A DNA stretch of 64,000 nt, taken from assembly GCA_030616775.1 (NCBI GenBank), contig JAUWWQ010000022.1, forward strand, positions 1 through 64,000, written 5' to 3'. The stretch's first letter is position 1; each line of letters begins with the position of its first letter. The notes beneath the pieces are model-generated. The model was not told where the DNA came from, did no database searches, and saw only the letters and a list, made by a program, of their open reading frames with translations. This stretch comes from Planctomycetota bacterium. GTDB taxonomy: Bacteria; Planctomycetota; Phycisphaerae; UBA1845. Positions 1-64,000 of the stretch are shown here, one piece after another. The position numbers and the translations under genes are program-made.

Positions 1-87
1 GGCAAGCTCACGCTGACCATCAGCGGAGCCGGCATGGTGAAAGAGAAACTGCTCGACATGCTCGACCGCCTACGACCGGCCGCGTGA
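1..87 (+). CDS. C-terminal end of an unidentified protein (partial)
   Basis: The first reading frame is open from the first base of the window to a TGA at 85-87 and gives the last 28 residues of a protein that starts upstream. The tail contains an amphipathic stretch (KEKLLDMLDRL) and ends RPAA. This is too little to assign a family. The next coding sequence on the same strand begins about 50 bases later. Confidence 0.5.
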   Translation, partial: GKLTLTISGAGMVKEKLLDMLDRLRPAA

Positions 88-139
88 AGAACCCCGACGA
101 GATTTATGCAACGTTGGGGTTTACCCAGGCGACCCGCCT

Positions 140-823
140 GTGGTCGTCGAGAATCAGAAGATACGCTACCTGTCATTCAGTGCCGGCGATTCAGGACAGA
201 CTCAGGCAGTCCGGGTCACGTTCAAAGACCTGCCATCGCCGTACGATACCTGGAACGACGTAGAAATGTGGGTTCAGGAGCCGACCAGGTATTGCGAGAA
301 CTCAGGTAAGAAGCAACCTCCGTGTCCCGTCGCGCAGCCAAGCAGTGAGTTCATGGGAGCCACCTTGCAGTGCGAACCGTACTACACTGATTGGAGCACG
401 TTTGGAACTGTTCATGTGTATCATGAGGGCATCATTCCGGGCGGCGTCTACTCGATCGAGGTAGTCGGCCAATCCTGTGACTGGGTCAATGACCCTGACG
501 ACAGCTTCTCAGCTCCGTTGGTGATGACCCAGAGCAAATGGGGCGACCTGGTGAAGAGTTGCGCCCCGTGTCCATGCACCCCACCTGACGGAGTCATCAA
601 CATGGCCTCCGACGTGACCGCAGTGCTCGACAAGTTCAGGAACCTTGAGCCGCCGGATGTCACTTGTCCACCGGTGGCCAAGGCCCGGGCCGATCTCGAC
701 TGGAAGACCCCAAACCAGTTGATCGATATTTCGGATGCCACCTGCTGCCTGGATGCGTTCCGCGATGTCCCTTATCCGCCGCCTTCGTTCCAGCCGCCGG
801 GTCCGCCGCCCTGTTCGCGATAG
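140..823 (+). pseudogene. 5'-truncated secreted dockerin-like protein (tail-domain remnant)
   Basis: The 227 residues match the C-terminal third of the 1047-residue secreted protein at 57123-60266 along their whole length. Shared blocks include FGTVHVYHEGIIPGGVY (GTVHVYQEGIIPGAVY in the paralogue), DVTAVLDKFRNL and LDAFR. The last 80 residues hold two dockerin-like half repeats: a DGVINMASDVTAVLDKF segment and a LIDISDATCCLDAFRD segment. There is no signal peptide and no ATG. The only start is a GTG at 140, and the frame stays open upstream to base 41, inside the end of the preceding gene. The homology begins exactly at the domain edge, so I read this as a gene that lost its 5' part. A short intact gene is the less likely alternative, because an unexported dockerin-like domain would make little sense. 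Confidence 0.6.
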
Positions 824-938
824 GGGAATGTCTGCGAGTGCTCGAAAGGTCTCGTTGTGCTCCGAGTATCCTTTGAGAGGAGCCCGGTCGAGCAACGTGT
901 GTCATCCGGCGGCCGCTGGATGTCCGGGAAAAGCATTT

Positions 939-1034
939 AGAGCCTATCCCAAAAAGTGTGGCACGGGTTTGCAACCCGTGTACTTCACCGGTTGGAAACC
1001 GGTGCCACAGGGATTAATTAATGGGATAGGCTCT
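939..1034. repeat. 96-bp MITE-like palindromic element
   Basis: The element is bounded by perfect 13-base inverted repeats, AGAGCCTATCCCA at 939-951 and TGGGATAGGCTCT at 1022-1034. Inside are two further small palindromes (CACGGG/CCCGTG and ACCGG/CCGGT around the centre). It has no coding capacity. It lies in the 319-base space between the dockerin-like remnant and the S9 peptidase. The rest of that space holds only the peptidase ribosome binding site. Confidence 0.75.
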
Positions 1035-1142
1035 TAGCCGGAAGGCCGGTTTTCGGTATGATGTTGGGCCGGCCGCCGGGCGTAGCTCGGCCACCAGCCC
1101 CAATGGGAAATCTCGGCTTAGAGGAGAACGAGGAGGAAGTAA

Positions 1143-3761
1143 ATGAATCCTTATCCGGCTCTTGCTGCTAGTGTCGGCTTGTCGGGCGCCGGCAACGGCT
1201 CAAGTTCAAGGCGCAGCCGGCGATCCAAGGTGCGCAACTGCATTACCCCAATCCGGTCGATGACAGCGGCAAGAGCCCGATTCACGTTAAGGGCCGTTGC
1301 GGTGTTGCTCTGCCTGCTATGTATGGCAGGTCCGGTTGGTGCTGAAGAGGATGCTGCAACACAGACGGAATACCGCATGCCACCCAAGGCCATCGCCGAT
1401 CTGATCGACGCACCGCCGACTCCGTACGTCAGTGTAGGGCCGCATCGAGAATGGCTGCTGCTCATGCAACCACCCAGCCTGCCGCCGATTTCGGAGATCG
1501 CCCAGCCTGAGCTACGGTTGGCCGGCATCCGGATCAATCCGCGAACCAACGGCCGGAGTCGCGTCCGGAGGTATTACACAGGCCTTGTGCTCAAGCGCAT
1601 CGCCGATGGTAGCGAGCGTCCCATCATGGGGCTGCCCGAAATGCCGCGGATCGGCAGTCTACGCTGGTCACCGGACGGCAAGAAGGTCGCGTTTACGATC
1701 ACGCGCGACGACGGGATCGAGCTCTGGGCGGCCGACGTGGGCACCGGCAAGGCCGGGCGGCTGACCGGTCCGCAACTCAATGCGGCTTACGGTTCGCCGT
1801 ACCAGTGGGTCTCAGACAGCCGCACTCTGATCTGCCGGTTCATTTCGGCCAAGCGCGGTAAGGCGCCTGAAGAGCCGCGAGTACCCCGCGGACCCACCGT
1901 GCGCACCAACGTCGGGAAAGTGGCCCCGGCGCGCACCTACCAGGATCTGCTGGAGAACGCACACGACGAGGCTCTGTTTGAACACTACCTAACGTGCAGG
2001 GTCGTGAAGGTGACGCTCGATGGTGAGGTTACTCCGATCGGACCGTTCGACATTGTTGCACGCGCCGAGCCGGCGCCGAACGGTAAGTTCCTTCTCGTCG
2101 AGACCGTTCACCGACCCTACTCGTACCTCGTTCCCGTGCGTCGTTTTCCCAGGCGGGTTGAGGTCTGGGATATGAGCGGCCGGGTCGTGCGTCAAGTTGC
2201 CGACCTGCCGTTGGCTGAGGAAGTGCCCGTTGCCTTCGGGGCGGTGCCAGTTGGCCCGCGCTCATTCGGATGGCGGGCGGACGCTGTGGCTACGCTGCAT
2301 TGGACCGAGGCACAAGACGATGGTGATCCACGAAAAGAGGCCGAGGTGCGCGATCGTGCGTACATCCTAACCGCACCGTTTGACGGTGAGCCGGTCGAGC
2401 TCGTCTCCTTAGGCTTACGGTACTCCGGCATCATGTGGGGCAGCGAGCGATTGGCACTGGTGTCGGAATCGTGGTGGAAGAACCGGAAGACGCGTACATG
2501 GAAGATTGACCCAACGAAGCCCGGGTCGGAACCGACGCTGCTGATCGATCGCTCTTTCGAGGATCGCTACAACGATCCGGGCCGGCCTATTATGACGGAA
2601 ACGCCGAAAGGCACTTCGGTTCTGTTGACGGCGGACGCGGGCAACACACTCTTTCTATCCGGAAGGGGTGCTTCGCCGGAAGGTGATCGACCGTTCCTGG
2701 ACCGGTTTGATCTTACGACGCGAGAGCACCACCGCCTTTGGCGATCCGAGGCTCCCTATTATGAGAACGCCGTCGATGTTCTCGACGTGGACGACCTGAG
2801 AGTCCTAACGCGCCGGGAATCGAAGACCGAGCCGCCCAACTATTTTGTGCGCGAACTGCGCGCCGGCGACATTAGGGCGATCACGGACTTTCCGCATCCC
2901 ACGCCGCAGCTCGCTGATGTCTACAAGGAAATGATCCGCTACGAACGTGCCGATGGGGTCGATCTGACTGCAACGTTGTATTTGCCCCCGGGCAAGAAGC
3001 CCGAAGACGGTCCGTGGCCGATGCTCATGTGGGCCTATCCGCAGGAATACAAGAGTGCCGACGCAGCGGGGCAGGTGACGGACTCTCCGTATCGCTTCGT
3101 GCGGACACACTCGCACTCACCGCTTCTGTGGCTGGTTCACGGGTATGCAGTTCTCAATGACCCAAGCCTGCCGATAGTCGGCGAAGGCGACGTGGAGCCC
3201 AACGATACATACGTTGAGCAGTTGGTGGCCGGCGCCCAGGCGGCCGTCGATGAGGTCGTGCGGCGCCACGTGGCCGATCGTGACCGTATCGCAATTGGCG
3301 GACACTCCTACGGTGCGTTTATGACGGCCAATCTGTTGGCCCACTGCGATCTGTTCCGCGCGGGTATCGCTCGAAGCGGGGCCTACAACCGAACGCTGAC
3401 GCCGTTTGGCTTCCAAGCTGAAGAGCGGACGCTGTGGGAGGCGGCGGAGGTGTATTTCACGATGTCGCCCTTCATGCACGTTGAGAAGGTTAACGAGCCG
3501 ATCCTACTGATCCACGGCGAGGCCGACAACAACTCGGGGACGTTCCCGATCCAAAGCGAGCGGTTCTATAACGCCCTGAAAGGACACGGAGTCACCTGCC
3601 GGCTGGTCATGCTCCCGGACGAAAGCCACGGATACCGGGCGCGCGAATCGGTCATGCATATGGCCTGGGAAATGACCGAGTGGCTCGACAAGTACGTCAA
3701 GAAAGCTGAGCCGCGCACGGAACCCGAGGATCAGACGCCCGGGCAGGCGTCAGGTCAATAG
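1143..3761 (+). CDS. Secreted S9 prolyl-oligopeptidase family peptidase (glutamyl endopeptidase-like)
   Basis: This 872-residue serine peptidase has an N-terminal beta-propeller half and a C-terminal alpha/beta hydrolase half. The expected triad is visible: Ser722 in GGHSYGAF, Asp795 in HGEADNN and His829 in DESHGY. The stretch WAYPQEYKSADAAGQ just ahead of the catalytic domain is typical of the glutamyl endopeptidase (CGEP-like) branch of S9. A signal-peptide-like segment (RAVAVLLCLLCMAGPVGA) lies at residues 48-65, so export is likely. The ATG at 1143 has an excellent Shine-Dalgarno (AGGAGGA at 1131-1137), but it places an unusual basic 40-residue extension before the signal peptide. The ATG at 1260 would give a normal signal peptide but has no ribosome binding site. 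The gene stands alone. Its product presumably degrades peptides in the periplasm. Confidence 0.85.
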   Translation: MNPYPALAASVGLSGAGNGSSSRRSRRSKVRNCITPIRSMTAARARFTLRAVAVLLCLLCMAGPVGAEEDAATQTEYRMPPKAIADLIDAPPTPYVSVGPHREWLLLMQPPSLPPISEIAQPELRLAGIRINPRTNGRSRVRRYYTGLVLKRIADGSERPIMGLPEMPRIGSLRWSPDGKKVAFTITRDDGIELWAADVGTGKAGRLTGPQLNAAYGSPYQWVSDSRTLICRFISAKRGKAPEEPRVPRGPTVRTNVGKVAPARTYQDLLENAHDEALFEHYLTCRVVKVTLDGEVTPIGPFDIVARAEPAPNGKFLLVETVHRPYSYLVPVRRFPRRVEVWDMSGRVVRQVADLPLAEEVPVAFGAVPVGPRSFGWRADAVATLHWTEAQDDGDPRKEAEVRDRAYILTAPFDGEPVELVSLGLRYSGIMWGSERLALVSESWWKNRKTRTWKIDPTKPGSEPTLLIDRSFEDRYNDPGRPIMTETPKGTSVLLTADAGNTLFLSGRGASPEGDRPFLDRFDLTTREHHRLWRSEAPYYENAVDVLDVDDLRVLTRRESKTEPPNYFVRELRAGDIRAITDFPHPTPQLADVYKEMIRYERADGVDLTATLYLPPGKKPEDGPWPMLMWAYPQEYKSADAAGQVTDSPYRFVRTHSHSPLLWLVHGYAVLNDPSLPIVGEGDVEPNDTYVEQLVAGAQAAVDEVVRRHVADRDRIAIGGHSYGAFMTANLLAHCDLFRAGIARSGAYNRTLTPFGFQAEERTLWEAAEVYFTMSPFMHVEKVNEPILLIHGEADNNSGTFPIQSERFYNALKGHGVTCRLVMLPDESHGYRARESVMHMAWEMTEWLDKYVKKAEPRTEPEDQTPGQASGQ

Positions 3762-3844
3762 CGGCGCTTCAGCGTCTTGTTTGGCGGGTGTAGTGCTTTT
3801 CTTTGACTCAACGTCAGCACCACGATGATGGCCTTGCGGATCAT
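3755..3844 (-). pseudogene. N-terminal remnant of a MIRKVIIV-type zinc-ribbon membrane protein
   Basis: The ATG overlaps the csrA stop codon as ATGA, and the frame encodes only 29 residues starting MIRKAIIVVLTLSQRK. The first 12 residues nearly match the N terminus of the two membrane zinc-ribbon proteins at 39943-40949 (MIRKVIIVFLTL). After that the sequence becomes basic and unrelated, and it runs into the 3' end of the S9 peptidase gene. I read it as a truncated family member whose body has been lost. A genuine 29-residue peptide co-translated with csrA cannot be excluded. Confidence 0.5.
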
Positions 3845-4059
3845 GAAGGTTGACTTGCTGAATCGGCGGATCCCACGCATCCACCATCGACTTCTTCCCT
3901 TGCAATGTTGAATCTCCGGCTGGCATCAATGCCCAGCCGGACATGACTTGCGATGCCGTCGCGTGTCACGATTTCCACCAGCATGACCGAAAGGGCTTCT
4001 CCCGTTTCGGCATCCCGTATGATGATCTTTTCGCTGACCTTTCTACTGAGCACCAACAC
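3841..4059 (-). CDS. csrA: Carbon storage regulator CsrA
   Basis: This 72-residue RNA-binding regulator begins MLVLSRKVSEKIII and continues with VRLGI and the AREEV strand, the diagnostic CsrA features. In the family, dimers bind GGA-containing loops in mRNA leaders and change translation or stability. Residues 14-30 (RDAETGEALSVMLVEIV) contain a slightly longer first loop than in E. coli. The C terminus carries about 15 extra residues rich in Gly, Ser and Asp. Translation starts at a GTG (4059) with AAGGAG seven bases upstream. Flagellar genes often neighbour csrA but none is present here. Downstream it overlaps a truncated membrane-protein gene by ATGA. Confidence 0.88.
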   Translation of the reverse strand: MLVLSRKVSEKIIIRDAETGEALSVMLVEIVTRDGIASHVRLGIDASRRFNIAREEVDGGCVGSADSASQPS

Positions 4060-4119
4060 GTCGGATCTCCTTCCGCGAACTCCCTCGACATCCGAAGGTC
4101 ACGGTCATTCCTGCTCGCT

Positions 4120-4212
4120 TGCCGCATCCAATACCGCCTCCGGGCCAGCCCCCACTGCTACAACAGCGAACGCGAAATCGACCAACTCATCGACACCCTG
4201 CCAAAACGCTAG
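4120..4212 (+). pseudogene. 3' remnant of a class V aminotransferase-like gene
   Basis: The frame ending in TAG at 4210-4212 encodes YRLRASPHCYNSEREIDQLI followed by DTLPKR. The pattern R-x-SPH-x-YN-x-x-x-EID resembles the extreme C terminus of class V PLP-dependent aminotransferases and cysteine-desulfurase-like enzymes. No coherent coding sequence precedes it, because csrA occupies the opposite strand immediately upstream. It therefore seems to be the surviving tail of a deleted gene. The rest of the 307-base space to asnS shows nothing recognisable. The call rests on one short motif. Confidence 0.45.
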
Positions 4213-4366
4213 CACCATCCCCGGCAGCGGAGCGCCGTGTCCGCGTAGCAGCCAGCGCCCGTGCCGGGCACAGAGAACTCAATTCCAGGAGATTCTCCGT
4301 TTGGAAACGACCCGGCCGCTATATCGGAACGAAATTCGCTCAAGCTCGAAGAGAGAGTATTCCGCT

Positions 4367-5872
4367 TTACGGATAAAACTTCCCCATCATCCGCGGATAG
4401 GCGATGGATTCACGGAGGTGCTTGAGGCCGCACAGCCAGGCCACGGTCCGCTCGAAACCCAGGCCGAAGCCGCCGTGCGGCACGCTCCCATACCGCCGCA
4501 AGTCCAGATACCACTCGTAGTCTTCCTGAGGCAAGCCGTCGTGCTTGATCCGGGCCAGCAGCCGATCCAGGTCCTCCTCTCGGGCCGACCCGCCGATGAT
4601 CTCACCCACACCCTCCGGTGCCAGCAGGTCGAAGTTCTCCGTCACCCGGTCGTCGTTGCGGTCTTCGCGCATGTAGAAGGCTTTGACGTACTTGGGATAG
4701 TGGGTCACGAACACCGGCCGATCGTGCAAACGCGAGATGATGGTCTCATCCGACCCGCCCAGGTCGGACCCCCATCTAAAATTGGCCGCCAGCTCCATAT
4801 GATGCGGGATGTTGCGGATCTGTTCTTCAAGCTCGCTGTGCTCCTCACGAGCTACAATCACCTCAGCCGCGGCCTTATCCTTCTGCCATTGCTTACCACC
4901 GCCCTTGGCAACAGCGTCAAGCTCCTCGATCTTCTTATCCAGCTCAGCCACCCGGGCCTTCTTCTCGACCAAGTCGTTTTCGAGAAGCTCCCTGGCCTTT
5001 GGCCCACGCAGCAGCTCAGCGGCTTCCGTATACGTAATCCGGTAAAAAGGCTTCTTGACCGCTTCAAGCGACTCGATGTTGCGGTCCAACTCGATCAGCT
5101 CATCACGATGATCCCGCAGCACGCGCTCGACGATCGAGCGGACGAAATCCTCCGCAACCTCGATAACCTCGTCGAGGCCGGCGTAGGCGATCTCCGGCTC
5201 AACCATCCAGAACTCGCTCAGGTGCCGCCGCGTCTTGCTCTTCTCAGCCCTGAACGTCGGCCCGAAGCAGTACACCTTCCGATGTGACATGCACGCGGCT
5301 TCAACGTATAGCTGACCGGTCTGCGCCAGAAAGACCGGCTCACCGAAGTAATCCACCTTGAAGAGCGTCTGGATCTCCTCGCCCGCAGCCGGTGCGAAGA
5401 TCGGCGTATCGACCAGGATATACCCGTTGTCGTTGAAGAAACGCCGGATTGCGTCGACCGCGGTGGCCCGGATGCGCATGATGTGCCATTGCCGCTTGGA
5501 GCGAAACCACAGGTGCCGGTGCCTCATAAGGAACTCGATACCGTGCGGCTTGGGAGTAATCGGGTAATCCCGCGTCGCCTGCACCACGTGGACGCCCGTA
5601 GCCTTCAGTTCGTACCCGCCGACGGCCCGCTCATCAGCCGACACCACACCGGTCACCTCTAATGACGATTCCTGCGGCAGCTTCCTGGCATCGTCGAAAA
5701 AATCGGCTGTCCGGTCGTTCCTCTCCAGGACGCACTGACACAGGCCAGTCCCGTCGCGGACAATGATAAAGGCGATTTTTCCGCTGGCCCTGGTGTTATA
5801 GACCCAACCGCTTAGCGTAACGGTCCGGCCGACATGGTCACACAAACGGTCTATGGTGGTTTTCGTCTCCAT
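4367..5872 (-). CDS. asnS: Asparaginyl-tRNA synthetase with coiled-coil insertion
   Basis: This class IIb synthetase charges tRNA-Asn with asparagine in the cytoplasm. The N-terminal OB-fold anticodon domain (VTLSGWVYNTRASGKIAFI) is followed by motif 2 (FRAEKSKTRRHLSEFWMVEPE without its last residue fits the family) and motif 3 (GGFGLGFERTV). The C terminus YPRMMGKFYP is typical of AsnRS. I start at ATG 5872 (METKTTIDRL, 501 residues). The frame is open further upstream, but the extra 28 residues look non-native. About 65 residues at roughly 290-355, between the YTEAAELL strand and the HMELAANFRWGSDL segment, form a Lys/Glu-rich predicted coiled coil absent from the compact E. coli-type enzyme. 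The gene stands alone. Confidence 0.93.
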   Translation of the reverse strand: METKTTIDRLCDHVGRTVTLSGWVYNTRASGKIAFIIVRDGTGLCQCVLERNDRTADFFDDARKLPQESSLEVTGVVSADERAVGGYELKATGVHVVQATRDYPITPKPHGIEFLMRHRHLWFRSKRQWHIMRIRATAVDAIRRFFNDNGYILVDTPIFAPAAGEEIQTLFKVDYFGEPVFLAQTGQLYVEAACMSHRKVYCFGPTFRAEKSKTRRHLSEFWMVEPEIAYAGLDEVIEVAEDFVRSIVERVLRDHRDELIELDRNIESLEAVKKPFYRITYTEAAELLRGPKARELLENDLVEKKARVAELDKKIEELDAVAKGGGKQWQKDKAAAEVIVAREEHSELEEQIRNIPHHMELAANFRWGSDLGGSDETIISRLHDRPVFVTHYPKYVKAFYMREDRNDDRVTENFDLLAPEGVGEIIGGSAREEDLDRLLARIKHDGLPQEDYEWYLDLRRYGSVPHGGFGLGFERTVAWLCGLKHLRESIAYPRMMGKFYP

Positions 5873-6495
5873 GGCTGCGAGTTTACGGCCCACACGCCGC
5901 GCCTGCAAAGGACTTATGTCCGTGACGTGTGGGCTCACCCGGAGAGCAGGAGGCATTCACCAGGGCTCGTGCGAGAATGGGCTGGTGCGAGAATCCTTTC
6001 TCGCACCAATAGTCCGAGAGGTGATTCACGGACCAAATTGCTGTGCCGAGAATCCTGATACCACCTTCCGCGTTAGTCATAGACGAGCCGAGCAGCCGTC
6101 AGGAGCTCGGCGAGGCCCGGCTGTGAGTAACGCGGCGGGGCCTGTGAATTGTGGCATGGTACAATCGGTCCCTAGGGATCACGGTGTTGACGCCGCGACG
6201 TCGATACGGTCAGAGAATCCTCCCTCGACCAGAGGCAGAGAAAGATTACCGGTCACGTCGCCGGTGCCTGCTCCGACGTCTGAGAGAACATTGCCTCGCG
6301 AAGGCTCTCGTATCAGGTCGACGGGTAGCGGGCGCGCGGCGACGGCAGACCGTGCCGCTTATATCGAGTTTCTCGAGCTTCGTTGATGGGGCTCGGTGCG
6401 ATTGGTAACCTGCTGAACGAGTTAGTCGATTGTTGACCGAGGGAATCGCCGATCCTTACTCAGACACACTAGCCGCTAATAAGGGCAGCCGCCAA
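5873..6495. other. 623-base intergenic region between divergent genes
   Basis: This space separates asnS, read leftward, from the kinase fusion, read rightward, so it should hold both promoters. Frames in it are short and of unnatural composition, and I see no gene. It contains one perfect hairpin, listed separately. A TTG at 6430 would lengthen the kinase by 22 residues, but it has no ribosome binding site. Confidence 0.5.
5984..6007. repeat. Perfect 10-bp hairpin
   Basis: GGTGCGAGAA (5984-5993), a TCCT loop and TTCTCGCACC (5998-6007) form a perfect stem. A further GTGCGAGAA lies 15 bases upstream. No gene ends here, so a terminator role is not supported. It may be a fragment of a repeat. 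Confidence 0.5.
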
Positions 6496-9429
6496 ATGGA
6501 TCGTGACGCAGCGCTCAAAGTGTTGGGTCTCGGTGCGTCGGCCACGGCCGATGAGCTCGAGACGGCGCGCCGCCGCATCGCGGCGGAGCTGGACGAGCGG
6601 ATCGAAAGCGCCGCGACCGATGTGCTTAAGGCCAAGTACCGGGCAGCCCGGGATGAACTCGAACGGGCCGCCGCTGCTATCCGCATGCACGGAACTGACC
6701 AGTCCGCTCCGGTACCCCCGAAGCCTCTAAACCGGCAACCGACCGCACGGCGATCGTCACATGGCAATCTTGGGACGGACCACCAGGCGCCTGGCGACCG
6801 ATTACGCCTCTCTGCAGGGCGGGTGTTGGCTGGCCGCTTCGAGATTCGTCGTCGGATTGGCGTGGGTCCGACGGGCGCGGTCTTCGCCGCATTAGACCGC
6901 GAACGCGGCGAAGAGATTGCAATCAAGGTGTTCCTGCCCGGTCTTCTCGAGAACGAGCGTGCCATAAAGCGCTTTTCTCACGAGGTAGGCCTCGCACGCG
7001 AGCTTAGTCACCCTGGGATCGTCAACGTCTTTGGGGCCCAAAGGGACGGGGAACTGCACTTCATCACGATGGAGCTGTTGGAGGGAACGACGCTGCGTCA
7101 AAGGATGGACGCCCTGTCGGCCAGCGGCCAGCCTTTCTCCGTTCACGAGGTGCTTCACGTTGGCGTTGCTCTTTCCGACACCCTCGGCTACGCCCATCAA
7201 CACACGGTCCACTGCGGCGTCAAGCCGGAGAACGTTTTCCTGTGCGCTGACGGCATGGTGATGCTAACAGACTTTGGCATTGGCCGCCTGCTGCAAGCCA
7301 CCCAGTCGATGACTGTTGGCATCTCAATGCGTACAGCCTCGTACCTGGCACCCGAGCAGTTGAAGGGTTCCAGGAACATCGACCATCGGGTGGATCAGTA
7401 TGCGACAGCCGCGGTTCTCTATGAGATGCTCACGGGCGAGGCACCGGCGGGCCGGGTGAGGCCGGCAACCGACAAACGGCCCGATACCCCGCGGGCACTC
7501 TCGAAAGCCTTGGACCGGGCGCTCGAATCAGATCCAGCCGATCGCTTCCCCGATATGGAGGCGTTCGCGACCGCATTGCCCGGCCGGTCTTCGTCCAGAT
7601 TAGGTGGCAAAAGACCCTGGGTCGTCACGGCGGTGGCGGTTCTCTTGCTGGTCGTCGGGGGTGCCACATTTCCGAGGTGGCGTGACTCGGTGAGCTCGAT
7701 GATCCGCAGCACCTTTCGTGATCCGGAGGTGCAGGCGGCAGCCGAGACAACCCGGATGCAGGCTCTGGCCTCAGCGGCAACCTGGCAGAAAGTCGCGCAG
7801 CTACTGGCCGACGACGGGACGCCGGAAGCAATCACTTGGGCGGACGAAGCTCTCGCGGCTGGCAACAGGTATTTCGAGGCGATGGCGTACAGCCGAGCCG
7901 AGGAGTCCTTTCGACAGGCTTCTGAGCTGTACGAGTCGCAGGTGGGGGCAGCAACGCAGTCGCTCCGGGATGAACCTTTGAGGGTTGCTCAAGCTGCCAG
8001 GGACCTCTACGAGAGGCTGGCCACGCTGGAACGAGAACTCTATGGCCGCGTGGCGGACTTAACCGTGCGCTTGAATGGGTGCAAGCAGAGCCTACGCAAC
8101 GCTCGGACCGATCAGGAACAGGAGGCAACCGAGGCGCGTTGCCGCACCGTTGAGGCCGAGTTGGGACTGCTGAACCGCCTGAAGTCGTTGACTCAACCGA
8201 ATGTGTTCAATCCCTCGCTACGTGCGGAGATCAGAAGCGGGTTAATCCAAGCCGACCGGCAGCTTGAGGACGGGCGATACCGGGATGCACTATGGTCATA
8301 TGCTAAGACGAAGGCTCGTCTCGAAGAACTGCTGGCCTGGCCTGATCAGGCTGAGTCGGCGTTGCGTAAGCAATCGGCGCTCTCCCATGACATTGAGCAA
8401 CTCCGTTCCGCACTCAGCCCGGCGGCCCTGGCCCTGGCAGGGGTCCAATCAGCCCTCGACGATGCTGCGGCACAGATAGCCGGGGGTGACCAGGAGCTGG
8501 CTGGGGGCCGGGTACCGGAGGCGGTGGCGATGTTCGAATCGGCGGGCCAACGCATGTCGGAGGTGAAGGTTCAGGCTACTGCCGGTCTGTTCGCCCGGGC
8601 CCAGTCCTGCGATAACGAAGGCAAGCTCACCGCGGCAGTGCTTGCGTTGGATGAGCTGCTCGCATTGGATCCGGACCACGCTCAAGGTCAGGAACTGCGT
8701 CGAAGAATCCTCTCCTACCGCGTGGCCAACTCGATCGGTATGGAACTCGTCTTCATCCCACCGGGCGAGTTCCTCATGGGCAGCCCCTCGGCTGAACTGG
8801 GTCGCGACGAGGACGAGCGTCATCGTCCTGTCAGGCTCACCAAGGGCTTCTATATGGGCACGACAGAAGTGACCCAGTCGCAGTGGTCCGCTGTGATGGG
8901 GGACAATCCGAGCAAGTGGAAGGGCGACGATCTCCCGGTGGAGCAAATCTCCTGGGAAGACGCCTGGGAGTTTTGCCACAGGCTTAGTGACACAGAGGGG
9001 CGACAATATCGGTTGCCAACCGAGGCGGAGTGGGGGTATGCCTGTCGCGCAGGGACGACAACCCCGTTTTCTTATGGCGAGACCATCTCCACGGACCAGG
9101 CGAACTATGACGGCGACTACGTATACGGCAGTGGAGCCAAAGGCGTTTTCCGCAACCAGACAGTGCCAGTCGCCGGCTTCCCGGCCAACGCCTGGGGCCT
9201 GTATGACATGCACGGGAACGTGTGGGAGTGGTGCCCGGACGGCTACGAGGATTATCCTCCAAGCCCGGTGAAAAGATCAACCCAGGAGCCTCCAATCGAA
9301 GGCCGGGTTCTACGAGGCGGGTCTTGGCGGAGCCGGCCGAGGTACTGCCGCTGTGCAAACCGCGTTAGAGACCTTGAAGACAACCGCCTCAGCAACATCG
9401 GCTTCCGCGTGGTCCTGGAATCAGATTGA
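6496..9429 (+). CDS. Membrane kinase-like protein fused to a formylglycine-enzyme-like domain (probable pseudokinase)
   Basis: The protein has 977 residues from ATG 6496. Residues 5-70 form a short helical, J-domain-like region. Residues about 115-350 are a Hanks-type kinase fold, with glycine loop GVGPTG, Lys144 in IAIKVF, DFG with Asp259 and YLAPEQL. The catalytic loop reads HCGVKPENV (His239) instead of HRDxKPEN, so the proton-acceptor Asp is Gly241. A single membrane segment (VVTAVAVLLLVVGG) at about 375-395 places the helical middle region (400-740) and the C-terminal SUMF/FGE-type domain (745-975) outside the cytoplasm. The FGE-like domain has GMELVFIPPGEFLMGS, LPTEAEWGYACRAG, GNVWEW and RVLRGGSW. 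It keeps only one of the two active-site-region cysteines, so sulfatase activation is doubtful. It may act as a sensor or scaffold. This architecture is common in planctomycetes, but the HRD loss is not. Confidence 0.85.
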   Translation: MDRDAALKVLGLGASATADELETARRRIAAELDERIESAATDVLKAKYRAARDELERAAAAIRMHGTDQSAPVPPKPLNRQPTARRSSHGNLGTDHQAPGDRLRLSAGRVLAGRFEIRRRIGVGPTGAVFAALDRERGEEIAIKVFLPGLLENERAIKRFSHEVGLARELSHPGIVNVFGAQRDGELHFITMELLEGTTLRQRMDALSASGQPFSVHEVLHVGVALSDTLGYAHQHTVHCGVKPENVFLCADGMVMLTDFGIGRLLQATQSMTVGISMRTASYLAPEQLKGSRNIDHRVDQYATAAVLYEMLTGEAPAGRVRPATDKRPDTPRALSKALDRALESDPADRFPDMEAFATALPGRSSSRLGGKRPWVVTAVAVLLLVVGGATFPRWRDSVSSMIRSTFRDPEVQAAAETTRMQALASAATWQKVAQLLADDGTPEAITWADEALAAGNRYFEAMAYSRAEESFRQASELYESQVGAATQSLRDEPLRVAQAARDLYERLATLERELYGRVADLTVRLNGCKQSLRNARTDQEQEATEARCRTVEAELGLLNRLKSLTQPNVFNPSLRAEIRSGLIQADRQLEDGRYRDALWSYAKTKARLEELLAWPDQAESALRKQSALSHDIEQLRSALSPAALALAGVQSALDDAAAQIAGGDQELAGGRVPEAVAMFESAGQRMSEVKVQATAGLFARAQSCDNEGKLTAAVLALDELLALDPDHAQGQELRRRILSYRVANSIGMELVFIPPGEFLMGSPSAELGRDEDERHRPVRLTKGFYMGTTEVTQSQWSAVMGDNPSKWKGDDLPVEQISWEDAWEFCHRLSDTEGRQYRLPTEAEWGYACRAGTTTPFSYGETISTDQANYDGDYVYGSGAKGVFRNQTVPVAGFPANAWGLYDMHGNVWEWCPDGYEDYPPSPVKRSTQEPPIEGRVLRGGSWRSRPRYCRCANRVRDLEDNRLSNIGFRVVLESD

Positions 9430-9492
9430 TATCGATGACCCCTAACACACCCCTTCAAAGAAGGCTTGACGCTCCTCTTCCGAACGCGGTTA

Positions 9493-10026
9493 ATGAACGC
9501 CATGCTCAGGCTCGCTATCTTCGTGGTCGTATCGATCCCTATCGTCGGCGTGTCGTGGCGACCCCTGCGGGATCCTCGTTCCCACGGCTTCTATCGGTTC
9601 TTTGCCTTCGAGCTTATCCTCGTGCTGATCCTGCTCAACGTGCCGTGGTGGTTCAGAGACCCCCTGTGCGTTCGGCAACTCGTGTCATGGCTCTTCCTCC
9701 TCATTTCATTTCTCCTGCCAGTTCATGGCTTCTATCTGCTTCGGATGATCGGCCGGCCCAAAGGTGGAATCGAACGGACGACGGCTCTCGTCACGGTGGG
9801 AATCTACAAGTACATCCGCCACCCCCTGTACGCCTCTCTGCTCTATGGTGCGTGTGGGGTCTTTCTCAAGGATCCTTCTCTTCTCGGAGGTGTTTTGGCT
9901 CTGGCGACCAGCGTCTTTGCGTTTGCCACCGCCAGGGTCGAAGAAGCGGAGATGCTGTTGAAGTTCGGCGCCGACTACGCCGCGTACATGAAACGCACTA
10001 CGCGCTTTGTGCCATTTGTGTTTTAG
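9493..10026 (+). CDS. Isoprenylcysteine carboxyl methyltransferase-like membrane protein
   Basis: This protein has about 177 residues and four to five membrane segments. The C-terminal signature GIYKYIRHPLYASLL followed by a conserved EE pair (RVEEAEMLLKFG) is that of the ICMT/PEMT superfamily of membrane methyltransferases, which bind S-adenosylmethionine at that site. The true substrate in bacteria is usually unknown. I chose ATG 9493 (MNAMLRLAIF). A TTG at 9466 with AGAAGG just ahead is possible but too close to its Shine-Dalgarno. It follows the kinase fusion by 63 bases on the same strand and may be co-transcribed. Confidence 0.75.
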   Translation: MNAMLRLAIFVVVSIPIVGVSWRPLRDPRSHGFYRFFAFELILVLILLNVPWWFRDPLCVRQLVSWLFLLISFLLPVHGFYLLRMIGRPKGGIERTTALVTVGIYKYIRHPLYASLLYGACGVFLKDPSLLGGVLALATSVFAFATARVEEAEMLLKFGADYAAYMKRTTRFVPFVF

Positions 10027-10152
10027 AGGGTGGCGTCATTCCTCGATCCCGGGCGGCTTGGCGTGCTTCGGCCACCGGCGGTAAGCGGTCTTTCGCACCT
10101 CCACCTTCGGCGGATGGACCTGTCCCACATCACTGGGCCACCCGGTCAATTC

Positions 10153-10225
10153 GGGTGGCACGGGCATACTTGTTTGCCCGTGAGAGCGGTTTGCACGGGC
10201 AAGCTACCGCTTGCCCATGCCACCC
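10153..10225. repeat. 73-bp palindromic element, GGGTGGCA/TGCCACCC ends
   Basis: The ends are GGGTGGCA (10153-10160) and TGCCACCC (10218-10225). Inside are nested stems (CGGGCA...TGCCCG and AGCGGT...ACCGCT). A second element with the same ends and exactly the same length lies at 17232-17304 but has a different interior. It sits in the 416-base space between the ICMT-like gene and purF, where no gene is apparent. Confidence 0.7.
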
Positions 10226-10397
10226 GGTCAGCTTCTGCCACGTTTTTCGGGATGCACCCACGGAACAGGCCCTGCCGGATGATCTGGTTGACGGTTCGGC
10301 ATGAGGCGAATAAGCTTCTTTGTCGGCCGACCGTGGACCCGAAGGCCATCAAGAGTCAGAACGTGGAACCGCCAAACCGCCGACACCCGAACACCGC

Positions 10398-10440
10398 GAC
10401 GTTTCGACTTTTTGACTTTTTGACGTTTCGACGTTTCGAC
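10398..10440. repeat. Period-8 tandem repeat at the purF start
   Basis: Five consecutive 8-base units of the form GAC(G/T)TTT(C/T), in the order GACGTTTC, GACTTTTT, GACTTTTT, GACGTTTC, GACGTTTC, end three bases before the purF GTG. The tract occupies the place where a ribosome binding site would be expected. Confidence 0.85.
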
Positions 10441-10442
10441 CC

Positions 10443-11867
10443 GTGCAAGCTTGTTCCGTTCAACATAACTGTGGTCTGTTCGGCATCTGGGGACATGAGG
10501 ACGCCGTCTACCTCACCCACCTGGGGCTGTACGCCTTGCAGCACCGCGGGCAGGAATCCGCCGGGATAGTATCGACAAACGGGCAGTGCCTGCTCCGTCA
10601 TGCCGAACTCGGCCTGGTCAACCGGGTCTTCGACGGGCGGACTCTGGAGCAGATTCGCGGCCGCAATGCCATCGGGCACACACGCTACTCCACCACCGGC
10701 TCGTCCACCGAGAGCAACACGCAGCCGCTGATGTTCAGCTTCGCCGGCGGGCAGGTGGCCATCGCCCACAACGGCAATCTGATCAACGCGGCACTGCTGA
10801 GGCGAAACTACGAGAAGGTCGGGCACATCTTCCAGACCACCAGCGATACGGAGGTGATAATCCACCTGCTGGCCAAGCCCACGCACCAGCACAAGAAAAA
10901 TCCGCTCAACCATGTGCTCAACCACCTCCAAGGGGCGTATTCACTTTTGCTTTTGTTCCCCGATCGGATCGTGGCCGTGCGTGATCCCTTGGGTTTCCGC
11001 CCGCTCTGCCTGGGAAGGACTAAGTGCGGGGCGACGGTCGTGGCCTCGGAAACCAATGCGTTTGACCTAATCGATGCGGCCTATGTCCGTGATATCGAGC
11101 CCGGCGAGATCGTCACGATTGACGACAGCGGTGTGACCAGTCGCCACTACGGTGGTAGCTCGAACGGCCGGGGTGCTGCCTGTATCTTCGAGCAGATCTA
11201 CTTCGCCGATCCCTCGAGCCTGGTGTTCGGCGAGAACGTTCATTTGGTCCGTATGGCCATGGGCCGTCGTCTGGCGACGGAGGCTCCCGTCGACGCCGAC
11301 CTGGTCGTTCCCATCCCCACATGTGCGCAGTGTGCGGCCACGGGGTACGCCCGGGAGAGCGGGATACCTTTTGGCCGGGGGTTTACCACCAGTCACTACA
11401 CCGGCCGGTCTTTCATTATGCCCACCCAGTCGGGGCGAGACATGGCCGTCAAGATCAAGCTCAACGTCATCAAAGAGGCCGTTAACGGGAAACGGCTGAT
11501 CGTCGTGGAGGACTCGGTGGTTCGCGGAACGACGACGCGCGGCAAGATCGGGGCCTTGCGGGATGCCGGTGCCAAGGAGATCCACCTGCGTGTGGCCAGC
11601 CCGCCGATCCGCCACCCGTGTTACTTCGGGATCGACTTTCCCAGCCAAGAGGAACTTGTAGCCCACAATCGCTCCGTGAAGAAGATTCGCGATTACCTGA
11701 GCGTCGACTCGCTGCATTACCTGTCGCATGAGGGCATGCTGGCCAGCGTCAAAATGGCACCGGAAAAATACTGCACAGCCTGCTTCTCCGGCGATTATCC
11801 CATCAACGTGGTCGAGCCGGTCGAGAAGTTCGCCCTGGAGCGCAGCCAGCTCCGTATGTTTACCTAA
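10443..11867 (+). CDS. purF: Amidophosphoribosyltransferase
   Basis: This enzyme catalyses the first committed step of de novo purine synthesis, making 5-phosphoribosylamine from PRPP and glutamine. An N-terminal Ntn glutaminase domain has the nucleophile Cys10 in NCGLFGI, so nine residues are a propeptide to be removed. A C-terminal PRTase domain has the PRPP loop VVEDSVVRGTTTRG at about 353-366. Cysteines in AACIFE, HPCYFG and YCTACFSG sit where the Bacillus-type enzyme binds its [4Fe-4S] cluster, so this is the iron-sulfur form. Length (474) is normal. The GTG at 10443 is the only in-frame start after a stop at 10413. It has no Shine-Dalgarno and directly follows a tandem repeat. purM begins 14 bases downstream, so the two form an operon. 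Confidence 0.95.
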   Translation: MQACSVQHNCGLFGIWGHEDAVYLTHLGLYALQHRGQESAGIVSTNGQCLLRHAELGLVNRVFDGRTLEQIRGRNAIGHTRYSTTGSSTESNTQPLMFSFAGGQVAIAHNGNLINAALLRRNYEKVGHIFQTTSDTEVIIHLLAKPTHQHKKNPLNHVLNHLQGAYSLLLLFPDRIVAVRDPLGFRPLCLGRTKCGATVVASETNAFDLIDAAYVRDIEPGEIVTIDDSGVTSRHYGGSSNGRGAACIFEQIYFADPSSLVFGENVHLVRMAMGRRLATEAPVDADLVVPIPTCAQCAATGYARESGIPFGRGFTTSHYTGRSFIMPTQSGRDMAVKIKLNVIKEAVNGKRLIVVEDSVVRGTTTRGKIGALRDAGAKEIHLRVASPPIRHPCYFGIDFPSQEELVAHNRSVKKIRDYLSVDSLHYLSHEGMLASVKMAPEKYCTACFSGDYPINVVEPVEKFALERSQLRMFT

Positions 11868-11881
11868 GCGCCGGTGTACAT

Positions 11882-12952
11882 ATGCGGAGATCAGGGACCT
11901 TGATCACCTACAAACAGACCGGTGTTGACGTTCGGGCGGGTGCGCGATGGGTGGCTGCCATTGAAGCGGCTATGACAAGCACCTACGGCCCGCGGGTCTG
12001 CAAGCATAAGCACGGCGGGTTTGCGGGGCTCTTTCGCCTGGATTACGACGAGCAGATATTCCGACGCAACTACCGGAAACCCGTACTGGTCGGATGCACC
12101 GACGGTGTAGGCACGAAGGTTTTGCTGGCGACCGAGATGAACCGCCTGTCGACGATCGGCATCGATCTGGTGGCCATGAACGTCAACGACCTGGTGACCT
12201 GTGGAGCTGAGCCGCTCTTTTTTCTCGATTATCTGGCTGTCCACAAGCTTGACCCGAAACACTTGCAGGACGTGATCGAAGGGGTGGCGACCGGGTGCCG
12301 CGAAGCAGGTTGTGCATTGCTGGGTGGCGAGACGGCGGAGATGCCCGACTTATACACACCGGGCAACTTCGACCTGGCCGGTTTCGCGGTCGGCGTTGTC
12401 GAACACCATCGCGTAATCGACGGATCACGGGTGAGTCGCGGCGACGTCCTGATCGCCCTACCCTCCAGTGGAATCCATTCCAATGGCTACTCACTGGTAC
12501 GCAGACTTATTGCCAAGGGCCGGTGCAAGCTCGACAGAGTCTACGATGGAATCGGTGAATCGCTGGGGGACGCTCTCTTGCGGCCGACGCGAATCTACGT
12601 CAATGCCGTACACAGGGTGCTGAAAGCCTATCGCGTCAAACGCGTAGTGACGGCAATGGCCCATATCACCGGCGGCGGGCTTCGTGAGAATATCGCCCGC
12701 GTCCTACCCGACAGATGCGACGCCGTGATTAACAGGTCGTCGTGGCGGCCTCAGCCGATCTTTGACTTCATTCGCCGCCTGGGCACCACCCGTAGCGAAA
12801 TGTTCAAAGTGTTCAACATGGGGATCGGGTTCGTGTTCGTGGTCCGCCCATATTTCGCCCAGGGGGTGATGCGCGTGCTGCGGCGGGCCGGCGAGCAACC
12901 GATCAGGCTCGGTAATATCCAGCGCGGCACCGGCCGGGTGCGCTTTCGCTGA
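11882..12952 (+). CDS. purM: Phosphoribosylformylglycinamidine cyclo-ligase (AIR synthetase)
   Basis: This enzyme is the fifth step of purine synthesis, closing FGAM to AIR with ATP. The sequence shows YKQTGVDVRAG, GCTDGVGTKV, DLVAMNVNDL, GGETAEMP and the SSGIHSNGYSLVR loop, all diagnostic of PurM. The length, 356 residues, is normal. It starts at ATG 11882, 14 bases after the purF stop, without a strong ribosome binding site, which suggests translational coupling. PurF and PurM feed the same pathway. No other pur genes lie in the window. Confidence 0.95.
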   Translation: MRRSGTLITYKQTGVDVRAGARWVAAIEAAMTSTYGPRVCKHKHGGFAGLFRLDYDEQIFRRNYRKPVLVGCTDGVGTKVLLATEMNRLSTIGIDLVAMNVNDLVTCGAEPLFFLDYLAVHKLDPKHLQDVIEGVATGCREAGCALLGGETAEMPDLYTPGNFDLAGFAVGVVEHHRVIDGSRVSRGDVLIALPSSGIHSNGYSLVRRLIAKGRCKLDRVYDGIGESLGDALLRPTRIYVNAVHRVLKAYRVKRVVTAMAHITGGGLRENIARVLPDRCDAVINRSSWRPQPIFDFIRRLGTTRSEMFKVFNMGIGFVFVVRPYFAQGVMRVLRRAGEQPIRLGNIQRGTGRVRFR

Positions 12953-13152
12953 AATTCCCAGGGTGATTCCGCGCAGACCTGCAAGCGCCACATCGAAGGT
13001 TGCCGGGACGGGGCAGGCGTCAAGTCAGCGGGCAACTCGCTCGCCTGCGTTTGGGATTCTCAGGCACGGGGATGACATCGCGAGGCGCATTTGTTACAAT
13101 AGAGCACGGGACATTAATGGAACTGTCTAGTATGGCCGATGGGGGGTGTTCG

Positions 13153-14277
13153 ATGGACGATATGAAACAGATCGGGAGTTATCGCTGTTATCCATACGGG
13201 GTTCGGGTTGCGGTTGCGATTGCGGCTGCGGCGTGCATCTGCTTAACGTCACTCGTACTTGCCCAGGAGCAGCGGACCGCGCGTAGCAAAAAAGTAGTCA
13301 GCGCTGCTAGGGGACAACCTGCCGGACCAGCTGCGAAAGCCACGGCATCGGCCGCCCCTACGAAACAGGCTGCCGCGGAACCCTTTGTCGAGGCGCTTCC
13401 GGCCCTGGTGATCGAAGTGAGCGGTACTGTCGAATGGGCCAGGCCGGGAGTCTCGCCGCTGGCATCTGCCGGCTGGACGCCGGTTAAATGGAAGGACCGG
13501 CTCCCACCGGGAACGCAGATCCGCACCGGCCTGCGATCATTCGTACACCTTCAGTTCGGTAAAACGACGGTTGTGGCCATGCGCAGCGCCACCCACGCCA
13601 GCATCGATCAGCTTTACCGTAGCGCCACGACGGAGCATATCCGGCTCGGGCTGGCCTACGGCACCATCCGCGGCGGATCGGTCGAAGGAAAGGTACGCAG
13701 CGACGTGGTCGTCGATTCGACAGTCGCTACGCTGGCCAAGCGCGGTACCGAGGGCTGGGAGATGCAGGTCGAGCCGATGACCGGCCGATTCAGAATATCG
13801 CTGGCTGAGTATGGCCTGATCGAAGCGTTTCAGAAACTCCGCAGTGCCGGACGCAGGTCGCGGTCGGTCCGCCCGGGCGAGTACGTGACCGACGCCAACA
13901 TCGCCAACATGTGGATCAAGCAGGATATATTCGATCGTAGCGTGAAGTTCTACCAGGCCGATGCGATCACCGTGGCCGACGCCGACTTTACTGCGGAGAA
14001 TACGCGGGGTTACGGCGTGTTGGCACCGGGCGGCGGATCGACGCTGGTCGACGCATCTACACGGGTCAGCTCGGACTTCGTGCTCGATCAGATTGCGGAG
14101 AGGTTCCCGGGCGGTACGCTGCCGCCGACGACCGTAATTACTCCAACGCCGCCGATTCCCCGGCCCGAAGGCCACTTCGGCACCGGCCAAACCTTCCGGG
14201 TACTGCTCCCGGAGACAGCCCGTCGGAAGACGATACAAGGAGCCGGCGTACCCAAGCCCCGCCGCTTACGGCGGTAG
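13153..14277 (+). CDS. Exported FecR-like protein
   Basis: About 375 residues follow ATG 13153 (MDDMKQIGSYRC), which has a G-rich Shine-Dalgarno (GGGGGG about eight bases upstream). A signal peptide (VRVAVAIAAAACICLTSLVLA) runs to about residue 38, followed by an Ala/Lys-rich linker. The core (about 95-210) resembles FecR-type domains: WKDRLPPGTQIRTGLRSFVHL, then GTIRGG and ATLAKRGTEGW. FecR domains sense or bind at the periplasmic side and often gate sigma factors, but no sigma or anti-sigma partner is adjacent. The C-terminal 60 residues are Pro/Arg-rich and end in basic residues. It lies about 200 bases after purM, with nothing recognisable between. Confidence 0.65.
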   Translation: MDDMKQIGSYRCYPYGVRVAVAIAAAACICLTSLVLAQEQRTARSKKVVSAARGQPAGPAAKATASAAPTKQAAAEPFVEALPALVIEVSGTVEWARPGVSPLASAGWTPVKWKDRLPPGTQIRTGLRSFVHLQFGKTTVVAMRSATHASIDQLYRSATTEHIRLGLAYGTIRGGSVEGKVRSDVVVDSTVATLAKRGTEGWEMQVEPMTGRFRISLAEYGLIEAFQKLRSAGRRSRSVRPGEYVTDANIANMWIKQDIFDRSVKFYQADAITVADADFTAENTRGYGVLAPGGGSTLVDASTRVSSDFVLDQIAERFPGGTLPPTTVITPTPPIPRPEGHFGTGQTFRVLLPETARRKTIQGAGVPKPRRLRR

Positions 14278-14443
14278 TGCGGTCCCTCAGGCCGATCGCT
14301 GGCGCGCGGACGACTCAGTCGCCGCATATCGCTGATCCACGTGAGCGGCGCTCGTTTCCGGTCGCGCGGTGCAAAATAAAGCCGGCCTGGCGGCGAATAC
14401 CTGACAGATTCTCAAGCGTCCAGCGAGGATGTGAGGTCTTGCG

Positions 14444-14962
14444 ATGATCCACGTAACCATCTTCGGCAGTCACGACGGCCGGTTGCAGCCCAACAAGCGG
14501 TTCTACCTGACGCTATTCGCCGGATGCGACCTGGTGCGGCCAACGGCCGCACGGCAGCTATTGGCACAGCGCCAGGCCCAGCGGGATCACCACCGCCCCA
14601 CCAACAATAAGGCCTTCTTCCTGACCCTGTTCGGCGGTGTGGACATAAAGTCCCCCACGCTTGCCGAAGAGTTCATGGACCTTCGTGAGATGATCAGCAG
14701 CGGGCTGCTCTCTATGGAGGATTGGGACCGATCCATGGCCGAGCTGGGACGCAACGAAGACATGATTGCCTCATTCACCATATTTGGCGGCCTCGACGAA
14801 TGCGAGCTGCCTTCCGAGGACGAGGAAATCGAGAGCCTGGCCGTACAGCGTCACCTGGGCAATATCTCCGATAGCGCCGGGAACGTTCTGCAATACGGAA
14901 TCGGCCAGCACGGCGGGGAGCGCACCGCGATCGTGCGACGGGCGATCCTGGCTACCGCCTAA
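14444..14962 (+). CDS. TLFGG-repeat protein of unknown function
   Basis: This soluble protein of 172 residues has no signal peptide. Four copies of a beta-strand motif ending in Phe-Gly-x-x-Asp are spread through it: HVTIFGSHD (3-11), YLTLFAGCD (21-29), FLTLFGGVD (59-67) and SFTIFGGLD (110-118). Between the third and fourth copies is a helical SHOCT-like segment (MDLREMISSGLLSMEDWDRS). The spaced FGG-D strands recall the C-terminal domain of LiaF-type envelope stress proteins, where such strands form a beta-helix, but the similarity is only in pattern. The upstream region (GTGAGG about nine bases before ATG) is an acceptable ribosome binding site. No functional assignment is justified. Confidence 0.6.
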   Translation: MIHVTIFGSHDGRLQPNKRFYLTLFAGCDLVRPTAARQLLAQRQAQRDHHRPTNNKAFFLTLFGGVDIKSPTLAEEFMDLREMISSGLLSMEDWDRSMAELGRNEDMIASFTIFGGLDECELPSEDEEIESLAVQRHLGNISDSAGNVLQYGIGQHGGERTAIVRRAILATA

Positions 14963-15210
14963 CCCATCGTCATATTCAGGGTCTACGTCAACGAGGGAAT
15001 CTCCAGGACCAAAACACGACGGTCGCAACCCGCGCGCCTGGCCGATGTAGCACATACGCGTGTGATGGAAGCGGCGGCAGGAGGGGGTTTTGCCGGTCGT
15101 CGGGGCTGGTCATGACGCCTGATCTATGGGATATTACCCACGAGCTGAGTACACAGAACGGCCCGTGACCGCTGCCGTCAAAGATGCGGTCACGAACAGG
15201 AGATTCGTCC

Positions 15211-15801
15211 ATGCGTTTTCGTCGGAGTAGTTGTGTTGTCGCTGTTGGATTGGGCTTGTTCGGGCTAACGACATCGTACAGCCTGGCCCAGACTCGCCCG
15301 TGGGATGGGTTTGAGGACGACCAATCAGACTCGATTTGCGACGTGGTCAACGCGGCCAATGCGGAGCTGGTGGTCCTCAGTGACACCGGGCACCTCGTGA
15401 TCATAACGGGCCCGGATGTGATCCTTGAAGACACTTTCGTGGATTTCAATGGCGATGTGTTCTACCTGGGTGATTGGGTGGGTTTCGTTGACTTCGCCCT
15501 GGACGGCGACGGCTTTCGCACGCTCTGGTGGATGTCGCTGACCGGGCGGGTGGTTAATGTCAACGGATTTACCGGCGAGCCAACGGAAACCGAGCTGTTT
15601 CCCGGCGACTATTTCGATGTTCCCTGTGACGCGTGCGACTTCTGGGACGACCCCTCGGTCTGCGTTCAACCGGATGGCGACGAACCCGACGGGATAACGC
15701 CGATCACCATCAACTTCTGCGGGATGAACACCCAGCTCAGCATGGCCCTGACGGCAGTGGGTTTGGGGTTTATGAGCCTGATGCGTCGCCGCCAAGTCTA
15801 A
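15211..15801 (+). CDS. Exported protein with C-terminal membrane anchor/sorting tail
   Basis: The protein has 196 residues from ATG 15211, with AGGAG at 15199-15203. An N-terminal signal peptide (SSCVVAVGLGLFGLTTSYSLA) is followed by an acidic extracellular domain with four cysteines near CDACDFWDDPSVC. The C terminus has the tripartite form of a protein-sorting tail: a hydrophobic helix (LSMALTAVGLGFMSLM) then RRRQV. This resembles PEP-CTERM-like anchors but has no recognisable motif before the helix. I recognise no enzymatic domain. A palindrome follows the stop codon within 20 bases. Confidence 0.65.
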   Translation: MRFRRSSCVVAVGLGLFGLTTSYSLAQTRPWDGFEDDQSDSICDVVNAANAELVVLSDTGHLVIITGPDVILEDTFVDFNGDVFYLGDWVGFVDFALDGDGFRTLWWMSLTGRVVNVNGFTGEPTETELFPGDYFDVPCDACDFWDDPSVCVQPDGDEPDGITPITINFCGMNTQLSMALTAVGLGFMSLMRRRQV

Positions 15802-15811
15802 TCACGCGGGC

Positions 15812-15840
15812 GTGTGGCATGCTCGCCGCAAGCGAGCATG
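15812..15840. repeat. Half-copy of the GGTGGCATGCTCG palindromic element
   Basis: TGTGGCATGCTCGCCGCAAG leads into a GCGAGCATG arm, forming a 9-bp stem with a 5-base loop (15818-15840). The sequence closely matches the left half of the 73-bp element at 17232-17304. It sits just after the anchored exported protein and could end transcription, but it lacks a U-tract. Confidence 0.5.
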
Positions 15841-15952
15841 TTATCCTGACACCGAACGTGCTGATTTTCAGGGGTACGGGCTCGTCGTTGCGGTACGTGC
15901 CCGAGCGAGAATGTCTACTGCTGACGGACGGCTTTGTTATTATAGGAGGCTG

Positions 15953-16039
15953 ATGATGGAGTTAGTGTGGGGCGGTCTGATTTACCTGACCCTGGCCTTG
16001 TTTTTCGCGTTCATCCTTGGAGCAGGTGCTGCCGCGTAG
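15953..16039 (+). CDS. 28-residue single-pass membrane microprotein
   Basis: The sequence is MMELVWGGLIYLTLALFFAF followed by ILGAGAAA, almost entirely one hydrophobic helix. A perfect AGGAGG (15944-15949) lies six bases before the second ATG (15956), the likelier start. No larger gene shares this frame. Small hydrophobic proteins of this kind often associate with membrane complexes, but no partner is evident. The flanking genes encode exported proteins. The combination of an optimal ribosome binding site and a clean helix makes it more likely real than chance. Confidence 0.55.
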   Translation: MMELVWGGLIYLTLALFFAFILGAGAAA

Positions 16040-16111
16040 TAACACTGCGGTTGCAGCCTGTTCTTCACGCCTCTCAACACCGACAGCCAAGTCTTGCGCG
16101 GTCAACACCGG

Positions 16112-17101
16112 TCAAACGAGCAGCCGCCGACGCTGTCTGATCACGATGGAACCGGCTGCGAGCAGCATGAGTGTCATGGCCAGTACACCCCATGCGGAGA
16201 CGGTGGGGATTCCACATGTGGGATCGGGCCCCTCGTAACGTAGCACCACATCGAGCGCACCCCAACCGGGAATGTCGTTAGTAACATAGAGATTCCCATC
16301 GGGCCCAAATGTCAGATCCCAGGGACTCCACAGCCCTGAGACAAACGTGCCAATGAACTCTCCCGTCGTGCCGTTGTACAGGAAAACGTTGCCAAGATCG
16401 TGGCACACGTACAGGTCCCCACAGGATCCGAATCGTAAGCCCCGAGGCCAAACCTCGCTGGCAAAGACATCGATGAAGGCTCCGGACGCCCCGTCGTACC
16501 GGAGGATTCTATTGTATCCGTAGCTACTGACGTAAAGGTTGCCGTCCGGCCCGAAGGTCAGACCAGTCGGGCCATCCAGTCCTCCACCCGAAGCGAAAAC
16601 GTCCATGAACTCACCGGTCGTCCCATGGAAACGAGCTACTAGGTCCTGCCCGTAACTGGCGACGTAGAGATTGCCATCGGGTCCGAACGTTAGGTGGGTG
16701 GCACCGTCGAGGCTATCGTGTGCAACAAAGATATCAATGAAGACGCCCGTTACGCCATTGTAGCGCTTCACCTTGTTGAGTTGTGTTACGTACAAGTTGC
16801 CATCAGGTCCGAAAGTCAATCCTCCTGGGTTTACCAAATCCGAGCCGGAGGTGAACACGTCGATAAACTCGCCGGTGACGCCGTCGTAGCGCAAAACGTT
16901 GTAGGGACCCCCGAACGGACACTGCACACCCACAATATATAAGTTCCCATCCGGCCCGAAGGTCAACGCAGTAGGCCATTCCAGCCCCCCGCTTCCTGGA
17001 GAGACGAATACATCGATGAAGTCTCCCGGGTCGGCGTGCATTCTCGAAGTCAGAACACCGCACAGGACCATTGCCCCTAAAGCTGCTCTGTATAGTGCCA
17101 T
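16112..17101 (-). CDS. Secreted NHL-repeat beta-propeller with IPTL-CTERM-like tail
   Basis: The protein has 329 residues from ATG 17101, with GGAGG seven bases upstream. After a signal peptide (ALGAMVLCGVLTSRMHA) come six or seven propeller blades, each with a variant of LTFGPDGNLYV and VLRYDGxTGEFIDVF. The C terminus is IPTVSAWGVLAMTLMLLAAG, a short gap, then RQRRR. That is the IPTL-CTERM pattern: an IPT-WG motif, a transmembrane helix and an Arg cluster. The family uses it for export and processing at the envelope. Blade spacing is about 46 residues. The function is probably binding or structural, since no catalytic residues are evident. The frame is open another 41 codons upstream, but that part is non-native. 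Confidence 0.82.
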   Translation of the reverse strand: MALYRAALGAMVLCGVLTSRMHADPGDFIDVFVSPGSGGLEWPTALTFGPDGNLYIVGVQCPFGGPYNVLRYDGVTGEFIDVFTSGSDLVNPGGLTFGPDGNLYVTQLNKVKRYNGVTGVFIDIFVAHDSLDGATHLTFGPDGNLYVASYGQDLVARFHGTTGEFMDVFASGGGLDGPTGLTFGPDGNLYVSSYGYNRILRYDGASGAFIDVFASEVWPRGLRFGSCGDLYVCHDLGNVFLYNGTTGEFIGTFVSGLWSPWDLTFGPDGNLYVTNDIPGWGALDVVLRYEGPDPTCGIPTVSAWGVLAMTLMLLAAGSIVIRQRRRLLV

Positions 17102-17183
17102 GTCAAAGCCTCCGAACGGACCAGATGATTCATCCAGAGAACGGTTGGAGCAGTATAGCACAATGATCCGGCGGCGCCAACAT

Positions 17184-17211
17184 CCAATCGTCAATCTCCA
17201 ATCGACAATCG
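17184..17211. repeat. Period-7 tandem repeat (GATTGNN on minus strand)
   Basis: Read on the minus strand, this is four units of GATTG plus two variable bases. It lies about 85 bases upstream of the beta-propeller gene start. The same unit occurs five times at 61577-61611, at the start of the MFS gene. Confidence 0.6.
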
Positions 17212-17231
17212 TCGTGCCTCTCAATCCCGAC

Positions 17232-17304
17232 GGGTGGCATGCTCGGCGCAGGCGAGCATGTTCTCACGTCGAGCATGTCCGCGCTTCGCCCGGACATGCC
17301 ACCC
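17232..17304. repeat. 73-bp palindromic element, second copy type
   Basis: The ends GGGTGGCA (17232-17239) and TGCCACCC (17297-17304) match those of the element at 10153-10225, and the length is the same. The interior differs (CATGCTCG...CGAGCATG and GGACATG). A further GC-rich hairpin (CGCAGGCTGAAGCCTGCG) follows at about 17320-17337. The 306-base space around it, between the propeller gene and the beta-lactamase-like gene, contains no gene. Confidence 0.7.
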
Positions 17305-17407
17305 ACCGCGCGGTGCTCCGCGCAGGCTGAAGCCTGCGGCTCGGTGCGTGATCTATAGTCGTAGTATTTGTGAAACACGGTACTGGCGCGGTATTTACGC
17401 CGTCTGG

Positions 17408-19549
17408 TTACTCCTCCATGCGCTTGGCCTCGAAGATGCCGTTGGGCTGATTGAAGAAGACTGTCACGCTTCCGTCATCGTTTACCACGAACTTCACGCT
17501 GATGCCGGAGACCTCTTTCAGGTTGAACTCGTCATCGCGATCGGGAACCAGCTCGTACTGCGGCTGACCGGGAACATTGACCGTAAGCACACTGCCTTTA
17601 AGGCCGATCGTGAACGTCTGTCCGGCAATTTCGTACTTGCCCAGAAACCGGGCCAGGTACACGGGGTCGGACATTCGCATGTCCGGTTTGCGTTTGAAGA
17701 TAATCTCGTCGACCATCATCTCGAACGGCGCGGCCACGGCATCAACATCACCCTTCATGTTGGTAAGAAACCTGATTCTCATATCTTCGAATGTGTGATC
17801 GTCGGGGTTTTCCAAGCCATTAAACACCTCGTAGTGCCAATGCTCCAGTGGTGTCACGATGTTGTTGAACGTCATGACGAGCCGCTCACTTTGAAGCTCG
17901 ATCTTGAGGACGCCATAACCGGGATGCTGGTACTCGCCGGCATATTCTTCCAGGGTGTGGGCGGGCTGTGTGCCCGTCTTGCGCAGAGTGTCCTTCTTCT
18001 CCTCTGCTTCCTTCTGCGCCCCTTTGGCAACTTTCCACTTCTCCAGGGCCTCCCCGTTCCAATCCTTGTACTTGAGTTCCAAAATGCGGTCAGCCGCATG
18101 AAGCGTCATCAGACCGGGCAAGGATGAACCACTCCTGTTGGCGAATGCGATAATGCCCAGACCATCCCGCGGAAACAGCGTTACCAGCGCCGTAAACCCG
18201 TCAATGCCCCCGCCGTGTTGCACGCGATAGTGACCCTGGTAGGTGTTAACCATCCACCCCATAGCATAGCTGCTGGGAGAGACTTCGGGCTCTTCAGGAA
18301 TAGCGGCGATGGCCATGTGCGGCGTGTGCATGTCTGTGAGGGTTGCCTGGTTAATGATTTGTTTGCCGCTTAGCTTCCCCTTGTTCAGATGCACAATAAG
18401 CCACCCGGTCATGTCCTCGATGTTGGAGTTGATCGAACCTGCCGGTCCGACATTGTCGATGTTGCGAAATGCCATCAGCCGGATCTGATCGTCCTTTTCT
18501 TCATAGGGTAGGGCGAAGTCGGCGGCTTTTTGTGAGTCCGCCACCGAGAAGTTGCTCTGGGTCATACCCAACGGCGCAAAGATACGCTTCTGGACAGCTT
18601 CCTCCCAGGTACCGCCCGTCAATTGACCGGCCAGGTAACCCGCAGTCAGAAACATCAGGTTGTTGTATTGCCACGTTTCGCGCAGGTCCTTGTTCGGCTG
18701 AAGATGCCGCAAGCGCGACACCAGCTCGGCGCGCAAGAGCGGGCTGTTGTACCAGGAGAGGTCGTGTCGCGGCAGGCCCGAGCGATGGGTGACCAGGTCG
18801 CGCGGTGTCATGTGAGTGGTGGCGTGCTCGTCGTACAGCTTGAAACCAGGCAGGTAGTTGGCGACGGGTTTGTCCCACTCGAGGATACCCTCATCAACAA
18901 GCAACCCGAGCAGAAAGGTGGTAAATGCTTTCGTGCACGAACCGATCGCAAAAAGCGTCTTGGGTGTGACCGCCAGGTTCTTCTCGATGTCCCGCAGGCC
19001 AAAGCCCTTGGCGTAAACAACCTCGTCATCCACGACGATGCCGATTGCAAACCCCGGCGTGTTCCAATCTTTGAGCGCCTGCTCAATGAAATCGTCGAAA
19101 CCTTGCAGCGCTTCAGTCGCCGCCGCCCCGCGCCTTTCCGCACGCTTGAGCGAGAACGAATACGTCTGACCAGACTGGGTGAAGTCCCCGGTGATCTTCC
19201 GGCCGTCCTCCGAGAACTCGCCCTTGAACTTCGGATCGCCGCGAGCAGGATCATCGGGATGACCCACAAGGTCGAAGGCGACCTTCGCGCCGTTAACCTT
19301 GATGTTCGCAAGCGGCAGGTCCTTCGCACCCTGCGCCGGGATCGATATCGTGCCCTCCCAGGCGTCGCCCTTCTTTTGGAAATCGATCCGGACTTCGAGC
19401 TCCATCTCCGGCAGCTTGATCGCACCTTTCCAGTAGCCGCCAAGGTCCTTCGCCTCCTGGCCCAGAGCCAATGCCGGCAGGAGCAGTAGGTTGAGGCACC
19501 AAACCATAGCCAGCGCAGTCCGTGTCGTTTTTGTGTGCTTACAGTCCAT
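17408..19549 (-). CDS. Exported serine beta-lactamase-family (S12) hydrolase with DUF3471-like tail
   Basis: The protein has 713 residues from ATG 19549 (MDCKHTKTTR), with GGAG eight bases upstream. The signal peptide ends ALALGQ. Residues about 40-145 form a beta-rich N-terminal domain. The central class C beta-lactamase/D,D-peptidase fold has the catalytic SxxK (Ser204 and Lys207 in GSCTKAF), YNN in WQYNNLMF and a HGGG motif in VQHGGGIDGF. The C-terminal region resembles the DUF3471 domain of secreted members. Substrates of this family range from peptidoglycan peptides to esters, so beta-lactam resistance should not be assumed. It is alone on its strand, with 252 bases to the next gene on the same strand. 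Confidence 0.85.
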   Translation of the reverse strand: MDCKHTKTTRTALAMVWCLNLLLLPALALGQEAKDLGGYWKGAIKLPEMELEVRIDFQKKGDAWEGTISIPAQGAKDLPLANIKVNGAKVAFDLVGHPDDPARGDPKFKGEFSEDGRKITGDFTQSGQTYSFSLKRAERRGAAATEALQGFDDFIEQALKDWNTPGFAIGIVVDDEVVYAKGFGLRDIEKNLAVTPKTLFAIGSCTKAFTTFLLGLLVDEGILEWDKPVANYLPGFKLYDEHATTHMTPRDLVTHRSGLPRHDLSWYNSPLLRAELVSRLRHLQPNKDLRETWQYNNLMFLTAGYLAGQLTGGTWEEAVQKRIFAPLGMTQSNFSVADSQKAADFALPYEEKDDQIRLMAFRNIDNVGPAGSINSNIEDMTGWLIVHLNKGKLSGKQIINQATLTDMHTPHMAIAAIPEEPEVSPSSYAMGWMVNTYQGHYRVQHGGGIDGFTALVTLFPRDGLGIIAFANRSGSSLPGLMTLHAADRILELKYKDWNGEALEKWKVAKGAQKEAEEKKDTLRKTGTQPAHTLEEYAGEYQHPGYGVLKIELQSERLVMTFNNIVTPLEHWHYEVFNGLENPDDHTFEDMRIRFLTNMKGDVDAVAAPFEMMVDEIIFKRKPDMRMSDPVYLARFLGKYEIAGQTFTIGLKGSVLTVNVPGQPQYELVPDRDDEFNLKEVSGISVKFVVNDDGSVTVFFNQPNGIFEAKRMEE

Positions 19550-19801
19550 GTCTTTTCTCCAGCTCAATCCAGGTAGAACTTGCTCGGCACGCCGAGCAGA
19601 GATCCAAAGGCTGTCTCCCGCCAACGCGATCTACATCGAGGTCAAAACATCAGGACGCAGTGTTCCCTATAGCCATCTTCGCACTGTGTTCAAGAGTATT
19701 TGGAAGTATCAGATAGATTATGGCAACACGAATCCACCATTTACCCTCTGTCGATCTGGGATTCCTTCGTCACCAACTCGAGAGTGAGCCCGACGAGAGA
19801 A

Positions 19802-20953
19802 TCAGCCTCGTCCCGTTTCTGTTCCAACCGCCGTACCGCATTCCGGACAGCGGTCGGATGTCAGGCCGTACAGCAGGTAGTCGCATTTCGGGCAACGCGG
19901 TTCCTCGATCCGAAGCGAGATACGCAGGCTGCACACTGTGCAAACCGAGTCACCCAGGCCGATCGACTGCTTCTTGCCGCACCGCGGGCATACAACGACC
20001 ATCTCGGCCAGTTCCGGCGATAGCCGCTCGTAATCCACCTTGCGGTTGATTCGGGCCAGCACGCACAGCGCCAGCGTTCCGCAACCGGCGACTATCCCCG
20101 CCGCGCCGGCGATGCGACCGAGCGGGTCATCCATGCCATATCGCAGGAGCTTGTCGTCAAGGACGATCATATCAACCAGAGCGGCGGTGAGGATGGCTGC
20201 CGCGATGGACCCGCTGCGGACCCAGCGCTGGGTGTCAGTCAGCGGACACATCAAGCTGAGGTTTGCGTGGCCCACGACGGCTGCCAGACTCACCAGCGTA
20301 CAGAAAACAACGAAGCCGGGATCGCTTCCGACGCCGACCCAGATGTCGATCAGCCACATCGCGCACGCGATGACACTCGCAACGACACCCGCCCAGCGCC
20401 AATGCCGGCGATCACTGGTTCCAACACCGATCAGGGCGAGCACCGCCAACGCACCGAACAGGGAAAGAACACGGCCGGTCTCCCCCCAGTGCCGCGTCGG
20501 TTCCCAGATGGCCACCATGAATGCAACGAAGGCCGCGACGGTCACGATGAGTCCCACTCGCCCGGCGACCAGGCCGTGCGGCGTTTGCCGCAGTTCCATC
20601 AGACCCATGCTCACGAGGGCAGTCAGACCGAACAGCACCATGGTAATGCCGATTTCACCCTCCCAGCTCTTGCCCAGAAGAAGGCGAGGGACTTCCCAGA
20701 TCAAGATCAGGGCCATCAGGAACTCGAACACGACGGTGGCCATGCCCAGCAGACCGGCTGACCGTGTTTTCTCGCGGTCGATCAGAGAGGAACACGCAAG
20801 CATCACACCGCATGCAAGCGCAGTGGTAAAGCCGGTTCCCACGACTCTCCAGGCCAGATCCCCAACTTGCGTCAAGACAGCCAAGACTCCGGTCACTGCC
20901 GCAAAAGCCAGCGACCACAACATTCCCTTAAGAAGGACTTTTCGAAGCGGCAC
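19802..20953 (-). CDS. Polytopic membrane protein with C-terminal zinc ribbons
   Basis: This protein of 383 residues starts at a GTG (MPLRKVLLKG) with GGAGG nine bases upstream. About nine or ten hydrophobic helices fill residues 10-310. The cytoplasmic C terminus carries CxxC pairs: CPRCGKK, CTVC, CPKCDYLLYGL and CPECG. The last two match the CxxCxYxLxG...CPECG ribbon found in several other proteins of this window (25372, 39943, 40410). No transport signature is recognisable. The ribbons probably bind zinc and stabilise a small cytoplasmic module. Function unknown. Confidence 0.65.
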   Translation of the reverse strand: MPLRKVLLKGMLWSLAFAAVTGVLAVLTQVGDLAWRVVGTGFTTALACGVMLACSSLIDREKTRSAGLLGMATVVFEFLMALILIWEVPRLLLGKSWEGEIGITMVLFGLTALVSMGLMELRQTPHGLVAGRVGLIVTVAAFVAFMVAIWEPTRHWGETGRVLSLFGALAVLALIGVGTSDRRHWRWAGVVASVIACAMWLIDIWVGVGSDPGFVVFCTLVSLAAVVGHANLSLMCPLTDTQRWVRSGSIAAAILTAALVDMIVLDDKLLRYGMDDPLGRIAGAAGIVAGCGTLALCVLARINRKVDYERLSPELAEMVVVCPRCGKKQSIGLGDSVCTVCSLRISLRIEEPRCPKCDYLLYGLTSDRCPECGTAVGTETGRG

Positions 20954-21091
20954 CTGGGTCTACCTCCAGTCTGCACATGGGGCGACACGTGTGTGGCACT
21001 TCTGCCCACGGATCGCCGGCGCACTGGCACATACCTGTGCAAGCACACGGTGTCTGTGCTATGTCCGCAGGACCAATGTGGCCACTGCTTT

Positions 21092-23227
21092 CTAATGCTC
21101 CATCTCCAGGACGTCGAGGATGAAGGCATAGTCAAACGCCCGTTCTTTCAGAGCGTCGTAGCGGCCGGAGGCTCCGCCGTGGCCGGCGCCCATGTTGGTT
21201 TTGAGCAGCAGGCGGTTGTCGTCCGTCTTGAGTGCCCGCAGCTTCGCCGTCCACTTGGTCGGCTCCCAGTATTGCACGCGCGGGTCGTTAAGCCCGGCGG
21301 TGATCAGCACGTTGGGGTAGTCCTTGGCCACTACGTTGTCGTAGGGCGAGTATGTCATCATATAGTCGTAGTGCGTCTTGTTCTTGGGATCGCCCCATTC
21401 CTCGAACTCGATGACCGTCAGCGGTATCGACGGGTCCAGCATGGTGTTGATCACGTCGACGAACGGCACGTGGGCGACGATGGCCTTGAACAGGTCGGGC
21501 CGCATGTTCGTCACCGCCCCCATCAAAAGCCCACCCGCGCTGCCGCCCGTGATCGCCAGACGATCGCTCGAGGTGTAGCCTTCCGAGATAAGGTGTTCCG
21601 CACAGGCGATGAAGTCGGAGAAAGTGTTACGCTTGTTCAGAAGCTTTCCGGCTTCATACCATGGCCGGCCCATTTCACCACCGCCGCGAATGTGGGCAAT
21701 GGCGCAGATGAAGCCGCGATCGAGCAGGCTCAGCCGATTGGATGAAAACCACGGGTCGCTACTGGCACCATAGGAACCGTACCCGCCCAGCAGCGTCGGG
21801 CTATTCCCGTTACGAACCATCCCCTTGCGGTACACCATCGAGATGGGCACGCTTGTACCGTCCGACGCCGTCGCCAGAATCCGTTCCGACTTGTATTGGG
21901 ACGGATCGTAGCCACCAAGGACCTCCTGCTGCTTCTTCAACTCCCGCGTGCGGTTACCCATATCGTAATCGAAGACCGATCGTGGAGTGATCAGCGAGCT
22001 GTAGCTGAATCGCAGGATGTTGGTATCGAACTCGTAATTACCCATCGCATAAAAGGTGTAAACCGGCTCGGGAAACTCGACGTAATGCTCCTGTGTGCCG
22101 GGTAGGTCCATGATCCGCAACCGGCGCAGGCCGTTATCGCGTTCATACACGGCCAGATGGCCTTTGAATGCATCCACTCCGTCGAGCTTGACTGTCTCAC
22201 GATGGGGGATCACCTCGATCCAGTTGGCCTTGCCCGGCGCCGTCACCGGGGCCTTGACCAGTTTGAAGTTTATGGCGTCGTCATTGGTCACGATGTAGAA
22301 ATAATCCCCGTGGTGCTCGACGCGATATTCCATTCCCTGCTGCCGAGGGTGGATCATCTCAAACACGCTCTGGGGTTGGTTGGCGTCAACGTAGCGCACC
22401 TCCGATGTGATCTGGCTTCCCAGATTGAGCAACAGGTATTTTCTGCTTCGCGTTTTGGAGACGCGCACATGGTAGCGCTGGTCCTTTTCGTGGTGGACGA
22501 GCTGATCTTCGCTCACATCAGTGCCCAGGATATGCCGGTATACCTTGTAAGGGCGTTTGGCCTCGTCCAGGACGGTATAATAAACCGTCCTATTGTCATT
22601 GGCCCATTGGACGGAGTAGGAAGTGTTCGGAATCTCATCGGGCAGCAAAGCGCCCGTCTGCAAGTCCTTGACATGTAGTGTATATTTCTCTGCCCCGGTT
22701 GTATCCGCCGAGTACGCCAGGAGTTTATGATCTGGACTGACCCGAAACACGCCGACCCGGAAATACTTGTGCCCCTCCGCAAGCCGGTTCACATCCAGCA
22801 GAACTTCCTCTTCCGCGTCGAGGCTGCCTCGCTTACGGCAATAAACGCGGTACTGTTTCCCCTCGAAGGTGCGGGTGTAGTAGTAATAGTCGTCGACCTT
22901 CGTCGGGACAGTCAGATCGGTCTCCTTGATCCTGCTCTTCATTTCCTGGTAGAGCTTCTCCTGCAGCTTCCCGGTGTGCTTCATGACGGCTTTGGTGTAG
23001 TGATTCTCCGCTTCCAGATAGGCAATGACATCCGAGTTGTCGCGCTCTCGCAACCAGTAGTAGTCATCGACGCGCACATCGTCATGGATCGATCGCACGT
23101 GCGGGATCCGCTGCGCGACCGGCGGTTTCGTCGACAGCGCCGCACAGGATGTGAACACAAGTAGAACCGGCGTCAGCAGCAGGAATCGCACTCGCGGTGA
23201 GCATATCGACGAGGTTTTCATCGCCAT
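21092..23227 (-). CDS. ptrB: Oligopeptidase B-like S9A peptidase, probable lipoprotein
   Basis: The protein has 711 residues. I start at ATG 23227 (MAMKTSSICS) because AGGAGGTG lies directly upstream. A lipoprotein-type signal (FLLLTPVLLVFTSC) places Cys at the lipobox, so export and anchoring are likely, unlike the cytoplasmic E. coli enzyme. A beta-propeller follows from about residue 60, then the hydrolase domain with Ser563 in GGSAGG, Asp648 in GLNDPRV and His683 in GAGHGG. The stretch RGGGEMGRPWYEAGK is the family signature. Oligopeptidase B cuts after Arg/Lys in small peptides. The gene symbol is by family resemblance. Together with the S9 peptidase at 1143 it points to extracytoplasmic peptide use. 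Confidence 0.9.
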   Translation of the reverse strand: MAMKTSSICSPRVRFLLLTPVLLVFTSCAALSTKPPVAQRIPHVRSIHDDVRVDDYYWLRERDNSDVIAYLEAENHYTKAVMKHTGKLQEKLYQEMKSRIKETDLTVPTKVDDYYYYTRTFEGKQYRVYCRKRGSLDAEEEVLLDVNRLAEGHKYFRVGVFRVSPDHKLLAYSADTTGAEKYTLHVKDLQTGALLPDEIPNTSYSVQWANDNRTVYYTVLDEAKRPYKVYRHILGTDVSEDQLVHHEKDQRYHVRVSKTRSRKYLLLNLGSQITSEVRYVDANQPQSVFEMIHPRQQGMEYRVEHHGDYFYIVTNDDAINFKLVKAPVTAPGKANWIEVIPHRETVKLDGVDAFKGHLAVYERDNGLRRLRIMDLPGTQEHYVEFPEPVYTFYAMGNYEFDTNILRFSYSSLITPRSVFDYDMGNRTRELKKQQEVLGGYDPSQYKSERILATASDGTSVPISMVYRKGMVRNGNSPTLLGGYGSYGASSDPWFSSNRLSLLDRGFICAIAHIRGGGEMGRPWYEAGKLLNKRNTFSDFIACAEHLISEGYTSSDRLAITGGSAGGLLMGAVTNMRPDLFKAIVAHVPFVDVINTMLDPSIPLTVIEFEEWGDPKNKTHYDYMMTYSPYDNVVAKDYPNVLITAGLNDPRVQYWEPTKWTAKLRALKTDDNRLLLKTNMGAGHGGASGRYDALKERAFDYAFILDVLEMEH

Positions 23228-23454
23228 AAAAGCACCTCCTGGGGAATGTTGGTGGCGGCCGACCGGGCCGCCGAAGCCCGTACCGGTCCTCCTCACCGTG
23301 TAACCTTAAGCTCAAGACTGATGATAGCATCCGGCGCCATTGGCGGATAGCGATGCCACAAGCGTCCCAATCGGACCGGGGCCACTGCTGGAAAGATATG
23401 GTCGAGTAAGCTGGGGGAGGCCGGCAAGCAGGGGGCGGCGAGCCGGACAAGGAC

Positions 23455-25149
23455 CTACGGGAAGTAAGCCTTCAAGACGTACTGAGCCATCATCCGCTGG
23501 GTGTTGAAGAAGGACCCGTTCAGGGCGATGCAGTGCCTCATCATGTCTACGAAGCGATCCCGGTTCTTGTAGTAGAGCGGCAGTATCACATACTCGAGCT
23601 TGTCGTAGAGCATGGAGGCGTCTTTCTCGCGGTCGGCCGGCTCGGGCACACTCTCTGTGATCCTGCCGATGGACCATCCGGTGGTTCCCTCGATCCACCC
23701 CTCCAACCACCATCCATCCAGGACACTCAGGGATGGGACGCCGTTGAGGGCCGCTTTCATTCCGCTCGTGCCCGAGGCTTCCAACGGCGGCTCGGGGGTG
23801 TTGAGCCACAGATCCACCCCCGCAGTCATCAACCTGCCGATTTCAATGTCATAGTTGGCCAGGTAGACCACCTTGATCTTGTCTTTCAGGCTCGCCTTGG
23901 CCTCAAAGATCCGTCGAATGAGTTCCTTGCCACCCGTGTCTTGTGGATGGGCCTTCCCCGCGAACACCAACTGAAAGGGGCCGACCTCGTCATGGATCCG
24001 GCGTAGCCGATCGAGGTCGTGAAAGAACATGTCGCCGCGCTTGTAGGTGGCGGCCCGCCTCGCGTACCCGATGGTGAAGACCTCCAGTTCCATTCCGGCG
24101 TTGGTCAGGCGGTTAACGTATCTGATTAATTGCTCTTTGGCCCGTGTATGCGCCTCCCAGACTTCGTGATTGGGGATGCACAGCGCGTTGCGAAGACTGT
24201 AGCTGTCCTCGCGCCACGTCGGAATGTGCTGGTCGAAAACCTCCTGTAGTGGTGGGGCCACCCAGGTGCGGGCGTGCACACCGTTGGTAATAGAGTCAAT
24301 CGCATAGGGTGCGAAGAGCTGGCGCGAAATCTCCCCATGTCGCCTGGCCACGCCGTTGACGTAGTGACTCAGGTGCAGGGCCAGGTAGGTCATGTTCAGC
24401 ACCCCGTCCATGCACGAAAGCCTCTCGAGCATCTCGACGGTGCGGTCTTCCAGCACTTGCTTGACCACCTCGAGGGGGAACTGGTCATGCCCGGCGGGTA
24501 CGGGAGTATGAGTCGTAAACACGCACTGACGGCGGACGGCGTCGACGACCTCGTCCATCAGCTTGCCCTCACCCTCCGTTTGCAGGCACTCATCCAGAAG
24601 CTCGCACGTCAGCAGGCTCGCATGGCCTTCGTTCATGTGGAAACGCTCAATGGAGTCGTATCCCAGGGCCCGGAGCATCCTCACCCCACCGATGCCGAGG
24701 ATAGTTTCCTGGCATAGCCTGTAACGTACATCCCCTCCGTACAGACTGTGGGTCAGGCCGCGATCAACCTCGTCGTTCTCAGGAAAGTCCGTATCCAAGA
24801 AGAGAACGGGTACGCGATACCCGCCGTAGCCCACGACGTCCCGCACCCAGGCACGGATGTGAACATCCCGGCCTTCGATCTTAACCGAAGCTCGGGCCGG
24901 CATTTCCTCGAGGTAGTCTTCGATGACCCACTCCACCGGCTCTTCGGTCTGATTCCCTTCGGGGTCGAGGATTTGGTGGCAGTAACCCTTCCGGTGGAGC
25001 AGGGCGACAGCGACCATCGGAACCTTGAGGTCGGCCGCCGCACGCACGGTATCGCCGGCCAAGACGCCCAAACCGCCGCTGTAGGTGCGTATCTCGGCGG
25101 TCAGCCCCATTTCCATCGAAAAATAGGCGATCTTTCGTTGATCGTTCAT
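23455..25149 (-). CDS. glgP: Alpha-glucan phosphorylase (short form)
   Basis: This PLP enzyme releases glucose-1-phosphate from glycogen or maltodextrins. The N terminus [10 protein letters not shown] and [11 protein letters not shown], the HMNEGHASL block and the PLP-lysine region [12 protein letters not shown] (Lys465) are diagnostic. At 564 residues it belongs to the short Thermotoga-like branch, not the 800-residue E. coli type. The branch N terminus usually continues about 100 residues further upstream. Here it starts abruptly at the substrate domain, with an ATG and no clear ribosome binding site, so a lost N-terminal segment is possible. No other glycogen gene is adjacent. Confidence 0.88.
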
Positions 25150-25371
25150 CTACGGATGCTTCGGCAATCCCACTCATGTATCATAAGCCGGTTGCTTCAG
25201 AGTATCCGCATGGCCGGAAATATCGGGCCTGAATGCCCCAAGAGATCCGTATCGGCGCCATTGGCATCGGGGTCCGCATACATTACGGGACGCCATGAGT
25301 TCTTGATTGACCCGGGGGACCCACTGAAGGAGGGAGTACTACTCCGCTAGCACGAGGTAGGCGGCCGGGAA

Positions 25372-25989
25372 ATGGGTATTGACGACTCAAGTAAGCGGGC
25401 TCCGGAAGACGCGAGTTGGGTTCGTGTTCTCGACCGACAAAACGCCCCCTGCCCCGTATGTGGCTACAATCTTTACAAGAATACCTCGGGTACGTGCTCC
25501 GAATGTGGAACTCGCCTGTCTCTGGCTGTGGTTCCGGTCAGCGGTCCGGACCGCCGTCCGACCAAAGGGCTCCTGCAGTACGTTCGCATTGGGATTATTG
25601 TGGTTTGCCTGGTGCCCATCTCGCTTGCTCTTGCAACCTTTTTGTCTGATTTGATCTCTGGACACCGTTTTGTTGCTATGGAGATACTGCTGCCGACCTT
25701 TGGAGCGGCAACGCTCCTTGGGATTGCGACACTCGCGTCGCTCTTTGTCGTGCGAAAGATCCATTTCACTGTCAGCGCGGTCTTCTTCGGGTTCCTGGCC
25801 CTCATTATCGTAGTGAACATCTCTTCCGAACTCTTGAGCGGCATAACCTACCCCTCAACGGGAGCCGCACTGGCAGAGTACGGTCTTATGTTTGGTTTTC
25901 TGCTGCTGAACATCGCAGGACTCGGTGTAGAGATCATGTGCGAACGCAAGTCTCGGGCCCAGACGTTGCTGGAGAATGGAACGAGTTGA
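25372..25989 (+). CDS. Zinc-ribbon membrane protein
   Basis: The protein has 205 residues. Residues 26-50 form a zinc ribbon, CPVCGYNLYKNTSGTCSECG, the same CxxCxYNLx...CxECG pattern seen in other proteins of the window. Four hydrophobic helices follow (IGIIVVCLVPISLALATFL and later segments). The ribbon is N-terminal here but C-terminal in the relatives at 19802, 39943 and 40410. ATG 25372 has only a weak upstream purine run. Function unknown. Confidence 0.6.
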   Translation: MGIDDSSKRAPEDASWVRVLDRQNAPCPVCGYNLYKNTSGTCSECGTRLSLAVVPVSGPDRRPTKGLLQYVRIGIIVVCLVPISLALATFLSDLISGHRFVAMEILLPTFGAATLLGIATLASLFVVRKIHFTVSAVFFGFLALIIVVNISSELLSGITYPSTGAALAEYGLMFGFLLLNIAGLGVEIMCERKSRAQTLLENGTS

Positions 25990-26111
25990 GGTTGGAATTC
26001 TCGGCCTGGGAAGGCGAGGGCTTCTGGAGATAGCACGATCAAGACGTCTCAGGATAACGCGTGCCGGACTGCTGTCGCGGGGGCATGCTTCAACGGACAG
26101 AGAGAAACCGA

Positions 26112-27056
26112 ATGATGTCGAAAATGGGAGAGCCGACCGTCATGATCATTGGCCTGGGCGGCCTGGGTAGCGTGGTGCTGGAACTGCTTGCCCGACAGGA
26201 CGGTTTGGGCAGGATCATTGTCGGCAGCTTGGAGGACGCACCCAGCCGTGCTCTCTGCAATCTGGCTCGCACCGGCGCTGTCGCACAGGGATACAGTCCG
26301 GCGATCGAGTTTACCCCGCTTGATATAGACAAGCCTGTGAGCGTCGTCGATGCGGTCCATCGCTGCCGCCCGGACCTGATCTTCAGTGCCGCCACCATGC
26401 AGACCTGGTGGCTACCCAGCCTGCTGCCCGACGAGCAGCGCATGCTGATCAAGAGTGCCCGGTACGGCATGTGGTTACCGATCCACCTGACGCTTACGCT
26501 CAAGCTGATGCGGACTCTGAGGGACAGCAACTTTGAGGGGTTCACCTTGACCGCACCGTATCCGGATGTGATCAACCCGATCCTCGACCGACTCGGTCTT
26601 GCGCCTACTTGCGGTGTCGGCAATGTTGGTGAGATTGAACCCAAGGTCCGGCTTCTGGCGGCTCAGCAGTTGGGCACGCCGCTCGAAGCCGTCGACGTCT
26701 CTCTGGTCGCGCACCACGCGATGGTGTCGGTAGCTTATAGCGACGCGCCTCAGAACATTCCCCCCTACTTTCTACGAGTTAGACACAGGGGCGAGGATGT
26801 CACACGGATGATCCGAGCAGACGAGCTGTTGCTTTCACCATATCTGCTGCCGCCCGGGCCCGCGACGCATTTTCTCACCGCGGCATCGATCGTACCGCTG
26901 ATCCGAGCTTTCTTCTCCGACGAACCTTCGCGATTACACGCCCCGGTGACGAAAGCCGTTCCAGCCTTCAAAAACAACCCCATGTTGAGAATGCCCGCCA
27001 GCGCAAGGAACACGCCGCCCAGCACGCGCACGCCGCGCCCGAAACGCTTCTCGTAG
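26112..27056 (+). pseudogene. Rossmann-fold (saccharopine-dehydrogenase-like) gene, 3'-truncated
   Basis: From ATG 26112 the protein shows a dinucleotide-binding GLGGLGSVVLELLAR loop, an acidic strand end and the DLIFSAA region expected of NAD(P)-binding proteins of the saccharopine dehydrogenase type. Residues to about 277 look native and end FFSDEPSRLHAP. From about base 26943 the frame continues for 37 codons through what is plainly the antisense of a sodium:solute symporter gene, giving a Pro/Arg-rich tail with no homology. The natural C terminus is therefore missing and the enzyme is probably inactive. The junction coincides with the loss of the symporter. Confidence 0.6.
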
Positions 27057-27298
27057 AACTCGGGAATGGTCATCACCCGCATGCGGCGCAGCGGCACGAC
27101 GATGAATCCGGTCATACCTACGAGCAGCGTGATCACACCCGCTACCAGCCCGATATGGAACGCGGCGAATCCACCGGTGAACCCCTTCTGCGCGGAGTAC
27201 ATGACGGTCACCAGGCCGAGTTCGCTGCCGATCATCGTGGCGATGGCGAGGCAGGATCGCAGTGCCCGCCCGGCCACGATCACCATGACGTTCCTCAT
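26943..27298 (-). pseudogene. Sodium:solute symporter fragment
   Basis: The minus-strand frame from 27298 reads VAGRALRS, then TMIGSELGLVTVMYSAQKGF, FIVVPLRRMRVMTIPEFYEK and GILNMGLFLKAGTAFVTG. This is the order of transmembrane helices 2-4 of the SSS (SSF) family, including the MTIPEFYEKRFGR loop. It breaks off at about 26943, where the Rossmann gene on the other strand also breaks off. Roughly 400 C-terminal residues are absent. Upstream the first helix also seems to be missing, because no suitable start or hydrophobic stretch precedes 27298. Confidence 0.7.
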
Positions 27299-27430
27299 CC
27301 TGGTGGCGGGGACGAAGGGGCATGCGTCTCCGGGCGGAGCCGATTTCTCCGACAGATCCTACCTGCTCTTGCCGATAAAAATGTGCGGTATCGTGTTTGG
27401 GAGCCATGGTTCCTTTCGGGAGATCGGCTG

Positions 27431-27883
27431 ATGAGATATTTTGGAACAACCGGGCCGCGGCGCGCGGTCGCGCTGCTGCTGATTGTCAGCCACCTGTGTT
27501 TGTTCAGCGGATGTGCCACGCTTGCACACCGGTCGTCGGCCTCGGGGCAGCACGCGCAATCCACGGCGAACTGTAGCGGTGCAGGCGAGGTGTGCCCCTG
27601 GCTGCTCGGTGATGCTGGTCTGCTCCTGTTGGGCATCGTACCAGGCGTGATCGCCTTCATCGTCGATTTCGGGACGGGCGCCTGGCGTCACGCAGATGCC
27701 GGGCGGGTGATGACCGCGTCCGATGAGGTCGCCTCCGCTCACCTCCTGTTTAGTCCCACGCCCACCGGATCCACTGATATCCGAGCTTTGTTGTCGGCGG
27801 TGGGGCTGAGAGAAAGCGCGCAGCCGGCAGAGGCTCGGCTCTTCACGAGCAGGCTGGTATCAGTTCCGCATTCGACGCCGTGA
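27431..27883 (+). CDS. Small predicted lipoprotein
   Basis: The protein has 150 residues from ATG 27431, with GGAG nine bases upstream. The signal LLLIVSHLCLFSGCATLAH contains a good lipobox (LFSGC), so acylation at Cys26 is expected. A hydrophobic segment (AGLLLLGIVPGVIAFIVDFG) lies at about 64-83, and the remainder is polar. The order of segments recalls small YceK/YidQ-like outer-envelope lipoproteins, but the similarity is weak. It overlaps the upstream boundary of the next gene and probably belongs to the same transcript. Confidence 0.55.
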   Translation: MRYFGTTGPRRAVALLLIVSHLCLFSGCATLAHRSSASGQHAQSTANCSGAGEVCPWLLGDAGLLLLGIVPGVIAFIVDFGTGAWRHADAGRVMTASDEVASAHLLFSPTPTGSTDIRALLSAVGLRESAQPAEARLFTSRLVSVPHSTP

Positions 27884-27963
27884 GCCATTCGGCTACTCTC
27901 TCGAGCAGTGGACAACTTCCGGACTATGAATGGATGCGCATGATGAACGAACGTGTAACACCG

Positions 27964-28356
27964 ATGGCCCGTCTTGTAAGCATAGTGCTGGCGTATGCGG
28001 TTGGGATCGGCGTTGGCGGCTGCGACGGGTCCTTCACCCTCGAGTTGTTGACTACGGACGGCGATGGATGCTTTCAGCAAGGCGTGGTCGAAACCCAGTG
28101 TCACACGGAGGAGGTTCTCGAGGAACAGTGCTTCGAGCAAGACGTCGTCGAGACGCAATGTTACAGCGAAGAAATCCTCGAGGAACAGTGCCTGGTTATC
28201 GGATTCGTCGAGATCTGCGAAACCGTCGTGGTCGACGTGATTGAGGTCTGCGAGGACGTGGTGGTGGATACCCTTCTGGTGTGCGAAGACGTGGTCATCG
28301 ACGTTATCGAGGTTTGTGAAGACGTGGTGATCGACTCGGTCCTTATCTGCGAATGA
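27964..28356 (+). CDS. Cysteine-ladder repeat protein, probable lipoprotein
   Basis: From ATG 27964 (MARLVSIVLAYAVG) the protein has 130 residues. The signal ends VGIGVGGC, a plausible lipobox. The mature part is a continuous repeat with a cysteine every 10 residues in the first half (units such as HTEEVLEEQC, FEQDVVETQC and YSEEILEEQC) and every 11 in the second half (EDVVVDTLLVC, EDVVIDVIEVC). Ten cysteines mark the repeats, and the chain is strongly acidic, with Val/Ile at alternating positions. This suggests stacked beta strands with a cysteine ladder. I know no family with this exact spacing. In-frame starts at 27934 and 27940 are also possible. The protein ends abruptly one residue after the last cysteine. 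Confidence 0.6.
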   Translation: MARLVSIVLAYAVGIGVGGCDGSFTLELLTTDGDGCFQQGVVETQCHTEEVLEEQCFEQDVVETQCYSEEILEEQCLVIGFVEICETVVVDVIEVCEDVVVDTLLVCEDVVIDVIEVCEDVVIDSVLICE

Positions 28357-28437
28357 CCATCGTCTTTCGCCGCGTTGTCTTCATTCGCACCCCCCGCTGC
28401 GAGGGGTTGTGCGCGGGCGTTTGCCCGCAAAGCGTGC
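28357..28437. other. Short intergenic region with GC hairpin
   Basis: After the Cys-ladder gene there is a hairpin, GCGGGCGTTTGCCCGC, at about 28412-28427. It may terminate transcription, although no U-tract follows. It is followed directly by a dehydrogenase fragment. The bases from about 28699 to 28823 hold only the start region of the next kinase gene. Confidence 0.35.
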
Positions 28438-28698
28438 GGCGGTGTGATCCTGAACACGGCCTCCACCAACGGCATCATGGGTTACCCTTTCTATGCCGAC
28501 TATAACGCCAGCAAGGCGGCGGTCATCGAGCTGACCCGGTCGATGGCTCTGGAGCTGGTCCCGACTGTTCGCGTCAATGCCGTTGCGCCAGGCTATGTGC
28601 TCACACCCATGCAGCGCGCCGAATATACCGACGCGATGCTCGAGGAAGTCAACCGCAAGATCCCCTTACGACGCCACGCACAGCCCGAAGAGGTCGCG
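28438..28698 (+). pseudogene. Internal fragment of a short-chain dehydrogenase (SDR)
   Basis: The encoded peptide runs from GGVILNTASTNGIMGYPF through YNASKAAVIELTRSMALEL, RVNAVAPGYVLTPM and RRHAQPEEVA. It contains the catalytic YxxxK of classical SDRs (YNASK) and the NAVAPG strand. Both ends are missing: there is no TGxxxGxG cofactor loop before it and no C-terminal GxxxxVDGG after it. The frame is open for another 250 bases into the following kinase gene. It is a deletion remnant. Confidence 0.75.
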
Positions 28699-28823
28699 GC
28701 ACAAGGTCCCCAGTTTGCGCCGGCGCGGCTATACATTGACCTCGGCCGGGTAAGTAGGCGACAGAAACCCCGCCCGTGGTATAATCTCAGCATCAGTGTC
28801 AGCTCGCTGTTTACGAGGGCACC

Positions 28824-30797
28824 GTGCAAGTGGACGAAAGCGCTACAGCGCGGAGTCTCGAAGCAGGCGTCCAGATCGGCGATTTCCGAATCGAGCGGCG
28901 CCTCGGTGCGGGGGGAATGGGGATTGTCTACCGTGCCCGCCAGGTCTCGCTAAACCGCATCGTTGCGCTCAAGGTCCTCGGCGGTGCTCTTACCCGCCCG
29001 AGTGACATCGTACGCTTTCAGCGCGAAGCACAGGCCGCCGCACGGTTGAACCATCCGAACATCGCCACCGTCCACTTCGTCGGGCAGGATGATCAGCAAT
29101 GCTACATGGCCATCGAGTACGTCGAGGGGCCCTCACTGGCACGAATCATCCGCTGTCTGGCGACGGCTGGTGACCCCAAGTTGCACCTAGACTCGGTCGT
29201 GCGAACCATCGAGCAGGCTGAACCTCGGGCTCCGACCATGCGCTTCGACGAACCGACCGAAACGCTCGCCCCTGAAGACGCTGCCAAGTCTCACGAATAC
29301 GACCTCGAACGAATCACCCCGGAAGCCGAGCAACTGGCACAATCGGCGATCCACATCCGTCGATGCTGTGAACTGGTCCGTGACGCGGCACACGCGCTTA
29401 CGCACGCCCACGGTAAGAGCGTTGTTCACCGGGACATCAAGCCGGAAAACCTACTCTTGGACAGCGGCGGTCAGGTGCACATCATCGACTTTGGGATCGC
29501 CCGCTTCTTTGAGGACGCCACGATAACGCAGACCGGGCGGCTCGTGGGAACGCCCATGTACATGAGCCCGGAGCAGGTCACCACCAGGCTTGACGTCGAT
29601 CACCGCACGGACATCTACTCGCTCGGCCTGGTCCTGTACGAGCTGCTTACCCTTCGACCGGTCATGCTGGCCCCCACACGCGAGGGCGTTCTGCGCAACA
29701 TCGTCACCAAGGCCCTACCCCCTGTCGGCTCAAAGAACCCGGACGTTTCGCAGGACCTGGAAGGCATTGTCCACAAGGCGACAGCCAGAGATCCCGACGT
29801 GCGCTACCAGACGGCAAGAGAAATAGCAGCAGACTTGCAACGGTGGCTCGATGGAAAGCCGGTATCGGCCAAGCCCTATCGATACGAGATGGATCTGACG
29901 GAGATTGAAGCCACCCGACCGCGTTCGGTGCTTGCCTTGTCCATCGCGCTTCAGGCGGTCTTCCTAGTGTTGGCATTGTTTGGGATCGCATTCCTTTTTT
30001 TAGAACTAGGTTCTGTCGGACTCTTGATTGGTCTTGGCGTGCTCTCAATTGGGTCCGCCACGTTTATTCTTGGGTGGGGCCTCGTTAGTGGCTACAGTTG
30101 GGCCAGATGGTTGGCCCTTGAACTTGCGATCGTAATCGGCGGGCTCCCAGTGTGGGGGCTCATTGCGGCATTACGCGAGGAGCAGAATGGAGGCCTCTCT
30201 TGGGGACTATTAATCTTGTTCCCCCCGATCTCGTTGTCGATCGCGCTTCTTGTGGTTACTTCACGCCGGAAAGCGAGAGATTGGCTGGTTCGCGCAAGGC
30301 GCGTGCGGGCCGAGTGCATGCGGGGGAACAAGGTTTTTGGGGGGGCTGTTGCAGCCTTCCTTGCTGCCTTGGGTCCCGTCGCCTTTGTGGCCCAAGCAAT
30401 GCAGCCGGAAACGGAATACCGGAACTACGAGATAGAAAAGTACCTCGCAGAGGAGAAGTACACCGACGCTGAGACGGCGTCGACAGTGCAGCTCATCTAC
30501 CGAAAGAGGGACGTGCAAAAGGGGGATCTGCCTGAGGGTCATTGGAAGATCGGGTACATGATGACCCTTCTGGGCGCGGCGTTTTCTGGGCAAGAGAAGT
30601 TCGAGGAAGCGGAGCCGCAGCTTCTCGACGGCTACAGCCAAATGAAGAATGACCCAGAAGTCCCAGAAGAGCGAATGCAAGAAGCACTTCAGCGCATCAT
30701 CGAACTCTACGAAACCTGGGGCAAACCCGACGAAGCGGCCGAGTACCGCTCGATGCTTGCCCAGGACCCGGACGCCAGCGAAGCTGCGCTTCCGTAA
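28824..30797 (+). CDS. Hanks-type serine/threonine kinase with membrane region
   Basis: The protein has 657 residues from GTG 28824, with GAGG six bases upstream. The kinase domain (16-330) is complete: glycine loop GAGGMG, Lys50 in VALKVL, catalytic Asp204 in HRDIKPEN, DFG with Asp222, and MSPEQV. About 60 extra residues (112-170), rich in Glu, Thr and Pro, are inserted before the catalytic loop. The central part (365-545) has about six hydrophobic helices, and the C terminus (550-655) has helical repeats resembling TPRs. Such kinases sense envelope signals and phosphorylate cytoplasmic partners. No phosphatase or substrate gene is adjacent. It contrasts with the HCG pseudokinase at 6496. 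Confidence 0.85.
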   Translation: MQVDESATARSLEAGVQIGDFRIERRLGAGGMGIVYRARQVSLNRIVALKVLGGALTRPSDIVRFQREAQAAARLNHPNIATVHFVGQDDQQCYMAIEYVEGPSLARIIRCLATAGDPKLHLDSVVRTIEQAEPRAPTMRFDEPTETLAPEDAAKSHEYDLERITPEAEQLAQSAIHIRRCCELVRDAAHALTHAHGKSVVHRDIKPENLLLDSGGQVHIIDFGIARFFEDATITQTGRLVGTPMYMSPEQVTTRLDVDHRTDIYSLGLVLYELLTLRPVMLAPTREGVLRNIVTKALPPVGSKNPDVSQDLEGIVHKATARDPDVRYQTAREIAADLQRWLDGKPVSAKPYRYEMDLTEIEATRPRSVLALSIALQAVFLVLALFGIAFLFLELGSVGLLIGLGVLSIGSATFILGWGLVSGYSWARWLALELAIVIGGLPVWGLIAALREEQNGGLSWGLLILFPPISLSIALLVVTSRRKARDWLVRARRVRAECMRGNKVFGGAVAAFLAALGPVAFVAQAMQPETEYRNYEIEKYLAEEKYTDAETASTVQLIYRKRDVQKGDLPEGHWKIGYMMTLLGAAFSGQEKFEEAEPQLLDGYSQMKNDPEVPEERMQEALQRIIELYETWGKPDEAAEYRSMLAQDPDASEAALP

Positions 30798-30872
30798 CGA
30801 AGCCGGCACTGTATCAGTTGTGAAACCACTCTCCTCGAAAGTCAAATCGCCTCCCGGGAGGGTGCAAGACGT

Positions 30873-32099
30873 TCAGGGCGCCGAACGGACCGTCAGAAAA
30901 CGGTTCGTGATCCCCCGATAGAGCAACATGAGCACGAACAGCAGGCCTATCAGCATGTCACCCCATTGGCCTCCGTGGGTCACGAGGGCCCGGATTTCCT
31001 GCGCGATCCCATGTGACCCGGCACTGATAGCGTCCTTCCCGGCGGAGAGGGGGCTGGGCCCGGTCAAGTTGCGAACGTCGCCCACCAACCCCCGGACTTG
31101 CGCGGCCATCTCCGTGCACGCCTCCGCGCTGTCCGTCAATCCCTGCCAACTGAATGGTTCCCCGTTCTCTGAGGACGTGGGTGCGCCCCGGGCGCCCGGC
31201 GTGGACCAGAGAGTACCGGTTTCCTTCTTCGCTTGCCCGATAGCCTCGGCGGCCGCTTGCAACGCCTTCGCTGCTTCCGGTGCCCCCGTCACCGTATTCT
31301 CGATCGACTGTGCGGTGTCTCGCACCAGACCAAGCGTCTTCTGCAACTCCGGCTGCGACTTGTCAAGGTGTTCAAGTATCGCCTGCACGCCCGCGGACTG
31401 GTCCACGCCGGGTAGACGATATACCAATGAACCAAGAGCTTTGGTCAAGTCGGCCACGGCACGCAGAGGCATCGTGCCCAAGTCCAACAGGAACTTCAGC
31501 ACATCCTTGCCCGGTTCGGTGTCGCTGAAGGAGCGCTCGTCCGCAAAGGTACCTCGGGTCGGATGTGCCTTCGCGCGTTCAATCACCTCCTTTCTCATGC
31601 GCTGCAACTTTTTCTCCTTCAGATAGAATGCAGCGATGGTCTCAATGCGATCATGGATCCGTCTCGTCGCGTCCAGGACGATCGGTTGGCTCTCCCGTAG
31701 AACGGCTGCGCTATCGTCCGTCTCGAAGTAGTTCAACGCGCGCCGGCAGAGCATCCACACATCGAACAAACCTCGTAGTGGGTCCCCGCGACTGGTGGCG
31801 GTACGACATTCCTCGATAAAACGTATCCGCCACGAAGTAATGCTCTCGCGATGCTCTTCCGACATAGTCTTCTGCTGAACCTTCATGACCGTCTGATCCG
31901 CGGTCCGCTGAGCGAAGTCGGCGAATCTATGTAGCTCTTCGCGTAACAACCGCTTTTCGCGTGACAGGGGCTTAGTCCCCGATAGGGTGCTGCAACCGCT
32001 CAGCGCACCCAACAGCAGGATACTCCCCCACACCAAGGCTGATCGGCAGGCCATCGCATGACCGGTAAAGGCGTCGAATCGACGAAGTGTTACATTCAT
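30873..32099 (-). CDS. Lipoprotein with helical body and C-terminal membrane segment
   Basis: The protein has 408 residues from ATG 32099, with AGGAGA seven bases upstream. The signal WGSILLLGALSGCSTLSG has a clear lipobox (LSGC). Most of the rest is helical, with charged stretches and an Ala-rich amphipathic zone at about 260-300. A single hydrophobic helix (MLIGLLFVLMLLYRG) lies near the C terminus. A protein anchored at both ends could span periplasm or tether membranes, but no family is recognised. It is convergent with the kinase gene, 75 bases apart. Confidence 0.6.
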   Translation of the reverse strand: MNVTLRRFDAFTGHAMACRSALVWGSILLLGALSGCSTLSGTKPLSREKRLLREELHRFADFAQRTADQTVMKVQQKTMSEEHRESITSWRIRFIEECRTATSRGDPLRGLFDVWMLCRRALNYFETDDSAAVLRESQPIVLDATRRIHDRIETIAAFYLKEKKLQRMRKEVIERAKAHPTRGTFADERSFSDTEPGKDVLKFLLDLGTMPLRAVADLTKALGSLVYRLPGVDQSAGVQAILEHLDKSQPELQKTLGLVRDTAQSIENTVTGAPEAAKALQAAAEAIGQAKKETGTLWSTPGARGAPTSSENGEPFSWQGLTDSAEACTEMAAQVRGLVGDVRNLTGPSPLSAGKDAISAGSHGIAQEIRALVTHGGQWGDMLIGLLFVLMLLYRGITNRFLTVRSAP

Positions 32100-32275
32100 C
32101 ACAGGTCTCCTGACTGGCATGTCCTCGAAAATGTACGAATCGGACGAAATATCTGCTTCTACGAGTCCCCGGGGCGGTGCCCCCTACGTTTCAGAGAAAG
32201 GGGCCGGGGACGCATTTACTGTGAACGATACTCGTAGTGTCCCGAGCTTAACGCCTACTTTGCCTCGCGCCGCGG

Positions 32276-32460
32276 CTACCGAATGGTCGTCGCCGTCGGA
32301 TCGACTTTGAGCCTGACTTTGAAATCCTGACGCAGGTAGCGGCACTTGCCGCCCTTGTTTTGGCAAACATAATACAGAGCGTACGCCGAAATGTCTACCG
32401 TGCCCGTCTCTGCGCCCTTGTCCAGCGATAGCTCAAACTCCACCGCGCGGGCCTCCTGTG
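32276..32460 (-). pseudogene. 3' remnant of a thioredoxin/NHL-type secreted protein
   Basis: On the minus strand, ending in TAG at 32276-32278, the frame encodes AVEFELSLDKGAETGTVDIS, then ALYYVCQ, GGKCRYLRQDF and KVRLKV. The block YYxC-(5-7)-C-(3-5)-F-x-V resembles the C-terminal strand region of planctomycete thioredoxin-like/NHL proteins. The upstream part of the gene is missing: at about 32480 the sequence changes to an unrelated dehydrogenase fragment on the other strand. The family guess is tentative. That this stretch was coding is clearer from its composition. Confidence 0.4.
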
Positions 32461-32481
32461 TCTCGGCATGGCTCGGGCTGG

Positions 32482-32559
32482 GGATTGGCTGGCGGCAAAC
32501 GAGCGGCGTCGTATTGTGCTTCCAAGGGAGCGGTGGTCAACTTGACGCGCGCCATGGCC
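32482..32559 (+). pseudogene. Short SDR fragment with catalytic YxxxK
   Basis: The 26 codons encode GLAGGKRAASYCASKGAVVN followed by LTRAMA. This is the active-site helix of classical short-chain dehydrogenases (YCASK). Nothing of the family precedes or follows. At the right end it joins an IS630 transposase in another frame. It is the second SDR fragment within 4 kb. The sequences of the two fragments differ, so they derive from different genes. Confidence 0.6.
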
Positions 32560-33292
32560 ACTTCGATCCCGCCCACTTGGAGCGGCTTCGGCGATGGTTG
32601 CGTCAATACCCTGACGCTACGCTCGAATGGTTGCTGGGTCGTGCAGAGCGGGAGATGGGATTACGTTGCAGCGTCATGGCGGTATGTCGTGCGGTCAAGA
32701 AGCTGGGGTGGTCGCTCAAAAATAAACGCTTCGAGCCGACGAACAAGATCGTCCGGACGTAGCCCGCCGACGCATGAACTTCGCTATCGCGCGTCGCTTC
32801 GCCGACCTCGACCAGTTCGTTTTCCTCGACGAATCCAGTGCTAAGACCAACATGACGCGCCTGTACGGGCGTGCGCCCGTTGGCCAGCGTTGCTACTTTT
32901 CCGCGCCGCACGGTCATTGGAGCACCACGACCTTGCTTAGTGCCATTCGTGGTACGGGCGTGATCGAAGATGCTTCGGTCGTGTTCGATGGTCCAACCGA
33001 CGCGATCGTCTTTCGCTGTTACGTTGAGCAATGCCTGGCGCCTTCGTTGCGGGCGGGCGACATCGTGATGATGGACAATCTGGCGAGCCACAAAGTAACG
33101 GGTGTTCGCGAGGCGATCGACTCGGTTGGCGCAAGCGTCTGGTACTTGCCACCCTATTCGCCAGACCTGAATCCGATCGAGAAGATGTGGAGCAAGATCA
33201 AAGCGTGGCTACGCCGCGTCGCCGCGCGAACAGTCGAAGGATTGATCCAGGCCGTAGGCGAAGCGTTACGCGCGGTCGACGCAGCCGAATGA
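32556..33292 (+). mobile_element. IS630-family transposase, 5'-truncated and frameshifted
   Basis: The first frame, to the TAG at 32760-32762, carries the second half of the N-terminal helix-turn-helix region (LRRWLRQYPDATLEWLL and LGWSLKN). The second frame encodes the catalytic part: TLRADEQDRPDVARRR, FLDESS (first Asp), MMDNLASH (second Asp) and YSPDLNPIEKMWSKIK (Glu). It is open only after a TAA at 32723, so the -1 change must fall at about 32723-32728. I see no canonical A-AAA-AAG slip site. About 90 N-terminal residues are missing at the join to the SDR fragment. The element is therefore a non-autonomous remnant. No terminal inverted repeats were found. Confidence 0.8.
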
Positions 33293-33483
33293 CGCGCCTA
33301 CTTCAGAAGCTGCGGATACGATACACATGACTGTTAGGTGCTCTAGCCCGGATATTGCATCGGTTTTGGGTGCTTTTGGCACGGGAATGGCCTCCCGGTC
33401 TTGCATGATAGGGCTTTCGACGAATCCATCATCCAAGGCAAGGAGGCCTGAACGTGACAGAGTGTATCTCAACTAAGAGCCTC

Positions 33484-33693
33484 TGCCGCTTACCTGCTGA
33501 TCGAACACTTGCGGCGGATCGGCCTTAAGGGCACCGAGCTGGCCGGTGCTCAGGTAACCACGATTCGCTTGAAGATATTCAAAGTTGCCGCCCGGGTGAC
33601 GACTTCGGTTCGACGAATGGTATCTACTTGTCCAGCAGCTACCCCTACCAGCAACTCTTCATTCGTCTGGTTGCCCGCTTGGTGCCTTGCTGA
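33484..33693 (+). mobile_element. IS1380-family transposase C-terminal remnant (frameshifted)
   Basis: The frame first reads AAYLLIEHLRRIGLKGTELA, then TTIRLKIFKVAARVTTSVRR. After a frame change near 33613 it reads GIYLSSSYPYQQLFIRLVAR and stops at TGA 33691-33693. The AxLR-IGLKGTELA, TIRLKxxK-AAR and YPYQxLF blocks are the characteristic end of IS1380-type DDE transposases. The catalytic part is absent. The sequence between the IS630 remnant and this one (33293-33483), and from here to 33929, shows nothing recognisable. Confidence 0.7.
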
Positions 33694-33929
33694 GTAGTGC
33701 ACAAGTCGGCTTTGGGTGTGTAAGCAGTGCACAACTCGAATCGCCGCCTGGGGGAAAGGGGGCGGTCTGCTCAGAGCACCTCGATGGCGGCGCCCAAACG
33801 CCGCCGGCGTCTTCCGCTGCCCCACACTGCACAAATCACATCTGCCGATGCAACATCCGGGTTAATGATGTCCGGGCGGTCTCCTGATCCGAACCGCCTC
33901 AACGTACGTAAGAATGAGGGAGTGGAAAC

Positions 33930-35150
33930 TCAGGCCCATATCCGGCCAATCACCGTCACCAGCTTGTAGACGCCCAGCGCTGCCGCGGTCAGCACGACCG
34001 CGGCGCCGAGGACGTTGGCCAGCATGCCATTGGTGTACTGGCCGAGAAGCTTCCTGCGGTTTACCACCACAAGCAGGAACACGGCAATCACCGGTAGAAT
34101 GAGGCCGTTGGCGGCCTGGGCGAAGATGATCGCCGCCACTGGACTTTTACCGATTGCCGCAAACACCGTTCCCGCCACGACGACAATCACCCAGACGATG
34201 CGGAACTTCCAGGATCGAAGAGTCGGCTCAAAGCCCAGGGCCCCGGCACAGGCGTAGGCAGCCGCCAGCGGCGCTGTGACTGCGCTGGTTAAACCGGCTG
34301 CAAACAGCCCGGCCGCAAAGAAATACTTGGCCAAGGGCCCCAACAGCGGTTCGAGTTGCTCGGCCATCATGACCGCATTCTCGACGGTCGTTCCCTGTTG
34401 GAAGAACGCAGCGGCGGTAACGACGATAGCCAGCGTGATCAATCCCCCCAGTGCCACTGCGATGACAGTATCCACGCGTGACTCCCGCAGCGATTGGCTC
34501 AGGGGCAACGAAGCGGGCCATTTCTCACGAACGGCGCTGGCGTGCAGGAACAGGTTGTACGGTACTACCGTGGTCCCGATCAACGCGATAATCATAGTGA
34601 GGGACCCTGCGGGAATCCCCGGCATGAACATGCCCTTGACAATCCCGGTCAGGTCGGGTCGCACCATGACGGCGGTCAGCACGAACACCACGCTCATCAC
34701 CGCTACCAGGACGATCAGCAATCGCTCAATGATTCGATACGTCCCCGTCCCAAGCAGCACAAAAGCCGCCGCCCCGACAATCAGCGCCCATATCGGGCGG
34801 GGTACGCCGCTTAGAACCTCGAGCCCCATGGCCGCCCCGGTAATGTTGCCGGTCTGAAAGGCCGCATTGCCGAAGGCAATTGCGCCTACCACCAGAACGA
34901 CAACCATCGTGCGCACCAACGGGTCGGCAAAGGAAGTGCGCAACGCCTCGCCAAGCCCCTTGCGGCTTACCAGTCCGAGCCGGGCGGACATCTCCTGCAG
35001 CACGATCGTCGCGGCCACGGAGAACAACAGCACCCACAGAAGGGCAAGCCCAAAGCCGGCCCCTGCCGCCGTCGCCGTCGTGATCGTCCCCGGCCCGATG
35101 AAAGCAGCCGTGACCAGCAGCCCGGGACCGAAGCGTTTAGACCAACTCAT
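33930..35150 (-). CDS. NRAMP-superfamily transporter lacking the canonical metal motifs
   Basis: The protein has 406 residues from ATG 35150 (MSWSKRFGPG) and eleven predicted helices with the NRAMP layout. In proton-coupled manganese/iron carriers, helix 1 carries DPGN and helix 6 MPHxxxxH. Here helix 1 reads AAFIGPGTITTA, with Gly for the metal-binding Asp and Thr for Asn. Helix 6 reads TTVVPYNLFLHAS, with Val-Pro-Tyr for Met-Pro-His. The family is clear from the helix 1 GPG kink and PYNLFLH, but the substrate is probably not Mn2+ or Fe2+. NRAMP-related magnesium carriers and other divergent clades are alternatives. It lies just beyond the mobile-element remnants. Confidence 0.8.
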   Translation of the reverse strand: MSWSKRFGPGLLVTAAFIGPGTITTATAAGAGFGLALLWVLLFSVAATIVLQEMSARLGLVSRKGLGEALRTSFADPLVRTMVVVLVVGAIAFGNAAFQTGNITGAAMGLEVLSGVPRPIWALIVGAAAFVLLGTGTYRIIERLLIVLVAVMSVVFVLTAVMVRPDLTGIVKGMFMPGIPAGSLTMIIALIGTTVVPYNLFLHASAVREKWPASLPLSQSLRESRVDTVIAVALGGLITLAIVVTAAAFFQQGTTVENAVMMAEQLEPLLGPLAKYFFAAGLFAAGLTSAVTAPLAAAYACAGALGFEPTLRSWKFRIVWVIVVVAGTVFAAIGKSPVAAIIFAQAANGLILPVIAVFLLVVVNRRKLLGQYTNGMLANVLGAAVVLTAAALGVYKLVTVIGRIWA

Positions 35151-35230
35151 TTGTGTCACTCTCCCGCGACCCAGGGAGGACAAAGTGGGCCACGTCCGCT
35201 ACAGATACAGGCGGATTGCGGCTCTTATAC

Positions 35231-36583
35231 TTATTGCCCCGGTTCCAGTAACGAGAGCGCCAGGGATGCCATACACCTGACACCGATGCGAATCGTCGGC
35301 TCCGGGTCCGGAGCGAACTTGCTGGAATGGATCGGGGGGAGCGAAGGTCCGCCGGGATTCTTGCTGGCCTCGTACAAGCCCCGCTCGACGGAACCGATCC
35401 AGAAGATGAAGCCGGGCACACTCAAGTGTGCGGCGTACCGGCCGAAATCCTCCCCGCCCATCACCGGCTTGATGCGCAGCACGTGCTCATCGCCAAGCAC
35501 CTGCCGGAACACCCCGGCGGCCGCCTCCGCCAGATCCGGATCGTTGAAGGTGGCCGGCGTGAACTCATCTTTCGTAAGCACGACTTTCGGATCTTTCGTG
35601 CATCCCATTGCCCGGCAGGTGTTGACGGTCACGTCGCGTATTCCGTCGAGTAGAATCCGCCGGGTCTCATCCGAGTACGACCGGACGGTAAGCTGCATCT
35701 TCGCCTCGTTCGGGATGATGTTATGCTTCGAGCCTGCATGAACCGACCCCACTGTGATGACGGCGTGTTCCACCGGGTCCACGCGCCGGCTCACGATTGT
35801 CTGTAGGGCCACGATCACCTGGGCAGCCGCCACCACCGGGTCTATGGTCTCGTGGGGTCGTGATCCGTGCCCGCCCTGGCCGTAAATCGTGATGTCCACC
35901 GAGTCTACGTTGGCTAGTGCCCAACCCGGCGTATACGCAATCGTACCGGTGGGATGGATGCCCGAGGCATGCAGCGCCACACAATAGTCGGGACGCCCGA
36001 AACGCTCGAACAGCCCGTCCTCGATCATCATCCGGGCGCCCGCCCCGATCTCCTCCGCCGGCTGGGCGACGATCATGACCGTCCCACTCCAGCGCTTGCG
36101 GGTATGTGCTAGCACGCGGGCCGTGCCAATCAGGCAAGCCTGATGGATGTCATGTCCGCAGGCATGCATCACGCCGACCGTCCGTCCATCCGTGCCGGTC
36201 GCTGTCACCTTGCTGCGATACGGTAGCTCGGTCTCTTCCACGACGGGAAGGGCATCCATATCCGCTCGGATGAGCACCGTCGGTCCAGGTCCGTTGGACA
36301 GCATGCCCACCACGCCGGTCCCGCCAACATTGGCCGTAACCGAGTACCCTGCGGCTTTCAGATGTTGGGCGATCTTGCGGGCGGATTCGTGTTCGTTCAG
36401 CGATAGCTCCGGATGGTGGTGGAGATCCTTATAGTACTCCACCAACCCGCCCAGATCCTGCTCGATCTTCTGATCAATCGTCGCCGCAAGATCCGCCCGA
36501 TACGTCGTCTGGACCTTCTCGCCAGCCAACGCGGACGCTGCAATAACCGACACACTCAACAGTAAGGTGATTAGGGTTCGCAT
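35231..36583 (-). CDS. Exported M20-family amidohydrolase/carboxypeptidase
   Basis: This protein of 450 residues has a signal peptide (LITLLLSVSVIAASALA). It belongs to the M20D branch (hippurate/amino-acid amidohydrolases). Metal ligands are visible in MHACGHDIH, PAEEIGAG, ALHASG and the C-terminal GGEDFGRYA, and the dimerisation domain begins at about residue 215. The family hydrolyses N-acyl amino acids with two divalent ions, here in the periplasm. GAGAGAGG-type purines lie upstream of the ATG. It is 80 bases from the NRAMP-like gene on the same strand, so the two may be co-transcribed. Confidence 0.88.
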   Translation of the reverse strand: MRTLITLLLSVSVIAASALAGEKVQTTYRADLAATIDQKIEQDLGGLVEYYKDLHHHPELSLNEHESARKIAQHLKAAGYSVTANVGGTGVVGMLSNGPGPTVLIRADMDALPVVEETELPYRSKVTATGTDGRTVGVMHACGHDIHQACLIGTARVLAHTRKRWSGTVMIVAQPAEEIGAGARMMIEDGLFERFGRPDYCVALHASGIHPTGTIAYTPGWALANVDSVDITIYGQGGHGSRPHETIDPVVAAAQVIVALQTIVSRRVDPVEHAVITVGSVHAGSKHNIIPNEAKMQLTVRSYSDETRRILLDGIRDVTVNTCRAMGCTKDPKVVLTKDEFTPATFNDPDLAEAAAGVFRQVLGDEHVLRIKPVMGGEDFGRYAAHLSVPGFIFWIGSVERGLYEASKNPGGPSLPPIHSSKFAPDPEPTIRIGVRCMASLALSLLEPGQ

Positions 36584-36772
36584 GTATCCTCTCTCTCGGG
36601 GCGTTATGCTTCATTCTGCGGTGTATTCGCAAACCGGCCCTCGTTCTTCCTTTGGGTTTCCGAAAAACGGACATGCCCAACATAAAGCTCAGCGACCACG
36701 CCCGCAAGGTGCTGCACCGAGTTCCGTGCCGCAGCCCGAGCCCCCTTCTCACACGCGCTCCAAGATACCTTT

Positions 36773-39454
36773 CTACCCGAAGCGCTTCTTCCACTCGACA
36801 AATCGCTGCAGTGCTTCCATTGGCGTAATGCGATCGGGATCCATACCGCGAAGCTCATCGAGCAGCTCGTCACCCGGTTCGCGAAAAAGCGTCAACTGGG
36901 CGTCATTCCTGGTCTTCTTTCGCGTAAGCTGAGGCGTGCGTGATTCCCGCTCGAAGCCGCGCTGCAGCTCGTCCAGAACCTCCCGACTGCGCTGAATGAC
37001 CGCGGGCGGTATGCCAGCCAGCTTCGCTACGTGAATGCCGTAGCTCTTGCTCGCGCCTCCTTCCAGAATCTTGTAAAGAAAAACGATGCCCTGGCCCTGA
37101 TCGCCCGCGTCGCCATACTCGCGGACGGCCACGTTATAATTGTGCACGCCGCGGAGCAGCTCGGCCAGCTCCGTCATCTCGTGGTAATGCGTGGCGACAA
37201 GGCATAGACACTTGACCTCGGTGGCCAGGTGCTCCGTGATCGCCCAGGCCAGCGACAGACCGTCGAACGTGCTCGTTCCACGTCCCAGTTCGTCGATCAC
37301 GACCAACGATCGCGGCGACGCGTTGTGCACGATGTTGGCCGCTTCGGTCATCTCAACCATGAAGGTCGACTGCCCGCGCATGATCTCGTCCGACGAGCCT
37401 ACCCGAGCGAACACACGATCAAAGGTCGAACAGGTCATGCTCTTGGCCGGGACAAAGGAGCCGGTCTGGGCCAGCAGGGCAAACAACGCCACCTGGCGGA
37501 TGTACGTGCTCTTGCCAGCCATGTTCGGGCCGGTGATCACGAGGATTCGGGCGTCCTTGGCGGTCATGACCGTGTCATTGGGCACGAAGTCGTCACCGAG
37601 GGTCTGATCGAGCACCGGATGGCGACCGTCACGAATCTCGATGCGATGTTCGTCGGTAAATTCCGGCCGTACATACCGACGCTCGATTGCCAGCTCGGCC
37701 AGACCAGCCGCACAATCCAGCCGCCCGATTGCGTCGGCCACACGCATCAGCAGCGGCATTTGCGCCGCCACCTGCTTACGCACGCGCTCGAAGAGTTGAA
37801 ACTCCAAGTCGTGGGCCCGCTCCTGGGCGGTAAGCACGTCGGTCTCGTACTTCTTGAGTTCCTCGGTGATGTACCGCTCGGCGTTCTTGATGGTCTGCTT
37901 GCGGACGTACTCAACGGGTACGCGATCCTTGGCACTGTTGGGAATCTCGATGTAGTAGCCGAACACGCGGTTGAAACCGACTTTCAACGAGGAAATGCCG
38001 CTCCGCTCAATCTCGCGTTTCTGAAACTCGGCCAGCCATTGCTGACCGTCCTGGCCCACGCCGCGAAGGCGATCGAGTTCAGCGTCGAAACCGTCCGCGA
38101 TAAACCCACCTTCTCGAAGGGCGTTCGGCGGATCGTCGCGAATCGCCCGGTGCAGCAGATCAGAAAGTCCGGTCAACCCTTCAAGGTCGCCGGCAATCTC
38201 TGTCAAGAACGATATGCGACAGTCGCAAAGCTTCTCGGCCACCGCGGGCAGCGACTCCAGCGTCCGCCCCAGTGCCGCCAGATCCCGTGGAAAGGTCCGC
38301 GCCAGGGCAACGCGAGCGGCGATTCGTTCGACGTCGGCCATGTGCTTCAGCCGTCGGCGAACGTCGGCTCGGGTTGCGTCGTTGTCGACGAGGTAGCCAA
38401 CCGCATCCTGGCGGCGCACGATCTCGCTTACGTCGGTAAGGGGCGCCCGAAGCCAGTGCCGAAGCATCCGCCCACCGATCGGATGAACGGTCCGGTCGAT
38501 CGCCCACAGAAGCGTTCCCTCGAATGCCCCGCTACGGAGCGTCCGCTCGATCTCCAGAGAACGCCAACTGCTGTGGTCGATCTGTAGGTATTCACCGGCC
38601 ACGCACCGGCGGATGGCGGTGATGTGCTCGAGGGCGGTTTTCTGGGTCTCCTGTAGGTATTGAATTGCACAGCCGGCTGCGCAGAGCGACGCGCCAACCC
38701 GGTCGAAGCCGAATCCGGCCAAAGTCGAGACTCCGAAGTGTTTGCGAAGCGTCTGTTCCGCCTGGTAGGTTGAGAACTCGTGCGTGGGGCGTCGCGTGTA
38801 TGTGGTGCCACAGATCTGTCGCAGTTCCTCGCCGGTTCGCTCCGCCGCGCTGCCGCGCTCGTCATCAATCAGCAACTCAGCCGGCCTGGTCCGCACCAGC
38901 TCATCCAACAGCGTATCCTTTTGTACGTCAAGCACCTCGAATCGTCCGCCGGCAAGCTCCACCAGCGCCAGGCCGACTTCTTTTTTACGGATGCAGATGG
39001 ATGCCAAAATGTTGTCATCGCGCTCGCTCAGAAGCGACTCATCGGTCAGCGTGCCGGCGGTGACGATCCGAACGACATCCCGGCGTACCACGCCTTTGGC
39101 CTGTTTGGGATCTTCAAGCTGTTCGGAGATGGCCACCTTGTAGCCGGCCGTGACGAGCTTCTTGAGATAGCCGTCCAGGGCATGGTAGGGGATGCCGGCA
39201 AGGGGAATCTCGTTCTCCGCTCCCTTGTTCCGCGAGGTCAGGGCGATCCCCAGCACCTTCGAGCAAAGCACCGCGTCGTCATAGAAGGTCTCGTAAAAGT
39301 CGCCCATCCGAAATAGCAACACGGCATCGCCGACGCGCTTCTTCTGCTCGACGTATTGGCGCATGGCCGGTGTCAGCGCATCAGCGCTTGACGACGCTGC
39401 TGTGGCACCTGTTCCGGGCGCTGCGCTCTGAGTTGGTGTCCGAGTCGGTGCCAA
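36773..39454 (-). CDS. mutS: DNA mismatch repair protein MutS
   Basis: The protein has 893 residues and recognises mispairs to start repair. The N-terminal mismatch domain carries LLFRMGDFYETFYDDA (Phe and Glu of the FxE motif in GDFYE). The core and clamp follow. The ATPase has Walker A GPNMAGKST (Lys648), Walker B VVIDELGRGTS and the helix-turn-helix tail with GIHVAKLAG. The first possible start is TTG 39454: an in-frame stop lies just upstream and GGAGG is nine bases away. The next start is ATG 39364. No mutL is in the window. The 189 bases between it and the M20 gene show nothing clear. Confidence 0.95.
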   Translation of the reverse strand: MAPTRTPTQSAAPGTGATAASSSADALTPAMRQYVEQKKRVGDAVLLFRMGDFYETFYDDAVLCSKVLGIALTSRNKGAENEIPLAGIPYHALDGYLKKLVTAGYKVAISEQLEDPKQAKGVVRRDVVRIVTAGTLTDESLLSERDDNILASICIRKKEVGLALVELAGGRFEVLDVQKDTLLDELVRTRPAELLIDDERGSAAERTGEELRQICGTTYTRRPTHEFSTYQAEQTLRKHFGVSTLAGFGFDRVGASLCAAGCAIQYLQETQKTALEHITAIRRCVAGEYLQIDHSSWRSLEIERTLRSGAFEGTLLWAIDRTVHPIGGRMLRHWLRAPLTDVSEIVRRQDAVGYLVDNDATRADVRRRLKHMADVERIAARVALARTFPRDLAALGRTLESLPAVAEKLCDCRISFLTEIAGDLEGLTGLSDLLHRAIRDDPPNALREGGFIADGFDAELDRLRGVGQDGQQWLAEFQKREIERSGISSLKVGFNRVFGYYIEIPNSAKDRVPVEYVRKQTIKNAERYITEELKKYETDVLTAQERAHDLEFQLFERVRKQVAAQMPLLMRVADAIGRLDCAAGLAELAIERRYVRPEFTDEHRIEIRDGRHPVLDQTLGDDFVPNDTVMTAKDARILVITGPNMAGKSTYIRQVALFALLAQTGSFVPAKSMTCSTFDRVFARVGSSDEIMRGQSTFMVEMTEAANIVHNASPRSLVVIDELGRGTSTFDGLSLAWAITEHLATEVKCLCLVATHYHEMTELAELLRGVHNYNVAVREYGDAGDQGQGIVFLYKILEGGASKSYGIHVAKLAGIPPAVIQRSREVLDELQRGFERESRTPQLTRKKTRNDAQLTLFREPGDELLDELRGMDPDRITPMEALQRFVEWKKRFG

Positions 39455-39503
39455 CCGTCATATCCTCCAGGCGGTTTCTCAACCTACGAGCCGCGAATTC
39501 CGC

Positions 39504-39579
39504 ACCACCGAGCCGCAGACTTCAGTCTGCGCGGATTCTCGACCACCGAGCCGCAGACTTCAGTCTGCGCGGATTCTCG
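39504..39579. repeat. 38-bp tandem duplication with GC palindrome
   Basis: Two consecutive copies of a 38-base unit (39504-39541 and 39542-39579) each contain the palindrome GCAGACTTCAGTCTGC. A diverged relative (CGCGGGCTAAAGCCCGCGG) lies at about 39620-39640. The region between mutS and the small membrane protein at 39830 holds no other feature. The unit resembles the GAGCCG...GCGGGCTTCAGCCCGC core of the MITE-like elements at 48621 and 51011. Confidence 0.75.
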
Positions 39580-39829
39580 AACGTAAGTAAGCTCACCACT
39601 GGAAACCGCCAGTCCGCGCGGGCTAAAGCCCGCGGCTCAGGACGGTCATGATACCTTCGATCGGGCAAAACGCCCAACTTGTGAGTCGTGTGGCAGGAGC
39701 ACCCGACCACCGGACACGGCGGAGGTCGCGTCTCGGTTCAGCCGGCGATCGCCCTTCTGCACTCCAGAACACAAGCTGTAGACGTGACGGGCGCAGTTTC
39801 GGCACCTATTCCCGCGATCCAGACTAGCC

Positions 39830-39940
39830 TCAAGGGCGTTTCCGCAGAAGAAAGATGAACAACCCTACGACGCCAAGCGCGACCACGACGAACGCTACTG
39901 CGACAAGCCAATTAGGGACTATGACCATCCACCCAATCAT
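39830..39940 (-). CDS. 36-residue single-pass membrane microprotein
   Basis: The sequence starts MIGWMVIVPNWLVAVAFVVV and ends LRKRP. One hydrophobic helix is followed by a basic end, so the C terminus should be cytoplasmic. The ATG lies two bases after the stop of the upstream zinc-ribbon gene (TGA at 39943-39945), and AAGGAG is about 11 bases upstream. It is therefore the third gene of a tight three-gene operon. Its function probably relates to those proteins. Confidence 0.5.
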   Translation of the reverse strand: MIGWMVIVPNWLVAVAFVVVALGVVGLFIFLLRKRP

Positions 39941-39942
39941 TT

Positions 39943-40413
39943 TCACGTGGTCTCCTTTCCACATTCGGGACATACACCAGACACGTTGCCCCTAAGATTG
40001 TACCCGCATCTGACGCACAAACCTTTCCGCCGCCGACGCCAGCGACGTAGCGGGCCGCGGACGAACGTGACGGCGGGATAGACGCCGAAGACGAGGAAGG
40101 GAATCCAAAACGGTGATCCGATTCTCACGAATCGCCCGTAGCTTCCTCTATCGTGGCGCCGATCCGCCAGACCGGTCCTCAGTTCGAGCGTGCCGAAGAC
40201 CGGGCCGCGTGACCGGATCTTCGTGGTCTTCATGTCGCGGATGTATCGTATCAAGAAGGAGCCCCGGTCGAAATAGACCTTAACCACCTGATTGTTGGCA
40301 GGCTCCCACTCGAGCACCGTCGTTACCTGCCCGTACCGGTGGCTGGTAATCCACCCGGCCCCGGCCCCGACCGCCGCTACGGCAAGCATTACAATGATGA
40401 CCTTGCGGATCAT
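39943..40413 (-). CDS. MIRKVIIV-family membrane protein with zinc ribbon (second copy)
   Basis: The protein has 156 residues. It has an N-terminal hydrophobic helix beginning MIRKVIIVMLAVAAVGAG, a soluble beta-rich middle (40-110), a second helix (PFWIPFLVFGVYPAVTF) and a C-terminal RGPLRRWRRRRKGLCVRCGY ribbon completed by CPECG. The four cysteines should bind one zinc. It is a paralogue of the upstream gene, sharing both termini, while the middle has diverged. Its ATG overlaps the upstream stop as ATGA (40410-40413), so translation is coupled. Function unknown. Confidence 0.7.
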   Translation of the reverse strand: MIRKVIIVMLAVAAVGAGAGWITSHRYGQVTTVLEWEPANNQVVKVYFDRGSFLIRYIRDMKTTKIRSRGPVFGTLELRTGLADRRHDRGSYGRFVRIGSPFWIPFLVFGVYPAVTFVRGPLRRWRRRRKGLCVRCGYNLRGNVSGVCPECGKETT

Positions 40414-40949
40414 GGTTTTTCAATCTTCTTCCCACACTCCGGGCACACGCCGGAGACGTTGCCCGTGAGGTTGTACCCACATTTGAGGCACAATCCCTTA
40501 CGACGCCGACGCCAACGAGGCAAAGGGCCGCGGATGAAGGCGATGGCCGGGTAAGTCGCAAACAGAAGAAACACAAACCACAGCGGGAGGTCAAGCGTCC
40601 CGATCACTTGTTCTCGTGTCACGTTGTCCGGTCCCTCGTAATCAAGTCGCAGTCGGAAGCCATCGAGGCGTAGAATCGTCTTGTCGGACATCGCCCTGTC
40701 AACAGGATGGTGGTAGCTTAACTTAAGCAGGTCCACTTCACCGGTAATGACAACTGCGTGGACGATCGGGTGTGAAGGGTACGTGAACCTGGGAATCGTA
40801 TAGCTCTTTCCCGCCAGCGAAAATATGACGTTGAAGCCGTCGCGCGAGGTATTCAGCCAGACCGAGTAATTGGCGAATGGTAGAATCCAAAAGACCACCG
40901 TGCTCAGTGTCGCGAGCGTAAGGAACACGATAATGACTTTGCGGATCAT
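40410..40949 (-). CDS. MIRKVIIV-family membrane protein with zinc ribbon (first copy)
   Basis: The protein has 179 residues with the same plan as its neighbour: helix MIRKVIIVFLTLATLSTVVF, a soluble segment, helix PLWFVFLLFATYPAIAF, then WRRRRKGLCLKCGYNLTGNV and CPECGKK. The tandem arrangement with an ATGA overlap points to a recent duplication followed by divergence of the domain between the helices. A truncated third copy lies behind csrA at 3755-3844. The upstream neighbour is mnmA on the opposite strand, with about 175 bases between. Confidence 0.7.
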   Translation of the reverse strand: MIRKVIIVFLTLATLSTVVFWILPFANYSVWLNTSRDGFNVIFSLAGKSYTIPRFTYPSHPIVHAVVITGEVDLLKLSYHHPVDRAMSDKTILRLDGFRLRLDYEGPDNVTREQVIGTLDLPLWFVFLLFATYPAIAFIRGPLPRWRRRRKGLCLKCGYNLTGNVSGVCPECGKKIEKP

Positions 40950-41125
40950 GGGTGGTCATTATCGTCGGAGATTGAGCGGCCAGGAAGTATGTGCTATGTC
41001 AAAGTCCGGGCGTCACCCTTCCAGTTGGGGTTCGGTCTTAAGGCCCAGGTCCATCCTTTACGGTCGGGGCTCGGATTCGGAGGGTGTTTTTGTCTCGTTC
41101 GGAGATCGTAGCTACAATCCCTGCA

Positions 41126-42463
41126 ATGACTGGAACGCGCGAAAAAGTCGTTGTCGCCATGAGCGGCGGAGTGGATTCCAGCGTGGCAGCCTGCTTGCTG
41201 GTCGAGCAGGGCTACGACGTGATGGGCCTTTTTATGCGCACCGGCGTTCAAGAGGTCGATCCTGGCCGGCCGACCGACACTACTGATGCAACCCGCCCCA
41301 TCCCCCCTTCTCAAGGGGGGATTGAGGGGGGTCCGTCGTGTCCCGCAGAACCTCCCCCAGCCCCTCCTTGTGAAGGAGGGGTGCATGATGCGTTGCCGAT
41401 TCGAGCCGGCGGGCGCGGCTCGGATCAACCTGGTGAGCGCGGTTCGGATCAGGACCCGGCGGCTGCGTATGGAGGCACGTTGAACCGGCGATCCCACCAT
41501 GGTTGTTGCAGCGCTTCCGATGCGGCTGATGCCCGGTTTGTTGCCGGGATCCTGGGCATCCCTTTTTACGCCCTGAACTTCGAGAAGGAGTTCGATACCC
41601 TGATCGACTATTTTGCGGATGAGTACGTCCGTGGCCGCACCCCGAACCCTTGCATCGTGTGCAACGATCGGCTCAAGTTCGGCAAGCTCGTCGACTACGC
41701 CGACGCCGTAGGAGCCAGGTACATCGCCACCGGCCACTATGCCCGGATCGCCCGGCGCGACGGCCGCAATATGCTGATGCGCGGCCGCGACGCAGAGAAG
41801 GATCAGTCGTACGTGTTGTTCGGGCTTGGCCGGACGGTCCTCGATCGGGTCCTGTTTCCCGTTGGTGAGCTGACCAAGAGTGAGGTCCGGGACATCGCCG
41901 CCCGCTTTGACCTGCCCAACCACGAAAAGCCGGACTCGGTCGAGATCTGCTTCGTGCCGGATCGCGATTACGCTCGTGTCGTACGGCAGCGCCGGCCAGA
42001 GGCGTTCGTAGAGGGCGACGTGCGCGATCAGACCGGCCGGGTGATCGGTCGTCACAAAGGCATCGGGCAGTACACCATCGGTCAGCGCCGCGGATTGGGG
42101 ATCGCCGCCGGTAAGCCGATCTACGTTACGCAGCTCGATGTGGATAGCAACACGGTGACACTCGGTGAGGGGAACGTTCTGCTCAAGAAGACCCTGGTAG
42201 CCGATGGCTTGAACCTTTTGGCTGAAGCACCGAACGGGCCTTTCCGGGCGGAGGTCCAGATCCGCTATCTGCACAAGGCTGCACCGGCAACGGTTGAAAT
42301 ACTCGGGGAAGGCAAGATCCGTGTAACGTTCGATGAGCCCCAGCGGGCCATCACCCCAGGCCAGGCTGTTGTCTTTTATGACGGGGACGTAGTACTGGGT
42401 GGTGCGTGGATCGAACGGGCGGAATCGGACGCCGAGGTCCTGGCGGCGAGCGCAACCGCGTAG
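41126..42463 (+). CDS. mnmA: tRNA-specific 2-thiouridylase MnmA, with in-frame insertion
   Basis: This enzyme thiolates U34 of tRNA-Lys, -Glu and -Gln, using ATP and a sulfur relay. The P-loop is VVVAMSGGVDSSVAA. The catalytic Cys lies in RTPNPCIVCNDR and the second Cys in DSVEICFVPD. ATG 41126 gives 445 residues, against about 360-380 usual. The excess lies between residues about 50 and 123 (MRTGV to HHGCCS). It is encoded by GC-rich palindromes and reads PIPPSQGGIEGG, PPPAPPCEGG and GRGSDQPGERGSDQ. No stop is introduced, so the protein may still fold with a surface loop. A GTG at 41084 is an alternative start. The GT9 gene follows after 72 bases. Confidence 0.92.
   Translation: MTGTREKVVVAMSGGVDSSVAACLLVEQGYDVMGLFMRTGVQEVDPGRPTDTTDATRPIPPSQGGIEGGPSCPAEPPPAPPCEGGVHDALPIRAGGRGSDQPGERGSDQDPAAAYGGTLNRRSHHGCCSASDAADARFVAGILGIPFYALNFEKEFDTLIDYFADEYVRGRTPNPCIVCNDRLKFGKLVDYADAVGARYIATGHYARIARRDGRNMLMRGRDAEKDQSYVLFGLGRTVLDRVLFPVGELTKSEVRDIAARFDLPNHEKPDSVEICFVPDRDYARVVRQRRPEAFVEGDVRDQTGRVIGRHKGIGQYTIGQRRGLGIAAGKPIYVTQLDVDSNTVTLGEGNVLLKKTLVADGLNLLAEAPNGPFRAEVQIRYLHKAAPATVEILGEGKIRVTFDEPQRAITPGQAVVFYDGDVVLGGAWIERAESDAEVLAASATA
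41297..41385. repeat. Palindromic repeat inserted in the mnmA coding region
   Basis: The stretch contains CCCCCCTTCTCAAGGGGGG and CCCCTCCTTGTGAAGGAGGGG-like palindromes (the second spans 41360-41381) separated by about 30 bases. Translated, it gives the PPSQGGI...PAPPCEGG signature that I associate with small palindromic repeats which insert in frame into genes of several bacterial groups. Its ends in the host gene are not flanked by an obvious target duplication. Confidence 0.75.
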
Positions 42464-42535
42464 CAAGCGTCGCTTGTTGCGGACCCGGCTCTGCGCAAGT
42501 ATGCACGTCGCCGGCTCAACCTGCCGGGATCAATC

Positions 42536-43528
42536 ATGGAAATTCGTAGAATGGCACCAGTAGGAAAAGTCTTGGTCCTCCACGCCGGCGCGCTTGGTGA
42601 CTGTGCACTTGCGTTACATCTTGTTGCTGCGATCAGAAAGGCATGGGGCGAGCCCTTGGTCACTCTGGCAGCCCGGTCGCCACTCGCCCAATGGGCCAGG
42701 AAGCACGGTCTGGTCGCTGACGCCTGCTCTCTCGACCAACTCGGTGCTCACCGTTTCTATGGCCCGGGCGACGACCTGCCCGAAGAGGTACTGCACGTCC
42801 TGCGAGGCTTTGACCGCGTCGTGAGCCTCTTGGGCGGACCAACCGAGCCGGTCTCCGCCCGGCTATCGGCAGCGCTCGGTGATCGTTTGTTCGCCATTGA
42901 TCCGAGGCCTACCGAGGCTACCTTGCGGGAGGGCGTGCACATCACGCGACAGTGGGCTGGTCGGCTCGCCGACTTCGGGTGCCCGGTGCACATCGAACAG
43001 TCGGCGCAGATCAAGCTCACGGAACCAGAAAGGGCCTCTTACAACCGAAGGCTGGTCCGGCGATTGGGCATCTCGCCCGGCCCGATTGTGTTATGTCACC
43101 CGGGAAGCGGCGGTTTGGACAAGTGTTGTCCGATCGACGTCCTCAAGCAACACCTTAGCACTGTTGCCTCCCAGGGGTGGAACGTCGGGTGGATCATCGG
43201 CCCGGATGAAGTGGAACGGTTTGGGCATAGCTACACGGACCGTCTGAAGGCGTCGGCCAGCGTCGTGTTCGAGGAGTCGGTAGAAGCGGCTGCCGACCTG
43301 ATTTGCGGGGCACACGCTTACGTCGGCAACGACGCGGGTATGACCCATGTGGCTGCCCTCGCCGGGGTTCAGACCTTGGCCATCTTTGGACCGACCGATC
43401 CTCGCGTGTGGAGGCCTTTGGGTAACACGTGCGGAGTGATCCGCTTCCCGGGCCCCCAAGACTCACTACAGGCGGCATTGCTGGACTTGCTGGCCCGCCC
43501 CGCCTCGGCGCGACTTGCCGGCGCATAA
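42536..43528 (+). CDS. GT9-family glycosyltransferase (heptosyltransferase-like)
   Basis: The protein has 330 residues. The N terminus KVLVLHAGALGDCALALHLV and the C-terminal AYVGNDAGMTHVAALAGVQT, followed by AIFGPTDPRVWRP, are the GT9 signatures seen in ADP-heptose:LPS heptosyltransferases. The family moves sugars onto lipopolysaccharide core on the cytoplasmic membrane face. With a GT-B fold, the first half binds the acceptor and the second half the nucleotide sugar. A planctomycete enzyme may use another donor. It probably shares a transcript with mnmA. A strong hairpin follows the stop. Confidence 0.85.
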   Translation: MEIRRMAPVGKVLVLHAGALGDCALALHLVAAIRKAWGEPLVTLAARSPLAQWARKHGLVADACSLDQLGAHRFYGPGDDLPEEVLHVLRGFDRVVSLLGGPTEPVSARLSAALGDRLFAIDPRPTEATLREGVHITRQWAGRLADFGCPVHIEQSAQIKLTEPERASYNRRLVRRLGISPGPIVLCHPGSGGLDKCCPIDVLKQHLSTVASQGWNVGWIIGPDEVERFGHSYTDRLKASASVVFEESVEAAADLICGAHAYVGNDAGMTHVAALAGVQTLAIFGPTDPRVWRPLGNTCGVIRFPGPQDSLQAALLDLLARPASARLAGA

Positions 43529-43531
43529 CAA

Positions 43532-43559
43532 GAGCGGACGCTCCGGTGAGCGTCCGCTC
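43532..43559. terminator. Bidirectional 12-bp hairpin between convergent genes
   Basis: GAGCGGACGCTC (43532-43543), a CGGT loop and GAGCGTCCGCTC (43548-43559) form a perfect stem. It begins three bases after the GT9 stop and lies 61 bases beyond the dnaA stop on the other strand. There is no clear U-tract on either side. The position still argues for a terminator serving both genes. Confidence 0.65.
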
Positions 43560-43620
43560 GTTCCCTCGCACCTCGCGTCGCTTTGCCAGCGATTGTTGCG
43601 GGGCGAATTCCCTTGGTCCG

Positions 43621-45066
43621 TCAAGTGGATCCGTCCGCTCGGGCGGTCGAACCGCGGTGGCAGCATTGCTGCTCCAACTCGTCTATGAGCACCGCGAGGT
43701 TCTGCTCCTTCTGGCCCGCAGGCGTCATCCAGCGAACCGTTTCGTTCTCCTGCAACATCTTGGAGATGCGGCGGGATGCCAGAATAACCGTGGAATGGTT
43801 CTTATTGCCCATAAAGCGGCCGATCTCCGGGAAACTCATGTCCGTATGCTTTCTCGCCAGATACATCGCAATCCCACGTGCGAGGGCGATCGTCCGTGAT
43901 TTCCGCGACGTATGGAGATCGGCCGGTGTAAGACCGAAGAAAATCGCTACAACGCTTTCGATGTCCGAAAGCATCACTACCGGTGCGGTCTGGCGGATCA
44001 GATCACGGATAGCCCGATCCGCCAGCGACAAGGTGATGGGCTGCCCGACGAGTTGAGCCTGGGCCACGACCTTCAGCAAAGCCCCTTCCAACTCGCGAAT
44101 GTTGGCCTGGAAGTTCTCGGCGATGTACATGATTACCGGCTCGCTAATGTCCACCTTGAGGCGATTCGCCCGCTGGCGCAATACACCCGCGCGAACCTCC
44201 AAATCAGGCGATTCAACCCGTACAACCATGCCCGAGAGGAACCGGCTGACCAGCGATTCGGAAAAGTGCCCGATCATCTTTGGATGGGCGTCCGAAGCCA
44301 GGACGATCTGCTTGTCGGCGGCGTCGATCGCTTTGAATGTGTGCAGGAACTCTTCCTGTGTGGCACGCTTGTTGGCCAGAAAATGGACATCGTCGATTAT
44401 CAATGCGTCTAGATTGCGATAGCGGCTGTGGAACGCGTCCGTCTCGCGAGCTTTCACCGAGTAAACATAATCGTTCGTAAACTCCTCGCCGGTCACATAT
44501 CGCCAACGCAGGTGCGGATTGCGCTCTTTGAGCCCGTTGCATATCCCCTGCAGCAGATGCGTTTTTCCCAGACCGCAGCCCCCGTGCACAAAGAGGGGAT
44601 TGTACTGGTTTGCCGGGCTCTCGATCACATGACAGGCGGCTGCGTAGGCCATCCGGTTGGACGAACCAACCACGAACTCTTGCAGTCTGCCCTTGAGGTT
44701 CGGGATGGCCGGTAGAGCACCGGACCGCTTTTGCTCACGGGCGAGGCGCTCCGGGTTGTTGGCAACGTAATCGACCTGCCGATCCGGCTGTTTCTTGCCA
44801 AGCCCCTTGGCAAGCGCCGGGTCGATGGCGAAGCTCAACGTGAAATCGCGTTCCGTGATCTCGCGTGCCGCCTCGCTGATCACGTCTGCAAAATGTCGTT
44901 CGATCCATTCCACCACGAAGTGGTTCGGCGCACTGACGCGCAAATAGTCGTCAGTGAAGGTGAATCGGGTTGCGTTCTTGAACCAAACGTTGAACCGCTG
45001 TGGGCCGACCTTGTCCGCGATCCGCGATTCAACTAGCGACACTGCATTCTCTGCGCAGGTAATCAC
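43621..45066 (-). CDS. dnaA: Chromosomal replication initiator DnaA
   Basis: The AAA+ protein melts the origin and loads the helicase. Domain I (to about 75) is followed by a short linker, then Walker A GGCGLGKTH (Lys168), Walker B LIIDDVHFL, the sensor box RF-SGM and domain IV with the DnaA signature LARGIAMYLARKHTDMSFPE and GNKNHSTVI. I prefer GTG 45066 (VITCAENAVSL), because AAGGAG lies six bases upstream. A GTG at 45099 adds 11 residues without a ribosome binding site. The C terminus extends about 40 residues past the usual end. No dnaN or gyrase genes are adjacent. Confidence 0.95.
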   Translation of the reverse strand: MITCAENAVSLVESRIADKVGPQRFNVWFKNATRFTFTDDYLRVSAPNHFVVEWIERHFADVISEAAREITERDFTLSFAIDPALAKGLGKKQPDRQVDYVANNPERLAREQKRSGALPAIPNLKGRLQEFVVGSSNRMAYAAACHVIESPANQYNPLFVHGGCGLGKTHLLQGICNGLKERNPHLRWRYVTGEEFTNDYVYSVKARETDAFHSRYRNLDALIIDDVHFLANKRATQEEFLHTFKAIDAADKQIVLASDAHPKMIGHFSESLVSRFLSGMVVRVESPDLEVRAGVLRQRANRLKVDISEPVIMYIAENFQANIRELEGALLKVVAQAQLVGQPITLSLADRAIRDLIRQTAPVVMLSDIESVVAIFFGLTPADLHTSRKSRTIALARGIAMYLARKHTDMSFPEIGRFMGNKNHSTVILASRRISKMLQENETVRWMTPAGQKEQNLAVLIDELEQQCCHRGSTARADGST

Positions 45067-45393
45067 CACCAGCTCCTTGAAAATGGCAGGAACTGCCACA
45101 CCACACTCACGTAATGTTCAAAAAAAGCTATGAAAGAATAGCGGAGCCACTAGCCGTGGCCGGCAAACCCCGACCGCGCCTTAGCATCGTGCTTGCTTCC
45201 ACTACCAAACGTGGAAAATACCAATTGCCCGACGCGGCGTCAACCATGTTTTTCGACCCACATGCGTCGAAGTGCCGGTGCTTCCCAACTGGTAAGTGGT
45301 TACGGCGATAAACTTTTTTTTCCCCACTAGGTCGTCTTCTGCATGGCTACAAATGTGGAAAACTCGCCTTCGGCTGGGCCGAAGCCTTCAAAC
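45067..45393. other. dnaA upstream region with DnaA-box-like sites (candidate origin)
   Basis: This 327-base space is more A/T-rich than its surroundings and contains a run ACTTTTTTTTCCCC at about 45312-45325. On the minus strand TTTTCCACA (45354-45362) fits the TTWTNCACA DnaA box exactly. TTTTCCACG (45210-45218) has one mismatch. Two boxes are few for an origin, and they may instead serve dnaA autoregulation. The divergent dnaA and acetyltransferase genes are not in an arrangement that decides the matter. Confidence 0.35.
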
Positions 45394-46341
45394 TTATGTC
45401 CGAGGTGAAGTTACGATCCAGGCGTCGCGCGGCCCCTTCTCGACGAAGTCCCACCGGGCGTACATCCGGCAAGCGGGTGTGTTGCGCTGGTCGACTGCTA
45501 GTGACAACGTGTCAGCGCCTATCCGAAGCCCGGCATTCACCGCCCGTTGTAGTAGCGCATCCGCGACCCCTGTTCCCCGCGCCGCATGGGCAACACCCAT
45601 GTAGACCACTTCCAGAACCGGCCACCGCGGGATTCGGTTGAGTAACAGCACACCCACCGGCTTTTCATTGCGCCCTGCGACCCACCAAAGCGCCGGGTCA
45701 AAGATGCCGGTGGCCCGATGGCCGGCCAGTACCTCCGCCGTCCTCCGTAAACCCGTAAGTTCCGGACAGTCCTGACTTTGCACGTACGTCTCTTCAACCG
45801 CTCGTTGAAACAGCGACTCGCGCTCGGGCGCGTACTCCACCCACTTAAGGTCGTGCGCTGCCTTGAGGGGTTGAACCTTGCGAGTTACATCCCGCATCAG
45901 GTACCTCAGACGGGTTAGATAACGAAAACCGGCCTCCTTTAGCACGTCAGCCAAGGCGCCTCTTCCCGGTGCAACAAGCACCTCCAGGAGGACGATCGAC
46001 TGCTTCCAAGCGAGCGTTTGCAGGCGCTTGAGGGTAGCCACCGTGGCCCGATACTTGGCGTCCGACTCAAGGTTGCTTGGGACGAAGACCAGCGCTGCCG
46101 CGCCCGGCGATTCCGCAGCTAAGCATGCGGTAACCAGCTCCCCTCTTCGATAGGCACCCAGAAGGAGATCTATCGATACCGTCCGCAGACGTACATTGGC
46201 GAGCAAATCGGCCACTTGCGGTGCAGAAACACTCTCCACCGGTGGGCATTCAATATCGAACACGAGATGTAAAGCGGCATGGCATGTCGGCGATCCATCC
46301 GCGATCCTTATGATCTGGAATTCATCGCTGCCGCTGCTCAT
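45394..46341 (-). CDS. GNAT-family N-acetyltransferase (two-domain)
   Basis: The protein has 315 residues from ATG 46341 (MSSGSDEFQI). The C-terminal GNAT domain has YMGVAHAARGTGVADALLQR, the acetyl-CoA-binding R/Q-x-x-G-x-G/A loop, then LSLAVDQRNTPACRMYARWD and FVEKGPRDAWIV. The N-terminal half (about 20-150) appears to be a degenerate first GNAT domain, as in mycothiol-synthase-like proteins. The substrate is unknown. Longer in-frame starts exist, to 46413, but the extra residues are atypical. Confidence 0.78.
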   Translation of the reverse strand: MSSGSDEFQIIRIADGSPTCHAALHLVFDIECPPVESVSAPQVADLLANVRLRTVSIDLLLGAYRRGELVTACLAAESPGAAALVFVPSNLESDAKYRATVATLKRLQTLAWKQSIVLLEVLVAPGRGALADVLKEAGFRYLTRLRYLMRDVTRKVQPLKAAHDLKWVEYAPERESLFQRAVEETYVQSQDCPELTGLRRTAEVLAGHRATGIFDPALWWVAGRNEKPVGVLLLNRIPRWPVLEVVYMGVAHAARGTGVADALLQRAVNAGLRIGADTLSLAVDQRNTPACRMYARWDFVEKGPRDAWIVTSPRT

Positions 46342-46749
46342 GCCGCATCCACCAACCGACCTCAAGCATAACGCCGCAGATGGATCCGTCGAGGAGGGGA
46401 GCCGGACTCTCAAGCCCGAACGAACGGGCCTGGTGTGAACAAGGATACTTCCCGGATCCTCAGGTTGGCGTTAGACTGGATAATCCTCTCTGCCATGCTT
46501 ACTGATGATGCGGGAAGAATATAGGGCAAGCGCCAAGCGCCTCTTCCAGCTTCCCTAGACAGACAATGAACCGTGGCCATGCTCGTTCGCTATCAAAGGT
46601 TGCCAAGACCCGTTAAGGTGCGCACCCATCTACCGCACACTTATCGCAGCGTTTATCGCCGGCCACACGCCGGCTGTGCGAAGTGAACAGGACAAAGCGA
46701 CCGGTTGATTCTTCGATCTGCGGAGGCCTTCGGGGAGGCGTGTCTGCCA
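46342..46749. other. 408-base intergenic region
   Basis: No coding sequence or repeat is recognised here. The space separates the leftward acetyltransferase from a rightward membrane-protein gene and should contain both promoters. Confidence 0.4.
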
Positions 46750-47403
46750 GTGCAATCACTGAACGTAATTGGCGTCATCTGGCTGAGTATAGCTTTGGGT
46801 ACCGGGCTGATGCTCGTAGCCACCGGGCTGGGCTGGGCGGTTGCCCAAATGGGCTCCCTCCCACCGGTACGGTGGGTCGCATGGTGGGTGCGTGCTGTCA
46901 TCCTGCCCTTGTTGCGTTGTCGGTCTTGGTGGCGACGCACAGCCGTGATATTCACCAACAACATCACAATCCTGGCGGCGTTGCTGGTGGTCGGTCGATG
47001 GCATGCGGGGGCCCTACTGGGCGTTGCAGGTCTCGGCGTTGGCCTGGGGATAGGGCTTAGAATCCTGTCAAGTGAGCCAACTGCTGCCATGGATCCATGC
47101 CCCGAATGCGGCGTCGGGAGCAAGCGACGTATCAGAATCGGGATTGCTCTGAACCTCCTGGAACCGCCGGCCATCATGCTGACGATCGGATTGAGCCTGG
47201 CACGGCAGCCCATGCCGTTGTCGCCCGGACAGGTCTGGGAAACGTTCTTAGTGTGGGTCGTACCAGCAACGCTCCTGGCAGCGGGAGGTGAAGCGCTTTG
47301 GCTTGGGGCGATTCACCACGCACACCTTAGAGACGGCGCCGCTCCGGCAGAGCAGGCGAGTCCTGATCCCAATCAGAGCAAAGGCGGCGAATCAGCAGAT
47401 TGA
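46750..47403 (+). CDS. Polytopic membrane protein with a CPECG motif
   Basis: From GTG 46750 (VQSLNVIGVIWLSIALG) the protein has 217 residues and six hydrophobic helices. A cytoplasmic loop carries PCPECGVGSKRR, half a zinc ribbon. The C-terminal 30 residues are polar and low complexity. GGAGG lies 12 bases ahead of the GTG, rather far. A TTG at 46705 is an alternative. It is convergent with, and overlaps by 12 bases, the response-regulator gene. Function unknown. Confidence 0.55.
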   Translation: MQSLNVIGVIWLSIALGTGLMLVATGLGWAVAQMGSLPPVRWVAWWVRAVILPLLRCRSWWRRTAVIFTNNITILAALLVVGRWHAGALLGVAGLGVGLGIGLRILSSEPTAAMDPCPECGVGSKRRIRIGIALNLLEPPAIMLTIGLSLARQPMPLSPGQVWETFLVWVVPATLLAAGGEALWLGAIHHAHLRDGAAPAEQASPDPNQSKGGESAD

Positions 47404-47871
47404 TGCGAACGAGGGTGAGCGCGTGGTCGGCCACACAACGCGGGTGGGAAATCCGCCGCGACAGCACTCGTCGGCCTTGTCGCGCTCGTTGCGCAGGTCG
47501 TCTATAAGCTGAATCAGAAGCTTGCTGTCGCAGGGCCTGGCGAGGAAGTAATCGCCCCCGGCGTAGTCGACCATTTGCCCCAGATATGTCCGCGTCATCT
47601 CATCAGTCGGTTCTGTCAAGATGATTACGGTTAAATCCAGATCGCGCGTCTCGTGTCGGACGTACTCGCAAACCTCGAAGCCGTCCATATCGGGTAGGTG
47701 AACGTCCAGGATGAGAATGTCCGGGGGATCGATATCACACACCAGGATGACATCACTGCCGCTAGCTGCAGTGTCTACGCAGAATCCTGCGTCCTCGAGT
47801 TGTACTTGCAGAGCGTGCCGGCTCGCGGTTTGTGGATCGGCCAGTAGTATCCGCAGTGATTCTCGACTCAT
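47392..47871 (-). CDS. Single-domain response regulator
   Basis: The protein has 159 residues from ATG 47871 (MSRESLRILLADPQ). It shows a receiver domain with the acidic pair in LLADP, the phosphoacceptor in ILILDVHLPDMDG and the Thr in VIILTEPTD. The conserved lysine near the end is arginine here (GDYFLARPCD), which usually alters phosphate handling. There is no output domain, only a 30-residue polar tail. Such proteins act by binding partners or in phosphorelays. No histidine kinase is adjacent. In-frame sequence upstream to 48165 looks non-native. Confidence 0.75.
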   Translation of the reverse strand: MSRESLRILLADPQTASRHALQVQLEDAGFCVDTAASGSDVILVCDIDPPDILILDVHLPDMDGFEVCEYVRHETRDLDLTVIILTEPTDEMTRTYLGQMVDYAGGDYFLARPCDSKLLIQLIDDLRNERDKADECCRGGFPTRVVWPTTRSPSFASIC

Positions 47872-48620
47872 CGGCTTCCCCCTCGCCATCAACCGTGGAG
47901 CTTGACGGTCTGCGGTCGCGGAAAAGAAGCGGATCGAACCCCGGTGGATGCGCTGGCCTTGCGAAACCGACTTGAGTCGCGAAGAAGTGACTCGCCGACG
48001 CGGACAAGTCCACATCTTCCCGTCGTTGACTGTCTCGATTGCGCTTCCTTTCCCCGTACTGCTATCGCCGCCGGATGGGCTGCACCCGACAGCGCTCCAC
48101 AGTGACAAAACAAAGTCTAGGATATGTTCGGCGTCTTGGCCAGAAGCCGGGATGCCGCCGATCATCCGGGGTCAGGAGGTCCAACCACCGATAACGTGGT
48201 GTATTGTCGCGTTCAGCCGCTACCGGGCCCGTCTCGCAGCTCCGGTAAGACCGACGCAATGGCCGCCGTCTGCGAAGCAAGACGATCGGCGAGAACGGTT
48301 GAATGTGCCGTTCGAGCGCTGCGAGTGGTACGAGTTGACACTCTGGTTGCCGGCGAGCCGGGCAGTCAACGTGGTTGTCAGATGCAGGCTGAAATCACGA
48401 TGGGGCTGGTGCCTGTGGCCGTCAAGCCCTGCTAGGGCAAAGCAGCAGCCGGCTCGTCTCTTAGTGCCATAGAATCGACACTAGACGGTCCAAGGCCGCT
48501 CGACACACCCCCGCTGGCTTCGCTTCGGCTGTTGACTTTTGGTGCTGTGCGCGGCAGCCTATGGAAGAGCGCCGCCAAGACGGCCCGCGACAGACTAAGG
48601 CTGCGGTGGTTTCTCGGGCT
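47872..48620. other. 749-base region without a recognised gene
   Basis: Open frames exist on both strands (for example 48124-48435 rightward), but their composition and lack of motifs do not support genes. The right end borders a MITE-like element. A further 150 bases follow that element before tRNA-Leu, also without a gene. Confidence 0.4.
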
Positions 48621-48738
48621 CTAGAGCGATTCTCGAAATCGTATGCCGAGCCGCGGGCTTCAGCCCGCGCGGAATCGCATAGCGAGAGGACGCTCGCCGT
48701 CCCTGACATGCGGTATACGAAAACGGGATCTGCTCTAG
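48621..48738. repeat. MITE-like element, copy A
   Basis: This element of about 118 bases has imperfect inverted ends CTAGAGC (48621-48627) and GCTCTAG (48732-48738). Inside are GCCGCGGGCTTCAGCCCGCG and GTATACGAAAACGGGATC. The reverse complement matches 51011-51140 over its entire length with few changes. A short frame in this element would encode a peptide, but none is credible. Confidence 0.8.
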
Positions 48739-48890
48739 CAGAACGTCTTGAGAGCGGAACCGTCTCGACGTACTTCGGGATAAGGGAGCGGCCCGCGTGG
48801 GGCGACCTTGCCGCTTCCTGATCCGCCTGCGGCGGACGGCTCGGTTATGTCAGGGGCTCCTGAACGTAAGTCACGGAATCACAGGGACTT

Positions 48891-48975
48891 GGGCGAGTGG
48901 CGGAATGGCAGACGCTGGGGACTTAAAATCCCCTGTCCCTAACGGGACGTGCGGGTTCGAATCCCGCCTCGCCCA
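48891..48975 (+). tRNA. tRNA-Leu (UAA)
   Basis: The 85 bases fold as a class II tRNA. The acceptor stem GGGCGAG (48891-48897) pairs with CTCGCCC (48968-48974). The anticodon stem GGGGA/TCCCC encloses the loop CTTAAAA, with anticodon TAA. A long variable arm (GTCCCTAACGGGAC) marks Leu, and the T arm is GCGGGTTCGAATCCCGC. The discriminator is A and the CCA end is not encoded. Confidence 0.95.
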
Positions 48976-49212
48976 TTATTATCATTATCGGCCATAGCCG
49001 AAAAGTGGCGGAAAAATGGCAGAAAACTGCCCGCCGTAGGCGAGTGCCTCGCTCTCACAAGGCGACCTGTTCTCGTTCAACGGCTCAGTACAGACCGAAA
49101 GGGCACGATATATTGCGTTGAGGTGCGTGCGGAGAATTACTCGGGCATGCGGTGCCGTTAACGTAGATTCGTGTGGCCTATGGTGGTCGTAGGTTCTGCT
49201 GGAGGGATTGGC

Positions 49213-49395
49213 ATGTTGAAGAAAGCGATTGTGACTGTGGCGTCGGTGATTGGTCTGTCGGGTGCTGGGCAATCCGCTGCTGCCGAGTTGTGTCCAGAGC
49301 CCGGGAGAACGCCGTGTAGTGACAAACTCCCAACCGGACTCCTATTATTTTCGGGATTATGCATTTGGCGCAAGGGCTGCCATCCCATAGCCTGA
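49213..49395 (+). CDS. Small exported protein with LPTG-hydrophobic-basic tail
   Basis: The protein has 60 residues from ATG 49213, with GGAGG seven bases upstream. A signal peptide (KKAIVTVASVIGLSGAGQSAAA without its first residues is hydrophobic) ends near residue 24. A Cys-containing segment CPEPGRTPCSDK is followed by LPTGLLLFSGLCIWRKG and then CHPIA. The order PEP/LPTG, hydrophobic helix, basic pair imitates a surface-sorting tail. It may be a tiny anchored peptide, or the fusion of a signal peptide to the tail of a lost gene. Confidence 0.5.
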   Translation: MLKKAIVTVASVIGLSGAGQSAAAELCPEPGRTPCSDKLPTGLLLFSGLCIWRKGCHPIA

Positions 49396-49399
49396 AAGC

Positions 49400-50230
49400 A
49401 TGGACGAAAAATCGCTTGGGCGGTTGTATAAGCTGTGGTCCTCCGTCAGATCGCACCCGATCGCTTCGGCCCTACTCGCCATATGGGTGCTTGTCTTGCC
49501 CGGATTGCGCTGCGTTGGCGACATTGAGGACGCCTTGACCGTGGCATCATGGATTGCCTCGGTGATCTTGTTCTTGGCATCTGGACCAGTTCAAATAGCT
49601 GGCGCGGTCGTTTTTGCCGCTGGTGTTGCATACGTATTTCAAGATTTGTGGCGCCCTCCTGTATCACGATGGTGTGAGAGGACCAGACGAAAACATCATC
49701 CACTCATCCTCGAATACGATGAAAATAAGCACTCAGTAGCCTGCGCTGAGGGGGCGGCGAAGATGGTCCGCTTATGCGTACGCAATCCAGGCTCGCGATC
49801 CATAAAGAACCTAATGCTAACAATGCTAGAGATTGAAGGCCCTCCCGAAGCCAAAGAAAAGTACGCTCCGCTGGTAGGCCGTCAGCTAGCCGTCTCACGC
49901 GATGCAATCGGCGATCACAAGGGAGCTTGGGGAAATAAACCCGAAGATCGCGTAGAGGTTCTTCATCCTGGACGCGAGGCGATGTTTGACTTTGTTCGTC
50001 TAACGGCAGGCAACTTTACGTTTTGCCATGGATCATACGTTCCTGGCCATCCCCACCAGGGAATCCAACGTTGGGACCAGCAGCCTTCCGGTGTGATTAG
50101 TGGAGATAAATACAAAGTGCGAATCGCCGCTCAAGCGGATGATTTGAAGGAAGTTACGGGAATGTTCGAATTTGATTCGGATATGTCCTTTAGGCAACTA
50201 GATCCTTGTACTCCAACTTCGCACAAGTAA
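49400..50230 (+). CDS. Membrane protein of unknown function in the island
   Basis: The protein has 276 residues. Two hydrophobic hairpins (SALLAIWVLVLPGL and IASVILFLASGPVQIAGAVV) lie within residues 22-82, and a soluble domain with beta-rich composition follows (90-260). No motif is recognised. Base composition is more A/T-rich than the neighbours, in line with recent acquisition. It begins four bases after the small exported protein. Its last 13 residues overlap the 3' end of the IS1595 remnant on the other strand, so the natural C terminus may have been replaced. Confidence 0.55.
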   Translation: MDEKSLGRLYKLWSSVRSHPIASALLAIWVLVLPGLRCVGDIEDALTVASWIASVILFLASGPVQIAGAVVFAAGVAYVFQDLWRPPVSRWCERTRRKHHPLILEYDENKHSVACAEGAAKMVRLCVRNPGSRSIKNLMLTMLEIEGPPEAKEKYAPLVGRQLAVSRDAIGDHKGAWGNKPEDRVEVLHPGREAMFDFVRLTAGNFTFCHGSYVPGHPHQGIQRWDQQPSGVISGDKYKVRIAAQADDLKEVTGMFEFDSDMSFRQLDPCTPTSHK

Positions 50231-50679
50231 GCAGTTCTTTCAAGGCGTTGCGGAAAATGTTAGGATTGCTGCGGTTGTTGAACCGAAACTCGAATTCGTC
50301 AAGGTACAGGTCAAGATGCTTCTTGCTGACTTTATGGAACGCCCCGACGATGGATCGCTTGAAAAGAGACCACGCGCCTTCCACGTTGTTTGTGTGAACA
50401 TCGCGCCGAACCCATTCTTCGGCGCTGTGCGTGACCCATTCGTGACGTCGTCTGTCGTTCGACAAGTCGCCGTAGGCGATGTTCTCGTCGGTAAAGATGG
50501 CCTCAGCGTCTTTGCAGACGTGCTGGTCGATGAACTGCCGCAGGGTGATTCGGTTCGCCCGTTTGGCGGTCTGCATTCGCACTTTGCCCTTGCGTTCTAC
50601 GGCTCCCAGGACAATTGTCTTGTTTCCGGTGTAGCGTCGTCCCTTGTGGGCGGCGCCCGCCCTGAATTTGCGTCACCCA
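50190..50679 (-). mobile_element. IS1595-family (ISXO2-like) transposase remnant
   Basis: The minus-strand frame is open from a stop at about 50680 to TAA at 50190 and encodes about 162 residues: HKGRRYTGNKTIVLGAVERK, VRMQTAKRAN, then HTNNVEGAWSLFKRSIVGAF and HKVSKKHLDLYLDEFEFRFN. The HTNNVEGxWSxxKR block with its catalytic Asn/Glu and the LDEFEFRFN end are diagnostic of IS1595. There is no start codon and no N-terminal zinc ribbon, so it is truncated at the 5' end. No terminal repeats were recognised. Confidence 0.8.
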
Positions 50680-50758
50680 AAAGGGGTAACGCTACACAAA
50701 AACCGATAACGCTGTAGCCACACGCGGGACGGGATACCAGCGGAAATGGGTGCGAGAA

Positions 50759-50776
50759 TCCCGATGTACATCGGGA
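50759..50776. repeat. 18-bp perfect palindrome
   Basis: TCCCGATGTACATCGGGA is self-complementary. An identical copy is at 52880-52897 and a one-base variant at 50863-50880, giving three copies within 2.2 kb. Confidence 0.85.
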
Positions 50777-50852
50777 CTCACACCAGCCGGCGTTTCATAA
50801 AAAACGCGACTATCATCGCTGGACCGAGAATCCCTTCTCGATCCTCTGGCAG

Positions 50853-50888
50853 GTGCCGAGAATCCCGATGCACATCGGGACTCGGCAC
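50853..50888. repeat. 36-bp hairpin of the same palindrome family
   Basis: GTGCCGAGAATCCCGATG pairs almost perfectly with CACATCGGGACTCGGCAC. Its centre is a variant of the 18-bp palindrome at 50759. Confidence 0.8.
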
Positions 50889-51010
50889 AGCGTATTCACC
50901 GCGCGGGCTTCAAGCCCGCGGCTCGGTTCACAATTTCGGGAAATGCTCTAATCCTTGCATCACAATCCAAATCCATTATCCTTAAACAGCAAACGGAGTT
51001 GATGCGTTGG

Positions 51011-51140
51011 CTAAAGCAGATCCCGTTTTCGTATACCGCACGTCAGGGACGGCGAGCGTCCTATCGCTATGCGATTCCGCATGCGATTCCGCGCGGGCTG
51101 AAGCCCGCGGCTCGGCATACGATTTCGAGAATTGCACTAG
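51011..51140. repeat. MITE-like element, copy B (inverted relative to copy A)
   Basis: The reverse complement of copy A (48621-48738) aligns over the whole length. Copy B differs by a 12-base tandem duplication (ATGCGATTCCGC twice at about 51069-51092) and a few substitutions. The ends are CTAAAGCAGATC and TTGCACTAG. The two copies face each other across 2.3 kb that includes tRNA-Leu, two small genes and the IS1595 remnant. Confidence 0.8.
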
Positions 51141-51247
51141 CCGTACTCCCTTCAAGGCAGTGGAGAAGACCATCAGTGCGCCTGACGTCGCCCTGAGCTT
51201 CCTTGAAGGCCGACCCAGTTGATGGTCTGCATACAGAGGATTCGATC

Positions 51248-52759
51248 ATGCCACCAGAGCTAATTCATTCGTACTTGGCCCGGCGAGACTATTCAAAGGT
51301 CAACCCTAGCTTCCTGACCTACCTCGCAAACCTGGAACGCGTTAGCAGCGTATCGCCCGATATTGCCAGGTCTATCGTGCAGGAGCTGGTGGATCAGAGG
51401 AGTAACATAAAGCTGATTGCCAGCGAAAACTACTCCTCACTTGCTGTTCAGTCGGCAATGGCCAACCTTCTGACCGACAAGTATGCGGAGGGCCATCCGT
51501 TCCACCGGTTCTACGCCGGGTGCGACAATGTCGACAACATCGAGGAGTACGCCTGCAAGAAGGCATGCGAACTATTCAACGCTGAGCACGCCTACGTGCA
51601 GCCGCACAGCGGGGCCGATGCGAATCTAATCGCGTTCTGGGCGATCCTAGGCACCCGCGTGGAGCTTCCCATGCTCCAAGAACGGGGAGTCGGGCGATCG
51701 ACTGAGCTGTCGCCGGTCGATTGGGAGGCGATACGTCAGCGTCTCACTAACCAACGGCTCCTTGGCCTGGACCTCACCTGCGGCGGGCACCTCTCGCATG
51801 GAATGCGCAGCAACGTTTCGGCGAAGATGTTTGACACCCGATCCTACATGGTGAATCGTTCGACCGGGTTGCTGGACTACGATGAGATTGCACAATTGGC
51901 TCGCCAGATCAGGCCGCTAATCCTTCTTGGGGGATATAGCGCATATCCGAGGAACATCGACTGTTGCCGGATGCGTGAGATCGCCGATGAGGTCGGCGCG
52001 GTCCTGATGGTTGACATGGCCCACTTTGCGGGGCTAGTGGCTGGCGGTGAACTTCAGGACGAGTTCAATCCTGTGCCGTTTGCCCACGTGGTTACTTCCA
52101 CGACGCACAAAACGCTGCGCGGTCCTCGCGGCGGTCTGATTCTTTGCACGTCGGAGTTTCAGGAACAGGTCGACAAGGGCTGTCCGCTGGTGCAAGGCGG
52201 ACCACTGCCTCATGTGATCGCAGCCAAGGCCGTCTGTTTCACCGAGGCCCTCCGACCGGAATTCAAGGAATACGCCAAGAACATCGTGCAGAACGCCAGG
52301 AACCTGGCCGAAGCCTGCTTGAAGGAGGGAATGTCCGTGGTGTCCGGCGGAACCGACAACCATTTGGTGCTGCTCGACGTAACTCCCTATGGTCTGACCG
52401 GCCGGCAAGCGGAAAGTGCCTTACGGGACAGCGGCATCACCCTGAATCGGAACACTATACCGTTCGACCCGAACGGAGCCTGGTACACCAGCGGCCTTAG
52501 ACTCGGCACTCCGGCTGTCACCACACTTGGAATGGGGGCGAGCGAAATGCGGGGAATCGCCTCGATCATACATTCAGTGCTCTCTGATACGACACCCGGA
52601 ACCACCAAGGATGGAAAGAAGAGCAAGGCTCGCTACCTGCTGGATCAAACGACGCGTGAGGAAGCCAGTGCCAAGGTTCGAGACATCCTCTCCAAGTACC
52701 CTGTTTATCCCGAAATCGACGTAACATTTCTGAAGAAGTGCTTCGGCCTAAAAGAATGA
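51248..52759 (+). CDS. glyA: Serine hydroxymethyltransferase
   Basis: The enzyme transfers a carbon from serine to tetrahydrofolate, giving glycine. It has 503 residues, longer than the 417 of E. coli and close to the extended form I associate with Chlamydia. ATG 51248 has AGAGGA eight bases upstream. Key segments are LIASENYSS, YAEGHPFHRFYAGCDNVD, VDMAHFAGLVAGG and the PLP-lysine loop TSTTHKTLRGPRGG (Lys288). Two insertions, at about 125-165 and near the C terminus, account for the extra length. It follows MITE copy B by 107 bases. Purine and folate metabolism link it functionally to purF and purM. Confidence 0.93.
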   Translation: MPPELIHSYLARRDYSKVNPSFLTYLANLERVSSVSPDIARSIVQELVDQRSNIKLIASENYSSLAVQSAMANLLTDKYAEGHPFHRFYAGCDNVDNIEEYACKKACELFNAEHAYVQPHSGADANLIAFWAILGTRVELPMLQERGVGRSTELSPVDWEAIRQRLTNQRLLGLDLTCGGHLSHGMRSNVSAKMFDTRSYMVNRSTGLLDYDEIAQLARQIRPLILLGGYSAYPRNIDCCRMREIADEVGAVLMVDMAHFAGLVAGGELQDEFNPVPFAHVVTSTTHKTLRGPRGGLILCTSEFQEQVDKGCPLVQGGPLPHVIAAKAVCFTEALRPEFKEYAKNIVQNARNLAEACLKEGMSVVSGGTDNHLVLLDVTPYGLTGRQAESALRDSGITLNRNTIPFDPNGAWYTSGLRLGTPAVTTLGMGASEMRGIASIIHSVLSDTTPGTTKDGKKSKARYLLDQTTREEASAKVRDILSKYPVYPEIDVTFLKKCFGLKE

Positions 52760-52879
52760 GACTCCGGCTGGGTGGAGACGGACACCAGGAGCTGTTGGTC
52801 CGGTTCGAGCGTGGTTCTGATAGACTATAGAGCACTGGACGACCTTCGTTTTTGCCTTGCCCCGACGTACCCCGATGTG

Positions 52880-52897
52880 TCCCGATGTACATCGGGA
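52880..52897. repeat. 18-bp palindrome, third copy
   Basis: TCCCGATGTACATCGGGA is identical to 50759-50776. Here it is embedded in a larger imperfect stem (CCCCGAC... and ...GTCGGGG). It lies in the 283-base gap between glyA and the ybaK-like gene, which holds no gene. Confidence 0.8.
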
Positions 52898-53042
52898 GAC
52901 AGGCGTCGGGGTTTGGCCGCACCAGTGCTGCTCACGGCCGACAGGCTATTGCACAATACCCGCGCCAGGGTTGCTCGGGACTGAGCGGCTACGGCCGGCA
53001 CGGGGGGCGGCCGGTACACAATAGTCATGGGTCCACGGACAG

Positions 53043-53507
53043 GTGTCGGACACAAATGCAATCAAGTGGCTGAAAGCCCAGAATGTCGACTTCGAGGTGT
53101 TCAATTACGAGTTCACCGAAATCGGCGCCGATCATGCAGCCGAGGCCATTGACCGACCTCTGGAAGCGGTCTGCAAGACGCTGATCGTTGAGGCCGCCGG
53201 GCAGTCGTACTGGATTGCCATAATCCCTGGTGACCAGCGGTTCGACGCCCGCTTGATGGCTTCTGCCATTGACGCCAGACACGTGGAGCTCGCCGCACAG
53301 CCTGCCGCCGAGAAGGTCACGGGCTATCGCGTCGGCGGCATCTCGCCCTTGGCCACACGCCGCAAGCTGCCGGCGATCATCGAGGAGTCGCTGCTGGCCC
53401 TTGATCGGATCATCGTAAACGGCGGCCGCCGAGGTGTATTGGTTGAGTTGGCGACCGAAGACCTGGTCAACATTCTCGACGCCAAACCGGCGAACATCTG
53501 TAGCTGA
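53043..53507 (+). CDS. ybaK: YbaK/EbsC-type aminoacyl-tRNA deacylase
   Basis: The protein has 154 residues from GTG 53043. It hydrolyses mischarged tRNA, in E. coli Cys-tRNA-Pro. The family markers AVCKTLIVEA, VGGISPLATRRKLP and the C-terminal GRRGVLVELATEDLVNILDA are present, with the catalytic Lys in CKTLIV. The length is normal. The start has no clear ribosome binding site. der follows after 179 bases on the same strand. Confidence 0.88.
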   Translation: MSDTNAIKWLKAQNVDFEVFNYEFTEIGADHAAEAIDRPLEAVCKTLIVEAAGQSYWIAIIPGDQRFDARLMASAIDARHVELAAQPAAEKVTGYRVGGISPLATRRKLPAIIEESLLALDRIIVNGGRRGVLVELATEDLVNILDAKPANICS

Positions 53508-53686
53508 TGCCACGCCTGGGCCGATCCATCAACATCCACCGGTCCGCTAACCACAGGCGCGCTATTCCCGAGCGTGTCCGCTCTCTCTCTGCGAAGGACG
53601 GGCACAGCCGTCTGGGCGCGAAGGACTGGGGGCACACCAGCACATCGGCTGGGGATCGTGCCCGTCTTCCTATATCATGGAGCATC

Positions 53687-55024
53687 ATGGCCTTGCCAGT
53701 TATTGCCATTGTCGGTCGTCCAAACGTGGGCAAGAGCAGTCTGTTCAATGCGATTGCCCGACGGCGGACGAGTATCGTGGAGCCGACGGCAGGCGTTACG
53801 CGCGACCGCGTCACAGCCATCTGTGATGTCGACGAGACCTACTTTGAGCTGGTCGACACGGGCGGGCACGGAATCATCGATCGTGACGACCTGGACGACC
53901 ACGTCGAGCGCCAGATTCAGTATGCCATCGACCAGGCCTACCTCATCCTCTTTGTCGTCGATGCCCGGGAAGGCTTGAGCCCACTTGATCGTGATACGGC
54001 GGAGCTGTTGCGGCGCAACGACAGTGCCGGGCGCGTCCGACTTCTCGCCAACAAGGTAGACGAGCCGCACATGGAGGCGGGTATCGGCGAGTTCATCCGG
54101 TTGGGATTCGGTGAACCGCTCGCGGTAAGCGCCATGAGCGGTCTCGGCCGCACGGCACTGCGCGAGCTGATCCAAACGGCAATAGCTGGCATAGCCGACG
54201 AGGTACCGCCTGATCCGGTCATGAAGATTGCCATCGTCGGCAAGCGCAACGTCGGGAAAAGTAGCTTCATCAACGTGCTGGCGGGAGAAGAGCGCGTGAT
54301 CGTCAGCGAGATTCCCGGTACCACCCGCGACAGCATCGATGTGCGTTTTGAGAAAGACGGCCGGACCATCGTGGCTATTGATACAGCCGGAATGCGTAAG
54401 AAAAGTAAGATCGCCGACGACATCGAGTTCTACGCCCACTCGCGAGTTACCCGGTCGATCCATCGGGCAGATATCGTGCTGTTTCTGATCGACGCGACCG
54501 TACCGGTGGGCCAGGTTGACAAACGACTCGGCGGCCTCATCGCCGGTGATTACAAGCCTTGCATCCTGGTGGTCAACAAGTGGGACCTTGCCAAGGGTCG
54601 GGCCTCGTCGGAGGACTACGGCGACTACCTGACCAAGGTCCTGCCCGAGATCGACTATTGCCCGGTAGCCTTCACCTCGGCCATCACCGGGCGAAACGTG
54701 TACTCGACGATTGATGTGGCTGCCGGGCTGTTTAGACTATCGCGGACCCGCGTGGGCACCGGTCAGCTCAACCAGGCGCTCCAAGAGGCGCTTGCTACCA
54801 ACGCACCGCGAGCCAAGCGCGGGCGAAAGGCACCCAAGTTCTTCTATGCGACGCAGGTGTCAACGCAGCCGCCGACCATCGTGCTGTTCGTAAACGGGCC
54901 TGCGTTGGTCACCCCGAACTATGAGCGCTTCCTACTAAACCGATTCCGGGAGAGTTTGCCGTTTGGCGAAATCCCGATACGATTAGTGTTCAGAGGGCGT
55001 CGTGAGCGTGGGTCGGCTCGGTAG
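53687..55024 (+). CDS. der: Ribosome-assembly GTPase Der (EngA)
   Basis: The protein has 445 residues with two tandem G domains and a KH-like C terminus. The P-loops are GRPNVGKSSLF and GKRNVGKSSF. The switch motifs DTGG and DTAG and the NKxD-type NKVD and NKWD are all present. ATG 53687 (MALPVIAIVGRP) has GGAG seven bases upstream. An in-frame extension to 53507 is non-native. It acts in maturation of the 50S ribosomal subunit. The zinc-ribbon gene at 55075 follows 50 bases later and may be in the same transcript. Confidence 0.95.
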   Translation: MALPVIAIVGRPNVGKSSLFNAIARRRTSIVEPTAGVTRDRVTAICDVDETYFELVDTGGHGIIDRDDLDDHVERQIQYAIDQAYLILFVVDAREGLSPLDRDTAELLRRNDSAGRVRLLANKVDEPHMEAGIGEFIRLGFGEPLAVSAMSGLGRTALRELIQTAIAGIADEVPPDPVMKIAIVGKRNVGKSSFINVLAGEERVIVSEIPGTTRDSIDVRFEKDGRTIVAIDTAGMRKKSKIADDIEFYAHSRVTRSIHRADIVLFLIDATVPVGQVDKRLGGLIAGDYKPCILVVNKWDLAKGRASSEDYGDYLTKVLPEIDYCPVAFTSAITGRNVYSTIDVAAGLFRLSRTRVGTGQLNQALQEALATNAPRAKRGRKAPKFFYATQVSTQPPTIVLFVNGPALVTPNYERFLLNRFRESLPFGEIPIRLVFRGRRERGSAR

Positions 55025-55074
55025 TTGAATGGCGTGCGGTCGTAGTGCCGTGGCGGGTCTGCCTGGAGGATGAC

Positions 55075-55599
55075 ATGAGCATCGAGCTTCACTGTCCCCA
55101 ATGCCATAAACTGATTCGAGCGCCTGACAACGCCGGCGGAAAGCGTGGCAAGTGTCCGTACTGCAAGAATAGCGTGTACATCCCGATGCCGGCCGACAAT
55201 GGCGAGGAGATCCACCTCGCGCCCATCGTCGACGAGGATGAACAGCGGGCCGAGGAACTGCGGCGAGAATCCATCGAGTATGCAGCGGCCGTGGACCACG
55301 TCACGGATTCCGGGACGAGTGCCGAGGATACCGCTTCATCGACGGACGGTGCGGTGCAGTCCGGGGTCTCGGACGACGTCGCCGAGCTGGGTGCGGATGT
55401 CGACGCCTTTGTCATCGCCATGGGGGAGTCGAAGCTTGGTGAGGCCAACGCAGCCGTCGCCAGACTCAAACGGGCCGGCACACGTGCCAGTGACTATGTC
55501 CAAGACCTGTTGCTCGACGACATGCTACCCACATATGAGAACGTTCCCCCGCCGGTGGTGCAGGGCTTCCTAAAAACCCTCCTCAACCGGCTTGGCTGA
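55075..55599 (+). CDS. Zinc-ribbon protein with acidic linker
   Basis: The protein has 174 residues from ATG 55075, with GGAGG six bases upstream. The first 40 residues form a rubredoxin-like knuckle: CPQCHKLIRAP and KCPYCKNSVYIP. An acidic, Ser/Asp-rich linker follows (55-110). The C-terminal 60 residues are helical. Similar N-terminal ribbons (HCPxC-K-IRxP) are frequent in planctomycetes and probably bind partners. No enzymatic domain is seen. Confidence 0.65.
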   Translation: MSIELHCPQCHKLIRAPDNAGGKRGKCPYCKNSVYIPMPADNGEEIHLAPIVDEDEQRAEELRRESIEYAAAVDHVTDSGTSAEDTASSTDGAVQSGVSDDVAELGADVDAFVIAMGESKLGEANAAVARLKRAGTRASDYVQDLLLDDMLPTYENVPPPVVQGFLKTLLNRLG

Positions 55600-55730
55600 C
55601 CATCCGAACTGCGCCGTGTCACCCGAAGCGTGAGTCCGGAGGGGGGTGTGACGAGGCAATGCCAACACCAGACAGCGACAAGGGGACGGCATCAGAGTCC
55701 TACCCGCGCGAACCGGTGCCTGCGCCCCGG

Positions 55731-56804
55731 CTACAGCGCCCCGACGGTTTCGTCCACCTGATCGGGCAACTGCTCTAGAAATGCCGTGAAGTCGTTGCGG
55801 CCGGCTAGATCCAGATCGTCTACCACGCGCGATTCGAGCAGGTTGTAGGGCACAAACGGGGTGTAGCAGAGCAGAGCGTTGATCATGTCGGTCAGTTGGA
55901 GTTGGAGACGGGGTGTCCGCAGCGGATCGTTGGGGTCGGGGTAGGTGTGATGATCAGAGATCAGGGCCTTAAGGTCTGACGGTAGTGACCAAGCATCGGC
56001 GATCAACTCGCCAAACTCCTGGTGGCATTCGTGGCAGAGATACTCGAACGTATCGGGATCGATCTCGTAGCGTTGGGCGACCCGCTCGCCACAGACGATG
56101 CGCAGCACGACCACGTTGCCGATGTCGTGAAGCAACCCCATAAGGAAGGCATCTTCCTTGTTCAGATCTGTGAAGTCGGACAGGCCGCGCATGATGTATG
56201 CGCTGGCAAGCGATCGAGACCAGATCGTGTTCGCAAGCTCGTTGCCACCGCGGTTGGAGTGGAACATGGCCGCCCGCAGTGACTCATGCATCAGAAGCAT
56301 GCGGAGGGCTCGAACACCAAGCCGGGTGATGGCCGGTCGCAACGCCGTGGTCTTGTGTAGGCCCCGATAAAGCGGTGAATTTGCCATTCGAAGCACCGCG
56401 GCAGCGATGACCTGATCCTCGGCCAGGGTGTTGGCCACCGCAGCAAGCTCGCAGCGCGGGTTGCTCAGGCGCGGCAGCACAGCCTCGGCAACATGAAGAA
56501 GCGGCGGCAGTCTCAGGTCGTGTCCGTCGAAGTGGGATACCAGCAGGTTTTCAAGAGCCCGTGCCTCGGTCGAGAGGTTGAGGCGCTCGACCTCTGGTGG
56601 TTCCGTCAGGGTCGCTCCCTCCGGGGCCCACCACCTCTCTACCGACTCTTTCTGCCCCGCGGTCGCAGACGCATCGGGCGGCTCCAGTACCGCCACCGCC
56701 TGGTCGGCAGTTGACCTTGGCCCCTTTGGTCCGTGCCGGGGGGGCGCAGCTTGCCCCCATTCGCCGTCGGTCCCCTTCCCCAGTATCCAGCTCCAAAGCC
56801 CCAT
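55731..56804 (-). CDS. HDOD-domain signalling protein
   Basis: The protein has 357 residues from ATG 56804 (MGLWSWILGKG). The HDOD domain begins at about residue 105 with LPPLLHVAEAVLPRL, then AAVLRMANSPLYRG, AITRLGVRALRMLL and the FLMGLLHDIGNVVVL helix. HDOD domains resemble HD phosphohydrolases, but most lack activity and bind other regulators. Here the HD pair of GLLHDIGN is kept. The N-terminal 80 residues are low complexity. A GTG at 56843 would add 13 residues. Confidence 0.8.
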   Translation of the reverse strand: MGLWSWILGKGTDGEWGQAAPPRHGPKGPRSTADQAVAVLEPPDASATAGQKESVERWWAPEGATLTEPPEVERLNLSTEARALENLLVSHFDGHDLRLPPLLHVAEAVLPRLSNPRCELAAVANTLAEDQVIAAAVLRMANSPLYRGLHKTTALRPAITRLGVRALRMLLMHESLRAAMFHSNRGGNELANTIWSRSLASAYIMRGLSDFTDLNKEDAFLMGLLHDIGNVVVLRIVCGERVAQRYEIDPDTFEYLCHECHQEFGELIADAWSLPSDLKALISDHHTYPDPNDPLRTPRLQLQLTDMINALLCYTPFVPYNLLESRVVDDLDLAGRNDFTAFLEQLPDQVDETVGAL

Positions 56805-57122
56805 TTGCACGGTTCCGCTGGTCGGAAGAGCCGTGTTCAGCACCCCCGAAACAGTACGGATACGGGTGCTTCAGCGGGCCTCTTCTCCTTATCTCTATCG
56901 AGTATTCGATGGCGTCAGTTGCGGAAGCACCGTGAGCTTTGGCGCAGACATAGTCTAACGGTGTGACACCGGCTCCCCGTATAGGGCGAGGGCCGATAAC
57001 CCACACAGCGACGGGTCCTGCGGGAGAGACGCAAAATGCACCAGAAACGGACACCGTACCCGGCGAGAGCACAAGGAGGACACTTGCATGGTGGAGCGAT
57101 CATTGAGTAAAGTGAACGAGTC

Positions 57123-60100
57123 ATGTGTGCGCACTGGGGGAGTAAGACGCTTGCGTTCAGTACGTTGGGTCTGTTCGTCGCTGCATCGCCGAACGCTTCG
57201 GGCGGCCTTGTCGACCTGGAGTTGAGACCGGTAACCGAAACGGTCATCGTCGGCGGGACGGTAGAGATTGGCCTTTACGCGGTCTCGGCTGATGGCAATG
57301 ACCAGTCAGTTGGCTTCGTCGGTACGGTTGTAACTTGGGATGCGAGCACCCTCGTGCTTACAGGCAACAGTGACGAGGGAGCCTTCGCATGGACTTATTC
57401 CGGTTTCCCCTCGGACCCCGCCGGTTTGAATGATACCTTCTCGGACGGTGACGCGTATTACCAGGCGGTCGTCTCTGAGGAGGGCCCTTTGGCTACGGCC
57501 ACCGCCGAAGGCTCTCTTGTGACCACACTCTTGTTCACGGCGTTACCAGACGCGACGGGGGCTACGTCGATCGCAATCGTGCTATGCATCGAGGAGACAT
57601 GTACGGTCGTTCTGGACCGCCATCCGTTCCAAGCGGGCGTTGAGGATGTCACGGGCAGCCTGGGAACACCGGTCGAGGTGACAATTCTTTGTGAAACCGA
57701 TTCCCACTGTGATGACGAGAACCCGTGCACGGACGACACCTGCGACGAGAGCGACATGTGCGGGCATACCCCCAATGACACCAACGATCCCGATGACGGC
57801 TTGTTTTGTAACGGCCACGAAATCTGCGACGGGGGTCAAGTCGTCATCGAAGAGGGTTCGATCCCGGACTGCGATGATGGATTGGCTTGCACATTTGATA
57901 GCTGTAATGAGACTACCGATCAGTGCGACCATGCCCTGGAGGATGGCTACTGTTTGATCGGGGGGTACTGCTACACCGACGGCTCGATCAACCCGGCCAA
58001 CGAGTGCGAAGCATGTGGTCCGTCATCCGATCCGGAGAATTGGTCGCCCCGACCTGCCGGCGCGTCGTGCGGCGATCCGACCGAGACGGAGTGCAACCAC
58101 GCCGACACATGCGACGGCTTCGGTATCTGCGAGGACAATCTGGAGCTAGAGGGCACTGCCTGCGGTGATCCCTCTGATACCGAGTGCACCGCGCCTGACA
58201 CATGTGACCATGCGGGGATATGCCAACCGCATCACCGAACCGACGGCACCACGTGCGACGACGGCCTGTTCTGCACGGTTGCGGACGTATGTTCAGCGGG
58301 CCTGTGTGTAGGTTCAGACCTGCGGTGCCCGGACCAGGTGTGCGACGAGTCCACAGACAAATGTAAGGCCGTGAACCCCGAATTGAGGCCGGTACAGGAG
58401 GAACCCTACCTTGTCGACGATACCGTTGAGATTGAACTGCATGTGGTCTCGGATACCGGCACCGACCAACCGATCAGCGCAATCAGTGTAATCTTTACGT
58501 GGGACCCCTCGCGTCTTGAGCTGCAAGGTAATGTTGACAACGGCCCCTATCCATGGTTGATGTCAGGGTTTCCGGATGATTCGGGGCTGGACGGTCTCAA
58601 CGATACTTTCCTCGACGGAAACGCGTTGTACGAGGCATTAGTGCTACCGGCACCGAACCCGCCAGCCGTGGCAACCTCCGATGGACTTCTGGTCAGTACG
58701 TTCCAGTTCCTGGCCCTGGCCACTGGAACGGTACAAATTGAGATGATTGATGCGTTCGGACAGTCTACTATGACCACGGTTGTCGACGGTGAGACGTTTG
58801 GCCTAGACATCACGGGAACATTGGGGCCACCCGCGCTGATCGACATCGTCGAATGTCTTGACGACGGTGACTGCGACGATGGAGAGTTCTGCACCGGTGT
58901 GGAGAGGTGCATTGATGCCGTGTGTGTTGCGGGGACCCCGCCGGACTGTGACGACGGTCTGTTCTGCAACGGCACTGAAGTATGCGAATCGGGGTTCGGC
59001 TGTGTCAGTCCCGGGAACCCTTGCCCTGATCCTGATTCTTGTGACGAAAACGACGATAGCTGCGGAGGCTGTCATACGCCGATATTGATGGCTGAGGGTT
59101 CACGCTACTTGGTTGTAACACCGACCGCCGGCGATGACCCGGTTGCGATCCTCATAAAGGGCGATCCGGCCGATCCGACCGTGTCTTGCGTATCGAAGTA
59201 CGTGCAACCCAACGGCACAGTTGACACCACACCCGTATTCCAGACGCCAACGGAATGGGGTACGGTTCACGTTGGCGATGAGGAACTCGCTCCGAGCACG
59301 ATGTATATAGTTTATGCAGATTGTCGCCGGGAAGGTTCCGGTTACCTATCGAGTCCGGTGGGCGCGACAACGTGGCTTTGGGGTGACGTCAACAACAACG
59401 GTGCTGTACAAGTTGACGACATAATATTAGTGTTCGATGGTTCTCAGGGGGTCTTCAGCGGCGGTACCACGGTCGAAAACCTGGATCTGGCTCCGTGCCT
59501 GCCGGACGGGGAGGTCGATGCCGATGACATTGCCAGTGTCCAGGACGCCTACGCTGGTGGTTCTTTCCCCTGTCCTGTGGCCTGTGAGGCCTGCTTGTCC
59601 ATTGACCCTCCGCAGGCGGAGCCCAATGGCGCTCCCAAGAACCGGAACATCTCATTCATGTCCGGGAACCCCGGCTGGCGGACGGCGATCCGTGTGAGAT
59701 TCAGCGATCTGCCCCCGCCTCATGATGCGGCCAACGGGCGGACCATGTGGGTTGGTGAGCCGCAAGAGGTCAGTGAGAACGCAGCCAAGATCGATCCTTC
59801 GGAAGCCCCTGGCTGGCCCACTTTCGTGGCTGCGACGTTGCGGTGCGAGCCGTACTACGCGGATTGGAGTGCGCTGGGGACCGTTCACGTGTATCAAGAG
59901 GGGATTATTCCGGGTGCCGTGTATGAGTTGCAGACGATCGACGAGGTTTGTGACATCGCGGATGACAGTAATTACTCCGCTCCACTGCAAGCGACCACAA
60001 GCTTGTGGGGCGATATAGTGAAAGATTGCGTTACGACGCCGTGTGGGCCGCCTGACGGCAGTGTGGATGTGGTAACTGATGTCACCGCGGTGCTCGATAA

Positions 60101-60266
60101 GTTTAGGAATCTGGTGGGTGCTCCGATCAAGGCCAAGTGTGATCTGGAGCCGGATCGTCCGGATCTGATAATCAACATCGCCGACGTTACGTATATACTC
60201 GACGCGTTCCGTGGCTTTGAATATCCGTTTGAAGGCCCGCGTGCGAACGATCCGTGTGCTCGGTGA
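57123..60266 (+). CDS. Secreted cohesin-like / Cys-rich / dockerin-like protein
   Basis: The protein has 1047 residues. A signal-like segment (TLAFSTLGLFVAASPNASG) precedes two cohesin-like beta-sandwich modules (about 28-185 and 425-575), each with a LxWDPSxLxL-type strand. They are separated by Cys-rich repeats of the CDDGLFCNGxExC type (TIGR02232-like) at 190-420 and 585-650. Two dockerin-like pairs follow: WGDVNNNGAVQVDDIILVFD with DGEVDADDIASVQDAYAG, and near the C terminus DVTAVLDKFRNL with IADVTYILDAFRG. The last 230 residues match the truncated gene at 140-823. The strongest ribosome binding site (AAGGAGG at 57073-57079) serves an ATG at 57088, which is out of frame. It is likely a surface or scaffold protein. 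Confidence 0.75.
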   Translation: MCAHWGSKTLAFSTLGLFVAASPNASGGLVDLELRPVTETVIVGGTVEIGLYAVSADGNDQSVGFVGTVVTWDASTLVLTGNSDEGAFAWTYSGFPSDPAGLNDTFSDGDAYYQAVVSEEGPLATATAEGSLVTTLLFTALPDATGATSIAIVLCIEETCTVVLDRHPFQAGVEDVTGSLGTPVEVTILCETDSHCDDENPCTDDTCDESDMCGHTPNDTNDPDDGLFCNGHEICDGGQVVIEEGSIPDCDDGLACTFDSCNETTDQCDHALEDGYCLIGGYCYTDGSINPANECEACGPSSDPENWSPRPAGASCGDPTETECNHADTCDGFGICEDNLELEGTACGDPSDTECTAPDTCDHAGICQPHHRTDGTTCDDGLFCTVADVCSAGLCVGSDLRCPDQVCDESTDKCKAVNPELRPVQEEPYLVDDTVEIELHVVSDTGTDQPISAISVIFTWDPSRLELQGNVDNGPYPWLMSGFPDDSGLDGLNDTFLDGNALYEALVLPAPNPPAVATSDGLLVSTFQFLALATGTVQIEMIDAFGQSTMTTVVDGETFGLDITGTLGPPALIDIVECLDDGDCDDGEFCTGVERCIDAVCVAGTPPDCDDGLFCNGTEVCESGFGCVSPGNPCPDPDSCDENDDSCGGCHTPILMAEGSRYLVVTPTAGDDPVAILIKGDPADPTVSCVSKYVQPNGTVDTTPVFQTPTEWGTVHVGDEELAPSTMYIVYADCRREGSGYLSSPVGATTWLWGDVNNNGAVQVDDIILVFDGSQGVFSGGTTVENLDLAPCLPDGEVDADDIASVQDAYAGGSFPCPVACEACLSIDPPQAEPNGAPKNRNISFMSGNPGWRTAIRVRFSDLPPPHDAANGRTMWVGEPQEVSENAAKIDPSEAPGWPTFVAATLRCEPYYADWSALGTVHVYQEGIIPGAVYELQTIDEVCDIADDSNYSAPLQATTSLWGDIVKDCVTTPCGPPDGSVDVVTDVTAVLDKFRNLVGAPIKAKCDLEPDRPDLIINIADVTYILDAFRGFEYPFEGPRANDPCAR

Positions 60267-60351
60267 TTATGCTGCGCCTGCGCGACGTAATGGTCTGAGC
60301 GCACCTCACACCTCAACATTTCCTGAGTGGCGGCGTCGTTGAGGACCCGCT

Positions 60352-61536
60352 TTATCTGTGCGAAATACCGGGAGTGCGAGAGACGAGGGCATCTCGACGA
60401 GCGTATGAAAAGACAGCAGCACCCAGCAGCACGGTGCCCGCCAGCGCGGCCAGCGCCACGTCAAACCCCAATGAATCGATCAGCTCGCCGAGTGCAACGA
60501 ACCCTATCAACATTCCCAAGTCGCCGGCAGCTAAAATAAGAGCGGTTCCCGTACCACGGAATTGAAAAGGCAATCGCTCGGCTGCCAAATCCACCATCGA
60601 TGGGAAGACAAAACAGTGACCCGCTCCCATCAGAAACGCGGGCAGGACAAGTTGCCCTTGGGATCGAATGCCGATGAGGCAGACCAGGCCGGTGCTAAGC
60701 AACAACAGCCCACCAGCAAGGGTGCGCGTCCGACCAAGCCGTTCGGGCACCCGGCGGCCAATCACGCGGAGCGTCATCGCGGTGGGAGCATAGACCAGGA
60801 AGAACACCTTGATGTCCTTGAACTCACGGGCCTCAGCCAGGCGCTCGAGAAATGAGGACTGCAAACAGAAGACCATGCTGAAGACCAGCCCAATGAGCAG
60901 GACGGAACCGGGCCAATGGGCAACGATCACCTGGATTTGCGACCGGTGCGCTGTTGCGGAATCTGTCTCTTTAGATTGCGTTGTGGACAGGGAATGGGTC
61001 GTGGGTGGGAATCCCGTCAGCATGATGACACCGGCTGCAAACAGGCTGCAGAAGGCACTCGTCGAGAAGAAGATGCGGTACGGGATGATCGAATCAGTGG
61101 ATATCGAGAAAATCCAGTCGCCCAGCGTCGGCCCTATCATAATGCCTAAAAAGCCGGCCAGGCCCATAATGCCGATACTCTCCGCCCGACGATGCGGCGG
61201 AGCGGTCTGCGCGGCGAACACAGCCACAGTGGTCATGACCGCGGCCATCGCCATTTGTGACAGCGCCCGCAGCACGATGATAAGCCAGATCTGCTCGGTG
61301 AACTGGATCGACCCCACGGCCACCGCCACCACAAACGTCCCCGCAAGCCAGATCGGCCGACACCCGAAACGGTCGATCCAGCGGCCCACGTAAAGTCGGA
61401 TTGCCAGTGTCCCGATCATGCTGATGCTCAGGATGCGACCGAGTGTGTCCACACCATGTCCCAGGAATTCCACGTATTGCCCGAAATGGAACTGCAGCGC
61501 GATGCCGGTCATGAAAAGGATGACCGCGATGAACAC
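60352..61536 (-). CDS. Major facilitator superfamily transporter
   Basis: The protein has 394 residues and twelve helices, with the loop 2-3 motif RLYVGRWIDRFGCRP and a long central loop at about 185-205 (THSLSTTQSKETDS). The only start is a GTG at 61536 within helix 1 (VFIAVILFMTGIALQ). The frame is open upstream through TAQRLYTRQFFQ, which looks native, but it then enters the period-7 repeat at 61577-61611 and has no start codon before a stop. The 5' end may thus have been replaced and the first helix shortened. The substrate is unknown. Confidence 0.75.
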   Translation of the reverse strand: MFIAVILFMTGIALQFHFGQYVEFLGHGVDTLGRILSISMIGTLAIRLYVGRWIDRFGCRPIWLAGTFVVAVAVGSIQFTEQIWLIIVLRALSQMAMAAVMTTVAVFAAQTAPPHRRAESIGIMGLAGFLGIMIGPTLGDWIFSISTDSIIPYRIFFSTSAFCSLFAAGVIMLTGFPPTTHSLSTTQSKETDSATAHRSQIQVIVAHWPGSVLLIGLVFSMVFCLQSSFLERLAEAREFKDIKVFFLVYAPTAMTLRVIGRRVPERLGRTRTLAGGLLLLSTGLVCLIGIRSQGQLVLPAFLMGAGHCFVFPSMVDLAAERLPFQFRGTGTALILAAGDLGMLIGFVALGELIDSLGFDVALAALAGTVLLGAAVFSYARRDALVSRTPGISHR

Positions 61537-61576
61537 CTGGAAGAACTGACGGGTGTATAGGCGCTGGGCCGTGCCG

Positions 61577-61611
61577 ATTTGCGATTGCTGATTGTCGATT
61601 GCGGATTGTCC
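61577..61611. repeat. Period-7 tandem repeat (GATTGNN)5
   Basis: Five units of the form GATT(T/G) plus two variable bases lie at the 5' end of the MFS gene. The same unit in minus orientation occurs at 17184-17211. Confidence 0.7.
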
Positions 61612-62342
61612 TTTGTTTTGGAGTTTAAACCGCTAGTCGTCTGCCGGGCGGCTTTACCCTTACAGCTCTCTGCTTGGCGGTTTCCCGCCCCCAACGGCGT
61701 GGGACACCTCCGCGTTAAGCAGGCCTCGCCGCCCTGCTATCATCAGGTTCTGCGCTGGCACGACAAGACCGCCCAACGTGCCGATCCCGATAGCCCTCTT
61801 GCCAAGCGCCTCGAAACGCCCATGAGCGTTGCTGAGTATACAGGCTTTGATCACGTCCTTGATGTGAATCGCCAGCTCAGGAAGCCGGCTCCCTGCGTGC
61901 CGTTTACTGACGGTCTGTCGCGGTTTTGTGCCGTAGACACCCGTGGATCGCAAAGGCGACGCGATGCTCACCGGCGGGCCTCGCGGGGCTCAGATCCCGA
62001 GCCCGATATGAGTTCCAGCAAGGCTGGTGCCTCACGGTACGCCGATGCCCCAGCGGCACCGGTTCTGAAGGCTGAATGAAGGGTACGGCCGGATAAAGTG
62101 CCTGGCGATACGCGTTCGCAGGCGGCCGGCCCGGCTCAGACATCCGGAAGGAGCCATGTTCCGAAGTTACATGGACCAAGATCGCGAGACCCCCGGCGAA
62201 GAGGAAGGATTTCGGGACGGATCTGCGATGACCGGTTGCCTAAGTGAGATATGCTGTGATAGGATCATGGCTGAAGTCTGATGACGGGCGTGTCTCGGTT
62301 GAGTCATACGACGTTGACGGAAACCGGACAGGGGGAACAGGG
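61612..62342. other. 731-base region without a recognised gene
   Basis: Frames on both strands reach about 100-170 codons, but none shows a family motif. A minus-strand frame ending at 61660 (GRFEALGKRAIGIGTLGGLV) has a somewhat protein-like composition and might be a remnant. The right end should hold the promoter of the cytochrome gene. Confidence 0.4.
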
Positions 62343-64000
62343 GTGAAGCACAACCTTGCAATCTTGTGCACGTCGGTGGCACTAGGCCTGATGGCCGCGG
62401 GCCAAGCTCGGGCTCAGGACCAATACGAGTTCCTTTTCGCATTCGGCTCCTCTTGTGGGTGAGGCGTCATCAGCGGCAGGCTCGGCGTTCGGTCGAACGC
62501 CACCGACGGATATGACAGCGGGATCGACAAACCTGTCGCCGCCAACCCCGATGGTTACGCTGGTGTATACCACGTGTTTGACACGCCGGAGTGGCTCGGG
62601 TCGACCGGTTTCTACGACGACGACCTCCGATCGCCGCTGGACCGAAATGAGCGTAAGACGTGGGAGCCTATATGCGTATGGGCGACGCCGTACTTTACGG
62701 ATAGTACGATGCCATTGACTTTCCAGGCTTACACTTATTTGGTTCCCCCCTCGGATCGGCAGTACCTTCTGGAGTTGTTGAGCGTTCCGGACGGCGTGAC
62801 CAGCCCCCATCCGGTGGGGACTGTATGGGAGCTTCCGCTGGTGGGGAAGCTTACGCTGGAGCTACCAACCTACCACACGACCGACGGTCTTACAGGTTAT
62901 CATTTCGCGTTCACAATCACCGAGGCTGAACCTGGGCCGGGCGACATCGACAACGATGGCGACGTGGACCGGGAGGACTTTGTGATCTTCGGGCGGTGTT
63001 TCACCGGCCCCAATGGCGAACCCGATCTCCCCTGCCGGCTGATCGACTTCAACCGATCAGACATGAACGACGACGGTCACGTCGACCTTGCCGACTTCTT
63101 CCTGTTCACCGCCAACTTTACCGGTCTGCTGGCGAGCCGGACTACGTACGTCGGTGCGGCGGCTTGCACGGAGTGCCATGAGGCCAATCACAATGGCTGG
63201 GTCGGAACGCGCCATGCGACCGCGTTCGACACATTGATCGGCGAGAACGAGCAAGAGAATCCCGTGTGCCTGCCCTGCCATACCGTAGGATATGGTGAAG
63301 CCGGCGGATTCGTTGACGTCGCGACGACGCCCGAGCTGGCCAACGTGCAATGCGAGAACTGCCACGGGCCCGGCAGCCACCACGCCGCCGATGCCGACAA
63401 CGTAGGCATTGACGTGGAGCTAGACTCATCGTTGTGTGGTCAGTGCCACGTGTCGTGCCACGGCCTGTGCGGCGACTATTACCATCCGCATTACGAGCAG
63501 TGGTCCACCTCCAAACATTCGAGAGCGCTTGCGGACATCATGTTGCTGCCGGAGTACGAGGACTCGTGCCTGCAATGCCACTCGACGGACTATCGACTTG
63601 CCCCTGAAGACGACAAACCTACGGCATCGGAGGTTATGTACAGCCTGGAATGTGTTGCGTGTCACGTGCCTTACGGCAGTGCCAACGCCTATCAGCTTCG
63701 CCTGGCGCCGGAGTCGCTGTGCGCCCAGTGCCACACTATGGGTGATGCGGCCCCCGGCGAGGAGCCCGAGCGACCACAGGTCGAGTTTATGCAAGGTGTC
63801 GGCGGATTCGCGCTGGATGGCACGCAGTTGGACGGCGTGTACATGATACCCTACATGGATCTTTCCGGCGAGTGCGCCTTCTGCCATGTGTATCGTGAAG
63901 CGTACGGCGGGCCGGATCAAGCCGCCAACAGTGGGCACGCCTTCGAGTCAAACACGCGAGCCTGCGCCCCCTGTCATACGGAGACAGCGGCCACGGCGCG
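62343..64000 (+). CDS. Secreted dockerin-like multihaem cytochrome c (in-frame TGA; runs off the window)
   Basis: A GTG at 62343 starts a signal peptide (AILCTSVALGLMAAGQARAQ). After residue 39 (FGSSCG) an in-frame TGA occurs at 62460-62462, yet the same frame remains open and protein-like to base 64000. Next comes a beta-sandwich-like domain with LGVRSNATDGYDSGID. Two calcium-loop repeats follow (DIDNDGDVDREDFVIFGR at about 201 and DMNDDGHVDLADFFLFTA at about 240). Then there are nine CxxCH haem sites: CTECH, CLPCH, CENCH, CGQCH, CLQCH, CVACH, CAQCH, CAFCH and CAPCH. Multihaem cytochromes of this kind carry electrons or reduce nitrogen and sulfur compounds. The TGA may be a nonsense mutation (Trp to stop), an error, or a recoded codon, because a hairpin lies just downstream. 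The 3' end is outside the window. Confidence 0.75.
62484..62501 (+). other. Hairpin downstream of the in-frame TGA (SECIS-like in form)
   Basis: GGCGTTC (62484-62490), a GGTC loop and GAACGCC (62495-62501) form a perfect 7-bp stem that starts 21 bases after the TGA. In the E. coli formate dehydrogenase SECIS the apical loop is also GGUC, about 18 bases after UGA. The bulged U of that element is absent here, and short GC-rich hairpins occur by chance, so this is only suggestive. Confidence 0.3.

Follow-up and report, generated by a model that had tools for sequence, protein, structure and literature searches.

Results

The ladder gene and its surroundings

The stretch of DNA analysed here (the window, 64,000 nucleotides) carries at 27940..28356 on the forward strand a gene for a cysteine-ladder lipoprotein of 138 aa, which was defined from its ORF, from its homologues and from the low pN against saturated pS between its internal repeats. 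The first-pass annotation had marked the ORF as 27964-28356 (+); this frame is present, and in-frame ATGs lie upstream of it at 27940 and 27943. Residues are numbered here from the ATG at 27940. A start at 27964 is also possible; the signal peptides of the homologues, in which the cysteine falls at residue 21-27, leave 27940, 27943 and 27964 all possible. The N-terminus is a predicted type II (lipoprotein) signal peptide (27940..28020, +) that ends VGG/C, with Cys28 closing the lipobox (GVGGC); this cysteine (28021..28023, +) is the predicted lipidated +1 residue and is followed by Asp at +2. All four members of the family described below match the same PROSITE-like pattern, a basic n-region and a hydrophobic stretch leading to a lipobox [..][..][AGS]C whose cysteine lies at residue 21-28. 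The protein is thus predicted to be a lipoprotein, as had been proposed, and by the same prediction its ladder cysteines are extracytoplasmic.

Upstream, a second predicted lipoprotein (27431-27883, 150 aa) ends 57 bases before the ATG at 27940; it has no Pfam match and has about 81% DNA identity in G002, a genome of the same genus. Downstream lie the C-terminal part of a short-chain dehydrogenase (SDR; 28408-28701) and a Ser/Thr kinase (28824-30797), and further on a smaller short-chain dehydrogenase scrap (32473-32571) comes shortly before a DDE_3 (IS630-like) transposase (32774-33292). A search of the window for Rfam families and tRNAs returned one tRNA-Leu only. The neighbours differ at all four loci at which a family member is found, so that the context gives no function, and an explanation by an operon or by conserved neighbours was rejected. 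Proteins with W-repeats (DUF6600, WXXGXW) adjoin two of the three homologues, at 234-1412 in L003 and 1977-3164 in L004; one of these genes is convergent with the homologue beside it, the other shares the strand of its homologue and lies upstream of it, and this proximity may be chance.

The matching locus of G002 aligns with window positions 27266-27904 and then passes into unrelated DNA with no ladder ORF. Relative to G002, the interval 25268-27904 of the window combines three segments (25268-26925, 26942-27277 and 27266-27904) whose counterparts in G002 lie far apart, an arrangement that suggests a rearrangement next to the ladder gene in either the window genome or G002.

A periodic ladder of ten cysteines

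The gaps between the ten ladder cysteines that follow Cys28 are 10,10,10,10,9,11,11,11,11, exactly as first described. Random placement of ten cysteines in the mature chain would put all gaps at 9-11 with a probability of 8e-9, a null that ignores the origin of the repeats by duplication; conservation in homologues is the better test. The mature chain is strongly acidic, as had also been stated, with a net charge of -31. The description of the chain as alternating Val/Ile was partly right: in the N-terminal half, pairs of adjacent hydrophobic residues recur at intervals of about 5. The C-terminal half follows the pattern C-E-[DE]-V-V-[IV]-D-x-h-[LE]-[VI].

The ladder can be divided into two arms and a central repeat, all on the forward strand. 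The N-arm (28069..28188) consists of four 10-residue repeats, CFQQGVVETQ/CHTEEVLEEQ/CFEQDVVETQ/CYSEEILEEQ, which amount to a 20-aa unit (CFQQGVVETQ CHTEEVLEEQ) present twice. It is followed by the central repeat CLVIGFVEI (28189..28215), which was placed by repeat-level alignment and by the position of its motif, the only Gly-Phe of the window ladder. The C-arm (28216..28347) has four 11-residue repeats, CETVVVDVIEV/CEDVVVDTLLV/CEDVVIDVIEV/CEDVVIDSVLI, and here a 22-aa unit (CETVVVDVIEV CEDVVVDTLLV) is present twice. A terminal Cys-Glu-stop (28348..28356) ends the ORF, and an identical C-E-stop closes L003 and L004.

Comparison of the internal copies of the 20- and 22-aa units gives saturated synonymous sites (pS 0.81 and 0.77) and little change at amino-acid sites (pN 0.11 and 0.16; pN/pS about 0.14-0.21); third codon positions account for 9 of the 14 and 13 of the 20 differences. 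Since pN is low where pS is saturated, the ladder ORF is, on the evidence of its codons, a real protein under selection; the duplications are old, and the protein has been retained.

Relatives and distribution

Two clear homologues were found among the 60 relatives searched: L003 (122 aa, 42% identity to the window protein, E 2.9e-20) and L004 (90 aa, 33% identity, E 4.2e-5). An alignment scan of genome contigs matched these two only, the records being Planctomycetota bacterium isolate B3T1B8 and Phycisphaerae bacterium isolate OFTM286; the Phycisphaerae are early-diverging planctomycetes. A single-sequence scan of the genome contigs gave no match. A further candidate, L018, is a 97-aa lipoprotein with a marginal E of 0.056 against the three-member profile; its ladder gaps are those of L004, and random placement would put all of them at 9-11 with a probability of 3e-5. 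It is graded a probable member of the family, not a certain one, because the profile favours cysteines at ladder spacings.

The homologues have 8 (L003), 6 (L004) and 6 (L018) ladder cysteines, with gaps of 10,10,10,10,10,11,11 in L003 and 10,10,10,10,11 in both L004 and L018. The first-pass annotation had held that homologues with unconserved cysteines would argue against a designed ladder; every homologue retains its cysteines at the ladder spacing, which stays constant across the four proteins although most other residues differ. In 25 Cys-aligned repeats from the four proteins (a set without the window protein's central repeat, which has 9 residues), cysteine is the sole invariant residue. 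The 11-residue repeats further share V5 and an acidic position 7, and are mostly hydrophobic at 4, 6, 9 and 11.

It had been suggested on first inspection that the cysteines might bind metal or hold cofactors, in which case soft metal ions or clusters would be held at the surface of the cell by the regular thiolates of an acidic chain. A net charge of -31 together with ten thiols would suit such a role, but CxC and CxxC motifs are absent across the ladder, as is any conserved His, and no metal-handling neighbours lie within the window. Further, 6 and 10 cysteines cannot be divided into Cys4 sites, so that the counts of 6, 8 and 10 give four-cysteine sites no support. The carriers also possess disulfide-forming machinery: the VKOR family scores above the Pfam cut-off in 4/4 carrier genomes versus 3/14 control genomes (the comparison covered the carriers and these controls). 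Metal or cofactor binding is consequently a reading to which we give very little weight.

That the protein matches no recognised family, as had been the first impression, was borne out by the database searches, which found nothing credible in Pfam and NCBIfam (three members searched), in PHROGs (four members searched) or among PDB sequences. The family was likewise not found in viral contigs or plasmids. Its carriers are 4 of the 114 genomes of the order, all in one GTDB family of Planctomycetota; there were no further members in that family (51 genomes) or in the order (114 genomes), and profile searches of class and phylum samples (397 and 392 genomes) gave no members outside the family, only weak matches without a ladder. 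A search at the DNA level for six TGY codons 11 apart returned mostly repeats and out-of-frame noise, in which no member was recognised. Two period-10 matches in G030, L053 (1120-1662) and L078, were rejected as unrelated; they are short period-30 tandem DNA repeats (such as TPVQNRCHTE when translated) that mimic a ladder in one frame. As far as these searches reach, the ladder family is a rare, patchy and small orphan family.

Such a narrow and patchy distribution, along with the absence of conserved neighbours and of the gene itself at the matching locus of G002, is what might be seen for an ordinary lineage-specific repeat lipoprotein with no fixed function, which arose when a short beta-prone unit was duplicated, then diverged without constraint, and whose spacing was inherited rather than selected. 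Against this, pN/pS is well under 1 with synonymous sites saturated between the internal units, and no residue but cysteine recurs throughout the repeats of all members; we regard this explanation as improbable.

Arms of equal length around a central repeat

In a repeat-by-repeat alignment in which cysteine was left unscored, repeat 5 of the window protein pairs with repeat 4 of L003 and with repeat 3 of L004. The counterparts of CLVIGFVEI are thus CGLDFFGFEV in L003 and CEEDFFGFVD in L004, with CFSAPTGLTA in L018. The match of the window protein's central repeat to those of the other members is weak. The central repeat carries each ladder's only Gly-Phe (Gly-Leu in L018), the one exception being a second Gly-Leu inside the same repeat of L003. 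In all four members the arms on either side are equal: 4+1+4 in the window protein, 3+1+3 in L003, 2+1+2 in L004 and 2+1+2 in L018. The chance of a central position in every case is 1/9 x 1/7 x 1/5 x 1/5, or about 1/1575 (~6e-4), a naive figure, given that the four proteins share ancestry and that the motif was picked out in hindsight. These length-matched arms around a central Gly-Phe/Leu repeat, as read from the aligned repeats, are a new observation of this analysis.

Equal arms around one central repeat result in an even number of ladder cysteines, and the counts are even in all four members (10, 8, 6 and 6). Between members the length changes in matched steps; L003 has one more repeat per arm than L004, and the window protein has two more per arm than L004. 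Growth of both arms together is what would be expected if N-arm repeats pair with C-arm repeats.

The main rival to such a fold-back is a beta-solenoid in which every coil takes 20-22 residues, contains two cysteines and is closed by the disulfide that joins them (C1-C2, C3-C4 and so on), on the pattern assumed for the beetle antifreeze proteins but with a larger coil. The window sequence does repeat best as 20-aa and 22-aa units with two cysteines each, and the cysteine counts are even. In the 12-residue coil of the beetle proteins, two cysteines lie half a coil apart and are bonded across the core (PMC8038014). Nonetheless, a solenoid does not predict arms of equal length, and L003 and L004 differ by one repeat per arm, not by two-cysteine units at one place. 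Judged by the matched arms, a disulfide-bonded fold-back is at least as strongly suggested as a simple solenoid.

AlphaFold2 was run on two alignments and both models were poor (mean pLDDT 50.3 and 30.7), too poor to tell whether the cysteines lie on one face, as the stacked-strand solenoid first proposed would require. The first, a low-confidence model, is all-beta over residues 32-115, with strands at 44-70 and 87-115; the break between them, at residues 71-86, comes slightly ahead of the central repeat (84-92). The C-arm has a higher propensity for strand than for helix (Pb 1.19 versus Pa 1.08). A Foldseek search with the better model gave no fold match, the best E being 0.36 with TM-scores around 0.1-0.2, which are meaningless. 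The lack of a fold match and the poor models also count against the solenoid, which we consider unlikely, if a serious competitor.

Discussion

The reading we prefer is that the gene encodes an envelope-anchored, disulfide-stapled, beta-rich repeat protein that folds back at its central repeat so that the arms pair as mirror images; we hold it to be somewhat short of an even chance. The oxidation state, pairing, fold and structural role that we infer for the ladder protein are as follows. The product would be a small protein, anchored in the cell envelope by lipid. Its mature chain is acidic and for the most part beta-prone, and each repeat of 10-11 residues in it carries one cysteine. This chain would fold back at the central Gly-Phe/Leu repeat, leaving arms of equal repeat number on either side. 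Paired thiols outside the cytoplasm usually turn into disulfides, and the ladder cysteines would form structural disulfides in pairs, the simplest scheme being that each cysteine of the N-arm bonds to its mirror in the C-arm (C5-C6, C4-C7 and onward outward). The VKOR-type disulfide generator encoded by all four carriers counts in favour of this model. The outcome would be a rigid, stapled acidic stalk or patch at the membrane surface, and the protein, as a lipoprotein of the envelope, would have a structural role or one in interactions.

Some points count against this fold-back model. In the window protein the N-arm has a spacing of 10 and the C-arm one of 11, so that mirror-paired arms would have to accommodate a bulge in every repeat of the C-arm. 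Furthermore, there are four members only, and one of them (L018) is marginal. The poor structure models, the break that the first of them places ahead of the central repeat, and the weak match and hindsight recognition of the central motif also weigh against it. The more general proposal of a “cysteine zipper” architecture, in which equal arms of one-cysteine repeats fold back about a central Gly repeat and are stapled rung by rung through nested disulfides, and in which length evolves only by the gain of repeats in both arms together, is offered as speculative and rather unlikely as it stands. If the mirrored-arm model is true, the family would supply a beta module found in nature, only 70-110 residues long, stapled by disulfides and adjustable in length, which would be useful to structural biologists and protein designers.

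Comparison with known systems

In pentapeptide-repeat proteins the hydrophobic residues sit at i-2 and i, whereas those of the ladder protein are adjacent and its C-arm unit is 11 residues; the pentapeptide Pfam profile gave no match at E<=1. These proteins form a quadrilateral beta-helix with four pentapeptides per coil (PMC8145042), and the N-arm resembles them in having hydrophobic pairs about every 5 residues, such that 20 residues would make one coil.

There is also a likeness to the hyperactive antifreeze proteins of beetles, TmAFP and DhbAFP, which are built of 12-residue TCTxSxNCxxAx coils with disulfides thought to staple each coil (PMC8038014). Both they and the ladder protein have short tandem repeats with strictly periodic cysteines. 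The beetle proteins are of animal origin and Thr-rich, with two cysteines six apart per 12-residue coil, and no sequence similarity between them and the ladder protein was found; the latter has one cysteine per 10-11 residues, lacks TCT, is acidic and has a predicted lipid anchor and two arms about a central repeat.

Among planctomycetes, the YTV-domain proteins are cysteine-rich components of the cell envelope, reported only from Planctomycetales/Planctomycetia and suggested to affect the rigidity of the wall (PMC8567305; PMC10632474). It has been proposed that YTV-domain wall proteins of Planctomycetales are cross-linked, and the ladder protein could in the same way be a component of an insoluble, cystine-rich surface layer held by intermolecular disulfides, being itself cysteine-rich and, by prediction, lipid-anchored in the envelope of a planctomycete. 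A distribution as rare and patchy as this one (4 carriers among the 114 genomes of the order) does not resemble that of a main wall component, and early-diverging planctomycetes are reported to lack YTV genes (PMC8567305), yet one carrier is labelled Phycisphaerae; such a cross-linked layer seems to us a rather improbable role. The ladder protein also differs from the YTV proteins in being a small lipoprotein (90-138 aa), and the YTV motif is absent from all four members, which together with the Phycisphaerae record shows that the ladder family is not a YTV member. It may nevertheless play a comparable part. Cysteine-rich repeat proteins have long been known from planctomycete envelopes, and the ladder family is an independent case of them, including a class reported to be without YTV proteins. 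More broadly, the ladder family belongs with the cysteine-rich, probably disulfide-stapled repeat proteins.
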